64,000 bases of DNA from Demequina sp. TMPB413 (GTDB lineage: Bacteria > Actinomycetota > Actinomycetes > Actinomycetales > Demequinaceae): positions 372,001-436,000 of the forward strand of contig NZ_CP096184.1 in assembly GCF_020447105.2 (NCBI RefSeq), given 5' to 3'. Shown here one piece after another: positions 1 through 64,000 of this stretch; the first letter of the stretch is position 1; the number at the start of each line of letters is the position of its first letter. The notes under the pieces are model-generated. The model did not search any database, was not told the DNA's origin, and worked only from the letters and a program-made list of their open reading frames with translations. The position numbers and the translations under genes were made by a program.

Positions 1-1649
1 AGTTCGTCTCCAGCGACCAGCATCGGCGTGCCGGCCGATAGCAGCAGGGTGCCGAGGAGATTGCGCAGCGAGCGCCTGCGCGCCGCCAGTACCTCGGCGT
101 CGTCTGTGTCTCCCTCGACGCCGTGGTTGAACGAGCGGTTGTTGTCGGTGCCGTCCCTGTTGTGTTCGCCGTTGGCCTCGTTGTGCTTGTCGTTGTACGC
201 CGTGAGGTCGTAGGCCGTGAAGCCATCGTGGGCGGTGATGAAGTTGATCGACGCCATGGGGCCGCGCATTCCGTACGGCTCGGTGTGGCCGAACAGGTCC
301 GCGGAGCCCGCGAGACGCGTAGCGAGTTCGGGAGCCGTCGCGTGATCCCTTCCTCCCACCTTGCCGGCGCCAAATGTCAACCAATACGAGCGCACATAGT
401 CGCGGAAGCGGTCGTTCCACTCGGCCATCGGCATCGGGAAATTGCCTACTTGCCAACCGCCGAGCCCGATGTCCCAAGGCTCGGCGATGAGCTTGGCCGA
501 TCCGAGCGAAGGATCAGTCGTGAGCGCAACGAGGAACGGGTGGTCGGTAGAAAAGCCGTTCATGGTGCGGCCCAGCGTGACTGCCAGGTCAAAGCGGAAG
601 CCATCGACCCCCATCACATCGGTCCAGTACCGCAGCGAGTCGAGGGCCATCTTGATGACGGTCGGCTGCGAAAAGTCGAGCGAGTTGCCTGTGCCCGTGA
701 CGTCGTCGTAATGCTGCGGGTTCATGGGGCTGTGGCGGTAATACGCGTAGTTGTCGAGCCCCCTCCAACTCACCACGCGGTCGCCCCAGCCGCCCTCCAT
801 CGTGTGGTTGTAGACCACGTCGAGGATCACTTCGATCCCGGCGGCGTGCAGAAGATCGACCATCCCTCTGAACTCGTCACGCACCGCCTCCGCACCCGCG
901 GCGCGCGCCTCGGCCGTGGCATACGGGGCGTGCGGCGTGAAGAAGTTCATCGTCGAGTAGCCCCAGTAATTGCTGAGCCCCATGCCCTCAAGGTGAGGCT
1001 CGGAAGCGAAGGCGTGAATGGGCAATAACTCGATGGCAGTGATGCCGAGGTTGGTGAGGTGCTCAATGCTTGCGGGGTGCGCCAGCCCTGCGTACGTGCC
1101 TCGAAGTTCCTCAGGGATACCAGGCATCGTCTTGGTGAAACCCTTGACGTGAGCTTCGTACAGCACCGTGTCCTGCCAAGGCGTACGGGGCTTGGGATGG
1201 TGCAGCGGTGCCTGCGGGTCGCCCACCACCACGGACCGAGGCGTGAGCGGCGCGGTGTCGGTGCCATCACGGTTCGACCTGAGGGCGCTCGCGCCAGGCG
1301 CGGTCATCGGCGCTAGTTGTCCGTCGAGGCCGCGCCCGTACGGGTCAATCAGCAGCTTGGCGGGGTTGTAGCGGTGACCTCGCTTGGTCGCCCAAGGACC
1401 TGATGCCCTGAAGCCATAACGCTGACCTGGTTCCACTCCGGCGACGAAGCCGTGCCACACGCCGTGGTGGGGTCCATTGAGCGCGAAGCGCGTCTCTACG
1501 TCGTCAGTGAACAGGCAGAACTCCACCGCGGACGCGTGCGCGGCCGTCACCGCGACCGATACTCCTCCGTCCACCACGTGCACGCCGAGCCGGTGACGAT
1601 CGGGAGAAGGGGGGACGGGGGGCGTGTTACTCGAGGGGACAAGAGCCAT
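1..1649 (-). CDS. glgX: Glycogen debranching enzyme GlgX (3' end beyond window)
   Basis: Hydrolyses the alpha-1,6 branches left by phosphorylase during cytoplasmic glycogen breakdown. About 549 codons are visible and the frame is still open at base 1; the family is about 700 residues. An N-terminal CBM48-like part (residues ~20-110) leads into a GH13 barrel. The GH13 residues are visible: nucleophile Asp in GFRFDLA (~354), acid Glu in IAEPWD (~388) and Asp in TAHDG (~474), plus DVVYNHT (~260). The ATG at 1649 is preceded by CACAAT and 6 nt, so the mRNA is probably leaderless. Divergent from etfB. A long opposite-strand frame is only a high-GC shadow. Confidence 0.93.
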   Translation of the reverse strand, partial: MALVPSSNTPPVPPSPDRHRLGVHVVDGGVSVAVTAAHASAVEFCLFTDDVETRFALNGPHHGVWHGFVAGVEPGQRYGFRASGPWATKRGHRYNPAKLLIDPYGRGLDGQLAPMTAPGASALRSNRDGTDTAPLTPRSVVVGDPQAPLHHPKPRTPWQDTVLYEAHVKGFTKTMPGIPEELRGTYAGLAHPASIEHLTNLGITAIELLPIHAFASEPHLEGMGLSNYWGYSTMNFFTPHAPYATAEARAAGAEAVRDEFRGMVDLLHAAGIEVILDVVYNHTMEGGWGDRVVSWRGLDNYAYYRHSPMNPQHYDDVTGTGNSLDFSQPTVIKMALDSLRYWTDVMGVDGFRFDLAVTLGRTMNGFSTDHPFLVALTTDPSLGSAKLIAEPWDIGLGGWQVGNFPMPMAEWNDRFRDYVRSYWLTFGAGKVGGRDHATAPELATRLAGSADLFGHTEPYGMRGPMASINFITAHDGFTAYDLTAYNDKHNEANGEHNRDGTDNNRSFNHGVEGDTDDAEVLAARRRSLRNLLGTLLLSAGTPMLVAGDE

Positions 1650-1701
1650 AAGCCCATTGTGCAGTAGACGGCCGACGGGTGGGGCGTCGCCGTCCGCCCG
1701 A

Positions 1702-1707
1702 TAGTCT
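1702..1707 (+). promoter_or_regulatory. -10 element of etfB, leaderless
   Basis: TAGTCT followed by exactly 6 nt and the etfB ATG. This places transcription start at about the A of the start codon. The same geometry recurs at 17 other starts in the window. Confidence 0.6.
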
Positions 1708-1713
1708 TGGTCC

Positions 1714-2508
1714 ATGCGCATCGTGGTCACCGTAAAGTTTGTCCCCGACCTCCAATCGCAACGCTCCTTCACCGACGGCACCGTCACCCGCACGGCGGAC
1801 GACGGCACGATGAATGAGCTTGACGAGAACGCGGTAGAGGCAGCCCTGCAACTAAGAGAGTCTCTCCCCGAGGGCGAGGCAGAGGTCTACGCCGTCACCG
1901 TCGGCGGGTCCGACGCCGTGGCCGCCGTGCGGAAGGCCTTGCAGTTGGGAGTCGACCACGCCGTGCACGTCAGCGACGACGCCATTGCTGGCTCCGACGT
2001 GTTCGGCACCGCTCGGGTGCTGGCCGCCGCCGTGCGCGAGATCGAAAAGGACGGCCCCGTCGATCTGGTCATCACTGGCATGGCTGCGCTCGATGGGCTC
2101 ACGTCGATGCTGCCCACCGCGCTCGCAGCCGAACTCGATATCGCCCAGCTGACCCTGGCGTCGTCCCTTGCCGTGGCAGACGGAAGTGCCACGATCGAGC
2201 GACACATGCCCGATGCTCACGAGACCGTGACGGCGCCGCTTCCGGCGCTCGTGTCCGTCACCGACGAGGCGAACAAGCCTCGCTATCCCAACTTCAAACT
2301 CATCATGGCCGCGAGGAGCAAGCCCGTCACCACGTGGTCCCTGGCAGACATTGGAGTGGACCCCGTGCAAGTGGGCGCGATGGCGTCCCGCACCACCGTG
2401 CTCGAGGCGTCGCCGGTGCCGGAGCGCGAGAATCGCGTCCTGGTCACAGACAAGGGAGACGGCGGCACGCGACTTGCCGAGTTCCTCATCGAAAGGGGAC
2501 TCGCATGA
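1714..2508 (+). CDS. etfB: Electron transfer flavoprotein beta subunit
   Basis: 264 residues, normal EtfB length. It begins MRIVVTVKFVPDLQ, typical of the AMP-binding beta subunit, and carries the acidic NELDENAVEAAL segment (~37-48). With EtfA it forms a cytoplasmic FAD heterodimer that passes electrons from acyl-CoA and other dehydrogenases to the respiratory chain through an ETF dehydrogenase. The ATG lies 6 nt after a TAGTCT -10 box, so it is probably leaderless. Its stop overlaps the etfA start (ATGA), indicating coupled translation. Confidence 0.93.
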   Translation: MRIVVTVKFVPDLQSQRSFTDGTVTRTADDGTMNELDENAVEAALQLRESLPEGEAEVYAVTVGGSDAVAAVRKALQLGVDHAVHVSDDAIAGSDVFGTARVLAAAVREIEKDGPVDLVITGMAALDGLTSMLPTALAAELDIAQLTLASSLAVADGSATIERHMPDAHETVTAPLPALVSVTDEANKPRYPNFKLIMAARSKPVTTWSLADIGVDPVQVGAMASRTTVLEASPVPERENRVLVTDKGDGGTRLAEFLIERGLA

Positions 2509-3464
2509 CCGACGTGATCGTGGCGGTGCTCGTCGAGCATCGCGGAACCGAGATTGCCCAACCGACGCTCGAGGCGCTCACCTTGGCGCGAAGTCTTGGC
2601 GCCCCCGTCGCCGTGTGGATGGGCGAGCAGCCCCCTCCCGCCCAGGTGGAGCGTCTCGGCGAGTACGGCGCCGCAGAGGTGCGCGTTCTCGAAGTGGGCG
2701 AAGGAGCCCGCCATCCCGTCACAGCGGCTGCAGCCGTGGGTGCGGCCACCGCCGATGCCTCGGTGGTGCTCATGGTCTCGACGTTTGCGAACAAGGAGAT
2801 TGCGACAAGGCTCGCGCTCGCGACCGGCGCTGGAGTCGTGGTCGACGCTGCCGGTGCGGAGTTGGTCGATGGGCGGGTCGAGACGACCCAGACCGTCTTT
2901 GCCGCGACGTGGAAGGTGCGCACGCGCGTCAACGCCGACAAGGCGGTCGTGACGCTGCGCCCTAACACGACGCAGGCCGTCGCCGCCGATGCGGCCGGTG
3001 CAGCAGAAGTCGTGTCGGTCATCCCGTTGTTGCCGGAAGTACGCGAATCAGTGGTCTCGGTGACTCCAGTGGAGCGTGAGGAGGGCGTCCCGCTCTCGGA
3101 AGCCGCCGTCGTGGTCTCCGGCGGGCGCGGCACGAGCGGCGACTACACGCTGGTGCGCGAGCTTGCCGATGTGCTCGGCGGCGCGGTGGGCGCCTCGCGC
3201 GACGCGACGGACGAGGGCTGGATCAGCCACGAGCACATGGTGGGCCAGACCGGCGTGACCGTCACGCCCGCGCTGTACGTGGCATGCGGCATTTCCGGTG
3301 CGGTGCACCACCGCGGGGGCATGCAGGCCTCTGGCACCATCGTGGCCGTCAACATCGATCCAGACGCCCCGATCTTCGAGATTGCCGACTTTGGCGTGGT
3401 GGGGGATCTGAACGACGTGATTCCGCAGGCGATCGCTGGGATCAAGGCGCACCGGGACGCCTGA
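2505..3464 (+). CDS. etfA: Electron transfer flavoprotein alpha subunit
   Basis: 319 residues. The C-terminal half holds the FAD domain: the GGRGTSGDYTLV segment (~207-218), the GQTGVTVTPALYVACGISGAVHH stretch at ~247-269 (start GQTGVTV, end SGAVHH) and the closing DLNDVIPQAI. The N-terminal part (1-190) is the variable domain that packs on EtfB. The ATG at 2505 overlaps the etfB stop by 4 nt; a longer in-frame opening starting within etfB is an artefact. No acyl-CoA dehydrogenase or ETF dehydrogenase gene is adjacent, so the electron donor cannot be read from context. Confidence 0.93.
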   Translation: MTDVIVAVLVEHRGTEIAQPTLEALTLARSLGAPVAVWMGEQPPPAQVERLGEYGAAEVRVLEVGEGARHPVTAAAAVGAATADASVVLMVSTFANKEIATRLALATGAGVVVDAAGAELVDGRVETTQTVFAATWKVRTRVNADKAVVTLRPNTTQAVAADAAGAAEVVSVIPLLPEVRESVVSVTPVEREEGVPLSEAAVVVSGGRGTSGDYTLVRELADVLGGAVGASRDATDEGWISHEHMVGQTGVTVTPALYVACGISGAVHHRGGMQASGTIVAVNIDPDAPIFEIADFGVVGDLNDVIPQAIAGIKAHRDA

Positions 3465-3585
3465 CAACCTCGCGTCTCCTTTTTGTCACCGTCTCTTTGG
3501 ACACGGTTCATCCGTTCGCCGCGCGCGTCTGGGCCAGAAGGCCTAACGTGAAGGCGGAAGAACAAAATGGACAAAAGGAGTCGCC

Positions 3586-6500
3586 GTGCGCTCGAGGATT
3601 GTCGCCCCCGTCGGATTGCTGTCGCTCACCGGAGGGCTGGCGGTGGCGGTTCCCGCCACAGCCGCTCCCGCCTCAGACCTGTTCTTGTCCGAGTACGTCG
3701 AGGGCAGTTCATTCAACAAGGCCGTGGAGATCTACAACGGCACCGGCGCCGACGTTGACCTCGCGCCGTACGTCCTCACGCAATACTCGAATGGCAATAC
3801 CTCTGCGAGCGTCGCTCTCGACTTGACCGGCACCCTGGCAGCTGGGGACGTCTTTGTGGTCGCGCACTCGAGCGCCGACCCGGCAATCCTTGCGCAAGCC
3901 GATCTCACCACCGGAGCGGGCCTGTTCAACGGTGACGACGCCCTAGTGCTGAGCAATGCGGGAACGACCATCGACTCCTTCGGCCAGGTGGGCGTCGATC
4001 CCGGTGCAGAGTGGGTAGGTGGCGGCGCGAATGACACGTTGCGCCGACTCCCGAGCGTCTGTGCGGGTGACGCCGACGAGACGGATGAATTCGACGCCTC
4101 GGTCGAGTGGGAGGCGTTTGCCTCAGACACGTTTGACGGACTCGGAGCCCACACCGCGACGTGCACGGGAGATGGTGGCGATGGCGGTGACGGCGGTGAC
4201 GGTGGCGATGGCGGTGACGGTGGCACCCCGACCGTGACGCCCATCCACGACGTCCAGGGCGCTGGAGCAGCGTCGCCACTGGCCGGTGACGTTGTGACCG
4301 TCCAGGGCGTCGTCGTCGGCGATTACGAGGGTCCGAGCCCCGCCCTGCGAGGCTTCTACCTGCAGCAGGACGACGCGACCGTCGACGGCGACCCTGCCAC
4401 TTCTGAAGGCATCTTCGTCTTCAACTCCACCAATGACGATGTCGATCTTGGTGACGTTGTCGGCGTCACAGGGACGGTGGGCGAGTTCCAGGGCCAGACG
4501 CAAATCAGTTCGGTGACCGAACTCGACGTGCTCGGATCAGGAGCCGCGGTGACGGCTGCGACCGTGACGCTTCCCTTCGCGTCGGCCGACGCTGCCGAGG
4601 CTTACGAGGGCATGCTCGTCACCTTCCCACAAGACTTGTACGTCACCGAGTATTACCAGCAGGGACGTTCTGGCGAGGTCGTCTTGAGTTCTGGCGGACG
4701 GCTCCAGCAGCCGACTGCTGTCGCCGAGCCTGGCGCACCCGCGCAGGCCATTCAGGCGGCGAACAACCTCAACCGCATCACCATTGACGATGCGACCAAC
4801 GCCCAGAACGCCGACCCCGTGTTCGGCGGCGGCGGCAACCCGCTCACCGCGAGCAACCCGCTGCGCGGCGGTGACACCGTGACGGACCTCGTGGGCGTCA
4901 TGACCTACACCTGGGGCGGCTACTCCAGCTCGCCCAACGCGTACCGTGTGCGCCCTGTGGGCGACCTGAGCGACAGCGGGCTGGTGCCAGGGGGCGGCGT
5001 GCCGGTCTTCGCGTCAGCCAACCCGCGGCCCACCGAGCCGGAAGACGTCGGCGGCAGCCTCAAGGTCGCCAGTTTCAACGTGCTCAACTACTTCCTCACG
5101 CTCGACGCCTCCGGCAACCAGTGCGGACCGGTGGGCTTCGAGGATGACTGCCGCGGCGCAGAAACCGCCGAGGAGTTCGAGCGCCAGCGCACCAAGTTGC
5201 TCGAGGCACTCCAGGCGCTCGATGCTGACGTGATTGCGCTCATGGAGATGGAGAACACTCCTGGGGTGGACCCGGCGGCCGACCTCGCGGCAGGCCTCAA
5301 CGCCGCGCAGGGCATCACCGGTTGGGAATCGATCGATACCGGCGTGCTGGGCACCGACGTGATTCGGGTGGGCCTCATCTACCGCGGTGACTTGGTCCGA
5401 CCGGCGGGCGATTTCACCGTGATGGATTCCTCCGTGGACCCGCGTTTTGACGACAGCCGCAATCGGCCTTCGCTCGCCCAGACGTTTGTGCAGATGGACG
5501 GTTCCGAGCACGTCACGCTGGTGGTCAACCACCTCAAGTCGAAGGGCTCGTGCCCTGGGGACGGCTCCGCCAACGACGACGCTGGCGACGGTGCCGCGTG
5601 TTGGAACGAGACCAGGACGCAAGCAGCTGAGGCCCTTGTCGACTGGATCGATGCTGGCAATGCAGGCAATGGCGACCCCGACGTCGTCCTGATGGGAGAC
5701 CTGAACTCCTACGCCATGGAGGACCCCATCCAGGTCTTCGTCGACGCGGGTTACGCGGACCTGAGCCTGGGCGAGTACTCCTACGTGTTCGACGGACAGT
5801 GGGGATACCTCGACTACGCGCTCGCGTCACCTAGCTTGCAGCCGCAGGTCACCGGCGTGACGGAGTTCCACATCAACGCCGACGAGGTGCCGGTGCTCGA
5901 CTACAACACCAACTTCCAGACGCCGGAGCAGATCGCGGCCCTGTACGCGCCAGACATGTACAGGACATCGGACCACGATCCGATCCTGCTGGGGCTCGAC
6001 CTTGACTCCGGCGTGACCTTCGCGGTGACACCGGACGTGGTGGCCGGCGCCGAGCACTCGCTGGTTGATGTCGACGTGACGGCGACCGGTCCCGACAGCG
6101 CGCCGTGGACGGTCGAGATCATCAACGCGTTCTCGACTCAGGCAGACGACGGCATGGCTGCGGGAGACCTGCCAGGTGACGCGAGCATCGTCGACAGCGA
6201 CACTGCCCAGTTCCGCGCCGAGGAGTACGGCGGCGAGGAGCGTCTCTACGTCATGTACGTCGAGGCGGTCGGGCCCAACGGGGAGCGCGTGTTCCGCTCG
6301 CTCGAGGTGCCCGTCGAGGTCGAGCCTGCCGCTGCGCCCACCTGCTCGGTGCAGTCCTGGACCCACCAATGGTGGGGCGGGGGCTTCAAGACCACGGTGG
6401 TGGTGCGCAACCTGACCGACGAGCGGATCAACGGCTGGACGCTCGACTACAGCATGGACGAGCACGCGAAGATCTGGTTCGGTTGGAACGGCAACATGAC

Positions 6501-6660
6501 CAAGACGGGCACCGATGTCTCGGTGGACAACGTGTTCTACAACGCGACCATCTGGCCGGGCTCCGCACGGTCGTTTGGATACCTCGGCACCAGCCGAGGC
6601 GACGCCGAGCCCGTGGGGCCCTTCATGCTCAATGGTCAGCAGTGCGAGGTGATCGGCTAG
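3586..6660 (+). CDS. Secreted multidomain nuclease (lamin-tail, EEP, CBM2)
   Basis: 1,024 residues. In order: signal peptide (1-27, cut near AAPA); lamin-tail domain (~30-190); Gly-Asp linker of GGD repeats (~196-212); an OB-like segment (~215-315) as in ExeM/NucH nucleases; endonuclease/exonuclease/phosphatase domain (~489-805) with KVASFNVLNY, LMEMEN, VNHLKSKG, GDLN (~704) and SDHDP (~795); an Ig-like spacer; and a C-terminal CBM2-type module (~919-1024) with paired cysteines and the Trp pattern WTHQWW, GWTLDY, WFGWNG. The likely role is extracellular DNA degradation, possibly anchored on cellulose or chitin (inference). The GTG start has AAAGGAG 5 nt upstream. Confidence 0.88.
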   Translation: MRSRIVAPVGLLSLTGGLAVAVPATAAPASDLFLSEYVEGSSFNKAVEIYNGTGADVDLAPYVLTQYSNGNTSASVALDLTGTLAAGDVFVVAHSSADPAILAQADLTTGAGLFNGDDALVLSNAGTTIDSFGQVGVDPGAEWVGGGANDTLRRLPSVCAGDADETDEFDASVEWEAFASDTFDGLGAHTATCTGDGGDGGDGGDGGDGGDGGTPTVTPIHDVQGAGAASPLAGDVVTVQGVVVGDYEGPSPALRGFYLQQDDATVDGDPATSEGIFVFNSTNDDVDLGDVVGVTGTVGEFQGQTQISSVTELDVLGSGAAVTAATVTLPFASADAAEAYEGMLVTFPQDLYVTEYYQQGRSGEVVLSSGGRLQQPTAVAEPGAPAQAIQAANNLNRITIDDATNAQNADPVFGGGGNPLTASNPLRGGDTVTDLVGVMTYTWGGYSSSPNAYRVRPVGDLSDSGLVPGGGVPVFASANPRPTEPEDVGGSLKVASFNVLNYFLTLDASGNQCGPVGFEDDCRGAETAEEFERQRTKLLEALQALDADVIALMEMENTPGVDPAADLAAGLNAAQGITGWESIDTGVLGTDVIRVGLIYRGDLVRPAGDFTVMDSSVDPRFDDSRNRPSLAQTFVQMDGSEHVTLVVNHLKSKGSCPGDGSANDDAGDGAACWNETRTQAAEALVDWIDAGNAGNGDPDVVLMGDLNSYAMEDPIQVFVDAGYADLSLGEYSYVFDGQWGYLDYALASPSLQPQVTGVTEFHINADEVPVLDYNTNFQTPEQIAALYAPDMYRTSDHDPILLGLDLDSGVTFAVTPDVVAGAEHSLVDVDVTATGPDSAPWTVEIINAFSTQADDGMAAGDLPGDASIVDSDTAQFRAEEYGGEERLYVMYVEAVGPNGERVFRSLEVPVEVEPAAAPTCSVQSWTHQWWGGGFKTTVVVRNLTDERINGWTLDYSMDEHAKIWFGWNGNMTKTGTDVSVDNVFYNATIWPGSARSFGYLGTSRGDAEPVGPFMLNGQQCEVIG

Positions 6661-6679
6661 CGCCGCCGGGCTGCCCAGA

Positions 6680-6752
6680 CAGTGCGAACCGTCTGCGCAC
6701 GCCCCGGACAGTGCGAACCGTTTTGCGCACGCCCCGGACAGTGCGAACCGTC
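6680..6752 (+). repeat. Three tandem 29-30 bp repeats
   Basis: The 13-mer CAGTGCGAACCGT starts at 6680, 6709 and 6739, with a near-identical spacer reading GCGCACGCCCCGGA. It lies just downstream of the nuclease gene and upstream of a strong hairpin. The core differs from the 17-bp core of the 20 kb and 24 kb arrays, though the gene-end placement is similar. Confidence 0.75.
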
Positions 6753-6760
6753 TTCACGAG

Positions 6761-6807
6761 CGGCACGCCGACGCGGAGGCCCCTCCGGCCCCTGCGTCGG
6801 CGTGCCG
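6761..6807. terminator. Strong hairpin between convergent genes
   Basis: A 14-bp perfect stem (6761-6774 with 6794-6807, arm CGGCACGCCGACGC) closes a 19-nt loop. It sits between the nuclease gene (+) and the SDR gene (-), so it probably ends both. No U-tract is visible, as often in actinobacteria. Confidence 0.65.
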
Positions 6808-6863
6808 CCGATGGTTCTGGTTCGCAGTGTCGGTGGAGCTGCAGTGGCAGTGCGCGGGAGCGC

Positions 6864-7691
6864 CTACGCGGGCCGGTCGACCGACCGTGTCAGTTCCTCC
6901 CACGCGTCAACGTCGACCGTCAAGCGCTCGATCTTGGTGCGGGTGCCAGCGAGGGCGTGGACGCCCGCGATGAAGTGTAAGGGCGGTTCCGGCGCCTCGA
7001 CAAGGGCGAGCATCGCCTCCGCGAGGGCCTCTGGCGAGCCTGGCTGGCGTCCCGGGAGGTTGTTGATGCGGTCCCAGAAGGGCTCCATCACCTCCGCGTA
7101 GTCCGCCATGACGTCCTGTTTCTTCTCGCCAGAGGGGATCCACAGGGACCGCACCGGCCCCGGTTCGATCAGGGTGATCTTGATGCCAAGGTGCGACACT
7201 TCGGCGGCGAGTGCCTCCATGAAGCCGGAAACCGCGAACTTGGTGGCGCAGTAGTAGCCGAGGCCTGCAGACCCACGCACGCCTGCAATGGATGACACGG
7301 TCAGGATGTGCCCCGCGCGGCGCTCGCGGAAGTGAGGAAGGAGCGCCGTGGTGACTCGTGCCGCACCCCAGAAATTCGCCTCCATCATGGCCCGCACGTC
7401 GGCCTCGTCAGACTCCTCGATGGTGGAGAAGTAGCCGATTCCGGCGTTGTTCACCAGCACGTCGATGCGTCCCAACCGCGCCACGGCGGCCGCGATGGCC
7501 GACTCAACCGAAGCGTCGTCCGTCACGTCGAGAGGCAGTGCGATCACGTTGTCCGGATGCGCCGCAACGAGGTCGTCGAGGGTCTCAGGGCGGCGCGCGG
7601 TCGCGACGACGGTGTGCCCCGCGTGTGCGACGGCCTCCACGGCGGTGCGTCCGATGCCGGTCGAGCAGCCGGTGATGAACCAGGTGGCCAT
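6864..7691 (-). CDS. Short-chain dehydrogenase/reductase
   Basis: 275 residues, classical SDR. It shows the NAD(P) motif TGCSTGIGR (~6-14), the DVTDD acidic site, NNAGIGYFS (~82), a catalytic Ser in TVSSIAGVRG and YYCATKFAV (YxxxK, ~150). The substrate is unknown; the GxxGIGR variant and VEPGP-like loop resemble uncharacterised actinobacterial SDRs. The ATG at 7691 was chosen because AAAGGA lies about 7 nt upstream and MATWFITG begins directly at strand beta-1; an upstream in-frame ATG would add an atypical extension. Divergent from the cysteine desulfurase gene. Confidence 0.88.
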   Translation of the reverse strand: MATWFITGCSTGIGRTAVEAVAHAGHTVVATARRPETLDDLVAAHPDNVIALPLDVTDDASVESAIAAAVARLGRIDVLVNNAGIGYFSTIEESDEADVRAMMEANFWGAARVTTALLPHFRERRAGHILTVSSIAGVRGSAGLGYYCATKFAVSGFMEALAAEVSHLGIKITLIEPGPVRSLWIPSGEKKQDVMADYAEVMEPFWDRINNLPGRQPGSPEALAEAMLALVEAPEPPLHFIAGVHALAGTRTKIERLTVDVDAWEELTRSVDRPA

Positions 7692-7745
7692 GGGGGAGTC
7701 CTTTCGTCGGCAACGGACGTCACCGTACCAACTCGCATGCGCGCC

Positions 7746-7751
7746 TACCAT
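7746..7751 (+). promoter_or_regulatory. -10 element of the cysteine desulfurase gene
   Basis: TACCAT, then 6 nt, then GTG at 7758. The spacing supports a leaderless transcript and decides the start over an in-frame ATG at 7737. Confidence 0.55.
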
Positions 7752-7757
7752 GGTCGC

Positions 7758-8909
7758 GTGCGCCACTACCTTGATCATGCCGCGACGACGCCGATGCGTC
7801 CCGCCGCTCGCGAGGCATGGCTTGAGGCCTCACACGTCGTGGGCAATGCGTCGAGCCTGCATGCGTCGGGCCGCTCTGCGCGATCGCTGCTCGAGGATGC
7901 GCGCGATCGAGTCGCTGCGGCCCTCGGTGCTCACCCGACCGAGGTGATCTTCACCTCGGGGGGTACTGAGGCGAACAACCTCGCAATAAAGGGTGGCTAT
8001 TGGGCGCGGCGGGCCCTCGACGCCGACAGGGCGCGGGTGGTGACGACCGCAGTGGAACACCACTCTGCGCTAGATCCCGGGCGCTGGATCGCCGCCGAGC
8101 AAGGAGGGATCGCTGTCGAACTCCCTGTCGACGCCGACGCGCATATATCGCTCGACGCGCTTGCCGCCGAGTTAGAGATGGCAAGCACCAGTACGTGCCT
8201 GGTGTCCATCCAGTCCGTCAACAACGAAGTGGGTGCTGTGCAGCCCGTGGCCAAGGTGGTCGCGCTCGCGGCCGCCCACGGCATCCCCGTGCACTCCGAC
8301 GCCGTGCAGGCCATCGGCCACGTGCCCTTTGACTTTGCGAACAGCGGCCTGGCGACCGCAGCGGTGAGCTCTCACAAGGTGGGCGGGCCCGTGGCGGCGG
8401 GTGCGTTGCTCGCGCGCAGGGACGCCGCGCTGTCGTCGCTGACTCATGGGGGAGGGCAGGAGCGGAGAGTCCGTTCTGGCACGGTCGACGTGGCCGCCGC
8501 GTGGGCGTTCGCGGTGGCTATCGAGGAGGCAGTGGGCGGACTTGATGCCGAAGCCGCGCGGCTAGCGGCTCTGGGTGATCGGCTCGCTCACGCGATCACG
8601 GCGGCCTCCTCGGGTGCCGTCGTCCACGGTCCCAGCCACGGTGCGCCCCACATCGTTCACGCGATCATTCCTGGAGCCTCGTCCGAGGCGCTGCTGGTCG
8701 CGCTCGACCTCGCAGGCGTTGAGGTGTCGCCAGGCGCGGCCTGCACGGCCGGAGTCGTCGAGCCAAGCCACGTGGTGCTCGCGATGGGAAGGCCACCTGC
8801 CGAGGCGCTGTCAACAGTGCGCTTCTCGCTCGGATGGAACACGACAGACGCCGACGTCGACGCCGCCATCGCGGCGCTCCCTGGCGCCATCGCGCATGTG
8901 AGTCGCTAG
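7758..8909 (+). CDS. Cysteine desulfurase (NifS/IscS family)
   Basis: A PLP enzyme that takes sulfur from L-cysteine as a persulfide and passes it to acceptors. 383 residues. It has the family start YLDHAATTP, SGGTEANN (~70), the PLP lysine K207 in SSHKVGGP, and the catalytic Cys C329 in SPGAACTAG. mnmA lies 1.7 kb downstream on the same strand; desulfurases often feed MnmA in actinobacteria, so tRNA thiolation is a likely use (inference). Start chosen at GTG 7758, 6 nt after TACCAT; ATG 7737 is the alternative. Confidence 0.92.
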   Translation: MRHYLDHAATTPMRPAAREAWLEASHVVGNASSLHASGRSARSLLEDARDRVAAALGAHPTEVIFTSGGTEANNLAIKGGYWARRALDADRARVVTTAVEHHSALDPGRWIAAEQGGIAVELPVDADAHISLDALAAELEMASTSTCLVSIQSVNNEVGAVQPVAKVVALAAAHGIPVHSDAVQAIGHVPFDFANSGLATAAVSSHKVGGPVAAGALLARRDAALSSLTHGGGQERRVRSGTVDVAAAWAFAVAIEEAVGGLDAEAARLAALGDRLAHAITAASSGAVVHGPSHGAPHIVHAIIPGASSEALLVALDLAGVEVSPGAACTAGVVEPSHVVLAMGRPPAEALSTVRFSLGWNTTDADVDAAIAALPGAIAHVSR

Positions 8910-8916
8910 CGAGACC

Positions 8917-9615
8917 CTACTGCTCCCGGTGCGAGGCGATGACGTCGAGCATCTCGTTGAGGATCGCTCGCTGGCCATGCGTGAGTGGCGTCGTCTCGTC
9001 GAGCGCTGCTGAGAGGGCAACTGCGAGGGCCGCGGCAGGGGTGTGAGTTGCTGGCACTGGGTCGGTGAGGATCGCGGCAAGCGTCGCTTCCCTCAAGATG
9101 TCCGAGGTGCGCGGATCGCGCTCGGCAGGGTCTTGTCCGATGAGGGTGAGCGTGACTCCCATGGACGCCGAGTGGGTCACGTGTGCCGCTTGGGCCACGG
9201 GTAGCGCCAGTCTGCCAGACCTCGCGATGCGTTCAAGGGTCGAGGTAAGCATCTGCCAGGCCTCGACCGCGGCGTCGCAGCGCGTGATCCTGGTCGGATC
9301 CCCGTACATGAGGAGGTACAGATCGGGCTCGTCGAGTCCGAACTCAACGTGGACGTCCCATGCCGCGCGCAGGGCCTGGACGGGATCCTTGTCGGACACC
9401 GCGCGTTTGCGTTCGAGATAGGTGTGGAATCCCTCCGTCGCGAGCGCTGAGAACAGTCCGTACATGTCCCCGAAGGTGCGATAGATGGCGGGTGCCTGCA
9501 CGCCAGCAGCTGCGGCAACCGCTCGCACAGTCACGCCGCGTCGGCCCTCGCTCCGCAGCAGGCGCATGGCGGCTTGAGAGATGCGCTCTGCTGCGCTGTC
9601 GGTGGGCACGTGCAC
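8917..9615 (-). CDS. TetR family transcriptional regulator
   Basis: 232 residues. An N-terminal helix-turn-helix (~12-55) includes RGVTVRAVAAAAGV and the recognition-helix signature APAIYRTFGDMYGLF. The C-terminal ligand domain (~80-200) cannot be matched to an effector. The GTG at 9615 follows TATGCT by 6 nt, so it is probably leaderless; GTG 9609 is an alternative. It is divergent from an SDR gene, with an inverted repeat between them, so it probably represses that gene and perhaps itself. Confidence 0.88.
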   Translation of the reverse strand: MHVPTDSAAERISQAAMRLLRSEGRRGVTVRAVAAAAGVQAPAIYRTFGDMYGLFSALATEGFHTYLERKRAVSDKDPVQALRAAWDVHVEFGLDEPDLYLLMYGDPTRITRCDAAVEAWQMLTSTLERIARSGRLALPVAQAAHVTHSASMGVTLTLIGQDPAERDPRTSDILREATLAAILTDPVPATHTPAAALAVALSAALDETTPLTHGQRAILNEMLDVIASHREQ

Positions 9616-9652
9616 CTAGTGAGCATACGACGGGAATTGGACGCGAAATGTT

Positions 9653-9694
9653 AGCGTTGTTACCGCCCGAGGGGATATCACCGATAACAGCGCT
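9653..9694. promoter_or_regulatory. Inverted-repeat operator between tetR-type and SDR genes
   Basis: Arms AGCGTTGTTACCG (9653-9665) and CGATAACAGCGCT (9682-9694) match at 11 of 13 positions as inverted repeats, with 16 bp between. The site lies in the divergent gap between the TetR-type gene and the SDR, the usual place for a TetR operator. Confidence 0.5.
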
Positions 9695-9719
9695 CGCAAG
9701 AGTGCCACAAGGAGGATTC

Positions 9720-10463
9720 ATGACGGAGACAAGCCAACAAGGACGCGTGGCCGTGGTCACGGGCGGCTCGCGTGGAATCGGAAGGGCCATTGCGAATCGG
9801 TTGTCCGCAGAGGGGTTCGCCGTGGGGGTGGGATTTGCGTCCCGCAAGGAGGAGGCCGACGCGGTGGTCGCCGCGATTGAGGCGTCAGGAGGCGCCGCAG
9901 CGGCTTTCCAAGTCGACGTTTCTGAAGAGTCGAGCGTCGGCGAGGCGTTCGATGCCGTCGAGGCTAGGTGGGGCGGCCTTGACGTCGTGGTGAACTCAGC
10001 GGGAGTGATGACCAATGCGCCGGTCGTCGCAGGAGACCTTGAGGCGCTCGACCGCATGATCGCCGTGAACCTGCGCGGGGCATTCATCGTCGCCGCCGAG
10101 GCGGCCAGGCGTGTTCGCGAGGGCGGGTCAATCGTGCTGCTCTCCTCCTCTGTGGTGCGCCTTAGGCCGCCCACATACGCTGCGTACGCAGCAACGAAGG
10201 CGGCGGTGGACGTCCTCACCGCGATTGCTGCCAAAGAGCTCGGTCCGCGAGGCGTCACCGTCAACGCGATTGCACCTGGGCCAGTCGAGACCGAGCTCTT
10301 CCACGCAAGCAACACCCCTGAATCGATCGCGATGCTCACGCACATGACGCCGTTGGGACGCATCGGCGTCCCCGACGACGTGGTGGCCGCGGTGTCGCTG
10401 TTGGCTGGCGAGGGGCGTTGGATCACGGGACAGACGCTCCACGTCAATGGGGGCCTCGCCTAG
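9720..10463 (+). CDS. SDR family oxidoreductase, FabG-like
   Basis: 247 residues with a complete classical SDR set: VTGGSRGIGRAI (~14), DVSEE, NSAGVMTN (~92), SSSVV catalytic Ser (~140), YAAYAATKAAV (Tyr/Lys ~154/158), IAPGPVETE and the C-terminal GQTLHVNGG typical of 3-oxoacyl-ACP reductase-type SDRs. NADP use is likely from the GSRGIG loop, but the substrate is unknown. The ATG at 9720 has GGAGG 5 nt upstream. Divergent from the TetR gene, which probably controls it. Confidence 0.9.
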   Translation: MTETSQQGRVAVVTGGSRGIGRAIANRLSAEGFAVGVGFASRKEEADAVVAAIEASGGAAAAFQVDVSEESSVGEAFDAVEARWGGLDVVVNSAGVMTNAPVVAGDLEALDRMIAVNLRGAFIVAAEAARRVREGGSIVLLSSSVVRLRPPTYAAYAATKAAVDVLTAIAAKELGPRGVTVNAIAPGPVETELFHASNTPESIAMLTHMTPLGRIGVPDDVVAAVSLLAGEGRWITGQTLHVNGGLA

Positions 10464-10469
10464 ACACAC

Positions 10470-10505
10470 GTGCCGCACCCCGGGCAACGCTCGCGGGTGC
10501 GGCAC
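10470..10505 (+). terminator. Hairpin after the SDR gene
   Basis: An 11-bp perfect stem, GTGCCGCACCC (10470-10480) with GGGTGCGGCAC (10495-10505), starts 6 nt after the SDR stop. No T-run follows. Confidence 0.65.
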
Positions 10506-10577
10506 TGCTCCCGACCCATTCTGCGCCTCGGCCGACGTACCATGGTGTGGTCCCCAGCGTTCCCTTTGGAGTTCCCC

Positions 10578-11669
10578 GTGCGCGTTCTTGCTGCTCTGTC
10601 AGGCGGAGTCGACTCAGCCGTCGCTGCCGCGCGCGCAGTGGACGCCGGGCACGACGTCATTGGCGTGCACATGGCGCTCAGCCGGAATCGTGACCAGTAC
10701 CGCTCCGGCTCGCGCGGCTGCTGCTCGATCGAGGACAGCAACGACGCGCGACGAGCTGCGGACAAGTTGGGCATCCCGTACTACGTGTGGGACCTGAGCG
10801 ACGAGTTCCACGACCTCGTGGTGAACGACTTCCTGAACGAGTACGCGGCCGGTCGCACGCCCAACCCGTGCGTCCGCTGCAACGAACACATCAAGTTCGA
10901 CACGCTGCTAGAGCGTGCACAGTCGCTCGGCTTTGACGCCGTGGCGACGGGTCACTACGCGCGCGTGGTGATTCGCGACGACGGCGTGCGTGAGTTGCAT
11001 CGCGCGGTAGACGCCGCGAAGGACCAGTCCTACGTGCTCGCCGTGATGGGGCCGGAGAAGCTGGCACGAGCGATGTTCCCGCTGGGCGAGATCGCTTCCA
11101 AGTCGGAGGTGCGGGCCGAGGCCGCCGCGCGCGGACTGGGCGTCAGCAACAAGCCCGACTCCTATGACATCTGCTTTGTTGCCGACGGCGACACGAAGGG
11201 CTTCCTCGAGCGCGCGCTGGGTGAGAAGCCCGGCGAGATCGTGGACGAGGCTGGCGAGGTCGTCGGCGCCCACAGCGGCGCCTACTCGTACACCGTCGGT
11301 CAGCGCAAGGGCCTGCGCCTGCCGCGTCCCGCCGCCGACGGGGCGCCTCGCTACGTCACGGGAATCGACACCGACCGCAACATCGTGACCGTCGGGCCCG
11401 AGTCGCTCTTGAGCGTGCGCGAGCTGGTGGGGGAGCAGGCTGTGTGGCTGGCGCCGGACGCAAGCGCGGTGGCCCCCACTCCATGCCTTGCCCAGGTCAG
11501 GGCGCACGGAGAGCCAGTGCCCGGCAGCGTCGTCCGCGCAGGCGACCGCCTCACCGTCTCGCTCGACCAGCCGATGCGGGGGGTCGCCGCTGGTCAATCA
11601 CTGGTGGTCTACGACGGCACCAGGGTGCTTGGCCAGGCCACCATTGCGAAGCGCGCAGTCGAGGAGTGA
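10578..11669 (+). CDS. mnmA: tRNA-specific 2-thiouridylase MnmA
   Basis: 363 residues. It thiolates U34 of Lys, Glu and Gln tRNAs with ATP and a desulfurase-derived persulfide. The PP-loop SGGVDS is at 8-13. The two catalytic cysteines are C98 in TPNPCVRCN and C199 in YDICFV. The C-terminal part has the [10 protein letters not shown] segment and a beta-barrel ending. The GTG start follows TTTGGAG by about 8 nt. Its stop abuts the stop of the convergent lipoprotein gene with no gap. Confidence 0.94.
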
Positions 11670-12092
11670 TCAGCCCTCTGGCGGCTCGAGGCTCTCCGTC
11701 TGGATGAGGAAGACCTCGCTGGCTGACTCGCACGATGCGGGGATGACAGCGCTCGTGGGGGCCGTGACGAACCCGCCGCCAGCCCAGACGAAGTCTCCGA
11801 TCTCGTAGTCGCGCCCGTCATATGACAGCACTGAATCGGCGTTGTCCCAAGCGGCGAAGGAGCGAGGGAAGACGGCCAAGACCGCCGTGTCGGCGTCGTC
11901 CCATGTCGGGTTGACCACCAGGCACCCGTCGCGCAACTCGAGCGTGCCCTCGAGAAGCGCATCCATGCCGCCGTCTTGCGGATTCCAGTCGTAGTGCGCC
12001 ACGGGGCTATCGGGCGACTCGAGATCGGTTCCCTCGCTGCCGCAGCCCGTGAGCAGAAGGACGAAGGCCCCGGTGGCGAGCGCTCTGTTCAT
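11670..12092 (-). CDS. Lipoprotein of unknown function
   Basis: 140 residues. A short signal sequence ends in the lipobox LLTGC (Cys17), so the mature protein should be lipid-anchored on the outer face of the membrane. The rest is acidic and beta-rich with two further cysteines (DGCLVV and PASCES), which could form a disulfide. No family recognised. It is convergent with mnmA, stop against stop. Confidence 0.7.
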   Translation of the reverse strand: MNRALATGAFVLLLTGCGSEGTDLESPDSPVAHYDWNPQDGGMDALLEGTLELRDGCLVVNPTWDDADTAVLAVFPRSFAAWDNADSVLSYDGRDYEIGDFVWAGGGFVTAPTSAVIPASCESASEVFLIQTESLEPPEG

Positions 12093-12261
12093 ACGCCAAG
12101 TATGTGTCGCTTGCCCGCGAGCCGACTAGTACCAGGGGAGGGAATTGTCGAGCGCTTGCGGAGAAAAACCGTCGAACCGGGTCGCTTTCGGGCCACCGGC
12201 ACATTGCGAAATCTGTTGGTAACGATTCGATGACGAAACAGGCTCAAGGGGCCATTCTCGA

Positions 12262-12290
12262 TTGACACGCCCCCGGCTCAGACCTACGGT
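12262..12290 (+). promoter_or_regulatory. Sigma-70 promoter of the sugar ABC operon
   Basis: -35 TTGACA (12262-12267), 17-bp spacer, -10 TACGGT (12285-12290). Transcription should start near 12297, just before the two operator palindromes. Confidence 0.65.
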
Positions 12291-12302
12291 TGAGGCGATT
12301 CA

Positions 12303-12337
12303 GGGGAGCGCTCTCACACGGGAGTAGAGCGCTCTCA
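12303..12337. promoter_or_regulatory. Two LacI-type (CebR-like) operators
   Basis: Two GAGCGCTC palindromes: GGGGAGCGCTCTCA (centre 12309.5) and TAGAGCGCTCTCA (centre 12330.5). They are 21 bp apart, two helix turns, and lie just downstream of the predicted transcription start. They resemble the known CebR operator TGGGAGCGCTCCCA. The LacI-family gene at 15735 is the likely binder. Confidence 0.7.
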
Positions 12338-12374
12338 AGAGTCTGACCACCACCTACTTCACAAGGGAGTGAAC

Positions 12375-13706
12375 GTGAGTCTCTCACGACGCAAGAAGAC
12401 CCTGGGTATGGCCGCTGGAGCGACCGTATTCGCCTTGACCCTCGCAGCATGTGGTTCGAGCGACAACGCTTCGGACGACCCCACTGACGCGAGCAAGCCA
12501 GCCGAGAACGCGGAGCCTGTAACCCTCACGGTTGCTACCTTCAACAACTTCGGCTACACCGACGCCCTGCTTCAGGAGTACATGGACCTGAACCCGAACG
12601 TCACGGTCGTTTCCAACGTGGCAGCGACGTCAAACGACGCCCGCACCAACTACTTCGCCAAGCTCGGTGCCGGCGGACTCGCCGACATCGAAGCCATCGA
12701 GGTTGACTGGCTTCCTGAGGTCATGCAGTACACCGACTTCCTCGCAGACCTGTCCGACCCCGAGGTTGAGGGTCGCTGGCTCGACTGGAAGACCGCTGCC
12801 GCTACCGACCCAGACGGTCGCCTGATTGCGTACGGCACCGACATCGGCCCAGAGGCCGTCTGCTACGACGCAGCCCTGTTCGAAGAGGCGGGCCTGCCGA
12901 CTGACCCGGCCGAGGTTGCTTCGCTCCTCGAGGGCGGTTGGGACACCTACTTCGAGGTCGGCCAAGACTTCGCCGACGCGAGTGACAAGGCCTGGTTTGA
13001 CGGTGCCGGCGGCACCTACCAGGGCATGATCAACCAGGTCGAGGCCGCTTACGAGGACCCCGAGACTGGCGAGATCGTTGCCACCACCAACCCCGAGGTC
13101 AAGGCGATCTTCGACCAGCTCACCGCTGTGACGCCCGAGATCTCCGCTCACCTCTCGCAGTGGTCTGACGACTGGTTCGCCGGTCTTGCCACGGGCGAGT
13201 TCGCCACGATGCTGTGCCCAGGCTGGATGCTGGGTGTCATCAAGGGTGCCGCGCCTGACACCACCACGTGGAACGTCGCAGACGTCTTCCCCGGTGGCGG
13301 CGGTAACTGGGGCGGTTCGTACCTGACCGTTCCCGCTGCTGGCGACAACGTCGAGGCCGCTAAGGACCTGGCCAACTGGCTGACCGCTCCTGAGCAGCAG
13401 CTCAAGGCGCTTGCCGCTGCCGGTACGTTCCCGAGCCAGAACGTTGCGCTCGAGGACGAGGCCGCACTGAACGAGGCCATGGCCGCGGGCGAAGAGCCCA
13501 CCAACGCTGTGTACTTCAACAGCGACACGCTTGGCACGACCTTCTCGAACCGTGCCAACGCCATCTCGGTCTCGCCTTTCAAGGGTGAGTTCTACTTCCA
13601 GGTGAACGACGCGATGCAGAACGCTCTGACGCGTGTCGAGGACGGATCTCAGGACCCGACCACCTCGTGGAACCAGTTCGTGTCTGAGGTCGAAGCAATC
13701 GGCTAA
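12375..13706 (+). CDS. Sugar ABC transporter substrate-binding lipoprotein
   Basis: 443 residues, family 1 (MalE/CebE-like) solute-binding protein anchored outside the membrane. Signal sequence 1-24 ends in the lipobox LTLAAC. The mature part starts with an acidic Ser/Asp linker, then VTLTVATFNNFG. First gene of a binding protein-permease-permease-LacI operon. The GTG at 12375 has AAGGGAG 5 nt upstream; an in-frame GTG at 12369 overlaps that site. The operator type suggests cello-oligosaccharides or another glucoside, but the substrate is not proven by sequence. Confidence 0.9.
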   Translation: MSLSRRKKTLGMAAGATVFALTLAACGSSDNASDDPTDASKPAENAEPVTLTVATFNNFGYTDALLQEYMDLNPNVTVVSNVAATSNDARTNYFAKLGAGGLADIEAIEVDWLPEVMQYTDFLADLSDPEVEGRWLDWKTAAATDPDGRLIAYGTDIGPEAVCYDAALFEEAGLPTDPAEVASLLEGGWDTYFEVGQDFADASDKAWFDGAGGTYQGMINQVEAAYEDPETGEIVATTNPEVKAIFDQLTAVTPEISAHLSQWSDDWFAGLATGEFATMLCPGWMLGVIKGAAPDTTTWNVADVFPGGGGNWGGSYLTVPAAGDNVEAAKDLANWLTAPEQQLKALAAAGTFPSQNVALEDEAALNEAMAAGEEPTNAVYFNSDTLGTTFSNRANAISVSPFKGEFYFQVNDAMQNALTRVEDGSQDPTTSWNQFVSEVEAIG

Positions 13707-13716
13707 GACGCTAAGG

Positions 13717-13749
13717 ACCCGGGCCGTCCCCTCGTGGGGCGGCCCGGGT
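13717..13749 (+). terminator. Intercistronic hairpin after the binding-protein gene
   Basis: 14-bp arms, ACCCGGGCCGTCCC and its near complement at 13736-13749, with a 5-nt loop. In ABC operons such a hairpin typically protects the binding-protein mRNA and attenuates the permease genes. Confidence 0.65.
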
Positions 13750-13781
13750 AGCCGCGTTCAGATCTCTCACGAAGGACCTCC

Positions 13782-14810
13782 ATGTCAACCACCAGCGCCC
13801 CGCAGGATGGCGGCTCTCAAGGAGCCGTTCGCCAGCGACAGACCAAACTGACCTGGCGCCAGCGCCGCGGTCAGTGGGATGTGAAGTACTCCCCGTACCT
13901 CTACATCGCCCCCTTTTTCATCGTCTTCGGTATCACGGGCCTCTTTCCCATCCTGTACACGGCGTACATTTCGCTGCAGGACTGGGACCTCGTGCGCAAT
14001 ACTGGCGAGTTCATCGGCTTTGATCAGTTCGCGTGGGTCCTTCAGGACCGCGAGTTCTGGATCGCCTTGCGCAATACCTTCTCCATCTTCCTGCTGTCCT
14101 CAGTGCCGCAGTTGGTGGCAGCCACCTTCATCGCAGCCATGCTCGATGCGAATCTACGGGCCAAGACGTTCTGGCGCATGGGGGTCCTGCTTCCCTACGT
14201 CGTCGCCCCTGTCGCCGTCGCGCTGATCTTCTCCAACATGTTTGGTGACAAGTTCGGCCTCATCAACACGGTCCTCGGAGACCTCGGCATCGATCCGATC
14301 CTGTGGCACACGGACATCATTCCTAGCCACTTTGCGATCGCGACGATGGTGAACTTCCGCTGGACGGGCTACAACGCCTTGATCCTTCTTGCGGCGATGC
14401 AGGCGATCCCGCGCGACCTCTATGAGGCGGCGGCCATCGACGGTGCCCGCACTGTGCGGCGCTTCTTCTCGATCACCATTCCCCAGATCCGTCCCACGAT
14501 GATCTTCGTGATCATCACGGCGACCATCGGTGGACTCCAGATCTTCGACGAGCCGCGCATGTACGACGCCTTCGGGCTCGGCGGTGCCAACAGGCAGTGG
14601 CTCACCATCACGATGTACCTGTACAACACAGGTTGGGGCGACTTCAACTTTGGCCGCGCCGCGGCCGTCGCGTGGCTGTTGTTCCTCATCATCATTTCGA
14701 TCACGCTGCTGAATAACTTCTTGACGCGCAAGTTTGTGGCGGATGACGCCACTGCTGTCAAGAAGGTCAAGAAGCAAGCACTCAAGGGTTCAGCAAAGGG
14801 AGGAAAGTGA
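13782..14810 (+). CDS. Sugar ABC transporter permease, MalF/CebF type
   Basis: 342 residues, six predicted membrane helices after a charged cytoplasmic N-terminus (~1-40). The EAA loop that docks with the ATPase is EAAAIDGARTVRRFFSITIP (~208-227). No ATPase gene is in this operon; actinobacteria commonly use a shared MsiK-like ATPase encoded elsewhere. AAGGAC lies 6 nt before the ATG. The stop overlaps the next start (TGATG). Confidence 0.92.
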   Translation: MSTTSAPQDGGSQGAVRQRQTKLTWRQRRGQWDVKYSPYLYIAPFFIVFGITGLFPILYTAYISLQDWDLVRNTGEFIGFDQFAWVLQDREFWIALRNTFSIFLLSSVPQLVAATFIAAMLDANLRAKTFWRMGVLLPYVVAPVAVALIFSNMFGDKFGLINTVLGDLGIDPILWHTDIIPSHFAIATMVNFRWTGYNALILLAAMQAIPRDLYEAAAIDGARTVRRFFSITIPQIRPTMIFVIITATIGGLQIFDEPRMYDAFGLGGANRQWLTITMYLYNTGWGDFNFGRAAAVAWLLFLIIISITLLNNFLTRKFVADDATAVKKVKKQALKGSAKGGK

Positions 14811-15661
14811 TGGCGCGCCGTCGACGGACCAGCATCGGCACGGGACGCCCCTCGCCCTACGTGTACGCGATGCTTGCGGTGGTTCTCATCGCCGCGATGT
14901 TCCCCTTCTACTGGTCGTTCCTGATCGGTTCGGGTGACCAGTCGTCCATCTATGACCAGAACCTGTCGTGGTGGCCAGGAGGCAACTTCCTAGCGAACGC
15001 CTCAGAGGTCATCAACAACGATGCCGTGAAATTCTGGAAGGCGCTGAGTAACTCGATCATCGTCTCCACGGTCACGGCAGCGTCAACGGTCTTGTTGTCC
15101 ACGTTGGCAGGATTCGCATTTGCCAAGCTGCGCTTCAAGGGTTCAGGCCCCCTGCTCGTGGCGGTCATCGCCACGATGGCAGTACCCGTCCAACTGGGCG
15201 TGGTGCCGCTGTACATCGCGATGTCCAAGCTTGGCTGGACCGGCAACATCGGCGCAGTCATCCTGCCCGCTCTGGTCACGGCCTTCGGCGTGTTCTGGAT
15301 GACGCAGTACCTGTCGCAGTCGCTGCCGACTGAACTGATCGAGGCGGCTCGCGTTGATGGTTGCTCCATGTTGCGCACGTTCTGGCACCTGGGACTCACC
15401 TCGGCTCGACCGGCTGCTGCGATGCTCGCGCTGTTCACCTTTGTGACCACGTGGAACAACTTCTTGTGGCCGCTCATTGTGCTCGACCCGCAGAGTCCAA
15501 CGTTGCCCCTTGCCTTGTCGTTGTTGCAGGCCAACTACTTTGTGGACTATTCCTTGGTGTTGGCGGGCGTGCTTATCGCGACCGTGCCGCTGTTGCTCCT
15601 GTTCATCTTTGCTGGTCGCCAACTGGTGTCTGGCATCATGCAGGGCGCAGTAAAGGGCTAA
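14810..15661 (+). CDS. Sugar ABC transporter permease, MalG/CebG type
   Basis: 283 residues with six predicted membrane segments. The EAA loop ELIEAARVDGCSMLRTFWHL lies at ~174-193. It pairs with the preceding permease to form the import channel. The ATG at 14810 overlaps the previous stop by one base and has GGGAGGAAA upstream. Followed by a long hairpin before the LacI gene. Confidence 0.92.
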   Translation: MARRRRTSIGTGRPSPYVYAMLAVVLIAAMFPFYWSFLIGSGDQSSIYDQNLSWWPGGNFLANASEVINNDAVKFWKALSNSIIVSTVTAASTVLLSTLAGFAFAKLRFKGSGPLLVAVIATMAVPVQLGVVPLYIAMSKLGWTGNIGAVILPALVTAFGVFWMTQYLSQSLPTELIEAARVDGCSMLRTFWHLGLTSARPAAAMLALFTFVTTWNNFLWPLIVLDPQSPTLPLALSLLQANYFVDYSLVLAGVLIATVPLLLLFIFAGRQLVSGIMQGAVKG

Positions 15662-15669
15662 AACGATCC

Positions 15670-15716
15670 CATCGTGAGGGGTGGCTCGCCTCAACGGCGG
15701 GCCACCCTCCACGATG
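15670..15716 (+). terminator. Long hairpin between permease and LacI genes
   Basis: Outer arms CATCGTG (15670-15676) and CACGATG (15710-15716) enclose inner arms GGGTGGC and GCCACCC. It starts 9 nt after the permease stop. It may terminate most transcripts so that the regulator is made at lower level. Confidence 0.65.
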
Positions 15717-15734
15717 ACCAAACAAGGGACGAAC

Positions 15735-16751
15735 ATGCGATCCCCCGAATTGCCTCCGGCGCCGACGCTGGAGATGGTGGGCGCCCTCGCGGGGGTGTCA
15801 CGCGCGACGGTGTCGCGCGTGGTGAACGGGTCGCCCCGCGTCTCGGAAGAAGTCGTCCAGGCCGTCAGGGCCGCGATCGTGGAGTTGGGCTACGTGCCCA
15901 ACCGTGCAGCGCGGTCCCTCGCCAGCAAGCAAGCTCATGCCATCGCCCTAGTAGTGCCCGAGGACATGTCACGGCTGTTTGGCGACCTCTACCTCGCGTC
16001 GATCATCGGCGGCATTCACAACAGGCTCGAGCAGTCCGACTACGTACTGAACCTGATGGTGGCGTCCGAGCGCGGCGACGGCAAGACCATGCGCTACCTC
16101 CAGGGCGGCAATGTCGACGGCGCCATCGTGATTTCTCACCACACAGACGACACGTTCCTGTCCACCCTGACCCAGACGCTCCCCGTCGTGTTCGGCGGCA
16201 GGCCTGCGGTCCGAGTCCAAGGCGGCCACGTCGTCGACGTCGACAACGTCGCTGGTTCACGCACCGCCACCGAGCACTTGATCAGTACCGGTCGCACACG
16301 CATCGCGACCATCACCGGTCCGCAGACGATGCCGGGCGGCATCGACCGGCTCACGGGGTTCCTCGCCACCCTTGAAGAGGCAGGGCTCGCGCCCGGGCCG
16401 ATCGTTGAGGGCGACTTCACCTTGCGCAGCGGCACGGAGGCGATGCGGCAGGTCTTGGAGCAAGACGCGACGATCGACGGGATCTTTGTGGCCTCCGACA
16501 TGATGGCTGCGGGGGCCATGACCGTGCTGCGCTCGCAGGGACGTACCGTGCCTGATGATGTCGCTGTTGTCGGTTACGATGACTCGGCAGCGGCGCTCAC
16601 CACGGACGTGCCCTTAACAACGGTGCGTCAGCCCTCGGAATCGATGGGTGTCACGATCGCGAGCATCCTCATGGATGTGCTCAACGGGATCGAGGACCAT
16701 CCGCGGTTGACGTTGCTTCCGACCGAACTTGTGGTCCGTTCTTCTGCCTGA
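15735..16751 (+). CDS. LacI family regulator of the sugar transporter
   Basis: 338 residues. The N-terminal helix-turn-helix and hinge (~12-62) include TLEMVGALAGVSRATVSRVV and VPNRAARSLAS. A periplasmic-binding-like effector domain follows (~65-335) with DGIFVASDMMA and VVGYDDS near the C-terminus. It probably binds the GAGCGCTC palindromes before the binding-protein gene and releases them on sugar binding. ATG 15735 has AAGGGA 5 nt upstream; an upstream in-frame start would be in the hairpin. Confidence 0.92.
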   Translation: MRSPELPPAPTLEMVGALAGVSRATVSRVVNGSPRVSEEVVQAVRAAIVELGYVPNRAARSLASKQAHAIALVVPEDMSRLFGDLYLASIIGGIHNRLEQSDYVLNLMVASERGDGKTMRYLQGGNVDGAIVISHHTDDTFLSTLTQTLPVVFGGRPAVRVQGGHVVDVDNVAGSRTATEHLISTGRTRIATITGPQTMPGGIDRLTGFLATLEEAGLAPGPIVEGDFTLRSGTEAMRQVLEQDATIDGIFVASDMMAAGAMTVLRSQGRTVPDDVAVVGYDDSAAALTTDVPLTTVRQPSESMGVTIASILMDVLNGIEDHPRLTLLPTELVVRSSA

Positions 16752-16866
16752 GCTGACCAGGCGCGTTCCGTCCGCACCAAGCCTTCGCACGGGATCCTGC
16801 CCGGCACATACCTTCGACACACACATCCTGACTGCCGAGCCGTCAGGCAACTAGAGTGGGGGATCT

Positions 16867-17697
16867 ATGAGTCACGACGCGAACCGACCGGCCTTCGAGC
16901 CGCAGCGGTCCTCCGACGACCTCAGCGATCTCACCCTTTCGACGGACGGCACGGCAGGTGCCGCGCGGCCGGGATGGTGGCGCAGGCACCGGCCATGGAT
17001 GACTGAGATCGGCCTGATCATCGGCCTGTACTACTTGTACTCCGTCATGCGTTCCGCCTCTCCTGACCGCGTCTCCCTCGCCATGAACAATGCCGATCTG
17101 GTGGAGCGCGTTCAGCGCGCCGCTGGCCTCGACATGGAGCTCGCGCTCAACCAGATGTTCGTCAGAAATCAATGGCTCGCAGACTTCGCCAGCCTTTGGT
17201 ACCAGATCACGCACATGGTCGTCACCGCTGGCATTTTGCTGTGGTTGTGGCATAGGCGCCGCGAGAACTATGGCGCTCTACGTACGTCTCTCGCTGTGCT
17301 GATGGTGGCTGGCCTCGCAACGTACTGGTTGTTCCCACTCGCACCGCCGCGCTTCGCGCTCAACGGTGCGGTGGACACCATGCATGCCAATCCTGTGCTC
17401 TTTGCAGGCCAAGAGAGCGTGACGGGGCTTGCCAATCTCTACGCCGCGATGCCCAGCCTTCACGTTGGCTGGGCCGTGTGGTGTGCCCTTGCTGTCGTGA
17501 TGACCACCAAGAGTCGCTGGTGGTACGCCGCATGGCTCTACCCACTCACCACCACTTTTGTGGTGATGGGGACAGCCAACCACTACCTGCTCGACGCTGC
17601 CGCAGGCACCGTCTACGCCGTCGGCGCGTATGCCGTGGTGCGCTCCGCATATGCGCGCGTGGTTGCCACCCCGGCGCCAGCCCAAGCCGGAGTCTGA
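16867..17697 (+). CDS. PAP2-superfamily membrane phosphatase/transferase
   Basis: 276 residues, about six membrane segments after a ~45-residue polar N-terminus. The conserved PAP2 motif AMPSLHVGWA (~196-205) and the later NHYLLDAAAG (His/Asp, ~238-247) are those of the PAP2_3 branch, which includes inositol phosphoryltransferase-like enzymes. It may dephosphorylate or transfer a lipid head group at the membrane; substrate unknown. TAGAGT lies 9 nt before the ATG, giving at most a 2-3 nt leader. Confidence 0.8.
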   Translation: MSHDANRPAFEPQRSSDDLSDLTLSTDGTAGAARPGWWRRHRPWMTEIGLIIGLYYLYSVMRSASPDRVSLAMNNADLVERVQRAAGLDMELALNQMFVRNQWLADFASLWYQITHMVVTAGILLWLWHRRRENYGALRTSLAVLMVAGLATYWLFPLAPPRFALNGAVDTMHANPVLFAGQESVTGLANLYAAMPSLHVGWAVWCALAVVMTTKSRWWYAAWLYPLTTTFVVMGTANHYLLDAAAGTVYAVGAYAVVRSAYARVVATPAPAQAGV

Positions 17698-17738
17698 CGG
17701 CCGCGTTTTTGGGGCGCGTGCAGTAGCGCGTCCGCCCC

Positions 17739-17744
17739 TAGCCT
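17739..17744 (+). promoter_or_regulatory. -10 element of the amidohydrolase gene, leaderless
   Basis: TAGCCT, 6 nt, then ATG at 17751. Confidence 0.5.
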
Positions 17745-17750
17745 TGCGTC

Positions 17751-19280
17751 ATGAAGCCACCACCGATCACGCTCGTCGGAGCGCGTCTTTGGGAAGATCC
17801 TGCCGTTCCACGCGAAGGGGCGGCCCCTGAACTCGTCGACGTCAACATCGGCACTGAAGGTCGCATCGCGTCTATCGAGGCGACGGGTGCGCAGCCGCCA
17901 AAGGGTGCGAGGGTCATTGACCTTGACGGCCGGTGGATCATGCCGGGGCTTATGGATCACCACGTCCACTTCACGATGTGGGCCAAGCATCGCGGGCGCG
18001 TGAGCCTTGCGGGCGCGAAGTCCGCTGACGACGTCGTCGACGTGGTCAGAGGCGCGCTCGTCGATCACCCAGTGCTGAGCCTTGCGGACGTCGAACCGCT
18101 CGTGGGCAGCGGGTATCAGGATGCCTTGTGGCCGGAGCCTCCCACTGCCGCGATGCTCGATGAGGTGGCCGTTCACGTGGGTCAATACGGGCGACCCATT
18201 GTGCTGATCAGCCACGACCTTCACTCCGTGTGGATCAACACGGCAGCGGGGGAGCGCTACGGAGTGCCCGCCGGCCTCTTGCGAGAGAACGCAGCCTTCG
18301 AGCTGGAGATGGCGCTCGAGGCAGAAGAGATGGCGGACCCTCGTCGCATTGAGGTCTTGGTGTCGGACGCGGCGAACGCGGCCGCTAGCCGGGGCGTGAC
18401 GGGCATCATGGACTTGGAGATGGCGGACAATCCGTTGGTCTGGGCCAGCAGGATCACGTCGGGCATCCGCGCGCTGAGAGTGATCGCCGGCGTGTACCCG
18501 CGCCACCTCGCGGAGTCCCTCGCCCGTGGCGAGCGAACGGGCAAGCGGGTCCCCGGCACCAAGGGTCAGGTCACCGTCGGCCCCCTCAAGGTCTTCGCCG
18601 ACGGCGCGCTCAACACGCGGACGGCCTGGTGCTTCGACTCCTATCCGGGCACCTCCGACTTTGGACACGCCGCTCAGGCTCGCGGGGACCTCGAACGCAT
18701 CCTTGCCGATGCTCGCGAAGTGGGCTTTGACGTCGCTTTGCACGCCATCGGCGACCGCGCCGTCTCGGAGGCGCTCGATGCCTTCGCCGCCAGTGGCGTC
18801 GGCGGTTCGATCGAGCACGCGCAAATGGTGAGGGAGCAGGACGTGGCGCGCATGGCGGCGCTCGGCGTCGCCGCGGGCATTCATCCGGAGCATCTCTTGG
18901 ACGACCGCGAAGTCATGGATGTGATGTGGAGCGGGCGCACTCACCGAGCTTTCCCTTACGGCGACTTCGCCAGGGCGGGAGTGAGTCTTCGCCTCGGCTC
19001 TGATGCACCTGTCGCTCCGCTCGATCCATGGCTCGGAATATCTGCTGCCGTGCACCGCACTCGAGACGAGCAGCCAGCCTGGGAACCGGGGAACGCGCTC
19101 GACATCGGCACGGCGCTGAGGGCTTCTTGGGCCTCGCCGACGCTGGCGCCAGGGGTTCGAGCGGATGTCGCCGTCATCGAAGCCGATCCTTCGACATCAG
19201 ACGTGACGCAGTTGCGAGATATGCCGGTCGCGCTCACCTTGCTTGGCGGTCGCGTCACGCACGACGCCCTCGACGCTTGA
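17751..19280 (+). CDS. YtcJ-like metal-dependent amidohydrolase
   Basis: 509 residues. It shows the fold's metal sites: GLMDHHVHF (first His pair, ~64-72), HAIGD (~331), IEHAQM (~350) and the late Asp in GSDAPVAPLDP (~420). The C-terminal ALTLLGGRVTHD belongs to the beta-sandwich typical of the YtcJ/imidazolonepropionase-like group. Likely cytoplasmic hydrolysis of an amide or formamide; substrate unknown. Leaderless start. A bidirectional terminator follows. Confidence 0.87.
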   Translation: MKPPPITLVGARLWEDPAVPREGAAPELVDVNIGTEGRIASIEATGAQPPKGARVIDLDGRWIMPGLMDHHVHFTMWAKHRGRVSLAGAKSADDVVDVVRGALVDHPVLSLADVEPLVGSGYQDALWPEPPTAAMLDEVAVHVGQYGRPIVLISHDLHSVWINTAAGERYGVPAGLLRENAAFELEMALEAEEMADPRRIEVLVSDAANAAASRGVTGIMDLEMADNPLVWASRITSGIRALRVIAGVYPRHLAESLARGERTGKRVPGTKGQVTVGPLKVFADGALNTRTAWCFDSYPGTSDFGHAAQARGDLERILADAREVGFDVALHAIGDRAVSEALDAFAASGVGGSIEHAQMVREQDVARMAALGVAAGIHPEHLLDDREVMDVMWSGRTHRAFPYGDFARAGVSLRLGSDAPVAPLDPWLGISAAVHRTRDEQPAWEPGNALDIGTALRASWASPTLAPGVRADVAVIEADPSTSDVTQLRDMPVALTLLGGRVTHDALDA

Positions 19281-19291
19281 GGCAAGCAAAA

Positions 19292-19315
19292 GGCCGGGCG
19301 CAAGAGCGCCCGGCC
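19292..19315. terminator. Bidirectional intrinsic terminator
   Basis: A 10-bp GC stem, GGCCGGGCGC and its complement, with the 4-nt loop AAGA. It is followed on the minus strand by CTTTTGC and on the plus strand by CTTTG. It serves the amidohydrolase (+) and hsp20 (-). Confidence 0.85.
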
Positions 19316-19367
19316 CTTTGTGTGGCGGTGGCGCCGACGCGTCGAGGCGCGCGGCGTTCCGCCACAG

Positions 19368-19808
19368 TTAGTCCGTCGTCACTTCGATGCGGCGCGGCTT
19401 GGCCGACTCGGCCTTGGGCACCGACACGGTCAGCAGTCCGTCCTTGAAGGCGGCCTTGATGCCAGCTGGGTCGACCCTGTCAGGGAGTCGGACGGCGCGG
19501 TGGAACGTGCCAAAGCGGCGCTCTACGCGTCGGAACTTGTCGGCGTCCTTGTCCTCGTAGAAGTCGCGGGAGCCAGAGATCGTCAGGACGTTCTCCTCGA
19601 TGGAAACGTCGACGTTCTCGGCAGGGACACCGGGCAACTCCACGTGCAGTGTGAAGCCGTCTTCTGTCTCCTCGACGTCGAGCGCGGGGCTGAAGGCGCC
19701 GGCGAGGGAAGCGTCGGCATCGCCGATGAAGCTTCTGACGATGCGCTGGAAGTCGTCGTTCCAGGGCGCCGCGGCCGGGATTCCGTTGCGGACGAGTTCT
19801 CGTCTCAT
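19368..19808 (-). CDS. Small heat shock protein Hsp20
   Basis: 146 residues, an ATP-independent holdase. Alpha-crystallin domain at ~42-140 with ELPGVPAENVDVSIEENVL and the C-terminal strand GLLTVSVPKAE; the terminal extension PRRIEV resembles the I-x-V assembly motif. ATG 19808 has AGGAGG upstream. Two HspR-type HAIR boxes lie 59-106 bp upstream, so heat induction by loss of HspR is expected. No dnaK or hspR is in the window. Confidence 0.93.
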   Translation of the reverse strand: MRRELVRNGIPAAAPWNDDFQRIVRSFIGDADASLAGAFSPALDVEETEDGFTLHVELPGVPAENVDVSIEENVLTISGSRDFYEDKDADKFRRVERRFGTFHRAVRLPDRVDPAGIKAAFKDGLLTVSVPKAESAKPRRIEVTTD

Positions 19809-19866
19809 GATGATCCTCCTTGCAGTTGGTGATGCGGACCGGCCACCCGACCGGCCCGGGTTCAAA

Positions 19867-19887
19867 GTTGAGTTCATGACACTCATG
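19867..19887. promoter_or_regulatory. HAIR-like HspR operator, upstream-gene proximal
   Basis: GTTGAGT-N7-ACTCATG, 6/7 match in each arm to the HAIR consensus CTTGAGT-N7-ACTCAAG. It is nearer the hsp20 start of the two boxes; centres are 27 bp apart. Confidence 0.6.
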
Positions 19888-19893
19888 TTACGA

Positions 19894-19914
19894 CTTGAGC
19901 GGCTTACACTCAAG
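19894..19914. promoter_or_regulatory. HAIR operator for HspR
   Basis: CTTGAGC-N7-ACTCAAG, 13 of 14 arm positions equal to the HAIR consensus. It lies upstream of hsp20. Confidence 0.8.
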
Positions 19915-19959
19915 TCTGCCGATCGACTTTTCGCGCAGGGAGGACAACCCACCCACAAA

Positions 19960-20099
19960 TGGCTCAATCCGTACCGGATTTCGCCGCTCCACGGCACAAG
20001 TGGCTCGATCCGTACCGGATCTCGGAGCACCATGGTGCAAATGGCTCGATCCGTACCGGATCTCGCGGCGGCGGCCAGCCAGTGGCTTGATTTGTACCG
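19960..20099 (+). repeat. Array of four 17-bp cores, 41-bp period (forward)
   Basis: The core TGGCTCRATCCGTACCG begins at 19960, 20001, 20042 and 20083, exactly 41 bp apart. The last copy is diverged (TGGCTTGATTTGTACCG). The 24-bp spacers differ, although two share GATCTCG starts. With the inverted array at 20154 it fills most of the 572-bp gap between hsp20 and the ABC cassette. Confidence 0.88.
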
Positions 20100-20153
20100 C
20101 GGCCGACGCTGGTGGGTAGAGATTGAGTCGTCGGAGGGGGTGGGCGCCGGGGA

Positions 20154-20293
20154 CGGTACGGATCAAGCCATTTGCGAGGGTTGGGTGCGGAGAGCGGTAC
20201 GGATTGAGCCATTTGCGAGGGTTGGGTGCGGGGAGCGGTACGGATTGAGCCATTTGCGAGGGTTGGGTGCGGGGAGCGGTACGAATTGAGCCA
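20154..20293 (-). repeat. Array of four 17-bp cores, 41-bp period (inverted)
   Basis: The reverse core CGGTACGGATTGAGCCA begins at 20154, 20195, 20236 and 20277, again exactly 41 bp apart. Here the 24-bp spacers are nearly identical (TTTGCGAGGGTTGGGTGCGG plus 4). It faces the forward array and ends 88 bp before the ABC ATPase gene. Confidence 0.88.
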
Positions 20294-20368
20294 CTAGGGG
20301 AGGGCCCTGAGCCGGACTCAGGGGCGATGTCATACCGGAGGACGAAGCGACAGCGGAAGCCCTGACTG

Positions 20369-20374
20369 TAGGTT
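20369..20374 (+). promoter_or_regulatory. -10 element of the ABC-2 cassette, leaderless
   Basis: TAGGTT, 6 nt, then ATG at 20381. The upstream array ends about 75 bp before it. Confidence 0.5.
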
Positions 20375-20380
20375 CGGTGC

Positions 20381-21301
20381 ATGCCCGCTATTGCCACGCA
20401 AGGCCTCACGAGGGTCTTCGGCCCCGTGACCGCGCTGTCGCAGCTCACCGTCGAGATGCCGTCAGGAGTGGTCGGCCTCGTCGGCGCGAACGGCGCCGGC
20501 AAGTCGACCCTCATCAAGATCCTGTTGGGCTTGCTGCCGCCCACCTCAGGCACGGCCAGTATCCTCGGGATGAACTGCCTCACCGACGGCGTCAAAATCC
20601 GCGAGATCGTCGGCTACATGCCGGAGAGCGAGTGCCTGCCCCCTGATGTCTCCGCAACGGAGTTCATCGTGCACATGGCACGCATGTCGGGACTGCCGAC
20701 GGACGTGGCGCGCGAGCGCACCGCGGACACTCTGCGCCACGTGGGACTTTACGAGGAGCGTTACCGCCCCATCGGCGGCTACTCGACCGGAATGCGCCAG
20801 CGCGTGAAACTAGCCCAGGCGCTCGTGCACGATCCCAAGTTGGTCCTGCTGGACGAGCCCACCAACGGCCTCGACCCCGCCGGTCGCGATGACATGCTCG
20901 GCCTCATCAGACGCATCAGCACCGACTTCGATATCTCAGTGGTGGTCACATCGCACCTGCTCGGCGAGCTGGAACGGATCGCGGACCACATCGTGTCGAT
21001 CGAGGGCGGCGTGCTCCAGCACTCGACCTCCACTGCCGCGGCGACGGAGTTCAGCGGCGTCGTGCTGGTCGAGGTGACCGACAAGGGGCCGGAGGTAGTT
21101 GAGCGGCTCAAGGCTGCAGGCGCCACGGTCACGACGGGCGGCCAGCCCAACAGTTTTGCGGTGGCGATCGACGACGAACGAGTGCTCGATGACGTGCGCG
21201 GTGCCGTCGCCGACCTCGAGGTTGGCTTGATCAGGATGCAGCACGGCCGCCACCACCTCTCAGAGATGTTCGCGACCCAGCAGGAGGCGCTCCATGGCTG
21301 A
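20381..21301 (+). CDS. ABC transporter ATP-binding protein
   Basis: 306 residues. Walker A GANGAGKST (~34-42), a signature region in the form YSTGMRQR (~134), Walker B LVLLDEPTNGLD (~154-165) and the H-loop TSHLLGE. The C-terminal ~80 residues form the extra domain common in exporter ATPases for antibiotics or lipids. First of four overlapping or close genes encoding two ATPases and two ABC-2 permeases. The next start overlaps by 8 nt. Substrate unknown. Confidence 0.9.
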   Translation: MPAIATQGLTRVFGPVTALSQLTVEMPSGVVGLVGANGAGKSTLIKILLGLLPPTSGTASILGMNCLTDGVKIREIVGYMPESECLPPDVSATEFIVHMARMSGLPTDVARERTADTLRHVGLYEERYRPIGGYSTGMRQRVKLAQALVHDPKLVLLDEPTNGLDPAGRDDMLGLIRRISTDFDISVVVTSHLLGELERIADHIVSIEGGVLQHSTSTAAATEFSGVVLVEVTDKGPEVVERLKAAGATVTTGGQPNSFAVAIDDERVLDDVRGAVADLEVGLIRMQHGRHHLSEMFATQQEALHG

Positions 21302-22214
21302 CAACAAGGCGCCACACGCCACCACCGCCGACGCCCAGTCGCAGACAGTCATTCACGACATCGGCTTCCGTCACTACGACGGACCTCGCCTTGGCCGCGG
21401 GTGGATCGTCAGGTCCCTCCTAGTCGAGACATTCAGGGGAGTGTTCGGCTTCGGGCGTCCCGCGAAGGCCAAGATCATGCCGTGGATCCTCGTGGGCATC
21501 ATGCTGGCGCCACCGCTGATCTTCGCGCTCATCGCGGTGCTGCTGGGCCTCGACGAGTTGCCGATGTCCTACACCGCATACCTGCCGCAGATGTCCTTTG
21601 TGGTGTCACTGTTCGTTGCGAGCAGAGCCCCGTACTGCGTCTCGCGCGACTTGCGCCACGGCGTCATGCCGCTGTATCTGTCGCGGCCGATGCGGCGCAA
21701 CGACTACGTCCTGGCGAAGTTTGCTGGCCTTGCGCTGGCCATGTTCGCGGTGCTCGCGGCATCCGAGGTGTTGCTCTTCATCGGCGCCCTGCTGGCCAAA
21801 CTGCCGGTCGGTGCCCAGATCACTGGGTTCTTGCAGGGCCTGGTCGTGGCGATTCTCCTCTCGCTCGTGCTCGCCGCTATCGGCCTGGTGCTCGCCGCGT
21901 TTACTCCGCGCAGGGGACTGGGCGTGGCGGCCATCATCACGGTGCTCGTGGTCATCAGCGGCTTCGCCGCGGTGGTCGCCCTGCTGCTGATCGACAACGG
22001 CAGCGAGACGCTCGGCGCCTACCTGGGAGCGCTCGATCCCTTTGCCCTGGTGGACTCCATCGCCGTCTCCTGGTTCGGAGTGGAGTCGGCGTTTGGGCGA
22101 GAAGTTGACTTGGGAGTCACGGGTGGCTTGGCCTTTACTGCGGCCGCCACCCTGATCGTTGCCGGGGGCATCGGCTTGCTGCTGCGCCGCTACAAGAAGG
22201 TCGGTGTCGCATGA
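21294..22214 (+). CDS. ABC-2 type permease
   Basis: 306 residues with about six membrane segments from ~63 onward, after a soluble start. The segment SRDLRHGVMPLYLSRPMRR between TM2 and TM3 is the usual cytoplasmic coupling element of ABC-2 permeases (bacteriocin or lipid exporters). It overlaps the flanking ATPase genes at both ends (8 nt and 4 nt), so the cassette is translated together. Confidence 0.85.
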   Translation: MADNKAPHATTADAQSQTVIHDIGFRHYDGPRLGRGWIVRSLLVETFRGVFGFGRPAKAKIMPWILVGIMLAPPLIFALIAVLLGLDELPMSYTAYLPQMSFVVSLFVASRAPYCVSRDLRHGVMPLYLSRPMRRNDYVLAKFAGLALAMFAVLAASEVLLFIGALLAKLPVGAQITGFLQGLVVAILLSLVLAAIGLVLAAFTPRRGLGVAAIITVLVVISGFAAVVALLLIDNGSETLGAYLGALDPFALVDSIAVSWFGVESAFGREVDLGVTGGLAFTAAATLIVAGGIGLLLRRYKKVGVA

Positions 22215-23122
22215 GCACGCTCCAGTTGAGCGGGGTGTCGCGGTGGTATGGCGACGTGGTCGCGGTCAACGACGTCACGATGACGGTCGGACCAGGGGTC
22301 ACGGGCCTGCTGGGGCCAAACGGCGCTGGCAAGTCCACCCTGATCTCGATGATGGGAGGCTTCCTGCCGCCCTCGTCTGGCACGGTGACTCTCGACGGCG
22401 AGCCGGTGTGGCGCAACACGGAGGCGTACCGCTCGATCGGTCTTGTTCCGGAGACCGAGGCCATGTACGACATGGTGACCGGCTGGGAGTTTGTGCTCGC
22501 CAACGCGCGCCTGCACGGCCTGGCCGACCCTGTCGGCGCCGCACGCGCCGCCGTGGAGCAAGTCGACATGGTTGACGCGAAGGATCGCGACATCTCCGGC
22601 TACTCCAAGGGCATGAAGCAGCGCATCAAGATGGCGACCGCGCTGGTTCACGACCCCAAGGTGTTGTTGCTTGACGAGCCCTTCAACGGCATGGATCCTC
22701 GCCAGCGCCTGCACTTGATGGAGTTGCTGCAGTCACTCGCGGCCGACGGCCGCACGGTGCTGTTCAGCAGTCACATTCTTGAAGAGGTCGAGCAGATCGC
22801 CGGGACCATCGAAGTGGTGGTGGCCGGCAGGCACGCGGCGTCAGGAGACTTCCGGCGCATCCGCAAGCTCATGACACAGCGTCCCCACCAATACACGATC
22901 CGATCGAGCAACGATCGGGCCCTTGCCGCCGCGATCATCGCCGACGGTTCTGCCGACAGTGTCGATGTCTCGTCTGGCTCGCTCGCGGTGCAGGCATCCG
23001 ACTTTGGCCGTTTTGTTCAGGCGCTCCCCAAGCTGGCTCGCGATGGGGACGTGCGCTTGCTCGAAGTGACGCCTGCCGACGAGTCGCTCGAGAGCGTCTT
23101 CGCGTACCTGGTAGCGCGATGA
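22211..23122 (+). CDS. ABC transporter ATP-binding protein
   Basis: 303 residues. Walker A GPNGAGKST (~35), signature YSKGMKQRIK (~132), Walker B VLLLDEPFNGMDP (~151) and H-loop SSHILEEVE. It is a distant paralogue of the first ATPase in the cassette, so the exporter may use a mixed ATPase pair, or the four genes may be two transporters. Start overlaps the preceding permease stop (ATGA). Confidence 0.9.
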   Translation: MSTLQLSGVSRWYGDVVAVNDVTMTVGPGVTGLLGPNGAGKSTLISMMGGFLPPSSGTVTLDGEPVWRNTEAYRSIGLVPETEAMYDMVTGWEFVLANARLHGLADPVGAARAAVEQVDMVDAKDRDISGYSKGMKQRIKMATALVHDPKVLLLDEPFNGMDPRQRLHLMELLQSLAADGRTVLFSSHILEEVEQIAGTIEVVVAGRHAASGDFRRIRKLMTQRPHQYTIRSSNDRALAAAIIADGSADSVDVSSGSLAVQASDFGRFVQALPKLARDGDVRLLEVTPADESLESVFAYLVAR

Positions 23123-23147
23123 CCGCGCACGGAATGGGGCTATCACG

Positions 23148-23879
23148 ATGAACGTCACCGTCATGCAACTCACTGCCCGCGGCCTCCTTGGCCGGCGCAG
23201 GGCGCTGCTGCTGATCATTCTGCCGCTGCTGTTGCTGGGCCTCGCGGGGCTCACGCGCTGGGCGTCTGAGGCCTCGCCGGAGGCCTCCAGCGTCTTGGCC
23301 AACAACTTCTCGATGGGCACGCTGCTTCCGCTGATGTGTCTGCTTGTCGCCACGGGAGTGATCGGCGCCGAAATCGACGATGGATCGATCGTGTACATGC
23401 TGGCCAAGCCGCTCAAGCGCAGGGTGATCCTGTTCTCGAAGTTGGCCGTGGGCTTCGCTGCGGTGTTCGTGTTCGCCGTGCTTCCCACCATGGCCGGTGT
23501 GGCAATTGCGGGGGACGAGGGCGGTCAACTCTCGGTCGCCTATGGGCTTTCCGCGACGCTCGCCGCGATCGCCTACACCGCCATCTTTGTGACTCTTGGC
23601 GTCATCACGCGCAATGCGGTGGTCTTCGGACTGCTGTATGCCCTGCTGTGGGAGACCGTACTGGGCGGATACGTACCCGGCATTAGGGCAGTGAGCGTGC
23701 GACAGTGGGCGCTGTCCGTGGGGGAGCGGCTGTTGGGCTCGCGCCAGGCCGACGAGTGGAGTTTCGCCGCTGAGGTGGGCATGACCACGGGTCTCATCAT
23801 GCTGACCCTCACCACTGCTGGCGCCATCTACTTGGGCGTGCGCAAGCTCAGGACCCTCACCCTCAACTCGGTCGAATAG
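23148..23879 (+). CDS. ABC-2 type permease
   Basis: 243 residues, about six membrane segments. The motif GAEIDDGSIVYMLAKPLKRR (~71-90) parallels the coupling loop of the other permease. It ends the ABC cassette; 28 bp later the 42-bp repeat array begins. ATG 23148 lies 25 bp after the ATPase stop. Confidence 0.85.
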   Translation: MNVTVMQLTARGLLGRRRALLLIILPLLLLGLAGLTRWASEASPEASSVLANNFSMGTLLPLMCLLVATGVIGAEIDDGSIVYMLAKPLKRRVILFSKLAVGFAAVFVFAVLPTMAGVAIAGDEGGQLSVAYGLSATLAAIAYTAIFVTLGVITRNAVVFGLLYALLWETVLGGYVPGIRAVSVRQWALSVGERLLGSRQADEWSFAAEVGMTTGLIMLTLTTAGAIYLGVRKLRTLTLNSVE

Positions 23880-23907
23880 CTCCCCGGCGCCGCATCCCAC
23901 CCGGTAG

Positions 23908-24008
23908 TGGCTTGATTCGTAACGCTACCCGCGGCGTGTCGCCCGCTGGTGGCTTGATTCGTACCGCGAGAGGCGGCGCACCACGCGGTGGTGGCCTGAT
24001 TCGTACCG
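23908..24008 (+). repeat. Array of three 17-bp cores, 42-bp period
   Basis: Cores TGGCTTGATTCGTAACG (23908), TGGCTTGATTCGTACCG (23950) and TGGCCTGATTCGTACCG (23992), exactly 42 bp apart, with different 25-bp spacers. Same core family as the arrays at 19960-20293; together they bracket the ABC cassette. Confidence 0.85.
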
Positions 24009-24043
24009 CGAGCCGCAGCGGAAGTTCGTTCGCAGTTGGGACG

Positions 24044-24113
24044 CCTTCTGCCTCACCTTTTGGCAGCACTCGGGAATACCGGCGCGCCCGGCGAGGTTGA
24101 GGCTGGCAGAAGG
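24044..24113. other. Long inverted repeat before the DsbA-like gene
   Basis: 9-bp arms CCTTCTGCC (24044-24052) and GGCAGAAGG (24105-24113). It may act as a terminator for the ABC cassette or as a leader structure. Confidence 0.35.
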
Positions 24114-24170
24114 TGCGCCATGTCCCCGGCGGACCTCTACTTTTTTTCAGTGGCAAGTGCGAGGAGCGCC

Positions 24171-24815
24171 GTGATTTCCGTCGACGTCTGGTCGGACGTG
24201 GCCTGCCCGTGGTGCTACCTGGGTAAGCACCGGCTAGAGAAGGCGATTGAAGCGTCGGGCGCCGAGGTGACGGTCACGTGGCACAGCTTCCAGCTCGATC
24301 CCACGATTCCGCACGGCGAACACACTCCGCACGCCGAGGCGCTTGGCAAGAAGTTCAACGCTCCGCCGGAACAGATCGCACAGATGAATCAGCGGCTTGT
24401 CGACCTCGGCGCCGCGGAAGGACTCGAGTACCGCTTCGATCTGTACATCCAGGCGAATACGCGAGACGCCCACCGCGTCATTCACTTTGCGCAGGAGCGC
24501 GGGCTCGGCAACCAGATGAAGGACCGCCTCATGAAGGCGCAGTTCACCGAGGGGGCCATCGTGGACGACGCCGACGTCCTGGTTGGGCTCGCTGCCGAGG
24601 TGGGCCTCGACGCCGACGAGGTACGCGCCATGCTCGCGACCGAGCAGTACGACGACGCTGTCCAGGCTGACATAGCCGAGGCCGCGGCTCTCGGTGCGAC
24701 AGGGGTGCCCTTCTTCGTGTTTGACCGTGCCTTCGCCGTCTCAGGTGCGCAGCCTGTCGCGACTTTTGAAGAGGCGCTACGCCGGTCGAGCGAGAAGCGC
24801 GCAAGCGTCGGCTAG
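24171..24815 (+). CDS. DsbA family protein, FrnE-like
   Basis: 214 residues, thioredoxin fold with helical insertion. The redox motif CPWC lies at ~12-15 (SDVACPWCYLGK), and the cis-Pro loop is GVPFFVFD (~182). FrnE-like proteins act in cytoplasmic disulfide handling and oxidative stress. No signal peptide. GTG 24171 has GAGGAG upstream. It is convergent with the heliorhodopsin gene, 40 bp apart. Confidence 0.88.
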   Translation: MISVDVWSDVACPWCYLGKHRLEKAIEASGAEVTVTWHSFQLDPTIPHGEHTPHAEALGKKFNAPPEQIAQMNQRLVDLGAAEGLEYRFDLYIQANTRDAHRVIHFAQERGLGNQMKDRLMKAQFTEGAIVDDADVLVGLAAEVGLDADEVRAMLATEQYDDAVQADIAEAAALGATGVPFFVFDRAFAVSGAQPVATFEEALRRSSEKRASVG

Positions 24816-24855
24816 CTTTCGCGCCAACCCGAACGAGCGTCGGCGCTGCCCGGAA

Positions 24856-25614
24856 CTACGAGGCGAGTGCTCCCGAGAACACCTGCCACGCGAGCGCGGT
24901 CTTGGCGACCAAACTGAGGACGATGTAGGTCCGCTCGCCGCGCAGGTAGTTGGACCACTTGCCCTTGGCGCGGTACTGCAACCACTGCACCACGGCGAAG
25001 CAGTTGAAGAACACGAACAGCGAGACGATGATGCCCCACACGAAGCCGGGCACCGTCACGTCGCTCGTGTTGCCGGGCGCGATGAGGTTGAGAGCGATGA
25101 GAATCCACGGCACGCTCCCGACCATCGAGCCGAAAATGAAGGGCAGAAGATCGCCGTCGCCTGGCGTGGTGTAGCGCTCCTGGAGCCAGCCAAACAGGAT
25201 CATGGCGGCGTTGACGGTGAAGAGTCCGGCGAGCGCAGTGACATTCGCGATGCCGTTGAGTTGCAGGATCAGCACGATCATGATGGACGACGACATCGAG
25301 TACTCGACCCACCTGAACGTATTGCGGTTCTCACGCAGCCCCGCGGTGTAGCGAGGAAATACCCAAGGCGAAATGATCAAGAAGTGGAAGAACGCTGACA
25401 GCAAGAGGAAGCCAGCCACCGCGTACGCAATGTTGATGGAGAACAGCGTGACGGGCTCGCCGAAGGCGTCAGAGCCAGGCGGACCGTTGAGGTAGGTCGC
25501 ACGCACCGGTAGCGAAGCGTCGTTCGCGAGCACGAGGATCCCCACAAACGAGGCGAGGTGCAAGAGGCCGGCGATCAGGTTGAACGGTCGAAGCTTCGCA
25601 AGTGCGGTGTCCAT
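24856..25614 (-). CDS. Heliorhodopsin
   Basis: 252 residues, the usual length of this retinal-binding family, with seven predicted membrane helices. Family features: TYLNGPPG (~40-47), FRWVEYS with the Schiff-base counterion E104, FGWLQERYT (~141), GDGDLLPF (~152), KGKWSNYLRGER (~217-228) and Schiff-base lysine K238 in SLVAKTALAW. The pocket histidines H19 and H77 are present. Heliorhodopsins have the N-terminus inside and do not appear to pump ions in most studies; the role is unsettled. ATG 25614 was chosen because GAGGAA precedes it and the family starts here. No retinal-synthesis gene lies nearby. Confidence 0.95.
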   Translation of the reverse strand: MDTALAKLRPFNLIAGLLHLASFVGILVLANDASLPVRATYLNGPPGSDAFGEPVTLFSINIAYAVAGFLLLSAFFHFLIISPWVFPRYTAGLRENRNTFRWVEYSMSSSIMIVLILQLNGIANVTALAGLFTVNAAMILFGWLQERYTTPGDGDLLPFIFGSMVGSVPWILIALNLIAPGNTSDVTVPGFVWGIIVSLFVFFNCFAVVQWLQYRAKGKWSNYLRGERTYIVLSLVAKTALAWQVFSGALAS

Positions 25615-25861
25615 GGTGTTCCTCGTCGTTGAGTGGCGAACAGGCCTACGTGCTGGTCCAACACGGCCCGTGCCTGCGCTGTTCCCGATGCCGGTGCTTC
25701 CTGCGTGGCACTCGCACCCCCCCACACACGTTCGCGCGATCACTTAGGCGTCAGTTAAGTAGTCGTCACCGAGTAAATGTCCCCACTTCTTTGTGTTGAC
25801 GCTCGAGAGGCACGCAAGCGTTGGCGTTGGGCGGCCTTGAGTCAGATGATGGGGTGGATGA

Positions 25862-26011
25862 CTAGGTTGTCTCTTCGCTCGTGGGTCCAGGCTCGGTGGA
25901 GGCATCCTGTATGCCGTCGCGAACGGCGCGGCGCACCACGACGTACAGCATGTAGAAACCGGCAGACGCGAGCGCGGCGGTGAGAAGAATGGCAGAGACG
26001 GCGTCGTTCAT
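25862..26011 (-). CDS. Small single-span membrane protein
   Basis: 49 residues: MNDAVSA, then one hydrophobic helix (~7-27) and a charged tail ending in acidic and Thr residues. Function unknown. It follows another small membrane-protein gene by 7 bp and lies upstream of the heliorhodopsin gene on the same strand, with a 247-bp gap. Confidence 0.55.
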   Translation of the reverse strand: MNDAVSAILLTAALASAGFYMLYVVVRRAVRDGIQDASTEPGPTSEETT

Positions 26012-26018
26012 GCGGCCA

Positions 26019-26459
26019 TCATCGCAAAAGCCGTGACCGACTTCTATCATCGTGTCCCGACGGAGCCCATGGCGTCGGCCGGGTCAACCAGGACACAGCA
26101 ACGACTGCCAGCGCTAGGCCGTAACTGCCCACGACAGCGACAGGGTGCAGCGCGTGGACGGTCTGCGTCCAATAGGCATCACCATCTGCGTCGCGCCAGG
26201 TGCAGTCCACGCGGCCGAGCAGGGGCCTGGCATCGGCGGCGATATCCCCAGATGCCTCCTCGGTGAGCTTCCCGTCGAGGGCTGCGGCATCTGGACCCTC
26301 CGCGAAGAAGTCGCATGCCAGTGGTACATAGCCATCCGCCGCCGCGATCGTGAGCGCCGTGAAGCCCGTGGGCACCAGCGCCAGGAGCCCCGCGGCTGCA
26401 ATAGTGACCAGTGCTCGCTTGAGGCTCAGCCCCGTCGCCCCGTTGATTCTCTTCACCAC
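26019..26459 (-). CDS. Membrane protein of unknown function
   Basis: 146 residues from the GTG at 26459, which has the strong site GGAGGGGGAA just upstream. Two hydrophobic helices (~15-37 and ~108-128) flank an extracytoplasmic loop with two cysteines (LACDFF and VDCTW), possibly a disulfide. An alternative GTG at 26507 overlaps the upstream stop (GTGA) and would add 16 residues. No family recognised. Confidence 0.55.
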   Translation of the reverse strand: MVKRINGATGLSLKRALVTIAAAGLLALVPTGFTALTIAAADGYVPLACDFFAEGPDAAALDGKLTEEASGDIAADARPLLGRVDCTWRDADGDAYWTQTVHALHPVAVVGSYGLALAVVAVSWLTRPTPWAPSGHDDRSRSRLLR

Positions 26460-26503
26460 TTCCCCCTCCGGCGTCAACCACAACTCTACAAAAAGCGGGG
26501 CAT

Positions 26504-26791
26504 TCACGCCCCCGGCTCGACCCCAAACTCTCGGTCGAGAACGCTCCGCCAATCGGCGTCGGCGAGGCCCGTCCGATCAAGCAGGTCGCGCCAGTCCACC
26601 ACGGCGTGTTCGAGCGCGTCCTCAAAGAGCGATCGATTGCCGCGTGCCGCGATCACCACGCCCGCGTGAATGCGCTCGGGATCCACGTCCGGCGTCACCT
26701 TCAGCCGCTCCAGTGTGCTGAGCATCGAGGGCGCGCTGGGGCCAAAGTCGGCGGCGAGGCGTTCGGCGACGCGGTTGCTTGGCACAGGCAT
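26504..26791 (-). CDS. Small soluble protein of unknown function
   Basis: 95 residues, mostly helical and acidic, with a C-terminal VDWRDLLDRTGLADADWRSV pattern that looks like a repeated DWR-x2-L motif. No family recognised. First gene of a co-directional group of small genes ending upstream of the heliorhodopsin gene. Divergent from the phosphorylase gene, 56 bp apart. Confidence 0.6.
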   Translation of the reverse strand: MPVPSNRVAERLAADFGPSAPSMLSTLERLKVTPDVDPERIHAGVVIAARGNRSLFEDALEHAVVDWRDLLDRTGLADADWRSVLDREFGVEPGA

Positions 26792-26835
26792 GTGAGGCAG
26801 TGTCGCACGGTCCGATGCGGGCGGCGCGCCGGGGC

Positions 26836-26841
26836 TACGCT
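26836..26841 (+). promoter_or_regulatory. -10 element of the PNP gene, leaderless
   Basis: TACGCT, 6 nt, then ATG at 26848. Confidence 0.5.
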
Positions 26842-26847
26842 CGAGTT

Positions 26848-27555
26848 ATGCCTACACCTCATATCTCTGCCGCCGAGGGCGATTTCGCGCCCGACATCCT
26901 GCTTCCCGGCGACCCTCGCCGCGCCACCCGCATCGCGGAAGCCTTCCTCGACGACGCCCGGCTCGTCACCGAGGTGCGCGGCATCGTCGGCTACACCGGC
27001 ACCCACAATGGACGGCCCGTGTCCGTGATGGCGACCGGCATGGGGATGCCCTCCGCGACCATCTACGCGACGGAGTTGATTCGCCACTACGGCGTGAAGC
27101 GCCTCGTGCGCGTCGGCACCGCCGGCGGAATCCACCCTGACCTGGCGCTTGGCGACGTGATCGCCGCCTCGGCCGCCCACACCGACTCGGACATGACCGC
27201 GCATCGCCTACCCGGCGTGCACTACTCGCACGCACCGTCGTTCGGGCTGTTGCGCGCCGCAGCCGACCATGCGGACGACGCTGGGGTCGCCTTGCGCGTG
27301 GGGCCCGTCTTGACGTCTGACGCCTTCTATCACCCCGACGCCACGCTGGTGCCGCGCCTTGCGGCCTACGGGACGCTTGCGGTCGAGATGGAGGCTGCCG
27401 GGCTATATGCGGTCGCCGCGGCAGAGGGTGTGGAGGCGGTCATGATTGCCACGATCTCCGACCATGTGGTGCGGGGCGACTCGCTGCCTTCCGAGGAGCG
27501 AGAGACCACCTTCGCGGCCATGGTGTCGCTTGCGCTGGGCGCACTCGCGCGCTGA
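26848..27555 (+). CDS. deoD: Purine nucleoside phosphorylase, DeoD type
   Basis: 235 residues, hexameric-type (PNP/UDP family) length. It cleaves purine (deoxy)nucleosides with phosphate in the cytoplasm. Seen: LLPGDPRRA near the start (phosphate loop with R at ~25), MATGMGMPSA (~59-68), VRVGTAGGI (~87), and the ribose site VEMEAAGLYA (~181) followed by ISDH with its Asp (~205). Leaderless start. It is convergent with the PASTA-like gene, 3 bp apart. Confidence 0.92.
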   Translation: MPTPHISAAEGDFAPDILLPGDPRRATRIAEAFLDDARLVTEVRGIVGYTGTHNGRPVSVMATGMGMPSATIYATELIRHYGVKRLVRVGTAGGIHPDLALGDVIAASAAHTDSDMTAHRLPGVHYSHAPSFGLLRAAADHADDAGVALRVGPVLTSDAFYHPDATLVPRLAAYGTLAVEMEAAGLYAVAAAEGVEAVMIATISDHVVRGDSLPSEERETTFAAMVSLALGALAR

Positions 27556-27558
27556 CGG

Positions 27559-27891
27559 CTAGCCCGTTGGTTCGGCTCCGCCGACGGTGTGAGTGCCTGA
27601 CTCGTTCGTGTAGGTCAGGATGAAGTCCTGGTGGCGAAACCACCGCTCGCCAGCAATGGGGTGCTGGGCGGTGACGGTGCCGTGCGCATCCTCGATGTCG
27701 ATGCTGATTCCGGAATCGCGGAGAGACTCAGCCGCCTGATCGACAGGGTCCCCGACAACATCAGGCGCGATCTCGTAGATGCCGAAGAACCAAGTCACGA
27801 GCGCTAGCGCGACCACGGCGATGCTGCCGAACGTTACCGCGAGGGCGAGCGCGACCCTGTCTTCTGATGGCCGTAGCCTTCTGCGCGTCAT
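27559..27891 (-). CDS. Membrane-anchored protein with a PASTA-like domain
   Basis: 110 residues: charged N-terminus, one membrane helix (~14-37), then one PASTA-like unit (~43-93) with APDVVGDPVDQAAESL, an AQHPIAGE turn and a final beta-strand. PASTA units bind cell-wall fragments in kinases and PBPs, but here there is no kinase or transpeptidase part. GGGGGTG precedes the ATG. Possible wall sensor or regulator; function unknown. Confidence 0.65.
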   Translation of the reverse strand: MTRRRLRPSEDRVALALAVTFGSIAVVALALVTWFFGIYEIAPDVVGDPVDQAAESLRDSGISIDIEDAHGTVTAQHPIAGERWFRHQDFILTYTNESGTHTVGGAEPTG

Positions 27892-27982
27892 TGCGCACCC
27901 CCAAGCGTCAGTGTCCTCTCACCTTAGCAACACGGGGCCCGGCCGGGCTAGTAAAAGGTCGTAGCCAAAGGGCGCGGAAACG

Positions 27983-28011
27983 TTGTTCTAGCAGGCAGTT
28001 CACAGTAGAAT
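27983..28011 (+). promoter_or_regulatory. Promoter of the methyltransferase gene
   Basis: -35 TTGTTC (27983-27988), 17-bp spacer, -10 TAGAAT (28006-28011), then 6 nt to the ATG. The clearest complete leaderless promoter in the window. Confidence 0.7.
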
Positions 28012-28017
28012 TGGCGA

Positions 28018-28788
28018 ATGAAGGACACTCCCGAAGTCGCACGGACTATCCGCTCAGTCGACGACCTCCTCTCCCTCCTAGACGGCTTGTTCGACCGGGA
28101 CGCGGATCGCTGGTCTGCCGAGTCAGGGTCGGCCTGGTGGGACGCCTTCTACGTGGGCCGAAGCAAGCCCATCCCGTTCTTTGTTGACAAGCCGGACGAA
28201 AACCTCGTCGCCCTGCTCGATCACCGCGAAGTGGCGCCCGGGCGGGCGCTTGACCTGGGTTCAGGGCCTGGTCGAAACGCCCTGTTCTTGGCCGAGCGAG
28301 GTTTCAGCGTCGAGGCGATCGACCTCTCACCAGAGGCGGTGGCGTGGGGTCGCGAACGAGCACAGGCGCGCGGCCTTGATGTCCGCTTCACGTGCGGCGA
28401 CGCGTTCACGCTCCCTGCAGACACCCTGGCCGGCCCGTACGACCTCATCTACGACTCAGGCTGCCTGCACCACCTCGCTCCCCATCGACGCATCGGCTAC
28501 CTAGCGCTGCTCGAGCGCGCCCTCGCGCCCGGTGGGCTTTTCGGCCTCGTGTGCTTTGCGCGCGGCCAGATGGGAAGCGAGCTTCCCGATGCGCAGTTGT
28601 ATCGCGCTGGACGGTTTGAGGCGGGTATGTCCTTCAGCGACGTGGATTTGAGGTGGATTTTCGCTGACCTCGAGGAGGTCGAGTTGCGCGCCATGGTGGC
28701 CCAAGACGAATTGTCGCCGATGTTTGGACAACCCTTCCTGGCGACGGGGCTCTTCCGGCGACCGTCCTCTAGCAGTCGAGCGCACTGA
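28018..28788 (+). CDS. Class I SAM-dependent methyltransferase
   Basis: 256 residues. Motif I is ALDLGSGPGRNALFLAERG (~76-94); motif II has the acidic EAIDLSPEA (~97), and YDLIYDSGCLHHL (~141) resembles the TehB/thiopurine-methyltransferase-like group, as does the early WDAFYVGRSKPIPFF. Small-molecule or metalloid methylation is possible; substrate unknown. Its 3' end overlaps the 3' end of the convergent thiZ-like gene by 20 bp. Confidence 0.85.
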   Translation: MKDTPEVARTIRSVDDLLSLLDGLFDRDADRWSAESGSAWWDAFYVGRSKPIPFFVDKPDENLVALLDHREVAPGRALDLGSGPGRNALFLAERGFSVEAIDLSPEAVAWGRERAQARGLDVRFTCGDAFTLPADTLAGPYDLIYDSGCLHHLAPHRRIGYLALLERALAPGGLFGLVCFARGQMGSELPDAQLYRAGRFEAGMSFSDVDLRWIFADLEEVELRAMVAQDELSPMFGQPFLATGLFRRPSSSSRAH

Positions 28789-29614
28789 GCAGGGCCGCGC
28801 GGTCGTAGCGATTGCCGCCTTTCGCTCTATGCGCTCGTGCTTCCAGCAGCACCCGCCCGGGCCGGTCAGACAGGACGACGATCCGGTCGGCCAGCATCAT
28901 GGCCTCGTCGATGTCATGGGTCACCAACACGACGCCGGAGCCCGTCACCCCGGCCGCGCTGGCATCGGCCGCTGCGGTGCGCTCAGCGAGGTTCACCGAC
29001 GCCAGCCAAGCATTCATGCGCCGCCTGGTCACGGGGTCGAGTCCGCCAAACGGCTCGTCGAGCAACAACACCGGGCGCTCCGCCAGACACGTGCGCAGGA
29101 GCGCAAGCCGCTGTCTCATGCCACCCGACAGCTCGTGCGGCCAAGCGCGCTCGAAGCCGCCCAGACCGAACTCCTCGAACAACCGCCGCGCCCGCACCGA
29201 AGCCCGGTCGCGCGGCACGCCAGCAGCGATCGCCCCCACCATGGCATTGGACAGCGCCCGACGCCACGGCAGCAGTCCGTCGCGCTGAGGCATCCAGGCC
29301 GTCGCCCGTCGCCCGGCACCGTCGCGCGGCACCTCGATCTCGCCCGACACCTGCGCGCGCTGGTCAAGCAGCCCTCCGAGCGCTCGCAGCAGCGTTGACT
29401 TACCGCAACCTGACGGGCCGAGGATGGCCACAAACTCACCATCCCCGACCTCCAGATCCACGGTGTCGAGGACCGTCACGGCCTCGCCACCCCGCCGTAG
29501 CGCAGGGAACGTGACAGTCAGGCCTCGTACCGTCAAGACGGCGCCGACGCCGGAGGTGGGTCGGGCGTCAGCCCTCGCCATCTCCGTCGCCTTCCCCGTG
29601 ACCGGCGTCGTCAT
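28769..29614 (-). CDS. thiZ: HMP/thiamine-precursor ABC transporter ATPase
   Basis: 281 residues. Walker A GPSGCGKST (~66), signature LSGGMRQR (~161), Walker B VLLLDEPFGGLDP (~181) and H-loop VTHDIDEA. Closest in layout to nitrate/taurine/HMP-type ATPases. Last gene of a TPP-riboswitch operon, overlapping the binding-protein stop (ATGA). Energises import of a thiamine precursor, probably hydroxymethylpyrimidine. A longer frame upstream comes from the opposite reading of thiY. Confidence 0.88.
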   Translation of the reverse strand: MTTPVTGKATEMARADARPTSGVGAVLTVRGLTVTFPALRRGGEAVTVLDTVDLEVGDGEFVAILGPSGCGKSTLLRALGGLLDQRAQVSGEIEVPRDGAGRRATAWMPQRDGLLPWRRALSNAMVGAIAAGVPRDRASVRARRLFEEFGLGGFERAWPHELSGGMRQRLALLRTCLAERPVLLLDEPFGGLDPVTRRRMNAWLASVNLAERTAAADASAAGVTGSGVVLVTHDIDEAMMLADRIVVLSDRPGRVLLEARAHRAKGGNRYDRAALLSALDC

Positions 29615-30630
29615 TTCTGGGCGGGAAGGAACTCGTTGGTCCACGCTTCTCCCACGCCAGGGTCGCCGTCGAGCATGCCGCCGTCGGTGAGCCACTGCGA
29701 GAACTGCTCCCACGTCGCCCGTTCCTGCACTCCCCAGGTCTCCGGAGCGTCGGCGTACTGGTCCGCGAGCCACTGCGCGCTCGCGGTGACCAGTGCCTCG
29801 TCTAGCTCTGGCGCGGCCGCCATCAAGGCATCGGCCGCTGCCTGGGGGTCCTCCATTGCGGCGCCGTAGCCGCGGGCCGTGACCTCGACGAACGCGCGCA
29901 CGGTCTCGGGGTGCTCGGCGATCTGGTCGGCCGACGTCGCGATCAGCGGCGTGTACCAGTCCGGGATGCAGTCGAACCAGTCGCGGAAGGCGATGGTCGA
30001 GACGTCCATGGCGTCCACGTCGCTCAGCCGAATGGTGTCCCACGCGTCCATCACCCAGGCGACGTCGAACTGGTCTTGGGTGAGCCCGATGCGGAAGTCG
30101 TCGCTCACCAGCGGCGTGTGTTCCACCAGCGCGGGATCGCCACCGTCGCACGCGACCAGGCTGGAGATGATGGCCTCCTCAAGCGCGGAGCCGTACGAGC
30201 CGTAGCGCTTTCCCTCCAGGTCGCGCGGCCGCGTGATCCCGTCGGACGTGAGCGAGATGAGCGACGAGGTGTTGTGTTCGATCACGGTCGCGAGGGAGAC
30301 GACGTCGGCGCCGGCCGCGCGGGCGGGTAGCAGTCCCTCTGCCACGGAGTATGCGAAGTCGGCCTGGCCTGCGGCGAGCAGCTGAAGGCCCGAGGTCTCT
30401 CCCGGTTCGATCACGGTGACGTCCAAGCCCGCGTCCTCGTACCAACCGTTGGCGAGCGCCAGGTAGAGGCCGGTGTGGTTGGTGTTGGGCGTCCAGTCGA
30501 GCACGACGGTGACGGGGGTGAGGTCGTCAGGCGCGTCGGACGCGTTGTCGGTGGCCTGGGCGCTTGAGCATGCCGCGAGAGAGACGGCAACCACAGTTGT
30601 GAGGGTGGCGAGACGGATGGGGTGAGTCAT
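29611..30630 (-). CDS. thiY: HMP/thiamine-precursor binding lipoprotein
   Basis: 339 residues, NMT1/THI5-like fold. Lipoprotein signal with SLAAC (~17-21). The mature start VVLDWTPNTNHTGLYLA (~42-58) is the hallmark of ThiY-type pyrimidine-precursor binders. It is expected to capture formylamino-HMP or HMP outside the membrane. Between the permease and ATPase genes; the stop overlaps the ATPase start. Confidence 0.9.
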   Translation of the reverse strand: MTHPIRLATLTTVVAVSLAACSSAQATDNASDAPDDLTPVTVVLDWTPNTNHTGLYLALANGWYEDAGLDVTVIEPGETSGLQLLAAGQADFAYSVAEGLLPARAAGADVVSLATVIEHNTSSLISLTSDGITRPRDLEGKRYGSYGSALEEAIISSLVACDGGDPALVEHTPLVSDDFRIGLTQDQFDVAWVMDAWDTIRLSDVDAMDVSTIAFRDWFDCIPDWYTPLIATSADQIAEHPETVRAFVEVTARGYGAAMEDPQAAADALMAAAPELDEALVTASAQWLADQYADAPETWGVQERATWEQFSQWLTDGGMLDGDPGVGEAWTNEFLPAQK

Positions 30631-30639
30631 GAGTTTCTC

Positions 30640-31425
30640 CTAGGTTGAGGTCTGGTGGGTGTGCCACGGCATCGCGAGGCGCCGCAGCAGGGCGATCACG
30701 ACCACCAACACTGCGGTGAGCAGTGCGATGAGCACGATGCCGACAAAGATCTGGTCCACCGCGTAGGCCTTGCGGGAGCGCTGGATGAAGACGCCGATGC
30801 CGGATTCCCCTGCGAGGTATTCGGACACCACCGCTGCGCCCACGGCGTAGGTGGCGGCGATGCGAAGGCCCGCGAGCGCGCCCGGCACCGAGGCGGGCAA
30901 CCGCACCAGCCATAGCTGATGCCTCCGCCCGCCGCCCAAGCCGGCCACGACGTCGGCGTGCTCGGCGTCCACCTCGCGGATGGCCGCCGTCGCGGCCACC
31001 AGCACGGGGAAGAACACCGTCAGCGCGACCAGCACCACCTTGGAGGTGAGCCCGAAGCCCGCCCACAGGATCATGAGCGGCGCGAGCACCACGGTGGGGA
31101 TGGTCTGGCTGAGCAGCACCACCGGGCGGGTGGCGTGGCCGACGCTGGGGACGGCCGACGTGACGATGGCCAGCATCCACCCCAGCGCCGTGCCAAAGGC
31201 CAGGCCCAGCACGGCCTCGGTGGCCGTGGTGGCGACGTGCTGACCCAGGACCGATGACTGCTCGACCGCGGTGGCAACCACCTGAGAGGGACTGGGCAAC
31301 ACGAACTCCGGCAGCTCGCCAAGGTGTACCGAGGCCTCCCATGCTCCGATGAGCACCGCCACGGTGGCGGCGCCGATGAGCGCCGCGCGCCAGCGGTGGC
31401 CGCGCGGTCTGGCGGGACCGGTCAT
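30640..31425 (-). CDS. thiX: HMP/thiamine-precursor ABC transporter permease
   Basis: 261 residues, about six membrane segments, BPD-type permease. The coupling loop contains EVDAEHADVVAGLGGGRRHQ (~148-167), the EAA-equivalent of the nitrate/taurine/HMP group. ATG 31425 overlaps the stop of the preceding thiamine-binding gene. Confidence 0.88.
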   Translation of the reverse strand: MTGPARPRGHRWRAALIGAATVAVLIGAWEASVHLGELPEFVLPSPSQVVATAVEQSSVLGQHVATTATEAVLGLAFGTALGWMLAIVTSAVPSVGHATRPVVLLSQTIPTVVLAPLMILWAGFGLTSKVVLVALTVFFPVLVAATAAIREVDAEHADVVAGLGGGRRHQLWLVRLPASVPGALAGLRIAATYAVGAAVVSEYLAGESGIGVFIQRSRKAYAVDQIFVGIVLIALLTAVLVVVIALLRRLAMPWHTHQTST

Positions 31426-31715
31426 CGGCGGTGTTTGCCCACCAGGTCCTGCACGCTGGGGCCGGCGTCGTCCGCCCCGCCGGAGACCTTGATGACGGAA
31501 AGGCAACCTTCCGCGCCCGCGGCGAGGGTCGCGTCGTGCACCTGACGCAGCAGGGCCCACACGGCGTCGGGCGCGCCCTCGATGGTGGTGCCCATGGCGC
31601 CCACCTCGTAGGAAAGGCCCGACCCGGAGATGACGGCGATGGCGGCGTCCACATGGGCGTAGCGGTCGGTGGCGGTGCCGGTGGGGCGGGGCAGGACTTG
31701 GATCTCGGCGATCAC
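31422..31715 (-). CDS. MTH1187-family thiamine-binding protein
   Basis: 97 residues, Thiamine_BP/DUF77 fold. IAEIQVLPRPTGT at the start and LSYEVGAMGTTIEG (~38-51) are family features; such small proteins bind thiamine and sit with ThiXYZ genes. GTG 31715 is chosen because AAGGAG lies 5 nt upstream. That site can be closed in a stem with GACTCC 17-22 nt upstream, which suggests translational control by the riboswitch. Confidence 0.87.
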   Translation of the reverse strand: MIAEIQVLPRPTGTATDRYAHVDAAIAVISGSGLSYEVGAMGTTIEGAPDAVWALLRQVHDATLAAGAEGCLSVIKVSGGADDAGPSVQDLVGKHRR

Positions 31716-31718
31716 GGT

Positions 31719-31746
31719 GACTCCTTGGCGAAAGGACCGGGGAGTC
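31719..31746 (-). promoter_or_regulatory. Hairpin sequestering the ribosome site of the thiamine operon
   Basis: GACTCC (31746-31741 on the minus strand) pairs with GGAGTC (31724-31719), burying the AAGGAG site of the first operon gene. Probably the expression platform's ribosome-site stem. Confidence 0.5.
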
Positions 31747-31842
31747 AGCACGGTGCACAAGTCAGCCATCGTCGGCACGGGGGGCATGCGCGGGGCAAGA
31801 CCCCAAAGGGCCCGACTCTGCAGACGCCCGTGCCTTCAGACA

Positions 31843-31933
31843 CGTCCTTACGCTGGCATTACCCAGGTCAAGTTCTCGGGTCTACGGCGCCTGTGGCCGT
31901 ACTCTCAGCTCGGCTGCCCCGAGCTCCCCGCGT
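31843..31933 (-). ncRNA. TPP riboswitch (THI element)
   Basis: On the minus strand it reads GGGGAGCTCGGG, then CTGAGAGTACGG, ACCCGAGAACTTGACCTGG and GGGTAATGCCAGCG: the conserved THI-box segments in order, with a P3 stem (GGCCACAGGCGCC). It lies about 130 nt before the thiamine-binding protein gene. High TPP should shut off the importer. Confidence 0.93.
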
Positions 31934-32066
31934 TTGCCCTTGCATCATAACCACATGATGGCGCCGGCCATGTGCCATGCGCGTCATTGTGCGTAGGGCG
32001 CCGTCGGGTGCCGCACGCTGCGTTCGGGGAAACACGACTCGAGTGCCGACCGAGGTCGCTCCGCCG

Positions 32067-32672
32067 CTATGACCGTGCGAACCTCAAGAGGTCGGCCAGG
32101 TCGTCGGGGTCTCGATCAGCGCGCCGCAGCGCGGCGAGATAGGCGGCGCGATCTGGCCCGGCAGCATCGAGACTCGCGCCTCCCCAGGTGAACTCCGGGA
32201 CCCCGAGACTCCGAGCCAACAGGTCGGTCAACAGGCGGGCATGGCGGCCATTGCCGTTGGGAAACGGGTGGATCGCCACCAACTGGTGATGCACGCGAAC
32301 GCACGCCATCTCCGGGGTGATCCATGTAGCCTCCGGCGCGACCCAGAAGCGGGCGCTTTCGACCAGATCACGTACAGAAACCGATATGCGGGCGGGATCC
32401 ATGCCGATGTTGCGCTCCGACGCGCGATAGGTCCCTGCCCAACGCCACACGCTGCGGTACATCCGCCGATGCAGTTGGCGCACAAACTGTTCCGTCAGGA
32501 GACGATCAGCCGTACGGGCTGCAGGGGAGCGCGTTGCCCAGATGCGGGCCGAGGCGATGCCAGCTTGTTCCACCAGGTTGAGATCTGCGCGGGTGGCGAT
32601 GAAGGTGGGGATGAGGCCCACGGCCTCCTCGTCGCTGACCGGTGTCGCGCCGTCGGGCAGGGGCTCGCTCAC
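32067..32672 (-). CDS. Mobile mystery protein B, Fic-domain AMPylase-type
   Basis: 201 residues. The Fic motif HPFPNGNGRHAR (~136-147) is complete, with the catalytic His, so AMP transfer to a target protein is plausible. Length and partner match the mobile mystery A/B pair, an HTH-Fic module found at scattered genomic sites. No (S/T)xxxE(G/N) inhibitory motif was found in it. GTG 32672 starts 3 nt after the partner's stop; GTG 32687, overlapping it, is an alternative. Confidence 0.85.
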   Translation of the reverse strand: MSEPLPDGATPVSDEEAVGLIPTFIATRADLNLVEQAGIASARIWATRSPAARTADRLLTEQFVRQLHRRMYRSVWRWAGTYRASERNIGMDPARISVSVRDLVESARFWVAPEATWITPEMACVRVHHQLVAIHPFPNGNGRHARLLTDLLARSLGVPEFTWGGASLDAAGPDRAAYLAALRRADRDPDDLADLLRFARS

Positions 32673-32674
32673 GG

Positions 32675-33133
32675 CTAGACACGCCACAAGGAGCGGGAGT
32701 CGATGAGTTGGGCGATCCGATCCTCGACCAGGCTCTGCGTGGCCTGCGCGTCGACGGATTGGTCCTCGAGGGCCATGGTGGTGGCGACGGGGCCCAGTTC
32801 TGCGCGAGCGACGACCTCGGCCTGGCGGTGAACCTGCTGTTCCAGCGGGACCCTCGGCACCAGGGCATACACGACGTCGCAGCCCAGAGCGTCGGCGGCG
32901 CGGGTCAAGGTGTCGAGCCCGATGGTGCCAGCGCGTTCGCTGGCCTCGAGTTTGCTGACGGCCATACTGGTTACCCCGAGTCGCGCAGCCATGTCGCGAG
33001 TCGACATGCCAAGAGCGTCGCGCACGGCACGGATCCAGCCGGACTGCGGACGCGCGAACACGTCTACGGGCGCCGTGCGAATGTGGCGGCTACGCAGGTC
33101 AAGTTGCCGGCGGGCAAGGCGTCGTGTTTGCAT
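32675..33133 (-). CDS. Mobile mystery protein A (HTH regulator)
   Basis: 152 residues. An XRE-type helix-turn-helix lies at ~40-95 (MSTRDMAARLGVTSMAVSKLE), followed by a helical C-terminal half. It pairs with the Fic protein downstream as a toxin-antitoxin-like unit and probably regulates it. ATG 33133 follows TAACTT by 6 nt, so it is probably leaderless. Confidence 0.82.
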   Translation of the reverse strand: MQTRRLARRQLDLRSRHIRTAPVDVFARPQSGWIRAVRDALGMSTRDMAARLGVTSMAVSKLEASERAGTIGLDTLTRAADALGCDVVYALVPRVPLEQQVHRQAEVVARAELGPVATTMALEDQSVDAQATQSLVEDRIAQLIDSRSLWRV

Positions 33134-33244
33134 ACCTCTAAGTTATCACAATGGGTGGATCGTGCATACGTGTACGTTTCCGAGAAGACGCACTACGCCT
33201 ACGCATGGGTTTCAGTTGAGTGCGAGAACCTGCGGGCGCGTCTC

Positions 33245-34318
33245 CTATTCACCCATCCCGCACGTGCCGTTGAGCCACCTCTCGGCATAGTCCACGTCCC
33301 CGCCGACGATGCGAGGGATGAGGATGTCCCGATCACTTTCGCCCATTTGTGGGTTGTACTTCTGAATCACCTCGAGGTCAGGGAATCGCTGCAGTTGGGC
33401 GGCGGCGGTCGCGACGCGCTCGGGGTTGTCCACCTGGGAGGCCCCGACAAACTCGGCGATCCACGCGCACTGCCAGTGAGTGGCGGCCGAGACCAGGATG
33501 TCTCCCTTGGCGAAGGCAACGGGCACCTCGACGGCGTCGCCGGTGTCGGGGTCCGGGCGAAGGAGGCCAAATATGTAGGTGGTATCGGTCTCAGAGATGT
33601 AGGCGCCGCCCTGCCCTCCCGGCACCAGGTCCACGAGTTCCGGCGCGTAGAACCCTGGCGGGTACGGCTCGCCGAACACGGACATCGCGATCTCTGGCGA
33701 CCCTGGGGCTGCGCCGAGGTCCGCCAAAGCGGTGATTTCCAGGACTTCCTTGGTGCGCGCATCAATGAGGATCAGGCTGTCGGCAGGCCACGATGGGTCA
33801 GGATCTGGCACCGCGAAATCCTCGCCCAGCCGGGCGTACACCCCGAGCGCGTCGATATTCGTGCGGTAGTACGCCTCCACCATCGTGTTGTCTGCGGTGT
33901 TGATGAGGACGGTGTCGGGGTGGTCGAGGATCTGATCCGGCCACTCGCCGCACGGCGCGTCGGGGGAGGAGTTGAACCACCCCATCAGTCCGCCCAGATC
34001 TCCGACGGGCTTGCCAGACACGACCTGTGCTGCAAGGCAGGCTGCGGCGCGCTGGGTCGGTGAGGACGTTGGTTGTGACGTAGCTTCCGATGGTGGGGCG
34101 ACAGGGGCGCTGTCGCCCCACATCGACATCGTTGACGCGCCATATGTCGCACCTGCGAGTACCGCGAGTGCCACGAATGACGAGACCACGGCGCGTCCGG
34201 TACGGTGCCGGGCGATGCGCCGTTCCACGGCATCCAAGTCAGTGTGCAGCGTCGTCCCATCGAAACCCAGGCCGGCGATCGACTGAAGATTCTGAAACGC
34301 TTCCCTTGCGTCGCTCAT
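33245..34318 (-). CDS. Membrane protein, possible anti-sigma partner
   Basis: 357 residues: a 42-residue cytoplasmic N-terminus, one helix (~43-62), a Pro/Ser/Thr-rich linker (~70-88) and a large outer domain with several cysteines. It overlaps the ECF sigma gene by 4 nt (ATGA). This position is typical of anti-sigma factors, but the N-terminus shows no zinc HxxxCxxC signature, so the role is inference. Confidence 0.65.
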   Translation of the reverse strand: MSDAREAFQNLQSIAGLGFDGTTLHTDLDAVERRIARHRTGRAVVSSFVALAVLAGATYGASTMSMWGDSAPVAPPSEATSQPTSSPTQRAAACLAAQVVSGKPVGDLGGLMGWFNSSPDAPCGEWPDQILDHPDTVLINTADNTMVEAYYRTNIDALGVYARLGEDFAVPDPDPSWPADSLILIDARTKEVLEITALADLGAAPGSPEIAMSVFGEPYPPGFYAPELVDLVPGGQGGAYISETDTTYIFGLLRPDPDTGDAVEVPVAFAKGDILVSAATHWQCAWIAEFVGASQVDNPERVATAAAQLQRFPDLEVIQKYNPQMGESDRDILIPRIVGGDVDYAERWLNGTCGMGE

Positions 34319-34878
34319 CGTCCACTCCCGTCACGCATGTGCACAGACGCGGTCTCCGGATCGTCCAGGTCGAGCTCCGGCAACACTTCGCGCAACTTGG
34401 CCCTGGCGTCGGATAGGTACCGCTTTACCGTCCCCGGTGCGAGGCCGAGGGCTTCCGCGACCGCATCGACGGTGAGGTCGTCCATGAAGCGCAACACGAT
34501 GCAGGCCCGCTCCCGCGGGGCGAGAACAAGGAGCGCCGACTGCAGGTCCAACGCGGATTCAACGTCCCCGGCGTGGTCGGGAGAGATGGGAAATCCCCTC
34601 ACCCATTCCTGAAAGTCACCGCTGGTGCCGGAGACCAGCGGTCTGGCGGCAAGTCGGCGCGACCGGTCGATGAACGCTGTCGCGATGGCCCGCTTCACGT
34701 ACGAGTGTGCCGCGTCCAGCGAAGAGGCAGTTCGGCCGCTGCGAAAGGCTCGCACTAACGCGTCCTGAAGCAGGTCATCCGCGTCGTACCGGTCGCCCGT
34801 GAGCGCAAATGCATAGCCGAATAGCGCGCGCCCGCGTTCACGCACCAGCTGGTCGAGCATGACCCGCCACGCGCTCAT
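34315..34878 (-). CDS. ECF-type RNA polymerase sigma factor
   Basis: 187 residues. Region 2 at ~8-75 (YAFALTGDRYDADDLLQDALVRAF) and region 4 at ~115-170 (LAPRERACIVLRFMDDLTVD, then VAEALGLAPGTVKRYLSDAR). Directs RNA polymerase to a stress or surface regulon. Cotranscribed with the membrane protein downstream by ATGA overlap. GGGGGTG precedes the ATG. Confidence 0.9.
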   Translation of the reverse strand: MSAWRVMLDQLVRERGRALFGYAFALTGDRYDADDLLQDALVRAFRSGRTASSLDAAHSYVKRAIATAFIDRSRRLAARPLVSGTSGDFQEWVRGFPISPDHAGDVESALDLQSALLVLAPRERACIVLRFMDDLTVDAVAEALGLAPGTVKRYLSDARAKLREVLPELDLDDPETASVHMRDGSGR

Positions 34879-34935
34879 TGCGACACCCCCTGGCTACTCA
34901 CGCCAGCATCAACGCAGCGGCACGCGCAAAGGGTT

Positions 34936-34959
34936 GGGGTGGGGCCAAGCGCCCACCCC
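34936..34959 (-). terminator. Hairpin after the lipoprotein gene
   Basis: 8-bp stem GGGGTGGG/CCCACCCC with an 8-nt loop, between the lipoprotein gene and the sigma gene, both on the minus strand. Confidence 0.55.
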
Positions 34960-34990
34960 GAGGTGGCTCCCAGTTTGCTCCCGGAGCAGG

Positions 34991-35515
34991 TCACTCCCAC
35001 GAGGGTGCTGTGGTGACGAGACTGTCGACTTCGAGTGCGTCCCTGCCCACCACGTGGCCCTCGACGCCGACAGGGCAATCAAGCTTGGCGGGAGGTGTCA
35101 TCGCCGTCGGTTCGAAGCTCACCGTTGTCGTCCAACATTGGATGACCGCACGGTGCTGGGTGTCGTGTGCTTGGGATCGCGTCGCGTATCCCACGTCAAG
35201 CACTTCGACGTTCCACGTTGGCTTGCTTTCGTCAAGGTCAAGGAGCCAGGATCCCTCCTGGAAGGACGCGGCGACTGTTTGCTCGTCAGCGGGTTCCTCG
35301 CTGCGGGTACCTGTGCAACTCATGCTGATGAGTTGGCGCACGCGGTCGACCTCGGGGTCCGCAGCGACTCCACGCGTCAAGCACGACACCGTGTCTACGT
35401 GGACTTGTGCCATATGGTCGCGAGCGGCATCCGTCGCCTCCTCGTAGAGGTGGGAGCAACCCGTCGTTGTGGTCACCCACACCGCGGTCACCGCAAGAGT
35501 CCCGATCCCCCTCAT
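34991..35515 (-). CDS. Lipoprotein of unknown function
   Basis: 174 residues. Signal sequence with lipobox-like TTTGC (Cys20). The mature protein has three further cysteines, SCLTRG, MSCTGT and QCWTTT, and closing Val-rich strands. No family recognised. ATG 35515 lies 7 nt after TACAGT; GTG 35524 is an alternative. Upstream of the sigma/anti-sigma-like pair in the same direction, but separated by a hairpin. Confidence 0.6.
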   Translation of the reverse strand: MRGIGTLAVTAVWVTTTTGCSHLYEEATDAARDHMAQVHVDTVSCLTRGVAADPEVDRVRQLISMSCTGTRSEEPADEQTVAASFQEGSWLLDLDESKPTWNVEVLDVGYATRSQAHDTQHRAVIQCWTTTVSFEPTAMTPPAKLDCPVGVEGHVVGRDALEVDSLVTTAPSWE

Positions 35516-35555
35516 AGTGGCCACTGTAGCCCCGCGGCCAGCGCAGGAGCACGCC

Positions 35556-36818
35556 TCAACGCCAGTCCTTTCCGGGCGCGGTGCGCAGGCCGATGCGCTC
35601 CTCGAGTGCGGCCAGCTCGTCCATGACGGCCGACGCTACCCACACTCGCGAGCGCGATGCTCCGGTGATCTCGCTCAGCACCCCCGCGTTGGTGAGGTGG
35701 TCGAGGGCGTCGTACGCGCGGGGGCGACTGGCTCCAGTCGCGGCTTCCGCTCGTGCAATGTCGAGCACCGGCGCGGTCAGCAATGCATCAACAAGTGTCC
35801 TGGCAGATGAGCCGCGGCGGGCGCTGACCTGGCTGTGCCACAGGGGCGGTAGCTCAGCGAGGCGGTCGGCGGTGACGATCGCGGCCTCGGCAGACGCGAC
35901 GGTGCAGTGCGCGACGTAGCACACCAGGGGCTCGATGTCGCCGGCGCGATAGGACGCAAGGTGTGTGAAGTACGTGTCGGTATTGGCGAGCATCGCGGCA
36001 GCGACCGGGACAGTGGTCGCCGACGTCATTCTCCGATGCCGGTAGACGGCGCCGATGAGGGCGCGGCCGACGCGCCCGTTGCCGTCTGTGAAGGGGTGAA
36101 TCGCCTCGAACTGGCCGTGGACGATCGCCGCTTGGGCGACGACGGGGATGTCGGTGCGTGCAGAGAACGCGATGAGGTCGTCGATGAGTGGCCGGACAAG
36201 ATCCGGTGGAGGTGGCACGTGGGCTGCGGTGCGCGGTGAGAAGTCGGAGCCGCCCACCCAGTTCTGAACTGGGCGGTAGGTGTCCGCGTACTGACCCTCC
36301 AAGAGGTCTCCCTCCAGCAGGACGTGGTGTGCCGCCAGGAGGGCGTCGTGCGTGAGTGGACTACCGGCGCACGACGCCGCGAGCGCAGTGAGCGCACGGC
36401 TCGCCGCGATGGTGGAACGCGCGCCTGCTGCGGCCTCGGCACCAACCGTGGCACGTGCGAGGTCGTCGAGGCTCGAGTAGACGTGCTCGATCTTGGAGGA
36501 GGCAACGGCCTCGCTACGCACCAGGAGCTCGCCGAGCCCCGCGAGGTGCTCCGAGCGGCTCTCGATGCGGGTGATGGCCGCGACGGCGTGTTCCAACTCT
36601 GCATTCGCATCGGGCGACAACGGCGCAGTGCGATCAGCGATGTGGGCGGGAATCTCCACCACAATCTCAGTGAACATCCGGTCCGCCTGATGGGGTCGGT
36701 TGCCCGAAGGCCCGCGTTGATCGGGGTTGGTGACCCATCGCCGCGCCTCGCGAGCGGCTGCGGGCCAGGAACTCTTGTCAGTCAAGGGAGTCGCCCATCT
36801 GCTACTTATCCTGGACAA
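35556..36818 (-). CDS. Fic family protein
   Basis: 420 residues. N-terminal Fic_N region (~50-150), Fic core with HPFTDGNGRVGR (~241-252), and a C-terminal winged-helix part (~335-400). The inhibitory helix reads SSKIEH (~107-112), matching (S/T)xxxE but with His in place of the usual Gly/Asn. Probably AMPylates a target and regulates itself. The start is uncertain: TTG 36818 opens the frame and the family-like RWATP follows, but no good ribosome site is visible. Confidence 0.82.
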   Translation of the reverse strand: MSRISSRWATPLTDKSSWPAAAREARRWVTNPDQRGPSGNRPHQADRMFTEIVVEIPAHIADRTAPLSPDANAELEHAVAAITRIESRSEHLAGLGELLVRSEAVASSKIEHVYSSLDDLARATVGAEAAAGARSTIAASRALTALAASCAGSPLTHDALLAAHHVLLEGDLLEGQYADTYRPVQNWVGGSDFSPRTAAHVPPPPDLVRPLIDDLIAFSARTDIPVVAQAAIVHGQFEAIHPFTDGNGRVGRALIGAVYRHRRMTSATTVPVAAAMLANTDTYFTHLASYRAGDIEPLVCYVAHCTVASAEAAIVTADRLAELPPLWHSQVSARRGSSARTLVDALLTAPVLDIARAEAATGASRPRAYDALDHLTNAGVLSEITGASRSRVWVASAVMDELAALEERIGLRTAPGKDWR

Positions 36819-36825
36819 TGATAAC

Positions 36826-36847
36826 AGTAACGGTCATAAGTGTTACT
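36826..36847. promoter_or_regulatory. Inverted repeat upstream of the Fic gene
   Basis: AGTAAC-N10-GTTACT, perfect 6-bp arms, 8 bp before the TTG start. Likely an autoregulatory operator. Confidence 0.45.
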
Positions 36848-36941
36848 AGGAAGGGTGGCTAGTTTCAGATTGGCGGACGGTTCCCACGTCAGCGCCACCG
36901 CGCCCTGACTGGCCACGCCCAGGCCCGGTAGCGTCGGCCGC

Positions 36942-37790
36942 ATGACAACCCGCCCGTTCCGCATGATCGACGTATTCGCGTCCGACGCCCCTCTCACCGG
37001 CAACCCGCTCGCGGTGGTGCTCGACGCCGAGGGTCTCACCACGGAGCAGATGGCCAGGTTCTCCGCGTGGACCAACCTCTCCGAGTGCACGTTCGTGCTG
37101 CCGCCCACCGACCCTGCCGCCGACTATCGCGTGCGCATCTTCTCGCTCACCACGGAGCTGCCGTTCGCTGGCCACCCCACCCTGGGCACGGCGCGCGCGT
37201 GGCTGGACGCCGGGGGAGTGCCGCGCACGCCCGGCCGAGTGGTTCAGGAGTGCGGGGTGGGCCTGGTGCCGGTGAGGATTGACGATGTTGCGCTCGCGTT
37301 CGCCGCGCCGCCGCTGGTCCGGTCGGGTGCGGTGGACGACGCCGACCTTGCCGTCGCGCTGTCCGTCCTGGGCGTTGCGGCCGACGACGTGGTTGCGGCT
37401 GAGTGGATCGACAACGGTCCTGGTTGGATGGGGATATTGCTGCGTGACGCCGACGCTGTGCTCGTCGTGGAGCCCGACCTTGCGTCGCGCGTGGGTCAGT
37501 GGAGCATCGGCGTGGTCGGGCCGTACGCGCCGGGGAGCGATGCAGCACTCGAGGTGCGCGCCTTCTTCAACGACTCGGGCGGCCCGCTAAGGGAGGACCC
37601 GGTGACAGGGAGCCTCAACGCGTCGATCGCGCAGTGGCTCACGGCGTCGGGCAGCGTCCAGGCGCCCTACGTGGCCCGCCAGGGCGCCAAGGTCGGCCGC
37701 GACGGGCGAGTGCGCGTGACCCGCGCCGAGGGCGAGATCTGGATTGGCGGGAGGGCCGTCGTCATCGTCGCAGGGGCGGTGGACCTCTAG
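36942..37790 (+). CDS. PhzF family isomerase-like protein
   Basis: 282 residues. Start FRMIDVFASDAPLTGNPLAVV and the catalytic-region motif NLSECTFVLPP (with Glu at ~48) are PhzF features, as are LPFAGHPTLGTA (~71) and PLREDPVTGSLNASIAQWL near the C-terminus. PhzF-like proteins isomerise small metabolites; the actual substrate is unknown and no phenazine genes are near. TAGCGT lies 7 nt before the ATG. A decayed second copy lies at 45.2-45.6 kb. Confidence 0.88.
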   Translation: MTTRPFRMIDVFASDAPLTGNPLAVVLDAEGLTTEQMARFSAWTNLSECTFVLPPTDPAADYRVRIFSLTTELPFAGHPTLGTARAWLDAGGVPRTPGRVVQECGVGLVPVRIDDVALAFAAPPLVRSGAVDDADLAVALSVLGVAADDVVAAEWIDNGPGWMGILLRDADAVLVVEPDLASRVGQWSIGVVGPYAPGSDAALEVRAFFNDSGGPLREDPVTGSLNASIAQWLTASGSVQAPYVARQGAKVGRDGRVRVTRAEGEIWIGGRAVVIVAGAVDL

Positions 37791-38305
37791 ACAGCATCCT
37801 TGGTGGCCGTCGTCCACGGGCCAACCCAGTCGGGAACCTCAAGCCCATCGGGGAACCCGCCCACAAACTCGCCCATCTCGTCGTGCTGGACGCTGCCGCC
37901 GCTCTTCTTGAGAAACCGCGTCCGCACGAGCGCGTGTGCACAGACGGCGCCCTCGCTGCGGAACACCTGTTGGAGGTAGAACCAGCGTTCGTCCATGCCC
38001 AGAACGCGGGTCTCCACCTCGAAGCGTTGGCCCAGCTTGAGCGATTTGCGGTACGTGATCGTTTGCCCTGCCACCACGGGATACCAACCCTTGCGGTGGA
38101 ACTTGTTCCACCAGCCGGAGCGCATCAGCAGGTCGATGCGTGCCAGGTCCATGATCGCCAGGTACTTGGAGTTGTTGACGTGGCCCAGCAGGTCCAGGTC
38201 GCTCAGCGTCACACGGAACGGAGTGACGGCGGTGTCCCACATGGTGAGGCGACTGCGGCGACTCGACAGCAGCCGGAAGAAAATCAGGCGCAGATACAGG
38301 TTCAT
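37787..38305 (-). CDS. Acyl-CoA thioesterase-like (THEM6/YbgC type)
   Basis: 172 residues, hotdog fold. After an aromatic/basic N-terminus comes TPFRVTLSDLDLLGHVNNSKYLAIMDLAR: the DxLGHVNN segment is the family's active-site loop, though the Asp-containing pattern is the THEM6-like variant. Probably hydrolyses acyl thioesters; substrate unknown. Convergent with PhzF, overlapping by 4 nt. Confidence 0.78.
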   Translation of the reverse strand: MNLYLRLIFFRLLSSRRSRLTMWDTAVTPFRVTLSDLDLLGHVNNSKYLAIMDLARIDLLMRSGWWNKFHRKGWYPVVAGQTITYRKSLKLGQRFEVETRVLGMDERWFYLQQVFRSEGAVCAHALVRTRFLKKSGGSVQHDEMGEFVGGFPDGLEVPDWVGPWTTATKDAV

Positions 38306-38454
38306 GGGGAGTGATGACCTCGAGACGTGTCGCTAGCGGCGTGGGGCGTCACTCACACTAATGTGTCGCAACGGCGGGGGCGGGTTGTCGCGACGCTCGG
38401 CGTCCACCACGGAACCCTGCCCCGGCGACCTCACCAGCGTCGGCCGTTGGTATT

Positions 38455-38467
38455 TTGAATAACTCAA
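38455..38467. promoter_or_regulatory. AT-rich inverted repeat at the fur promoter
   Basis: TTGA-ATAAC-TCAA in an AT-rich patch over the predicted -35 of the fur-katG unit; the -10 CACACT (38477-38482) is 6 nt before GTG 38489. A candidate FurA/CatR box. Confidence 0.4.
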
Positions 38468-38488
38468 GATAAGTGGCACACTTGCTGC

Positions 38489-38971
38489 GTGGACATGGCG
38501 ACGCGAACAGAACAGGGCGCGGATATCGCCGACGCCATTCGCGGTGCGGGGCTCAAGTTCACCGAGCCGCGAGCGGCAGTACTGCGCGCACTCCACGAGC
38601 ACCCGCACGCGAGCGCCGAAGAAGTGCTGGGCCACGTCTCGCACGCGCTGCCTAAGGCAAGCCTGCAATCCGTCTACAACGCGCTCAACGACTTTGTCGC
38701 GGCGGGCCTGGTGCGTCGCATCGAGCCGGCCGGAAGCCCAGGGCTCTACGAAGTGCGCGTGGACGACAACCACCACCACCTGATCTGCACGGGCTGCGGC
38801 GCGGTCACCGACGTCGATTGCGCCGTGGGGCACGCGCCCTGCCTGACGCCATCGGAGAGCCACGGGTTCATCGTCCAAGCCGCCGAGGTCACCTACTGGG
38901 GCCTGTGCGCGCAGTGCGCGTCGGCACCGTCGCACCCCACTCCTTCCACCCAAACGACCACTACGGGCTGA
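38489..38971 (+). CDS. Fur family regulator (FurA/CatR type)
   Basis: 160 residues. Winged helix (~10-85) and dimerisation domain with HHHLICTGCGAV (~94-105) and the second metal pair CAQC (~139-142), so a structural zinc site is likely complete. It sits 39 bp upstream of katG, like actinobacterial FurA, a redox/iron-responsive repressor of catalase-peroxidase. GTG 38489 fits the leaderless rule; ATG 38495 is an alternative. Confidence 0.9.
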   Translation: MDMATRTEQGADIADAIRGAGLKFTEPRAAVLRALHEHPHASAEEVLGHVSHALPKASLQSVYNALNDFVAAGLVRRIEPAGSPGLYEVRVDDNHHHLICTGCGAVTDVDCAVGHAPCLTPSESHGFIVQAAEVTYWGLCAQCASAPSHPTPSTQTTTTG

Positions 38972-41326
<2,355 letters not shown>

Positions 41327-41331
41327 CGGCT

Positions 41332-41354
41332 GGCGGAGGGTGACCCTCACCGCC
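41332..41354 (+). terminator. Hairpin after katG
   Basis: GAGGG/CCCTC with a TGA loop, extended by GGCG/CGCC, 6 nt after the katG stop. Confidence 0.55.
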
Positions 41355-41420
41355 AAGTCATACTTTCGCTGCCGGAAATTATGAGTTACGCTTCAAGTCA
41401 TATTCCGTGCGGGAGGCGCT

Positions 41421-42608
41421 ATGACATCGGGAGTGTGGCCAGCGCTCGCGTGGGAGGAACACACATGGCGTCCTGCCACACGGTGGGGCGTCCGCGCCAA
41501 CGAGCCGCGGGCCGAGATGCGCTACGAGGCGGCCGTGCCGCCCTTCATCGCGGATCGTACGCCCGAACTGAGCGCGGCTACGGCGGGCGAGGCACGTATG
41601 GCGGAGCAGGAACTCAGCAGGCTTGATGCGGAACTCGGTTCGCGCATGAGTGCGTTCGCGCCAGTGTTGCTCCGGTCCGAGGCGGCGTCCTCTTCGCAAA
41701 TCGAGAATCTCACCGCCTCCGCCCGAGCCATCTTCAGTGCAGAACTCGGCGTGAAGACCGGGCGAAACGCAGAGCAAATCACCGCCAACACCAGGAGCCT
41801 CCAGGCCGCGATCGCACTGGCCGATGAGCCGTCTGCACGTTCGATCCTCGAGATGCACCGCGTGCTCATGGAGGGCCAGATTCAGCATTCGCCCGGCACT
41901 TGGCGGAAGGAGGCGGTGTGGATCGGCACGAGTGCCCAGAGCCCAGTAGGGGCGGAGTTCGTCGCACCACACCACTCCCGGGTCCCCGCGCTTGTCGACG
42001 ACCTGGTCGCGTTTTGTGCGCGCGATGGCATGTCGCCGCTGGTTGCCATGGCGATCGGACACGCACAGTTCGAGGCCATCCACCCCTTTACTGACGGCAA
42101 CGGACGCACGGGCCGCGCGCTGGCGCAGGCAATGCTGCGCCGCACAGCCGTGACGCGGAACGTGGCGCTGCCCGTATCGGCCGGGTTGCTCGCCGATGTC
42201 GAGGGCTATCACGGCGCGCTCACCGCGTACCGGGATGGCGACGTTGAGCCGATCGTGCTGGCATTCGCCCACGCAATTTCGCGAGCGATTCGTAACACCC
42301 GCACACTGGTCGCGGAGCTCGATGAGGTCCGCGCGGCGTGGGAGTCGGCGCTTCAGGTGCGGCGAAACTCACATGCGTGGAGATTGTTGGATGTGCTGAT
42401 ACGGCGCCCCGTGTTGTCGGCGGCGCTCGCGGCGCAAGAACTTGGAGTCAAGCAGCCCAACGTCTACCCGCCGCTGCGTGCGCTCACGGAGGCGGGAATC
42501 GTGAAGTCAAAGAACGAGCATCGGCTGGGACCCTTCTGGCGAGCGGACGATGTGCTCGCGGCCGTGGACCGGTTTGCCGAACGCGCGGGACGGCGTGAGG
42601 CAAGTTGA
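41421..42608 (+). CDS. Fic family protein with complete inhibitory motif
   Basis: 395 residues. Fic_N region with inhibitory helix SSQIEN (~91-96), a perfect (S/T)xxxE(G/N); Fic core HPFTDGNGRTGR (~221-232); C-terminal winged helix (~315-385). Self-inhibited AMPylase of class II type. GGGAGG lies 6 nt before the ATG. Two copies of CAAGTCATA (41354 and 41393) lie upstream and may be binding sites. Third Fic gene within 10 kb. Confidence 0.86.
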   Translation: MTSGVWPALAWEEHTWRPATRWGVRANEPRAEMRYEAAVPPFIADRTPELSAATAGEARMAEQELSRLDAELGSRMSAFAPVLLRSEAASSSQIENLTASARAIFSAELGVKTGRNAEQITANTRSLQAAIALADEPSARSILEMHRVLMEGQIQHSPGTWRKEAVWIGTSAQSPVGAEFVAPHHSRVPALVDDLVAFCARDGMSPLVAMAIGHAQFEAIHPFTDGNGRTGRALAQAMLRRTAVTRNVALPVSAGLLADVEGYHGALTAYRDGDVEPIVLAFAHAISRAIRNTRTLVAELDEVRAAWESALQVRRNSHAWRLLDVLIRRPVLSAALAAQELGVKQPNVYPPLRALTEAGIVKSKNEHRLGPFWRADDVLAAVDRFAERAGRREAS

Positions 42609-42663
42609 TGGACGCGCAGCGGCAATCGGCGCGCGCGTGGCTGGACGCCAGAGGAGGGCCGCT

Positions 42664-43050
42664 ATGAACATTCGCCAAGCATCGGTTGGCGCTGCGGCGC
42701 TTGATGCGGGCGCCATCGTGGTGTTTGCCGCGGTGGGCCGTTTCAACCACGACGAGGGCGTCCTGGGCGACGCAGGCATGGGCCTGGCGACCACCGCGTG
42801 GCCGTTTCTCGTGGGCGGTGCCCTCGGTTGGGTGCTGGCCAAGGCCTGGAAGCGGCCCTGCGCGTGGCGGCCCACTGGCCTGATCATCTGGGCGTCGACC
42901 CTGGTAGGCGGCATGCTCCTGCGCGTCGCGAGTGGGCAGGGTGTTCAGGTGTCGTTCGTGATTGTCGCCGGGCTGGTGCTTGCGGCGTTCCTGGTGGGAT
43001 GGCGCGTGATCTCCGGTCTGATTGCCAGCAGGATGGGGCTTAAGAAGTAG
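42664..43050 (+). CDS. DUF3054 membrane protein
   Basis: 128 residues, four predicted membrane helices. The family signature is visible near the start: LDAGAIVVFAAVGRFNHDEG (~13-32). Function unknown in the family. GAGGAGG precedes the ATG. It follows the Fic gene by 55 bp and a strong hairpin lies 57 bp after its stop. Confidence 0.82.
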   Translation: MNIRQASVGAAALDAGAIVVFAAVGRFNHDEGVLGDAGMGLATTAWPFLVGGALGWVLAKAWKRPCAWRPTGLIIWASTLVGGMLLRVASGQGVQVSFVIVAGLVLAAFLVGWRVISGLIASRMGLKK

Positions 43051-43107
43051 CCCGGCGCGCCCCGAGGCTGGTTAGATGTGCGCTCTCTGACACACCGCGA
43101 GGGCGTG

Positions 43108-43137
43108 CACCGGCGTGTCGCGCCCGACACGCCGGTG
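43108..43137. terminator. Hairpin after the DUF3054 gene
   Basis: 13-bp perfect stem CACCGGCGTGTCG and its complement with a CGCC loop. Between two convergent genes. Confidence 0.75.
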
Positions 43138-43338
43138 GGGCGCCGGGTTCTGTGTCAGGGACGGTTCGCCCAGGCCAGCGGAAGCGCCCACGCGGGGCGG
43201 GCGGTATTGCCACCTTGGTCATGGTTGGAGCAATGACCGCGCTGACCCGGCGCCGCTGATTCATTGGGCTTCGGCGGGCCACGCCGACGCTGGGGTCGCC
43301 AAGGCTGTGGCCGCGGTGGGCACCGCTGGAGGCGTGGT

Positions 43339-44409
43339 TCACGCGGCTGAGGTTTCGCGTGCTATCGCGGTGAGGAACGCGTCGACGTCGTCCTCTGAGG
43401 TGTCGAAGCTGCACATCCAGCGCACCTCGTTCCTGGCGGCGTCCCAGTCGTAGAACGCGAACTCGGCGCGCAGGCGGTCGGCCATGCCGTCGGGCAGGGT
43501 GGCGAAGACGCCGTTCGCCTGCGTCGGCTGGGTGAGGGTGACGCCCTTGATCGAGCCGTCGGCGAGCCCTGCCTCGATGCCCGCGCGCAGGCGCTGAGCC
43601 ATCCCGTTGGAGTGTGTGGCATTCCGCAGCCACAAGTCGCCGTCGAGCAGGGCGAGCAACTGGGCGGAGACGAAGCGCATCTTTGAGGCCAGCTGCATGT
43701 CCATCTTGCGCAGGTAGGTGAGGCCCTCCGAGGCCTCTGGGTTCAGCACCAGGATGGCCTCGCCCAGCATCGCCCCGTTCTTGGTGCCGCCATAGCTCAG
43801 CACGTCAACGCCGGCGTCTCGCGTGAAGGCGCGCAGCGGCACGCCCAGCGACGCCGCGGCGTTGGAGATGCGCGCGCCGTCCATGTGGACGCGCATCCCC
43901 AGGTTGTGGGCGTGATCGGCGAGCGCCGCGATCTCTTCGACGGTGTAGACGGTGCCGAGTTCGGTCGATTGCGTGATCGATACGACCAGCGGCTGCGCCC
44001 GGTGCTCGTCGCCCCAGCCCCATGCCTCGCGGTCGATGAGCTCGGGAGTGAGTTTGCCTTCATGCGCGGGGACGGCAAGGAGTTTGAGGCCGCCCACCTT
44101 CTCGGGTGCGCCGCCCTCGTCGGCATTGATGTGTGCGGTGGTGGCAGTGACCACGGCGCCCCAGCGGGGGAGCATCGACTGCAGTCCGCCGACGTTCGCG
44201 CCGGTGCCGTTGAACACGGGGTACGCCTCGACGCCCTCGCCGAAGTGGCGGACCATCACCTCCTGCAGGTGCGCCGTGTACACGTCGCCCCCGTAGGCGC
44301 TTTGGTGGCCGCCGTTCGCGTTGCTCATCGCCGCGAGCACGTCCGGGTGGATGCCGGAGTAGTTGTCGGAGGCAAAGCCGCGCTTGGCGGGGTTGTGCGT
44401 GGTGGTCAT
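43339..44409 (-). CDS. ltaE: Low-specificity L-threonine aldolase
   Basis: 356 residues, fold-type I PLP enzyme. It splits threonine (and allo-threonine) into glycine and acetaldehyde. FASDNYSGIHP (~11), HMDGARISNAA (~191) and the PLP-lysine loop SYGGTKNGAM (~219) are present. The ATG at 44409 has AGGGGAA upstream. Divergent from the leader RNA and FBP gene. Confidence 0.9.
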   Translation of the reverse strand: MTTTHNPAKRGFASDNYSGIHPDVLAAMSNANGGHQSAYGGDVYTAHLQEVMVRHFGEGVEAYPVFNGTGANVGGLQSMLPRWGAVVTATTAHINADEGGAPEKVGGLKLLAVPAHEGKLTPELIDREAWGWGDEHRAQPLVVSITQSTELGTVYTVEEIAALADHAHNLGMRVHMDGARISNAAASLGVPLRAFTRDAGVDVLSYGGTKNGAMLGEAILVLNPEASEGLTYLRKMDMQLASKMRFVSAQLLALLDGDLWLRNATHSNGMAQRLRAGIEAGLADGSIKGVTLTQPTQANGVFATLPDGMADRLRAEFAFYDWDAARNEVRWMCSFDTSEDDVDAFLTAIARETSAA

Positions 44410-44497
44410 GGGATTCCCCTCGTGGCGGCAAGGCGGTACTCGTGCATCCAGCATCCCACCTGGCCGCATCGCCTTGGCCGTCGCTTATGATGGCGGG

Positions 44498-44545
44498 ATG
44501 AGTATCCAGGAGGTAGTCGGCGCGCATTGCGCCGACATCAGGTAG
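44498..44545 (+). CDS. 15-codon leaderless leader peptide (candidate)
   Basis: MSIQEVVGAHCADIR. A near-ideal -10, TATGAT (44486-44491), lies 6 nt before the ATG, the same geometry as the long leaderless genes here. A perfect 8-bp hairpin lies inside the frame (44516-44536), so ribosome position could alter folding. It precedes the FBP gene by 110 bp. No match to a known leader peptide was recalled. Confidence 0.45.
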   Translation: MSIQEVVGAHCADIR

Positions 44546-44647
44546 TCCCGCCCCGGGCTGTGCCGAAAGGCGCGGCCCCGCGTGTTGACCCTGAAAACTC
44601 CTGCCCGTGCTGCTGGTACGCCCAGTCGCGGGTGCCTTCGAAAGGCA
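44516..44647 (+). ncRNA. Structured 5' leader of the FBP gene (candidate)
   Basis: Three hairpins: GTCGGCGC/GCGCCGAC (44516-44536); a 10-bp stem GGGCTGTGCC with a GAAA tetraloop (44555-44578); and TGCCTT-CGA-AAGGCA (44633-44647), which buries the AAAGG ribosome site of the next gene. The layout looks like an attenuator or riboswitch-like control region. Confidence 0.45.
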
Positions 44648-44654
44648 ATGACTC

Positions 44655-45137
44655 ATGCTTCCCCTGACCGACAAGACGATTCGCGCCTCGTTCATGAACG
44701 CGAGCCGCAAGGAGGCGTCCAGCCTCACCCTTCCCGCCGATTTCGACGCGATCGACTGGGATCGCCTCGACTACCTCGGATGGCGAGACCCCAAGTTCGA
44801 CCGACGCGCCTACGTCATCGTGCCAAATCTCGACGGCGACCTGACGGGCATCCTGCTCCGGCATCCAGGGGTGGCGAGGCGCAACAGTGCCCAATGCTCG
44901 TGGTGCAGTGACACCTCCATTCCAAACTCCGTCGTCATGTACAACGCCAAACGCTCGGGCGAATCGGGCCGCAACGGCAACACAGTCGGAGCGCTGGTCT
45001 GTGAGGACTTCCAATGCTCACGCAATGCCCGTCGGCCACCCATCCCCTGGTACGAGGACTTCGATGTTGAGGCCGAGCGCCGCAGACAGATCGAGGAACT
45101 GCAGCTGCGGGTCGCGGCCTTCGCCGCCAGGGTTTGA
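44655..45137 (+). CDS. FBP-domain zinc-finger protein
   Basis: 160 residues. Treble-clef four-cysteine finger CSWC (~81-84) and CEDFQC (~115-120), as in actinobacterial FBP/EF-G-binding C-terminal domain proteins. In related systems such proteins act on EF-G, for example at fusidic-acid-stalled ribosomes, but this branch is not proven to. The start MLPLTDKTIRASF is family-like. Its ribosome site is in a hairpin. Confidence 0.82.
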   Translation: MLPLTDKTIRASFMNASRKEASSLTLPADFDAIDWDRLDYLGWRDPKFDRRAYVIVPNLDGDLTGILLRHPGVARRNSAQCSWCSDTSIPNSVVMYNAKRSGESGRNGNTVGALVCEDFQCSRNARRPPIPWYEDFDVEAERRRQIEELQLRVAAFAARV

Positions 45138-45194
45138 CGCGCCTGCGAGGTGCAGAAGATGTTTGCTCCCCAGTTTCACGATGCATGGAACCGC

Positions 45195-45645
45195 ACGCTC
45201 ACCGATCCCCCCGGTTTGGCGCGGTGCTCGCATTGCTGGAAGCTGGGCGAGTGCCGTGGATGCCCGGACGGGTAGAGCAGGGATTCGGGGTGGACTTGGT
45301 GGCGGTGCGAATGGGGGCAACACGAGCTCGTGTTCGCGGCCCCGCTGCGGACTCGCACGGGTCGGGCGGGAGACGCCCGCCATGCCAGTGGAGCATCGGG
45401 GGCATATCCCAAGGATTGTGATCGCGACGGGGCGGGTGTCAAGGTGGAAGTGAGTGGCTTCTTCAACGACGGCGGCGATCCATTGCGGGAAGACCCGGCG
45501 ACCAGAGTCCTGAGCGTGTTGCTGACGCATTGGCCGACTGGGTGGTGCCATGTGGAGATACCGAACGTTGCATGCAATGGCGCGAGGGCGGCCCGACGTT
45601 GCGTTAGCGCAGTCCTTGCCAGCGAGGTGGTGGGCCCGAATTGAT
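45195..45645 (+). pseudogene. Decayed PhzF-family gene
   Basis: Pieces in different frames match the intact PhzF at 36942. LALLEAGRVPWMPGRVEQGFGVDLVAVR (from ~45226; first 8 residues LALLEAGR) parallels its LDAGGVPRTPGR. Then ELVFAAPL with a frame change parallels ALAFAAPP; QWSIG follows; and FFNDGGDPLREDP parallels FFNDSGGPLREDP. The N-terminal third and about 55 central codons are gone. It shows at least two frameshifts. Confidence 0.75.
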
Positions 45646-45727
45646 GGAACTGCTGAGTGCTTGGTAGATCAGCACCGGTCGAGCGTGTCTGGTGTCGGCG
45701 GGCAGACGAAACATGCATACTGATTTC

Positions 45728-47452
45728 GTGGAGATGCTAGCGGGTTTCGCTTTTGCTGGCTACCGGAGTTTTCATTCCGACGAGACTGCTTTGCTTGCCC
45801 CGCTGTCGAAGATCAATCTAATTGCGGGCCAGAACAACGCCGGAAAGTCCAATGTCCTCCGTGTGTTGGCTTCTACTTTCGGGGATGCCACGCCGACGGA
45901 AGGTCAAGCGCACTGGGATAGACCGCGGGGAGATTCGGAGCATCGCCCTAGGGCGTACATCTTGGTCTCGAGAGACCTGCTTCTTTCCAGGACTGTGGCG
46001 AGCCATCCCGAAGGCCCGAATGCCGCAGGACATCTTCGCGAGTTCATTGCATCGCTCAACGACTTACCAGGCGGTCCCAACGCCGCACCCGGCGAAGTGT
46101 GGATTGGCGTTGATAGCAAGGGAAGAGTCGATCAAGAGTGGATCAGTGCTTACGGGATTGCGAATGCCCGCGCCAGCCACGCTTCCCTGCTTTCCAGACA
46201 ACTGACCCATACATGGGGCGGTGAGCCTGGCAACGAAACGGCCAATGTCCTCCGGACCCTCACCAGCGGGGTGCAAAGGCCGCCAGCCGCGCACGCGGTG
46301 GCAGGTATACGCTCCATTTCTGATAGCGACCAGGATTCGCCGGACTTGAATGGAACCAGCATTAAGCGCCGGCTCCTTGAACTCCAGAATCCGGCCTCGG
46401 AGAGACTTCAAGATAGGCAGTTGTTTCTCGAGATCCAGGAGTTCGTGCGCTCTGTCATGGACGACGAGGAAGTCACTATCGATATCCCCCACGACTTGAA
46501 AACGATTCACGTCACGCAGTCCGGGCGCACGCTGCCAATCGAGTTCATGGGTACGGGGATCCACGAAGTTGTCATCCTTGCGGCAGCGGCTACGCTTGTA
46601 AAGGATGCGATCCTCTGCATCGAAGAGCCAGAGATCCACTTGCACCCAATCCTTCAGCGCAAGCTCCTCCGATACCTGGCATCGAGTACGTCAAATCAGT
46701 ACTTCATCGCAACGCACTCGGCCCACCTGTTGGACGCGCAACTGGGCTCGATCTTCCACGTGACCCTTGACCGTCGGGGTTCTAGAGTCGAATTCGCGGG
46801 TTCTGCGGAGCATCGCTCGGCTATCTGTTCGGATCTCGGCTATCGCCCTTCGGACTTGGTGCAGACAAATGCCGTGATTTGGGTTGAGGGTCCCTCAGAC
46901 CGCATCTATCTCCAGCACTGGATTGAGTCGGTTGCTCCTCGGCGCTTCGTCGAAGGAGTCCACTACTCGATCATGTTTTACGGTGGCTCGCTGCTACGCG
47001 AGTTGTCGCCCCTTGATCATGACGAGGTGGACGAGTTCATCTCGCTGCGTCGGCTGAATCGATACATGGTGGTAGTCATGGACTCGGACAAGACGTCCGC
47101 GTCGAGAAGACTGAACCAATCCAAACAACGGGTCATTAAAGGCATTGAGGCGGACAAGGGGACGGGGGTCGCTTGGGTGACCGCCGGTTACACAATCGAG
47201 AACTACATTGCCCAGGAGACGCTTGATGCGGCCATCCGCATTGCCCATCCAAGCACGAAGAAGGTGACGTTTCGTCCCCAGACCCGATGGGAGAATCCGC
47301 TCTCCCGAGACCGGATCGGGCTAGCGAGCCCGAGCAAGGTGGCAATCGCTAGGCAGGTAGTGGCCGCTGGTGACGCCGCATGGCCCTTGCGCCTTCGAGA
47401 GAGCGTCGATCAAGTAATCGCCCTCATCGAATCAGCCAACAAGAACGCCTAG
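45728..47452 (+). CDS. OLD-family ATPase-nuclease (AAA + TOPRIM)
   Basis: 574 residues. N-terminal ABC-type ATPase: GYRSF, Walker A GQNNAGKS (34-41), signature region EFMGTGIHEV, Walker B LCIEEPEIHLHP and the switch His in ATHSAHLLD. C-terminal TOPRIM: WVEGPSD (~390) and VVMDSDK (~456). OLD proteins are nucleases, several of them anti-phage (P2 OLD, GajA). No helicase partner follows. GTG 45728 fits the leaderless rule (CATACT + 6 nt); ATG 45713 and GTG 45692 are in-frame alternatives. Base use is less GC-rich than its neighbours. Confidence 0.85.
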   Translation: MEMLAGFAFAGYRSFHSDETALLAPLSKINLIAGQNNAGKSNVLRVLASTFGDATPTEGQAHWDRPRGDSEHRPRAYILVSRDLLLSRTVASHPEGPNAAGHLREFIASLNDLPGGPNAAPGEVWIGVDSKGRVDQEWISAYGIANARASHASLLSRQLTHTWGGEPGNETANVLRTLTSGVQRPPAAHAVAGIRSISDSDQDSPDLNGTSIKRRLLELQNPASERLQDRQLFLEIQEFVRSVMDDEEVTIDIPHDLKTIHVTQSGRTLPIEFMGTGIHEVVILAAAATLVKDAILCIEEPEIHLHPILQRKLLRYLASSTSNQYFIATHSAHLLDAQLGSIFHVTLDRRGSRVEFAGSAEHRSAICSDLGYRPSDLVQTNAVIWVEGPSDRIYLQHWIESVAPRRFVEGVHYSIMFYGGSLLRELSPLDHDEVDEFISLRRLNRYMVVVMDSDKTSASRRLNQSKQRVIKGIEADKGTGVAWVTAGYTIENYIAQETLDAAIRIAHPSTKKVTFRPQTRWENPLSRDRIGLASPSKVAIARQVVAAGDAAWPLRLRESVDQVIALIESANKNA

Positions 47453-47787
47453 TGGCGCATGGGCCCGGCGTTCCAGGGATGCTCAACGATTGGTGCCAAG
47501 CGCAGGAATGGCGCACTCCGCCGAGTGCGCGATGCAGCGCTGACAGGATCAAGGGCCGCACGAAACCGCCAAGGAACCTCAAGTTCTACGTTGTAGTCGT
47601 GGGCCTTGATCATGCCCGAATGAGCGCCGGTGCGTTCGGCGCGCGGCGCGATGCGCCGGCCGCGGGGGAGCGACTTCTGGATTGTCATGCATGCGTCTAG
47701 CGAGATGAACCAGGGGTAGGCGGTCCTTGCGTGCTTCGGAGCCGAAGTCGCGTCAGAGTCGTCTCGCGTTGTTTCACGGTGGCAGCT
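47453..47787. other. 335 bp without a recognised gene
   Basis: Short open frames occur on both strands (for instance 47449-47688 minus), but none has a clear start signal or a recognised family. Nothing else was seen. Confidence 0.4.
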
Positions 47788-48420
47788 CTAACGCCGACCC
47801 CAAAGGCGGACGAAATCGGGCGTCTGGCGCCAGCCAGCATTGGTGGACCACTCTTCCAACACCTCGTAGAAGCTGATGAGGCTGGGCGCGACGTTGTTGA
47901 ACTCGTGGTACGGGTCCGGTCGGCCGTCCACAACTATGAGGCGCGGTGGGCGCCGCGGTTGAGCAAGCCACGCGTGGGGCGCGTTCTGAAAGGGCCAGAC
48001 AAGGAGTGGCATGCGGTCGTCGAGTTCATCGCCGTAGCCGCCTTGCCGAACTTGGAACCACGGTTCGCCGCCACCGTGACCGGTGGCGTTGCCCGTCGGG
48101 TCTGGGTCGCTTGCCACAATGTCGGTGCCGGTGTCGCTGAGCAGCCGGGCAACGTACCCTAGGCCCGCTCCGTACTCGTGCAGCGGACCATGGGAGCCAA
48201 TCCGCTGCAATGCACTCCTAGTTATCGCGCTCTCACCATAGTGGCGAAGCAGGCCCGCACACTGCACCTCTGAACTCATCGAATGATGGCTGCCACCCTC
48301 CGAGGCTTGCTCATGCTCGGCGGCTAGCTGGTTCACCCAGGCAACATAGGCAGGCTCGCTTCCATGCCAGGCCATACGCCTGTCTGCGGGGTCGGGGAGA
48401 TCAGATCGCGAGTAGCGCAC
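47788..48420 (-). CDS. Methyltransferase-like protein of unknown role
   Basis: 210 residues. The central HEYGAGLGYVARLLSDTG (~82-99) followed by IVASDPDP is a Rossmann SAM-binding motif I/II, and LIVVDGRP and YEVLEEW occupy later strands. A histidine/serine-rich start (GGSHHSMSS) is unusual. No substrate recognised. The GTG at 48420 follows TAACCT by 6 nt. It sits between the OLD nuclease and HipBA in an island-like stretch. Confidence 0.6.
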   Translation of the reverse strand: MRYSRSDLPDPADRRMAWHGSEPAYVAWVNQLAAEHEQASEGGSHHSMSSEVQCAGLLRHYGESAITRSALQRIGSHGPLHEYGAGLGYVARLLSDTGTDIVASDPDPTGNATGHGGGEPWFQVRQGGYGDELDDRMPLLVWPFQNAPHAWLAQPRRPPRLIVVDGRPDPYHEFNNVAPSLISFYEVLEEWSTNAGWRQTPDFVRLWGRR

Positions 48421-48735
48421 ACGGCAAGGTTAGCGACACAAGCATCTCGACCGGCGTCCTTAGGGAGCAAATTCTTCGGGCACGCTTTGGGTGGTCCGAC
48501 GGCCAAAACGAGACCATGTGCCCCCCGTACCCGAGAATGGCCGCAATCGAGGATGTGGCTGCCATGGGCCGCTCCCGCAGTAGGGACTGTTGTCGTGAAG
48601 CACCTTGATTGCAGTAGCCAACGCTGCCTTACCAAATCGTCGCGCCGCGACACCAGAGACTCGATTCTCCCTTCAGGCCTAGAAGGGCACGCGGCCGTGG
48701 TGTCGCGGTATGTCCTTGGTCAGCTCGTGAGCGAC
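48421..48735. other. 315 bp without a recognised gene
   Basis: Open frames exist on both strands but look like chance frames. The first ~12 bp hold the -10 element of the methyltransferase-like gene. No repeat or tRNA seen. Confidence 0.4.
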
Positions 48736-50034
48736 CTAGGCCCAGCGCTTGACTAGCAGCCCGTCGAGTTCGGCGGCGTGCTGACGCATGGAGTCGATGC
48801 GGTCGTTCGCTCCGAGCACCTGCTCCGCTTCGTCAAGTGCGATGTCGAACGCCGCGCCGATTCTCAGGGACAGGTGCCGGGCCGTCGCGACCAGCCAGTC
48901 AGCGGGGAGTCGGAGCTCCGCGCCGAATCCCGCGAGTCGATCCGGCGTGAATCGGTCGGCCTCGTAGTTGCTGGCGGCGGTCTTCATCGCCAACTTGGTC
49001 TCGTGGCGGGTTCTCATGAGGTCGAGCCTGACCGCGTTGGACATGAGGTCGTAGGCAGGTGCGAACGTGACCTCTGAACCTTGTAGCAGGACCGAGTAGT
49101 TCTTGGCATGGGCGTCGGGCGAGTAGGTGAGCGCGTTGAAGATCAACAGTTGCGCGAACCGCTGAACTGAGACCTCGCGACTCCTGGCGGGTAGCAGCCA
49201 GAGCGCGTCGGCGATTTCCTTTGCGCTTGGGCCGCCATCTGACTGGTACTTGAGCCCAGGTCTGACGCCGAGCACTTGGCACATGTCTTCCTGGTGGATC
49301 CGGCGCACCTGCGGAGCCTCCCCTTCCGGTGTGACACGGGAGGGCTCCACGTACCTGTCGTAGCGCTCCACGACCACCGCGAGTTGGTCGACGAACCGGT
49401 GGAGCCAGGCAAACGGGGCGCGGATGCCACAGAAATGGGCTGCGCGGAGCGTGACGAATTCTGCGAGGTCACCGTCCGCGATACCGTCGGGGCCGATCTT
49501 GAGGATGTGCGTGGATGCTGCGGTGCCGGTGGGCGCGTACCAGCGCCCCTCGGTGAGAACGAGGGCGATCTTGCCCTGCTGGCCCGCGAGGGACCACCGG
49601 CCAAACTCGTTGGGCACGTAGTCGGGGTCGGCGCGTAACCCGCGGAGCTCGTCGGCGATGTGCGACTCGGCGCGCTCGACGAGGCCGGGGTCGTCTTGTG
49701 GAGTCTTCCCTTCGGCAAACACCTGGACGGCACCGGCAACGTCGTGGCCAATGCGGGCGAGCAAGTCGAAGGGCTGGATCGAACGTGTCCCTACGGACGC
49801 TGCGATCCTCTCGAGCTTCTTCTCGCCGTCTGGCAGGAGGTTTGCTAACCATGAGCCAGCGAGGTCGTCACTATGCACCAGACGCGACTTCGGCATGGAC
49901 AGAGACAGCGCGGTCGTCTCGGGATCATCCGCGTACTGTGCGTCGTACACGAAAGTGACCGAGCGGTCGCGGGCCCGTACCAGGCTTCCCGCGAGTCGCT
50001 CGTGTATGTACACGTCTAGGCGGCCGTCAGTCAC
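48736..50034 (-). CDS. hipA: HipA-type toxin kinase
   Basis: 432 residues. N-terminal HipA_N-like domain (~1-110) and a kinase C-lobe with the catalytic motif SPDAHAKNYS (~303-312) and the metal site YDLMS (~326). HipA phosphorylates GltX and similar targets to slow translation. Its start overlaps the hipB stop (ATGA). Unlike E. coli, the antitoxin gene here is longer than usual. Confidence 0.9.
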   Translation of the reverse strand: MTDGRLDVYIHERLAGSLVRARDRSVTFVYDAQYADDPETTALSLSMPKSRLVHSDDLAGSWLANLLPDGEKKLERIAASVGTRSIQPFDLLARIGHDVAGAVQVFAEGKTPQDDPGLVERAESHIADELRGLRADPDYVPNEFGRWSLAGQQGKIALVLTEGRWYAPTGTAASTHILKIGPDGIADGDLAEFVTLRAAHFCGIRAPFAWLHRFVDQLAVVVERYDRYVEPSRVTPEGEAPQVRRIHQEDMCQVLGVRPGLKYQSDGGPSAKEIADALWLLPARSREVSVQRFAQLLIFNALTYSPDAHAKNYSVLLQGSEVTFAPAYDLMSNAVRLDLMRTRHETKLAMKTAASNYEADRFTPDRLAGFGAELRLPADWLVATARHLSLRIGAAFDIALDEAEQVLGANDRIDSMRQHAAELDGLLVKRWA

Positions 50035-50582
50035 GACGCGTCATCGCCGTGGTTGTCACGCGAACCGAGGCTGCGTGGTTTGCCTGGCCAGTTCGCTTCC
50101 GCGCGCGTGAGCTCCTTAGAAGCGCGCCGGATGGCGTTGAGAGTGTCCTCGTCCAGTTTGACGTGGACGAGCGCGTTGCGTATGGCGGAGAACTGCTGAG
50201 GATCGACTGTGTTGAGTTGGCGGACCGTCTCGATCGCCCGTCGCGCTGCAGGACTGAGTCGCGCGTCGTTGACGGCACGCTCGAGGCTATGCGTGACTTC
50301 GGCCGGTACGGCGATCCTGGGCGTGAGGTCCGTCGCAGCGTATGCAGGTGTCCCGACGGTGGGCTGCGCGCCGGGCGCATCGATGACGTCTACGAGCGCG
50401 TCGAGTGCGTTCAGTACGTCCAAGACAAGGTGGAGCTGAGCGCGTGGGTGGCCCTTCTCAAGATCAGCAATCCACTTGCGCGAGACGCCGATCTTGTCGG
50501 CGAGTTCGCCCTGGCTGAGTGCGGCCTTGGTGCGGCGGCGGCGGACGATGTTGCCGATGTCGGTGGCGTTGGCCGCGAGCAT
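50031..50582 (-). CDS. hipB: HipB-type antitoxin with long C-terminal extension
   Basis: 183 residues, twice E. coli HipB. XRE helix-turn-helix at ~8-65 (GNIVRRRRTKAALSQGELADKIGV, of which SQGELADKIGVSRKWIADLE is the recognition part). The extra ~110 residues are helical, with HSLERAVNDARLSPAARRAI. It binds its own promoter and neutralises HipA. ATG 50582 has AGGAG 5 nt upstream. Confidence 0.87.
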   Translation of the reverse strand: MLAANATDIGNIVRRRRTKAALSQGELADKIGVSRKWIADLEKGHPRAQLHLVLDVLNALDALVDVIDAPGAQPTVGTPAYAATDLTPRIAVPAEVTHSLERAVNDARLSPAARRAIETVRQLNTVDPQQFSAIRNALVHVKLDEDTLNAIRRASKELTRAEANWPGKPRSLGSRDNHGDDAS

Positions 50583-50603
50583 GGGCACTCCTCTCAGGGA
50601 CGT

Positions 50604-50695
50604 CACCGTTCGGTGTCATTCTTGTTGTTGACACCGTTCGGTGTCAAGGGGATGCAACCGAGCGGTCTCATTCTTGCCGATGTCACCGCTCGGTG
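50604..50695. promoter_or_regulatory. Four-palindrome hipBA operator region
   Basis: Palindromes of type CACCG-NN-CGGTG: 50604-50615, 50631-50644, 50657-50666 (ACCGAGCGGT) and 50684-50695, centres spaced 28, 24 and 28 bp. The promoter lies among them: -35 TTGACA overlaps the second site and -10 AAGAAT (18 bp on) precedes the first. HipB is the expected binder. Confidence 0.75.
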
Positions 50696-50731
50696 TCGCG
50701 CGGACTCGACGATCTCGGGGTGTCGCTGCGC

Positions 50732-51277
50732 CTAGGAGCGGCCGGCGGCTGGCACGTAGCGCTCGGCGCGAGTGCCCGAGGCGAACTCGGTAGTCCCCAC
50801 ATGCTTCAGGTCGAGCGGTTCGGCGAGCCCCTCAAAGAGCCAGGGTCCGTGGCCGACCACCGTCGGGAAGACGACGAACTCGTACTCATCGATGAGCCCG
50901 GCATCGGCCAGCGCGCGGGGGAGTGTGACACCGCCCAGGGCCAACGGTCCGCCCGGTTGCTCCTTGAGCCGCCTGATCGCCTCGACCGGGTCTCCGCTCA
51001 GCACCTCGGTGTTCCACCCGTCGGGCTCGCGTGTGCTCGAGACCAGATACTTCTTGGCGGCGTTCATCGTCTCCTGAAAGGGGAGCATCCATGGCGGCAG
51101 ATCCGTGGCCGTCCGCCAGAACTCCATCAATTCGAACGTGGTGCGCCCAAGGATGATCGCGTCGGCACCGGCGATGTTCTGGGCGGCGTGGTGATGGGTC
51201 GCCTCGTCAGGGTTTCCGGCCATGTGGTCCACGCAGCCGTCGAGCGAGACGTTGATCGAATAGCGCAGGGGTCGCAT
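50732..51277 (-). CDS. Dihydrofolate reductase-like (RibD C-terminal fold)
   Basis: 181 residues. RYSINVSLDGCVDH at the start, ADAIILGRTTFE (~45-56), and LALGGVTLPRALADAGLIDEY (~115; split as LALGGVTLP and RALADAGL) are features of the YyaP/YwjB-like reductase group. NADPH-dependent reductase of unknown substrate. ATG 51277 follows CAGCCT by 6 nt; a longer frame exists but lacks family similarity upstream. Confidence 0.82.
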   Translation of the reverse strand: MRPLRYSINVSLDGCVDHMAGNPDEATHHHAAQNIAGADAIILGRTTFELMEFWRTATDLPPWMLPFQETMNAAKKYLVSSTREPDGWNTEVLSGDPVEAIRRLKEQPGGPLALGGVTLPRALADAGLIDEYEFVVFPTVVGHGPWLFEGLAEPLDLKHVGTTEFASGTRAERYVPAAGRS

Positions 51278-51281
51278 GCGC

Positions 51282-52160
51282 TCAGGCTGGCACGGTTCCC
51301 ACGATTCCGCTACGGCGGACAATAGACCCGCCGACGGGCGCCACCAGATCCCGTGCGATCACCGGGCATTTGGCCTGCAGCAGACAGAACACCCGCGGCC
51401 CTGTCTCGCTGAGCGTCTCATAGTTGGCCTGCCCCTTCGCGATGATCACAGGGGCTGCGTCGAACAGTTCGCGGAATGGCAAGGAGCACAGGTCGAGGAT
51501 GGTGCCAGGGGCCGCCGAGCCGTTGTCGACGATGGCGGCACAAGAGTCGACCCCGGCAGCGAGCGCGTCGTCCCGCGTGGCATCGTTGAGCACCGGGCCT
51601 CCCTTGACCGCATAGGTCACCGGAGGGGACAACTCTTCGATAAGCACTCTGTCGAACACGGTTTCGCCAGCGTTGTCGGCAAGGTAGAGCACATGGTCGG
51701 CGGTGGCGAGAGCCTCGCGCAAGGCCGCGAGGTGATCAATCGCGAGGGGCGCCGCCAGGACGCGCTCGACGGTCGCCCATAGGTCAGGGACCGCGTCGCT
51801 CACTCCAAAGTCGATGATGTTGCCTGCGATGGCCAGCCGGACCGCGGCATCGAGAGGATCCGCGCTAGCCGCCACCAGCTCCTTGAGCCGTGGATACAGG
51901 GCGAGCGCGAGGCGGGTGCTCTCCGCCTTGGCGTCACGGTACGGATCGGTATCGCCGAGGCGGTCTCTCACGATGCCGTGCACCGCGTAGGTGATCTCGG
52001 GCGGAGTGACGCCTGCTGGCAACTGCTGCAGAAGCGCAAAGGTCTCCGTCATGACCGCGTGCTGGGCTGCCTCATCCTCGGTGACCATGCGTGCCGCAGT
52101 CAGTGCTTGTCGCGCGGCGCACGGATAGCAGTCGAGGTAGGTCCGCACCAGGCAAATCAT
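51282..52160 (-). CDS. DUF89/ARMT1-like damage-control phosphatase
   Basis: 292 residues. Family motifs: YLDCYPC near the start (~8-14), NIIDFG (~113), YLADNAGE (~158) with metal Asp/Asn, KGGPVLND (~185) and AKGQANYE (~242). DUF89 enzymes are metal-dependent phosphatases that remove damaged phosphometabolites. GGAGG touches ATG 52160, which is too close; GTG 52148 (MRTYLDCYPC) is a possible true start. Ends 4 bp from the reductase start. Confidence 0.85.
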   Translation of the reverse strand: MICLVRTYLDCYPCAARQALTAARMVTEDEAAQHAVMTETFALLQQLPAGVTPPEITYAVHGIVRDRLGDTDPYRDAKAESTRLALALYPRLKELVAASADPLDAAVRLAIAGNIIDFGVSDAVPDLWATVERVLAAPLAIDHLAALREALATADHVLYLADNAGETVFDRVLIEELSPPVTYAVKGGPVLNDATRDDALAAGVDSCAAIVDNGSAAPGTILDLCSLPFRELFDAAPVIIAKGQANYETLSETGPRVFCLLQAKCPVIARDLVAPVGGSIVRRSGIVGTVPA

Positions 52161-52227
52161 CCTCCGCGCGGGGGCGACGTGGCGAGCCGAAGGTCCCTGC
52201 TGGCGCCCACGCCGTGGCCGAGTGCGC

Positions 52228-52809
52228 CTACGGCTCGGCAGGCGCTTCGACCGCGGGAATTGTCGACGTCAAGACTTCGGAGTCGCCCGTCTCGGTCACG
52301 CTCGAGCCCGAGAAGGTGGTCCACGCCAAGAGCCCGAATGCCGCGAGTGCTGTGAACACAAGCGTGGCGATCGAGACGCCGATGGCGGCTCGCAGCATTC
52401 CGCGGCGGGGAGCGTCGCCTCGCAGCAGCACGATCGCCGTCACGAGGCACGCGATCGCAAGGAGTGCCCCCACGAACGGGATGAAGAGCGACACGATCGA
52501 CACCGCCAGGAGGGTGGGCGCCACCCACTGGCGCCGCTCGGTGTCGTCGGAAGGCGATCCGAGCACAGCAGACGCCGGGGTGGCCGCGTTCGCGATCCGC
52601 TCGACGGGACCCAGCTCGTCCAACACCGCTTGCACCTGTTCCGTGGTGGGGTGGGCGTTGCCGACGAGGGCTTCCGTGACGTGTTCGGTCACGGCGGTGA
52701 GGGTGTCGAGTCGTTCTTGAGGGTCCGTTGAAGACAACGCTCGCTCAAGGTCGCCGAGGTAGGCCACGACCAAGGGGTGGGTCAGTGCGGTGTGCCGTGC
52801 CTTGTTCAT
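52228..52809 (-). CDS. HAAS-domain membrane protein
   Basis: 193 residues. An N-terminal helical HAAS/DUF1700-like domain (~12-75: VAYLGDLERAL, ERLDTLTAVTEHVTEAL), then two or three membrane helices (~95-170) and a Thr/Glu tail. Such proteins partner PadR regulators. It overlaps the PadR stop by 4 nt (ATGA). Confidence 0.75.
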   Translation of the reverse strand: MNKARHTALTHPLVVAYLGDLERALSSTDPQERLDTLTAVTEHVTEALVGNAHPTTEQVQAVLDELGPVERIANAATPASAVLGSPSDDTERRQWVAPTLLAVSIVSLFIPFVGALLAIACLVTAIVLLRGDAPRRGMLRAAIGVSIATLVFTALAAFGLLAWTTFSGSSVTETGDSEVLTSTIPAVEAPAEP

Positions 52810-53144
52810 CGTGTTTCCTCCAAGATGGCGGTGACGTCCTCGCTAAAGGGGCGCCACGTGGTGGCGAATGCGGTCAGGGCATTGATGCCATGGTCGGTGA
52901 GTTGGTAGTAGCGGCGTGGGGGGCCGGAAGTGGACTCCTGCCAGGTGCTTTCCACGAGTCCTTGCTTGCGCAACCGCGACAGCAAGGGGTACAGGGTGCC
53001 CTCGCTGGTGAGCAGGCGGGCGGTGGTCAGTTGGGTGGCCAGTTCCAGGCCGTAGGCCGGTCGCTGCCGCAGGCACGCGAGCACGCAGTACTCGAGCACG
53101 CCCTTGCGCAATTGGGTGAGCACGGCCTCTTCTGGGCTATCCAT
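52806..53144 (-). CDS. PadR family transcriptional regulator
   Basis: 112 residues, compact PadR. Winged helix with LEYCVLACLRQRPAYGLELA (~17-36), LLTSEGTLYPLLSRLRKQGL (~44-63) and PPRRYYQLTDHG. Probably controls its own operon with the HAAS protein. ATG 53144 lies 6 nt after TACTCT. A GGTATC-N11-GGTACC inverted repeat lies just upstream. Confidence 0.88.
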   Translation of the reverse strand: MDSPEEAVLTQLRKGVLEYCVLACLRQRPAYGLELATQLTTARLLTSEGTLYPLLSRLRKQGLVESTWQESTSGPPRRYYQLTDHGINALTAFATTWRPFSEDVTAILEETR

Positions 53145-53159
53145 GGCTTGAGAGTAACA

Positions 53160-53182
53160 GGTATCGTGCAGTGCAAGGTACC
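53160..53182. promoter_or_regulatory. Inverted repeat at the padR promoter
   Basis: GGTATC and GGTACC arms 11 bp apart, immediately upstream of the -10 TACTCT (53151-53156) and over the -35 region. Candidate PadR operator. Confidence 0.45.
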
Positions 53183-53214
53183 AATTAGTAGTAGGAAGCC
53201 AAATGGTGTGCGTG

Positions 53215-54444
53215 TCAGTCGCGGATCGGCGCGTCCAGTCCCTCGGTATCGGCGTCGCCGGCGTCGTCGGCAGGGTCCGGCCTGGGCCCGCCGTGCATGA
53301 ACATGCTCGCGCGTTCGACCGCGTGGATGCTCCCGGTAAACAGTCCCTCGTCGCTTGCGTGCTCAGGGGGAGGCAACTTTTTGCGGCGTGGCTTGGCCCC
53401 GGCGTCGGCCGTATGTGAAGCGTCGGACACGAGGACGCGCTGCGTGGGCGCGGCGTCGGGCATCTCTGCCTGTACCCACAGCACCATGGCTTCGCGCACG
53501 TAGCAGCGCAGGTCCCACAGCGTCGGCGCGTCCTTGGCGGTCACCAGGACGCGCACGCGCACGGAGCCGCCGGTCGCGCCGGTGACCTGCAGCACGGAGG
53601 TGCGGCCGTCGAATAGGGGGGTCTCGTCCAGCACCTCTTTGAGGTGATCGCGCATGCGGTGAGGGGAGACGCGCCAGTCAAGGTCAAACTCCACCGAGCC
53701 GAGAAGTTCGGAGTCCTGCCGCGTCCAGTTCTCGTAAGGGTTGGCGGTGAAGTACGTGCACGGAAGCACCAGGCGGCGGTCGTCCCACAAGCGCAGCACC
53801 ACGTAGCTGAGGGTGATCTCTTCGACCCTGCCCCATTCCTCCTCGGCCACAATGACGTCGTCCACGCGCAGCGCGTTGCTGAACACGAGCTGGACGCCGG
53901 CGAACATGTTGCTCAGCACCGATTGCGCAGCGAGACCAGCGACCACCGAGATGATGCCGGCCGACGCGAGAATGCTCGCGCCCACAGCGCGCACCGCATC
54001 GAAGGTGAACAGTGTCGCGCCGATCGCGATGACCACTAGCAGGGCGGTAACCAGGCGGCGCATGAGGAGCGTCTGGGTGTGGAGTCGACGGGCGACGGTG
54101 TTGTTGGGCACGTCCATGCTTTGGCGGCCGAGAGTGACGTCGGTGACGTAGTTGACGAGGGCGACGAGCAGCCATGCCGCGGTCGCGATGAGGCCGATAC
54201 GGACCACGTGTGAGGCCTGTGGCCACCAGGCTTCCGTGCGGAGCGTCGGCGCGGCGCCTGCCCACAGCCCGGCTAGGAGCAACAGCACCCACCACGGACG
54301 GCGCGCGGCGGCGACGAGTGCCCGGGCAGACGCGTGGCGGCGGGCGGCCAGGCGGAGGGTCAGGTGGACCACGAGTCCGACGAGCACGGCGGATCCCACG
54401 CCGATGCCGAGCGACATCCCAAAGGCTGTCCAGTCGTCGATCAT
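53215..54444 (-). CDS. MscS family mechanosensitive channel
   Basis: 409 residues. About four N-terminal membrane helices (~8-160), pore helix with ASAGIISVVAGLAAQSVLSN (~177-196), beta domain with DVIVAEEEWGRVEEITL, and a mixed C-domain. The last ~75 residues are disordered, with PRRKKLPPP and an Asp-rich end. Opens under membrane tension to release solutes. GAGGAG precedes the ATG. Confidence 0.9.
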   Translation of the reverse strand: MIDDWTAFGMSLGIGVGSAVLVGLVVHLTLRLAARRHASARALVAAARRPWWVLLLLAGLWAGAAPTLRTEAWWPQASHVVRIGLIATAAWLLVALVNYVTDVTLGRQSMDVPNNTVARRLHTQTLLMRRLVTALLVVIAIGATLFTFDAVRAVGASILASAGIISVVAGLAAQSVLSNMFAGVQLVFSNALRVDDVIVAEEEWGRVEEITLSYVVLRLWDDRRLVLPCTYFTANPYENWTRQDSELLGSVEFDLDWRVSPHRMRDHLKEVLDETPLFDGRTSVLQVTGATGGSVRVRVLVTAKDAPTLWDLRCYVREAMVLWVQAEMPDAAPTQRVLVSDASHTADAGAKPRRKKLPPPEHASDEGLFTGSIHAVERASMFMHGGPRPDPADDAGDADTEGLDAPIRD

Positions 54445-54506
54445 GCGTCTCCTCGATGGTGGGCCCCACCTATGACTCTAAACGCCGAGGTTGCGGGTAT
54501 GACAAC

Positions 54507-54537
54507 GGGGAAGGGGGCCAGTTGGCCCACCTTCCCC
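54507..54537. terminator. Hairpin between DoxX and MscS genes
   Basis: GGGGAAGG/CCTTCCCC with inner GGGCC/GGCCC around AGTT. Both flanking genes are on the minus strand, so it terminates doxX. Confidence 0.65.
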
Positions 54538-54550
54538 ATGTCCGAGGCGT

Positions 54551-54970
54551 CTAGCTCAGGTGGATGAGCGAGTCCGTGAGGGTGAGGCCCAGGTCGGCGC
54601 CAGTGACTGCGAACAGCAGGAACAGCGCGAGCGCGCCGCCGATGAGGCCGAGGTTCTTGTTGAAGGAGATCTGCTCGGTCTGCTTGGCCTGCGCGTCGCT
54701 TTCCTTCCAGAACGGGTGCATGAAGAAGCTGATGGGGATGAGGGTCGCGGCGATCAGCAGCGCGCCCAGGTCGCCAAAGATGCCCAGCAGGATCATGAGC
54801 GATCCGAGGCCCATCGCCACGCCGGTCGCGATCACGCCAAACTTGCCGCCAGGCGCGCCCTTGTAGGAGGCGTAGCCGGCCATGTCGTCGGCCTTGGCAA
54901 GGTGGCCGATCGCGCTGAAGGCGAAGATGAGGGCGAACAGAATGCGAGCGATGAGGAACACGGCGTCCAT
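54551..54970 (-). CDS. DoxX family membrane protein
   Basis: 139 residues, four membrane helices. The family start FLIARILFALIFAFSAIGHL and the central FFMHPFWKE are present. DoxX-like proteins work with thiol/oxidative stress defence or quinol metabolism, but this one's role is unknown. AAGGA precedes the ATG. Its promoter contains paired palindromes. Confidence 0.87.
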   Translation of the reverse strand: MDAVFLIARILFALIFAFSAIGHLAKADDMAGYASYKGAPGGKFGVIATGVAMGLGSLMILLGIFGDLGALLIAATLIPISFFMHPFWKESDAQAKQTEQISFNKNLGLIGGALALFLLFAVTGADLGLTLTDSLIHLS

Positions 54971-54987
54971 GGGAATCCTTCGTTAAG

Positions 54988-55032
54988 TTGACAAGTCACC
55001 TAAAAGATAGGGGCGGGTGAGTGACATGTCAA
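54988..55032 (-). promoter_or_regulatory. doxX promoter with two TGAC-NN-GTCA operators
   Basis: -35 TTGACA (55032-55027), 17-bp spacer, -10 TATCTT (55009-55004). Site one, TGACATGTCA (55022-55031), covers the -35; site two, TGACAAGTCA (54989-54998), lies just after the start. Centres are 33 bp apart. MarR- or TetR-like repression is likely; the regulator is not in the gap. Confidence 0.65.
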
Positions 55033-55088
55033 CCAGTTACGCTGTGGGCCGCCTTTCGTGGCGCGATCAGCGCCGATACACTCGCCCC

Positions 55089-55583
55089 ATGCCGGCGCTC
55101 TACGTCCTCACCGGCCTGCCTGGCGCGGGCAAGTCCGTCAGGGCCGCGGCGATTGTGGCCGCCACCGGCGCGGCGCACGTGGACATGGACACGGCGCTGC
55201 GCGAGCGAGGAGTGAGCATCGTCGACTACGAGACTCGCTTCGCGATGCAGCCAGAGGTGGAGGCGTCGATCGCGCCGCTGCTCGCGGCCGGGCGCGACGT
55301 GGTGGCCGAGTTCGGTTCGTGGACCCGCGAGGAGCGCGAGCGGCTGCGCTCCTACGCCGACGCGTCGGGCGCCAGGACCGAGTTGCACTGGCTGGATGCC
55401 CCGCCCGAGGAGTGTGTGGGGCGTCTCCGCGCTCGCGGGGGAGAGGGGGCGGAGCAGTTGGTGACCATCGTGACGGAGTTTGCGCCCGAGGGCTACGAGC
55501 GTCCCACGGCCGACGAGGGGGCTGGGTTCGACGCGTACGTTCCGCCGGGCGTGGAGTGGGAGTACGACGGCGCGGAGTCCTGA
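55089..55583 (+). CDS. P-loop kinase of unknown substrate
   Basis: 164 residues. Walker A GLPGAGKS (~8-15), acidic HVDMDT (~33), VVAEFGSWTREER (~74) and a lid-like RLRARGG (~112): the zeta-toxin/chloramphenicol-phosphotransferase-like kinase fold. ATG 55089 follows TACACT by 6 nt. Its last 91 bp overlap the 3' end of the convergent LtrA gene. Confidence 0.78.
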   Translation: MPALYVLTGLPGAGKSVRAAAIVAATGAAHVDMDTALRERGVSIVDYETRFAMQPEVEASIAPLLAAGRDVVAEFGSWTREERERLRSYADASGARTELHWLDAPPEECVGRLRARGGEGAEQLVTIVTEFAPEGYERPTADEGAGFDAYVPPGVEWEYDGAES

Positions 55584-56767
55584 CCCTGCTCGCCCCTTGC
55601 GCGCACGTGCTCGAGGATGTTGAGCCCCACCAGGGCCGCCGCGACGCTCGCGAGCGCGACCATGGGAGTCACATTGGCAACGAGTGGAACTGCTAGCACG
55701 AGCGCCGTCGCGAGCGTCAGCCTGGTCCTGTTCCATTGGCCGTGCATTCGATGGGCGAAGAGGGCTGTTCCGGCGAGGTAGCAGGCCACGCCTCCCGCGA
55801 GGGCAACGGCCCCGAACAGCCCGTAGGGTTCCGTCGCATCGATGTGAGCCATGGCGACCTCGAGCCCAAGAGCGGCGAGCACAATGCCGCCGATGAGGAC
55901 CAGGTGTAGGTAGGTGTAGGCGTCGGTCGCGGTGCGGGCGCGCGTGACGGACGGCAGACTTCGAAGGGTGTGCTCGGCGCTCTTCGCCAGCCGAGTGAAG
56001 TACGCCCACCACATGCCCACACAGATAAGCATCGACAGGATGACGCCCGTCAGGATGGCCTCGCTCATGGGCTCGGATGCCACCCCGACTCCGATGCCGA
56101 GGGTGGTCTCGCCGAGAGCAAGGATCATGATGAGGCCGTGCCTCTCGGTGAAGTGGGTGGTGGACCGCACCGGCCACTCGACGCCCAGGCTCATGCGGTA
56201 GGCCGCCAGTGGCTCGATCGCGACGGCGGCGAGCGTGCACACGAGTTGCCATGGCCCGCCGATGAGTGCGCCCACAGTCAGCAGCACGCCCGACGGGATG
56301 ACCGACAGGGCGACCGTGACCACGGTGCGCCGCCTGAGGGCGGGTTCCGAAAGCAATGCGAACACGATGCCGTGCGCGACTCGCGCTACCAGGTACGCGC
56401 AGACGAACACCATCGGCGCGAACACACCGCCGGGGAGGTCGTCGAACGTCTCGCGTATGCCAAGGCCGGCGACAAAGACGGCGATCATGCCGACGATCAT
56501 GGCGACACGCACCACGCCCTCGTCGGCGTGGGCCAGGTTGGAAAGCCAGCCGTAGGCGGTCCACGACCACCACAGCAGCGCCATGATGCCGAGCGCCTGG
56601 AACACGCCGAGCGCGCTGTGTTCGTGAGCCATGAGGCGGGTGAGCTGCGTGAACGCGAATACGAACGCCAGGTCGAAGAACAACTCGGTCGTGGTGACGC
56701 GGTCGCCCTCGCGACTGGGAACGGCCCTGAACATCGTCTGGGCCGACGCGTCCACGCCGTGGCTCAC
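55493..56767 (-). CDS. LtrA family membrane protein
   Basis: 424 residues, about ten to twelve membrane helices. It has the low-temperature-requirement-A features TTELFFDLAFVFAFTQL (~26-42), WWSWTAYGWLSN (~67) and HFTERHGLIMILALGETTLG (~199). The family's function is not settled. GTG 56767 overlaps the stop of the SDR gene (GTGA), indicating coupling. The polar tail overlaps the opposite kinase gene. Confidence 0.85.
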   Translation of the reverse strand: MSHGVDASAQTMFRAVPSREGDRVTTTELFFDLAFVFAFTQLTRLMAHEHSALGVFQALGIMALLWWSWTAYGWLSNLAHADEGVVRVAMIVGMIAVFVAGLGIRETFDDLPGGVFAPMVFVCAYLVARVAHGIVFALLSEPALRRRTVVTVALSVIPSGVLLTVGALIGGPWQLVCTLAAVAIEPLAAYRMSLGVEWPVRSTTHFTERHGLIMILALGETTLGIGVGVASEPMSEAILTGVILSMLICVGMWWAYFTRLAKSAEHTLRSLPSVTRARTATDAYTYLHLVLIGGIVLAALGLEVAMAHIDATEPYGLFGAVALAGGVACYLAGTALFAHRMHGQWNRTRLTLATALVLAVPLVANVTPMVALASVAAALVGLNILEHVRARGEQGQDSAPSYSHSTPGGTYASNPAPSSAVGRS

Positions 56768-57537
56768 AGCGCGTACCCGCCCGTCACGGGAATGTCCTCG
56801 CCGGTGATCCACGCGCCCTGGTCGGACACGAGGAACGCGATGACTTTGCCGATGTCTGCCGGTTCGCCGATGCGGCCGAGCGCGGTCTTGGCGGCGAGCC
56901 CGTCGATGATCTCGGGGTACTTCTCGAAGGCGTCGTCACCCAGGCGGGTGCGCGTCGGGCCGGGGGAGACGGAGTTGACGCGGATGCCGCGCGGCGCGAG
57001 TTCCTTGGCGAGGTACCGCGTCGCGGTGGTGAGCCCCGCCTTCATGGCCGCGTATCCGGAGTAGCCCTCGTGGGTGTCTCCCGGCCGCGCAGAGCTGCTC
57101 GAGACGTTGACGATGGCGCCGCCGTCGGACAGGAGGGGAAGCAGGGACTGGGCGAAGAAGTAGGGGCCGCGTAGCAGCACGCGGTAGTACTGATCGAAGG
57201 CGTCGTGCGTCATGTCAGCGAAGAGGTGCCCGCCGCCGAATCCTGCGTTGTTGACCAGCCCGCTGACGGTGGTGGTGCCCCACTCGCGCTCGAGCGCCTC
57301 GCGCAGTTGCTCCGTGAAGTGGGGGAAGGTGCCGGTCTGGGCGACATCGAGGGGCAGGGCGACAGCCTTGCCGCCCATCGCGGTGATCTTGGCGACGGTC
57401 TCGTGCGCGCCTTCTGGGTGAGAACGGTAGGTGGCAACAACGCCGACGCCGTTCTTGGCGATTTCGAGGGCGGCGCCCTGGCCGATTCCCGCACTTGCTC
57501 CGGTGACAACAATGACTGAGTTGGTGTGTGTGTTCAT
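56764..57537 (-). CDS. SDR family oxidoreductase
   Basis: 257 residues. VTGASAGIGQG (~11-21), DVAQT, NNAGFGGG (~92), VSSSSARPG with catalytic Ser (~145) and YSGYAAMKAGL (Tyr/Lys ~159/163), then VSPGPTRT and the terminal DIPVTGGYAL. FabG-like; substrate unknown. ATG 57537 is family-like; no good SD was seen. Divergent from an AraC gene that may activate it. Confidence 0.88.
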   Translation of the reverse strand: MNTHTNSVIVVTGASAGIGQGAALEIAKNGVGVVATYRSHPEGAHETVAKITAMGGKAVALPLDVAQTGTFPHFTEQLREALEREWGTTTVSGLVNNAGFGGGHLFADMTHDAFDQYYRVLLRGPYFFAQSLLPLLSDGGAIVNVSSSSARPGDTHEGYSGYAAMKAGLTTATRYLAKELAPRGIRVNSVSPGPTRTRLGDDAFEKYPEIIDGLAAKTALGRIGEPADIGKVIAFLVSDQGAWITGEDIPVTGGYAL

Positions 57538-57660
57538 GGTTCTATGGAAGCGCGGCAGGGGCATGAAGTGTTATGGCATTGCTCTTGAGTTCTTGCCTAA
57601 TCCTCTCCGGAGTGCGAGAACTGGGTATGCACTGCGGGCGCCACCTGCTTGAATCGAGTC

Positions 57661-58554
57661 ATGTCACTCCAACAGATGGAAGAGCTCCGTGACCTGATCT
57701 CCCGGCACGCGGGCTCGGGCACCACCCGCACGGCGATCCCAGGGGTGCTGGTCTCGAGGGCCACCGACGGCGGGGCGTCCGACGGCGCGACCACGGGCAC
57801 GGTCTTCGCGCTCGTGGTGCAAGGAACCAAGCGCCTGTCCGTTGGTGGCGCCGTCCACGACTACGGACCAGGCCAGTACCTCGTCGCCTCGGTGGACCTG
57901 CCCGTCTCCGGCCGGTTCAACGACACCTCTGAGGCGAATCCCGCGCTGGGCTTTGGCCTGGAACTGCGCGCGGAGGTCATCGCCGAGCTCATGCTCAACG
58001 TGGCCGCAGGCGATCTCATGCGGTCGGGGCGCGACGCGTCGGCGCCGTCGGCGGTCGCGGTAGGCACCGCGTCGGACCGGCTGCTCGACGCGGCCATCAG
58101 GATGCTGCGCCTGCTCGACACCCCGCGCGACATCCCCGTGCTCGCGCCGCTCATCGAGCGCGAGATCCTGTGGCTGGTCATGTCGGGGGAGCAGGGCGCA
58201 GCGGTGCGCCAGCTTGGACTCGCCGACAGCAACCTGAGCCGGGTGCGACACGTGGTCACGTGGGTGCGCGAGCACTTCGCCGAACCCTTGCGCGTCGAAG
58301 ACCTCGCGACCTTGGCCCGCATGAGCCCGTCCGCGTTCCACCGTTCCTTCCACGCGGTGACCGCCATGAGCCCCATCCAGTATCAGAAGAGCATTCGGCT
58401 CCAGGAGGCGCGCCTGCGCGTGCTTGCGCAGCCAGGGGACGTGGCGGGGATCGCCTATGCCGTGGGGTACGAGAGCCCTTCGCAGTTCAGCCGCGAGTAC
58501 AAGCGCGAGTTCGGCGTACCGCCCAGCCAGGATGCGGTGGCATTGAGGGCGTAG
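57661..58554 (+). CDS. AraC family transcriptional regulator
   Basis: 297 residues. AraC_N/cupin-like sensor (~20-160, VVQGTKRLSVG and YGPGQYLVASVDLP) and a C-terminal double helix-turn-helix (~205-290: LRVEDLATLARMSPSAFHRSF, with RVEDLATLARMS as first HTH, and VAGIAYAVGYESPSQFSREY as second). It is divergent from the SDR gene and is the common partner arrangement for SDR control. Confidence 0.9.
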   Translation: MSLQQMEELRDLISRHAGSGTTRTAIPGVLVSRATDGGASDGATTGTVFALVVQGTKRLSVGGAVHDYGPGQYLVASVDLPVSGRFNDTSEANPALGFGLELRAEVIAELMLNVAAGDLMRSGRDASAPSAVAVGTASDRLLDAAIRMLRLLDTPRDIPVLAPLIEREILWLVMSGEQGAAVRQLGLADSNLSRVRHVVTWVREHFAEPLRVEDLATLARMSPSAFHRSFHAVTAMSPIQYQKSIRLQEARLRVLAQPGDVAGIAYAVGYESPSQFSREYKREFGVPPSQDAVALRA

Positions 58555-58667
58555 CGGTGCAGCTGTGGGGTGGCACGGACCGGCGCCGTCGGCCATACTG
58601 CCAGGGAGAAGATGCTGGTGCCGGGACTCTCGTGGTTGCACCGCGCACGGCCAGGGGGAGGCAGCGA

Positions 58668-59156
58668 ATGGACATGGCGAGTGCGAGCGCGGCGGTGCCC
58701 GGTCTTTCTGCGTCGCATGGCGCGAGCGCCGTCGGGGCAGGCTGCTCGTTAGCACTCCTCGCGCTCGTCACGGGCTGCGGCTCGGGTAACTCGCAGGTGC
58801 TGGTCGAGAACCACTGCGACGTGCCGATCGAGGCCACGTTCACCTACCTCGTGTCGGAAGTGCGCCAGCCCGAGGACAGGTTGTTCCTCGATCTGGAATT
58901 GGATGCGGACGGCGCGCTCGACATAGCCGCCGGCGAGTCGTTAACTCTGGTCATAGGGCCGCACCCCTCGCCAGATACTCATTTCGAGGGAAAAGTCTCC
59001 CTGACCATCCGTGGCGAGGGCGGCGAGTGGCTTGAAGTGGCGCTGATGGAGGAGGCGCCTACCGGAAGCGACGTCGGCTACCTCAAGGATGGAGTTTTCG
59101 TGGTCGACGGAGTGCTGTGCTCGCAGTTGGACGACCGGGTATCGGGGAGTGAGTAG
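58668..59156 (+). CDS. Lipoprotein of unknown function
   Basis: 162 residues. The N-terminus has a 25-residue hydrophilic lead before the hydrophobic stretch and the lipobox LVTGC (Cys ~37), longer than a usual lipoprotein signal. The mature part is acidic and beta-rich with two cysteines (NHCDV and GVLCSQ). GGGGGAGG lies 6 nt before the ATG. No family recognised. Confidence 0.6.
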   Translation: MDMASASAAVPGLSASHGASAVGAGCSLALLALVTGCGSGNSQVLVENHCDVPIEATFTYLVSEVRQPEDRLFLDLELDADGALDIAAGESLTLVIGPHPSPDTHFEGKVSLTIRGEGGEWLEVALMEEAPTGSDVGYLKDGVFVVDGVLCSQLDDRVSGSE

Positions 59157-59240
59157 CGCCCTACCTAGCCGCTGGCCGTCTGTTGCTCCTCAGTAGCCCG
59201 ATTCTCGCCAAGGTGAGTATGCCGGTTATTGTGTGATCGG

Positions 59241-59264
59241 TGTACACAAAGTACTCTAAGTACA
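59241..59264. promoter_or_regulatory. Operator overlapping the antitoxin start
   Basis: TGTAC (59241-59245) and GTACA (59260-59264) as inverted arms, with a central GTAC (59251-59254). It ends 1 bp before the antitoxin ATG and overlaps a TACTCT -10, fitting autorepression by the Phd/RelE complex. Confidence 0.55.
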
Positions 59265-59265
59265 C

Positions 59266-59526
59266 ATGAGCACTATCAGCCGTCGGATCAGCAGCCGGGA
59301 GTTTCGCGCCGAACTCTCCGACGTTGTCGGACACGTGGCCTACGGTGGCGAGCGCGTGGCCCTCACGCGCAACGGAAAGGTGGCGGCGGTGCTCATCAGC
59401 AATGAAGACCTCGAGACCTTGGAGCGCCTGGAGATGGCGGCCGACGTCGAGGCATATCGCGCCGCAAGAGCGGCCGATGATGGTGCACGGGTACCTCTGG
59501 AGGAACTCGACCGAGAACTGGGGTAG
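59266..59526 (+). CDS. Phd/YefM family antitoxin
   Basis: 86 residues. The N-terminal Phd fold (SREFRAELSDVVGHVAYGGERVALTR, of which SREFRAELSDV is the family core, then NGKVAAVLIS) binds DNA, and an acidic tail (~60-86) should wrap the toxin. Followed after 3 bp by a RelE-type toxin gene. Confidence 0.9.
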   Translation: MSTISRRISSREFRAELSDVVGHVAYGGERVALTRNGKVAAVLISNEDLETLERLEMAADVEAYRAARAADDGARVPLEELDRELG

Positions 59527-59529
59527 TCC

Positions 59530-59787
59530 GTGTACCGCGTGGAGTTCACGTCGGCAGCCGCGCGCCAGGTGCGGAAGTTGCCTCGCGAACACAGGGCTCG
59601 CATCCAGGCCCGCATGCGCCAGTTAGGTAACGAGCCTCGTCCAGCGGGCGCTATCAAACTCGCCGGTGAGACCACTGCTTGGCGCGTGCGAGTCGGCGAC
59701 TACCGCGTGATCTACGACATCTTTGACGACGTGCTGGTGATCACGGTTGTCGCGGTCGGCCACCGGCGGGAGGTCTACCGCGCGTAG
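59530..59787 (+). CDS. RelE family toxin
   Basis: 85 residues, mRNA-cleaving RelE/ParE fold. YRVEFTSAAARQVRKLP at the start, and WRVRVGDYRVIYDIFDD (~51) with HRREVYR at the end, are family features. GTG start 3 bp after the antitoxin stop. Confidence 0.9.
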   Translation: MYRVEFTSAAARQVRKLPREHRARIQARMRQLGNEPRPAGAIKLAGETTAWRVRVGDYRVIYDIFDDVLVITVVAVGHRREVYRA

Positions 59788-59841
59788 GTGCGCAAGGTGT
59801 CATAGGCCGCCGCGGCGGCACCCTGCACGTCGCCCGCCGCT

Positions 59842-60246
59842 TCACACCTTGGGGATTAAGCCACGCTCCTCGAACACGGTCTTGGCTGCGAACACCGCAT
59901 TGAGTGTGCGAGGGAAACCGCAGTAGACGGACGAGTGCAGCAAGGCCTCGACAATCTGCCCTGGCGAAAGCCCGACGTTGAGCGCGGCACCCACGTGCAC
60001 CCGCAGTTGTGGCTCGCAGCCACCGAGTGCGGTCAGCATGCCGAGCGTCACCAGCTGCCTGTCGCGGGGCGCGAGTCCGGGGCGAGAGTAGATCTCGCCG
60101 AAGCCCCAGGCGACGATCTGGTGCGCCAACTCGGGAGCCACGCCTTCGAGTGAGGCGATGACGTTGGCGCCCGCCTCGCCATCGACGGCATCAAGCACCG
60201 ACATTCCGTGGGCAAAGCGCTCTGCGCGCGTGGTGGTGTCGTTCAT
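59842..60246 (-). CDS. Carboxymuconolactone decarboxylase family protein
   Basis: 134 residues, all-helical CMD fold. GFGEIYSRPGLAPRDRQLV and the HVGAALNVGLSPGQIVEAL segment are typical of the PcaC-like branch, with no CxxC redox pair, so it is not an AhpD type. AAGGAG lies 5 nt before the ATG. Real substrate unknown; no protocatechuate genes are near. Confidence 0.87.
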   Translation of the reverse strand: MNDTTTRAERFAHGMSVLDAVDGEAGANVIASLEGVAPELAHQIVAWGFGEIYSRPGLAPRDRQLVTLGMLTALGGCEPQLRVHVGAALNVGLSPGQIVEALLHSSVYCGFPRTLNAVFAAKTVFEERGLIPKV

Positions 60247-60711
60247 GGGGGCTCCTTCTGTTGAGGGTCGGGACGGGTGGGAGGCCCGACGCCCCCGACG
60301 CTAGATGTGCGAGCGCGCTCGAAGTCAAGGCGCCGCCCACCGACCCGGCGGTCGACGATCGCATGCGCCCCTCTTCCTCACCTCAGAGTTGCAGGTCGCG
60401 GGCCGCAATGGGTGGGTGTGGGTGACGGAGTTCGACGGGAGCGGTGGATCGGTGGGCCGTCGGACGTACCAGTGATGGGCGCCTACGAGAAGCAGTCAGT
60501 GGCTCAACGATGCAACTAGCCCGCCGGTTCATCGCAACCGCGTGGCACTTGATCGGGAGGTCTCTATCGTTCCGAGAGCAGGAGGGGGCTCCAAGGAGCC
60601 AGCGTTGGCGGAGCCGCATGCTGACTGGAAGGGCCTTCCGTCAAGTCGACGGTGCAGGTACGGTGGAGTGCGACTCAGCCTGCCAGTGCGCTTGCGAAAA
60701 GGGGAAATCGG
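60247..60711. other. 465 bp without a recognised gene
   Basis: Contains the CMD ribosome site at its left end and AAAAGGGGA (60697-60705) for the next gene at its right end. Open frames here show no family features. Confidence 0.4.
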
Positions 60712-61305
60712 ATGGCACCGTGGTTTGCAGTGGTCGTGCCGGCGGTTGTCGTGGCGCTTGCGATTCGACTCGACTCCGTGCTCATTGGTCCCTATTTCTC
60801 GATTTCCTCGGTAGTGGCCGGTATGGTGGGCGTCGAGGATCGCTTCTGGAACGACGGCAAGAACCTGAAGCACGCGGTGATTCGTCGATTCTTCTATCCA
60901 TTCATTCTGGGGGTCGTGCTTGCCCTCTCCGGGCTTACATTATTCGACACGACTTCTGCGGGTGCGCTAGCCGCAGCCCTGCTTCTCTGGCCAGCGGTAT
61001 TTCATCCGTTGCCGGCTTTCATCTCGCTTCGCGATTGGCAGGTCATCGTGATTTGGCTGACCTTCTTCGCGTCGTTCGGCGCGCTTGCTGCCCTCGGGTC
61101 ATATGCGGTGGAGATCATCTACAGCGCGTCTGATGGAGCTGTGCTTGACTATGTCGTCGCCCTGGTGCGCGATGCAGTTCTTCTGTCGATCGGAACGACG
61201 TTCATCCTGGCTTTCTTCAAAGGTTCTTTTGGCTCACTAAGGAGCAAGGTTGAGAGTCGCCAGGCCAGGGCGTACAACCTTGAGAAGTCCGATGACGGGC
61301 CCTAA
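60712..61305 (+). CDS. Membrane protein of unknown function
   Basis: 197 residues with about five membrane helices (~4-20, 60-78, 82-98, 105-130, 145-170) and a basic cytoplasmic tail. AAAAGGGGA lies 6-7 nt before the ATG. It overlaps the next gene by 14 nt, so the two are probably expressed together. No family recognised. Codon use is more relaxed than in the housekeeping genes to the left. Confidence 0.65.
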   Translation: MAPWFAVVVPAVVVALAIRLDSVLIGPYFSISSVVAGMVGVEDRFWNDGKNLKHAVIRRFFYPFILGVVLALSGLTLFDTTSAGALAAALLLWPAVFHPLPAFISLRDWQVIVIWLTFFASFGALAALGSYAVEIIYSASDGAVLDYVVALVRDAVLLSIGTTFILAFFKGSFGSLRSKVESRQARAYNLEKSDDGP

Positions 61306-61822
61306 TTGGCCTGAGGCGTATTCGAGTCCCGTGTCTTCAAGGCGTAGGTACAGGGCGGATTACCGGTTCCGTCTCGAGCAGCGCGCACAAACTCGAGGTT
61401 TTCGAAGGAGGCGCGATGCGGTGGTCGCGAAATTGAACGTTGCGTCTCTCAGCGCCTGGGAGCCTGTCGTGTGCGCGATAATGCTGGTAGAGATGCAGGA
61501 ACGCGGGGCAATCCGACGCGGCGCTGAATGGGCAGTGTGGGCATTGCTCCGGACCGTGCGCTCCCCGCGCGTCATGACGCTGGGACCACTGCAACTTGCG
61601 AACGCGCCATGGGATATTCGCGATGCGAGCGGAATGGCTGTCACGTTCCTTGAGGCTCGCGGATGTACGACGCCGCGATCCGGCGGGCAGCTCTCGTGCA
61701 TCGCCCGTGCGTGGCACGGCGCAGCGTCACGGCAGAGTGGTCAACAGATAAGTTACCTCGAAGCTCTGCACATCGCGGAAGCGGTGCTTGGCGTCAGTTC
61801 AATCCAACCCGTTGCCCGGTAG
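61292..61822 (+). CDS. Soluble protein, possible lysozyme-like fold
   Basis: 176 residues. Very basic start (~18-45), then CAIMLVEMQERG with a Glu in a helix and MTLGPLQLAN about 35 residues later. That Glu and the G-x-x-Q turn loosely recall lysozyme/transglycosylase folds; this is a weak reading. ATG 61292 lies inside the preceding membrane-protein gene (14-nt overlap). No family recognised. Confidence 0.5.
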   Translation: MTGPNWPEAYSSPVSSRRRYRADYRFRLEQRAQTRGFRRRRDAVVAKLNVASLSAWEPVVCAIMLVEMQERGAIRRGAEWAVWALLRTVRSPRVMTLGPLQLANAPWDIRDASGMAVTFLEARGCTTPRSGGQLSCIARAWHGAASRQSGQQISYLEALHIAEAVLGVSSIQPVAR

Positions 61823-62269
61823 GGCCGAGACCCGTTGCCGCTGTACGGGCGGGGCGTGGTGGTTGCGAGTCTTTATGCCGCTGCTCGGCGCCTGTACGTG
61901 GTTCAAATGGGCGCTTCACTAGACCACTCCGTGACGGGAGCGCCCGTGGTCGATCCGCGTGCACCAGTCGGTGTCTGCGTCTTGGGCAGCATTGATCGGG
62001 CGGATGTCGCCCTCTCGCAGGTTCACCAGTCCGTCGGGGGATGAGGGACGACGCCCGCGAAGATCTCGGCAAGAACGCGATACATGGTGACGGGCGTGGC
62101 GTCGACACTGATCGCGGGGCTGGGGCAGGAGCGGGTGGTAGTTCGTTTCCAGACCGCGAAGGCCATTGTTGCGGTCACTATCGTCTCGTGTGTCGACGCG
62201 CGTGGGGGTTTGCAGGGAAGAATGACCGGTTGGTGATATGTGCGAACCTCTCGTCGGTAGCCTTTGGTC
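61823..62269. other. 447 bp with only a promoter recognised
   Basis: The right end carries TAGCCT (62258-62263) for the next gene. A 69-codon frame at 61835-62044 (+) exists without a clear start signal. No repeat or RNA structure seen. Confidence 0.4.
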
Positions 62270-62791
62270 ATGCGACTCACCGCGACACTTGCGCTCCACG
62301 CAACAGACCTATCCTTGAGCCAATCGCTCGCCAACTGGCTCGGGGTTGGCGCCCAACTGGGATTGCTCGCCGCGGCCGTCGTTGCCGCGATCTATGCGCA
62401 CCGTTCTTGGAGGATCGCACAGAAGTCTGCGAGCGACCGGTTCGAGTTCGCGCGAAGAAAGCAGGCCGCCGCGATATCAGCTTGGACCGCCGACGCGGGA
62501 CCTGGCCGGTTAGCTGTTGTAGTGAGCAATGCAAGCGACGCTCCAGTCTTTCGACTCAACGCTAGAACCGTACTCGCGCCTCCAGCGGGTGGCCGTGAAT
62601 TGGGACTCAGACGTGTCGAAATCGTCCCACCGAACAGCAGGGAATTTGTAGTCGAGTACGAACTGTCTGAACGCGACTCTGATGCCGACTTCTACGTCGA
62701 GGTCACGTTTAGCGACGCTTCCGGAGCCTGGTGGCATCGCGATTATCGGGGGGTGCTGACGGAGGACTTATCCGAGAAGTACCTGTGCTGA
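62270..62791 (+). CDS. Membrane-anchored protein of unknown function
   Basis: 173 residues: one or two N-terminal hydrophobic segments (~4-20 and ~28-45), a charged coil (HRSWRIAQKSASDRFEFARR, ~45-64), and a beta-rich soluble domain (~80-165) with VVSNASDAPVF and VEIVPPNSREF. ATG 62270 follows TAGCCT by 6 nt. The layout of membrane helix plus charged coil resembles the next gene. Confidence 0.6.
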   Translation: MRLTATLALHATDLSLSQSLANWLGVGAQLGLLAAAVVAAIYAHRSWRIAQKSASDRFEFARRKQAAAISAWTADAGPGRLAVVVSNASDAPVFRLNARTVLAPPAGGRELGLRRVEIVPPNSREFVVEYELSERDSDADFYVEVTFSDASGAWWHRDYRGVLTEDLSEKYLC

Positions 62792-63304
62792 CTTCCTGCA
62801 ACACTCACCGGATCGAGACTCGACGCAGCTCAACCTTCCAGCACGGGTTCTAGCTGCGCCGATTCTGACGAGCCAAAGTACGACGATTCCGGGTGCCGCT
62901 GCTTCCACGCATCCAACTTGCAAATCGCCGAATGCGGTTCGTCATTTGCGAACTGTGCGCCCCTGCACCCCGAGATCTTCGCAACGCGACTCTGGTGCGG
63001 CTTGGAAGCAATCGTCATCTGGGCGATAAGGTGAGGACGGTCGCCGTCGCCGCACTCCGGGCGGGCAGGGACACATCGGCAAGAGCGACGTGGTCGCTTC
63101 TGGCTCATGTATGCGCATGAGGTCAGTGCGGGCGACAGACTCCGGGCAATTGTGGCCGAGACACGCCAATTGAAGCGATCGCGGGGGCAGTGGAATGCGG
63201 TCATTGAAGGCTGTGGATGTCCGTGACGCGGCACGACCAGGAGTGAGCTTGTAGGGGCGGCACGTAGACCCGCGCGCGTGAACCTCGGCGAGTAGTGTGA
63301 CGGG
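62792..63304. other. 513 bp with only a promoter recognised
   Basis: Holds TAGTGT (63293-63298), the -10 of the next gene. A longer minus-strand frame crosses it and the next gene, but has no family features and looks like a shadow. Confidence 0.4.
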
Positions 63305-64000
63305 ATGCCCTCCACTCGCCGACAACTCCCGCGCGTCTCAGTCGCTTGGGCCAGCGCAATGGCCGTCATCTCAGTTGTCTTTGGCGTTTGGCTCGGGGTC
63401 GCGCTCGCACCAGCGAGCCAGGCACCGTGGTGGCAAGGGCTTCTGGACTTCGCAAAGAGCCCAGGCGCAGCCGCCTTCGCTGCGCTTCTCGCCGCGGTTA
63501 TCGCCTTTGGCGGGATATCCAAGCAGGTCGCGGTGTCGCGAGCTTCGCTCACACATCAGAAGGAGTCGGCGCAGGCGGACGCCTGGTGGGCGATGTTCGA
63601 GTGGGCATCGGATCGGGCGATCCCTCGCCGACAGGACGAGCGGCCGTTGCCCGTCAGCGTTTCGATCAGGACGCTTGAGCGGCTAGCTGCCGAGGCGACC
63701 GAGCAGGTGCAGGAGGCTGCATGTGCCGGTGTCATTGACGTCCTCACTCCAGCGATTGATGCTGCAGGACTCGGACTCGCGGTTGATGGGAGGGATGCGG
63801 TTGCATCCGAAGGAGAACTAGCTGGCTTTGCCGCTCTCGCGTCGTACGTTGAGTCAAACGCAGGTACGCCCGCAGCGTCCTTTGCGGCAGAGGCCCATGT
63901 CTACGAGTTTCGCGTCGCCAGCGCGCTCGTGTCTCTCTCAACACAGAATCCGCGAGTCAAGATCTACAGGAACCCGCCTTCTGCGGCCGATCACGGCGCA
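63305..64000 (+). CDS. Membrane protein of unknown function (cut by window end)
   Basis: 232 codons, open to the last base. Two membrane helices (~13-37 and ~52-73), then a charged coil (KQVAVSRASLTHQKESAQAD, ~76-95) and a helical soluble region with WWAMFEWASDRAIP. ATG 63305 follows TAGTGT by 6 nt. Similar in layout to the gene at 62270. No family recognised. Confidence 0.6.
   Translation, partial: MPSTRRQLPRVSVAWASAMAVISVVFGVWLGVALAPASQAPWWQGLLDFAKSPGAAAFAALLAAVIAFGGISKQVAVSRASLTHQKESAQADAWWAMFEWASDRAIPRRQDERPLPVSVSIRTLERLAAEATEQVQEAACAGVIDVLTPAIDAAGLGLAVDGRDAVASEGELAGFAALASYVESNAGTPAASFAAEAHVYEFRVASALVSLSTQNPRVKIYRNPPSAADHGA

Follow-up and report, generated by a model that had tools for sequence, protein, structure and literature searches.

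The window analysed here, a 64,000-nucleotide stretch of the single-contig, 2.92-Mb genome of a Demequina strain, carries a heliorhodopsin gene that converges with a gene for a FrnE/DsbA-like dithiol oxidoreductase and lies downstream of three small co-directional ORFs (Table 1). Sites resembling promoters of the SigR/SigH type precede the heliorhodopsin gene, the FrnE gene and one further gene of the window, and a four-gene ABC-2 exporter operon lies on the far side of FrnE. Two intergenic blocks of tandem repeats of about 41-42 bp, with TGGCT-GATTCGTACCG-like cores, flank the exporter operon (19954-20293 and 23897-24020). Elsewhere in the window, 3586-6660 encodes a large protein with lamin-tail, endonuclease/phosphatase and cellulose-binding domains.

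Table 1. Features of the heliorhodopsin locus and sites of the SigR/SigH type in the window
Feature	Position	Strand	Remarks
Third SigR/SigH-type site of the window	9632..9659	+	Before the SDR oxidoreductase gene 9747-10463
ABC-2 exporter operon	20381..23879	+	Four genes: ATPase, permease, ATPase, permease
SigR/SigH-type site of the FrnE gene	24072..24099	+	GGGAAT-N18-GTTG
FrnE/DsbA-like dithiol oxidoreductase gene	24171..24815	+	214 aa from GTG 24171; convergent with heliorhodopsin
Heliorhodopsin gene	24856..25614	-	252 aa; ATG at 25614; GAGGAA upstream of start
SigR/SigH-type promoter-like site of heliorhodopsin	25659..25686	-	GGGAAC-N18-GTTG; ends 44 bp before ATG
Small ORF, 62 aa	25862..26050	-	One TM segment (hydropathy)
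162-aa ORF	26019..26507	-	Two TM segments (hydropathy)
95-aa ORF	26504..26791	-	No TM segment (hydropathy); often near the PGI gene

The assignment of the ORF to the heliorhodopsins, made in an earlier note from the DNA letters, was borne out by matches to PF18761 of Pfam (E 9.2e-93; 310.5 bits, with the cut-off at 26.7), to the NCBIfam equivalog NF038020 (320.3 bits against a cut-off of 100) and, in a PDB search, to 48C12, with which 155 of 245 aligned positions (63%) were identical (E about 1e-98). Alignment placed K238, E104, H19 and H77 opposite K241, E107, H23 and H80 of 48C12, confirming the Schiff-base lysine, the counterion and the pocket histidines that the note had named; the long KGKWSNYLRGER loop was present as well. 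Both pocket histidines and the Glu counterion were kept in all 105 aligned heliorhodopsins and the lysine in 104, with a gap in the remaining one, and all four residues were intact in each of the nine Demequina copies. The prediction that the protein should bind retinal is supported at the sequence level.

The source genome was searched for a carotenoid oxygenase, as the note had proposed, and none was found, either with the Blh-type family PF15461, for which there was no positive control, or with the RPE65-type family PF03055, for which there were controls. Across the genus, PF15461 matched none of 44 genomes, the controls likewise giving no match, and PF03055 matched none of the nine genomes with heliorhodopsin and one of the 44 overall, a genome without heliorhodopsin, while matching two of 14 controls. 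Phytoene synthase was present in all 44 genomes. The crt cluster of the source genome encodes a polyprenyl synthase, a phytoene synthase, a CrtI-type desaturase, two small lycopene cyclase-domain proteins and a UbiA-type prenyltransferase, a gene set that we take to be a C50 carotenoid pathway. Endogenous formation of retinal is therefore not favoured. Since neither a Blh-type nor an RPE65-type enzyme was found, holoprotein in the cell is not assured; probably the retinal comes from the surroundings, or else some of the protein is in the apo form.

Heliorhodopsin was encoded in nine of the 44 genus genomes (35 were without it) and in 25 of 396 genomes of an order sample, six of these 25 being the same Demequina. 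From a database scan the best 80 of 508 relatives were kept, most of them acidimicrobial. The tree comprised 105 heliorhodopsins; it left out L090 and the public loci L002, L003 and L006, which represent the same genomes as G001, G027 and G002. Eight Demequina copies formed one supported clade (99/91), whose neighbour was a clade of 58 copies, most of them acidimicrobial or from freshwater actinobacteria, and which stood apart from the sampled order-mates. The ninth copy, from G033, clustered with that of G192, a member of another genus of the same family (100/95; both flagged as long branches). Because the G033 copy groups with G192 and apart from the main Demequina clade, the tree suggests that Demequinaceae have two separate lineages of heliorhodopsin. 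The draft genome G036 (L088, L090) gave two heliorhodopsin matches, the first of full length and the second truncated where its contig stops. Five loci titled Bifidobacterium breve or Ferrithrix thermotolerans (L021, L027, L040, L052 and L081) carried heliorhodopsins that fell among the freshwater acidimicrobial ones in the tree; of these titles, at least those naming Bifidobacterium are probably mistaken.

The site upstream of heliorhodopsin has the elements and the spacing of the Streptomyces coelicolor SigR consensus, GGGAAT(G/C)-16 nt-(C/G)GTTG, as given in the accessible text of PMC3489674, with C instead of T at the sixth base. Aligning the upstream regions of seven main-lineage Demequina orthologues, with the eighth, that of G036, left out for too little upstream DNA, revealed one conserved patch, GGGAA(C/T)-N18-GTT(G/A), which ended 42-49 bp before the start. 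GGAAY-N18-GTT was present in six of the seven and the full GGGAAY-N18-GTTR in five; the site of G001 starts with TGGAAT, and that of G027, GGGAGT-N18-GTTG, differs by one change. The sixth base was T in the heliorhodopsin sites of G016, G002, G012 and G001. Mean pairwise identity among the seven regions was 83% at the -35 element, 88% at the -10 element and 40% in the spacer, and 31% and 32% in the DNA on either side of the site. When spacings of 12 to 24 were compared, 18 was the only one to yield more than one match. We conclude that heliorhodopsin has a candidate promoter of the SigR/SigH type, conserved across the main-lineage Demequina orthologues. Judged by its sequence, the protein is an ordinary heliorhodopsin of the 48C12 type, and what is novel is its putative control by this conserved site.

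The strict pattern occurred three times in the window, against 0.3 times expected from Markov shuffles, and each of the three sites immediately preceded a gene of matching orientation. Over the whole source genome, 23 sites were found, against four for a reversed control pattern. Thirteen of them lay outside predicted genes and had a same-strand gene start within 300 bp; because nine others lay inside predicted genes and one further site had no gene behind it, the pattern alone is no proof of a promoter, and not all 23 sites are promoters. The 13 included the window sites before the SDR, FrnE and heliorhodopsin genes, together with sites before genes for a thiol peroxidase (peroxiredoxin), MsrB (225 bp away), SigE and HtpX (each above its NCBIfam cut-off) and a ClgR-like regulator (below its cut-off). 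The other genes behind such sites encode a ferric-reductase-like protein, an F420-NADP-oxidoreductase-like protein, an OpuAC-type binding protein and two small uncharacterised proteins. A set of genus stretches totalling 594 kb, chosen for their heliorhodopsin, FrnE, ABC-2 or crt genes, held 14 sites, eight of them at FrnE and four at heliorhodopsin, and the reversed control gave none. Control of the carotenoid genes by the same promoter was rejected, the strict site being absent from 14 crt stretches. One of the nine sites inside genes, a SigR-type site within ribD (L169 1501-1528), 74 bp before ribE (riboflavin synthase), may be a chance occurrence or a flavin-supply promoter.

Outside the main Demequina lineage the association was rare. 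Among the best 80 of 508 relatives, GGAA(C/T)-N17-19-GTT preceded none of the 75 non-Demequina heliorhodopsins with enough upstream DNA; the scan, which skipped three of 89 loci with short upstream DNA (L005, L007 and L097), gave eight matches, all in Demequina and corresponding to six genomes, plus one match on the reverse strand. In the order sample, the strict site preceded one of 19 heliorhodopsins, that of G192, and a looser form was present in L153. A general actinobacterial link between SigR and heliorhodopsin was rejected on these counts. The G192 site, GGGAAT-N18-GTTG, lies 37 nt before the start, with AAGGAGG in between. Since this copy belongs to the other heliorhodopsin branch, the link between site and gene may have arisen twice, one case in 19 being thin. 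The upstream DNA of the separate heliorhodopsin of Demequina G033 was without the site.

The facing gene, which the earlier note had described as DsbA/FrnE-like, proved to be of that kind: its product matched PF01323 (E 1.5e-48), its best PDB match was FrnE (5cnw/5cp1; E 9e-51), and it has CPWC at residues 12-15, counted from GTG 24171. ATG 24120 is an alternative start; the query used in the searches, 24174-24815, lacked the first codon of the ORF from the GTG. A crude hydropathy scan gave no TM segment. Among the best 26 of 41 genus matches to FrnE, the strict site preceded 12 homologues, with and without heliorhodopsin nearby, and had T at the sixth base in all 12; ten others had only GGAAY-N17-19-GTT, which in eight of these ten is doubtful, lying 14 bp before the start taken, and four had a site of neither form. 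The strict site was present before FrnE in all four genomes in which heliorhodopsin lies within 1 kb of it. Because 12 of the 26 homologues have the strict site whether or not heliorhodopsin is nearby, FrnE is a candidate core member of the regulon, and since FrnE and heliorhodopsin each have a putative promoter of the same type, we regard the redox neighbour as meaningful for heliorhodopsin. Among genomes with no heliorhodopsin match, G039 has the nearest FrnE relative; the contig of this draft assembly ends about 160 bp past FrnE, and no end of a heliorhodopsin gene was found there. Remnants of heliorhodopsin were sought by tblastn in 12 stretches (L111-L122), of which seven were FrnE loci from genomes lacking heliorhodopsin and the rest ABC-2 loci; the two matches obtained had E over 1 and are put down to chance.

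Comparison of the neighbourhood in related genomes, also proposed in the note, showed that the local gene order varies and that heliorhodopsin has no constant immediate neighbour. Glucose-6-phosphate isomerase (PGI), a PNP-family phosphorylase and/or FrnE were encoded near heliorhodopsin in all eight main-lineage genomes, and the three genes stand together in other species without heliorhodopsin. In G012, heliorhodopsin is preceded by a gene for a DUF347 protein and followed by one for a DUF4328 protein. Genes for an aldo/keto reductase and a MerR regulator are co-directional with heliorhodopsin in G027 and G002 (L095 8301-10454 and L096 8305-10409), lying upstream of it in one genome and downstream in the other. 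An SsuABC/thiamine-type importer with an MTH1187-like thiamine-binding protein, found at 28769-31787 of the window, adjoins heliorhodopsin in G016 and is two genes away from it in G002. The G033 heliorhodopsin sits between a thymidine kinase gene and a GGDEF gene; with an SDR gene, these are co-directional at L091 8224-11596, with gaps of 6 to 22 bp, and form a candidate operon that would tie heliorhodopsin to cyclic-di-GMP.

The reading that we favour, with moderate confidence, is that Demequina has placed an ordinary 48C12-type heliorhodopsin in its thiol-oxidative-stress regulon. Oxidation of protein thiols, for example by photosensitised reactive oxygen, would inactivate a zinc anti-sigma factor and thereby free a sigma factor of the SigR/SigH type. 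The freed factor would transcribe heliorhodopsin from its own promoter and FrnE from a second promoter about 1.6 kb away, as well as the genes for peroxiredoxin, methionine sulfoxide reductase, SigE, the ClgR-like regulator and HtpX elsewhere in the genome. Heliorhodopsin would then insert into the membrane, bind retinal imported from outside and, as a slow light sensor, tune a partner under oxidative stress. The protein with its retinal pocket, the promoter-like site with its conservation and the set of genes sharing that site are established from sequence; the sigma factor that uses the site, induction by stress, uptake of retinal and sensory output are what we infer from them. In the accessible text of PMC3489674, unrestrained SigH in a Corynebacterium glutamicum rshA mutant raised two putative dithiol-disulfide isomerases, MsrA and MsrB, which fits the sites before FrnE and MsrB here. 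Of the 2.92-Mb source genome, 400 kb were read for sigR and rsrA, and neither gene was present there.

If the promoter were read by a different ECF sigma factor, for which the SigE of this genome is a candidate, heliorhodopsin would be part of a regulon for envelope or heat stress and not of the thiol-stress one. A sigE gene is indeed present (NF007229, 280 bits against a cut-off of 265), has an anti-sigma-like neighbour and lies itself behind such a site; the GGGAAC form precedes heliorhodopsin, sigE, the ClgR-like gene, HtpX and MsrB; and SigE-type promoters are close to the SigR/SigH consensus, those of SigE and SigH overlapping. The T at the sixth base of four other Demequina heliorhodopsin sites and of every strict FrnE site, together with the thiol-stress functions of FrnE, MsrB and thiol peroxidase, argues against SigE, and we consider its control of the gene unlikely. 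Alternatively, heliorhodopsin may be a passenger, neutral or in the apo form, that is gained and lost sporadically and whose promoter is a remnant. Its presence in a minority of the genus and the failure to find a retinal-forming enzyme would fit such a history, but the pocket is intact in every Demequina copy, the site is kept in six of seven orthologues, and the gene stays with PGI, PNP or FrnE throughout the main lineage, making a passenger very improbable.

Neighbouring genes offer two further candidates for a functional link. Heliorhodopsin might modulate the ABC-2 exporter by light, like the Ornithinimicrobium heliorhodopsin with OmrDE (PMC11109279). The ABC-2 operon lies within about 6 kb of heliorhodopsin in four of nine genomes, directly divergent from it in G002 and G016, and an ABC-2 permease was found in ten of 44 genus genomes, six of the nine with heliorhodopsin and four of the 35 without (Fisher p 0.002, a value that ignores relatedness), an association that is suggestive. 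Yet ABC-2 is missing from the heliorhodopsin-bearing G001, G027 and G036 (an assembly 85% complete), and in G012 and G033 the two lie far apart; the exporter is of a different ABC type from OmrDE; and in each of the four genomes with linkage the operon and heliorhodopsin are on opposite strands, with FrnE in between in the window and the strict site absent before the operon. Cho et al. (2024) define a group by ABC genes within the heliorhodopsin operon, and here strand and the intervening FrnE gene separate the two. Light control of the exporter thus seems improbable. The three small co-directional ORFs that the note had offered as partners exist, two of them with TM segments, as it had stated; they are near heliorhodopsin, and two of the three stand beside it in G034 too. 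Their distribution speaks against partnership: the 162-aa gene was matched in three of 44 genus genomes, in one of them on a different contig from heliorhodopsin, and the 95-aa gene in 36 (six of nine with heliorhodopsin, 30 of 35 without), so that neither tracks heliorhodopsin as the note had required, and among the heliorhodopsin stretches compared the 62-aa ORF recurred in G034 only. One operon with the small genes is unlikely because a promoter-like site of heliorhodopsin lies in the 247-bp gap after the last of them, separating them from it, and their role as partners is hardly credible.

The proposed membership of heliorhodopsin in the thiol-stress regulon can be extended to a bolder proposal, which we put forward tentatively and regard as doubtful: heliorhodopsin might be the light-sensing arm of the actinobacterial thiol-stress response, recruited at least twice in Demequinaceae from two branches, with its photocycle feeding back on FrnE or on the sigma/anti-sigma switch. 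Much of the other evidence on the role of heliorhodopsins comes from gene neighbourhood, and a conserved stress promoter would tell, independently of neighbours, when the cell wants the protein. Some heliorhodopsins are reported, in the sources available in part, to affect partners, namely glutamine synthetase, photolyase and an ABC transporter. Two type-collection strains, D. activiva NBRC 110675 and D. aestuarii NBRC 106260, have both gene and site, and the candidate promoter makes heliorhodopsin function testable with a thiol oxidant, light and deletion. In the open-access journal literature covered, no link of heliorhodopsin to SigR, SigH, sigma factors or anti-sigma factors was described; matches to sigr or sigh in the accessible text of PMC8612252, PMC8591293 and PMC9601134 came from an author's name or from "sight".

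As a protein, the Demequina copy resembles 48C12 (PDB 6su3, 6uh3 and 9ljj) in overall sequence, pocket histidines, counterion and Schiff-base lysine; the SigR/SigH-type site is a feature of the Demequina copy, the comparison with 48C12 being one of proteins. The heliorhodopsin of Ornithinimicrobium cerasi, as described in the accessible part of PMC11109279, likewise lies near ABC exporter genes, whereas in Demequina the exporter is of another ABC type, shares no operon with heliorhodopsin and is linked to it in fewer than half of the genomes. In the actinobacterium A. photophilum, according to the available text of PMC8591293, darkness raises the transcript of heliorhodopsin along with those of the carotenoid genes; this is another lineage, and the pattern is unlike the stress control proposed for Demequina. 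The actinomycete SigR/SigH regulon has the same consensus, the same spacing and the same dithiol isomerase and MsrB members as the Demequina set, which differs in including heliorhodopsin, a gene not seen in that regulon in the accessible text of PMC3489674. A precedent in function is the work of Bulzu et al. (2021; PMC8612252), who, in the text available, took genes for glutaredoxin, glutathione peroxidase and catalase near heliorhodopsin as a sign that it acts in light-induced oxidative stress and, for the glyoxylase/glutaredoxin case, called the control of transcription unclear. The Demequina heliorhodopsin shares this redox-gene context, with FrnE as the neighbour and with the candidate promoter class identified.
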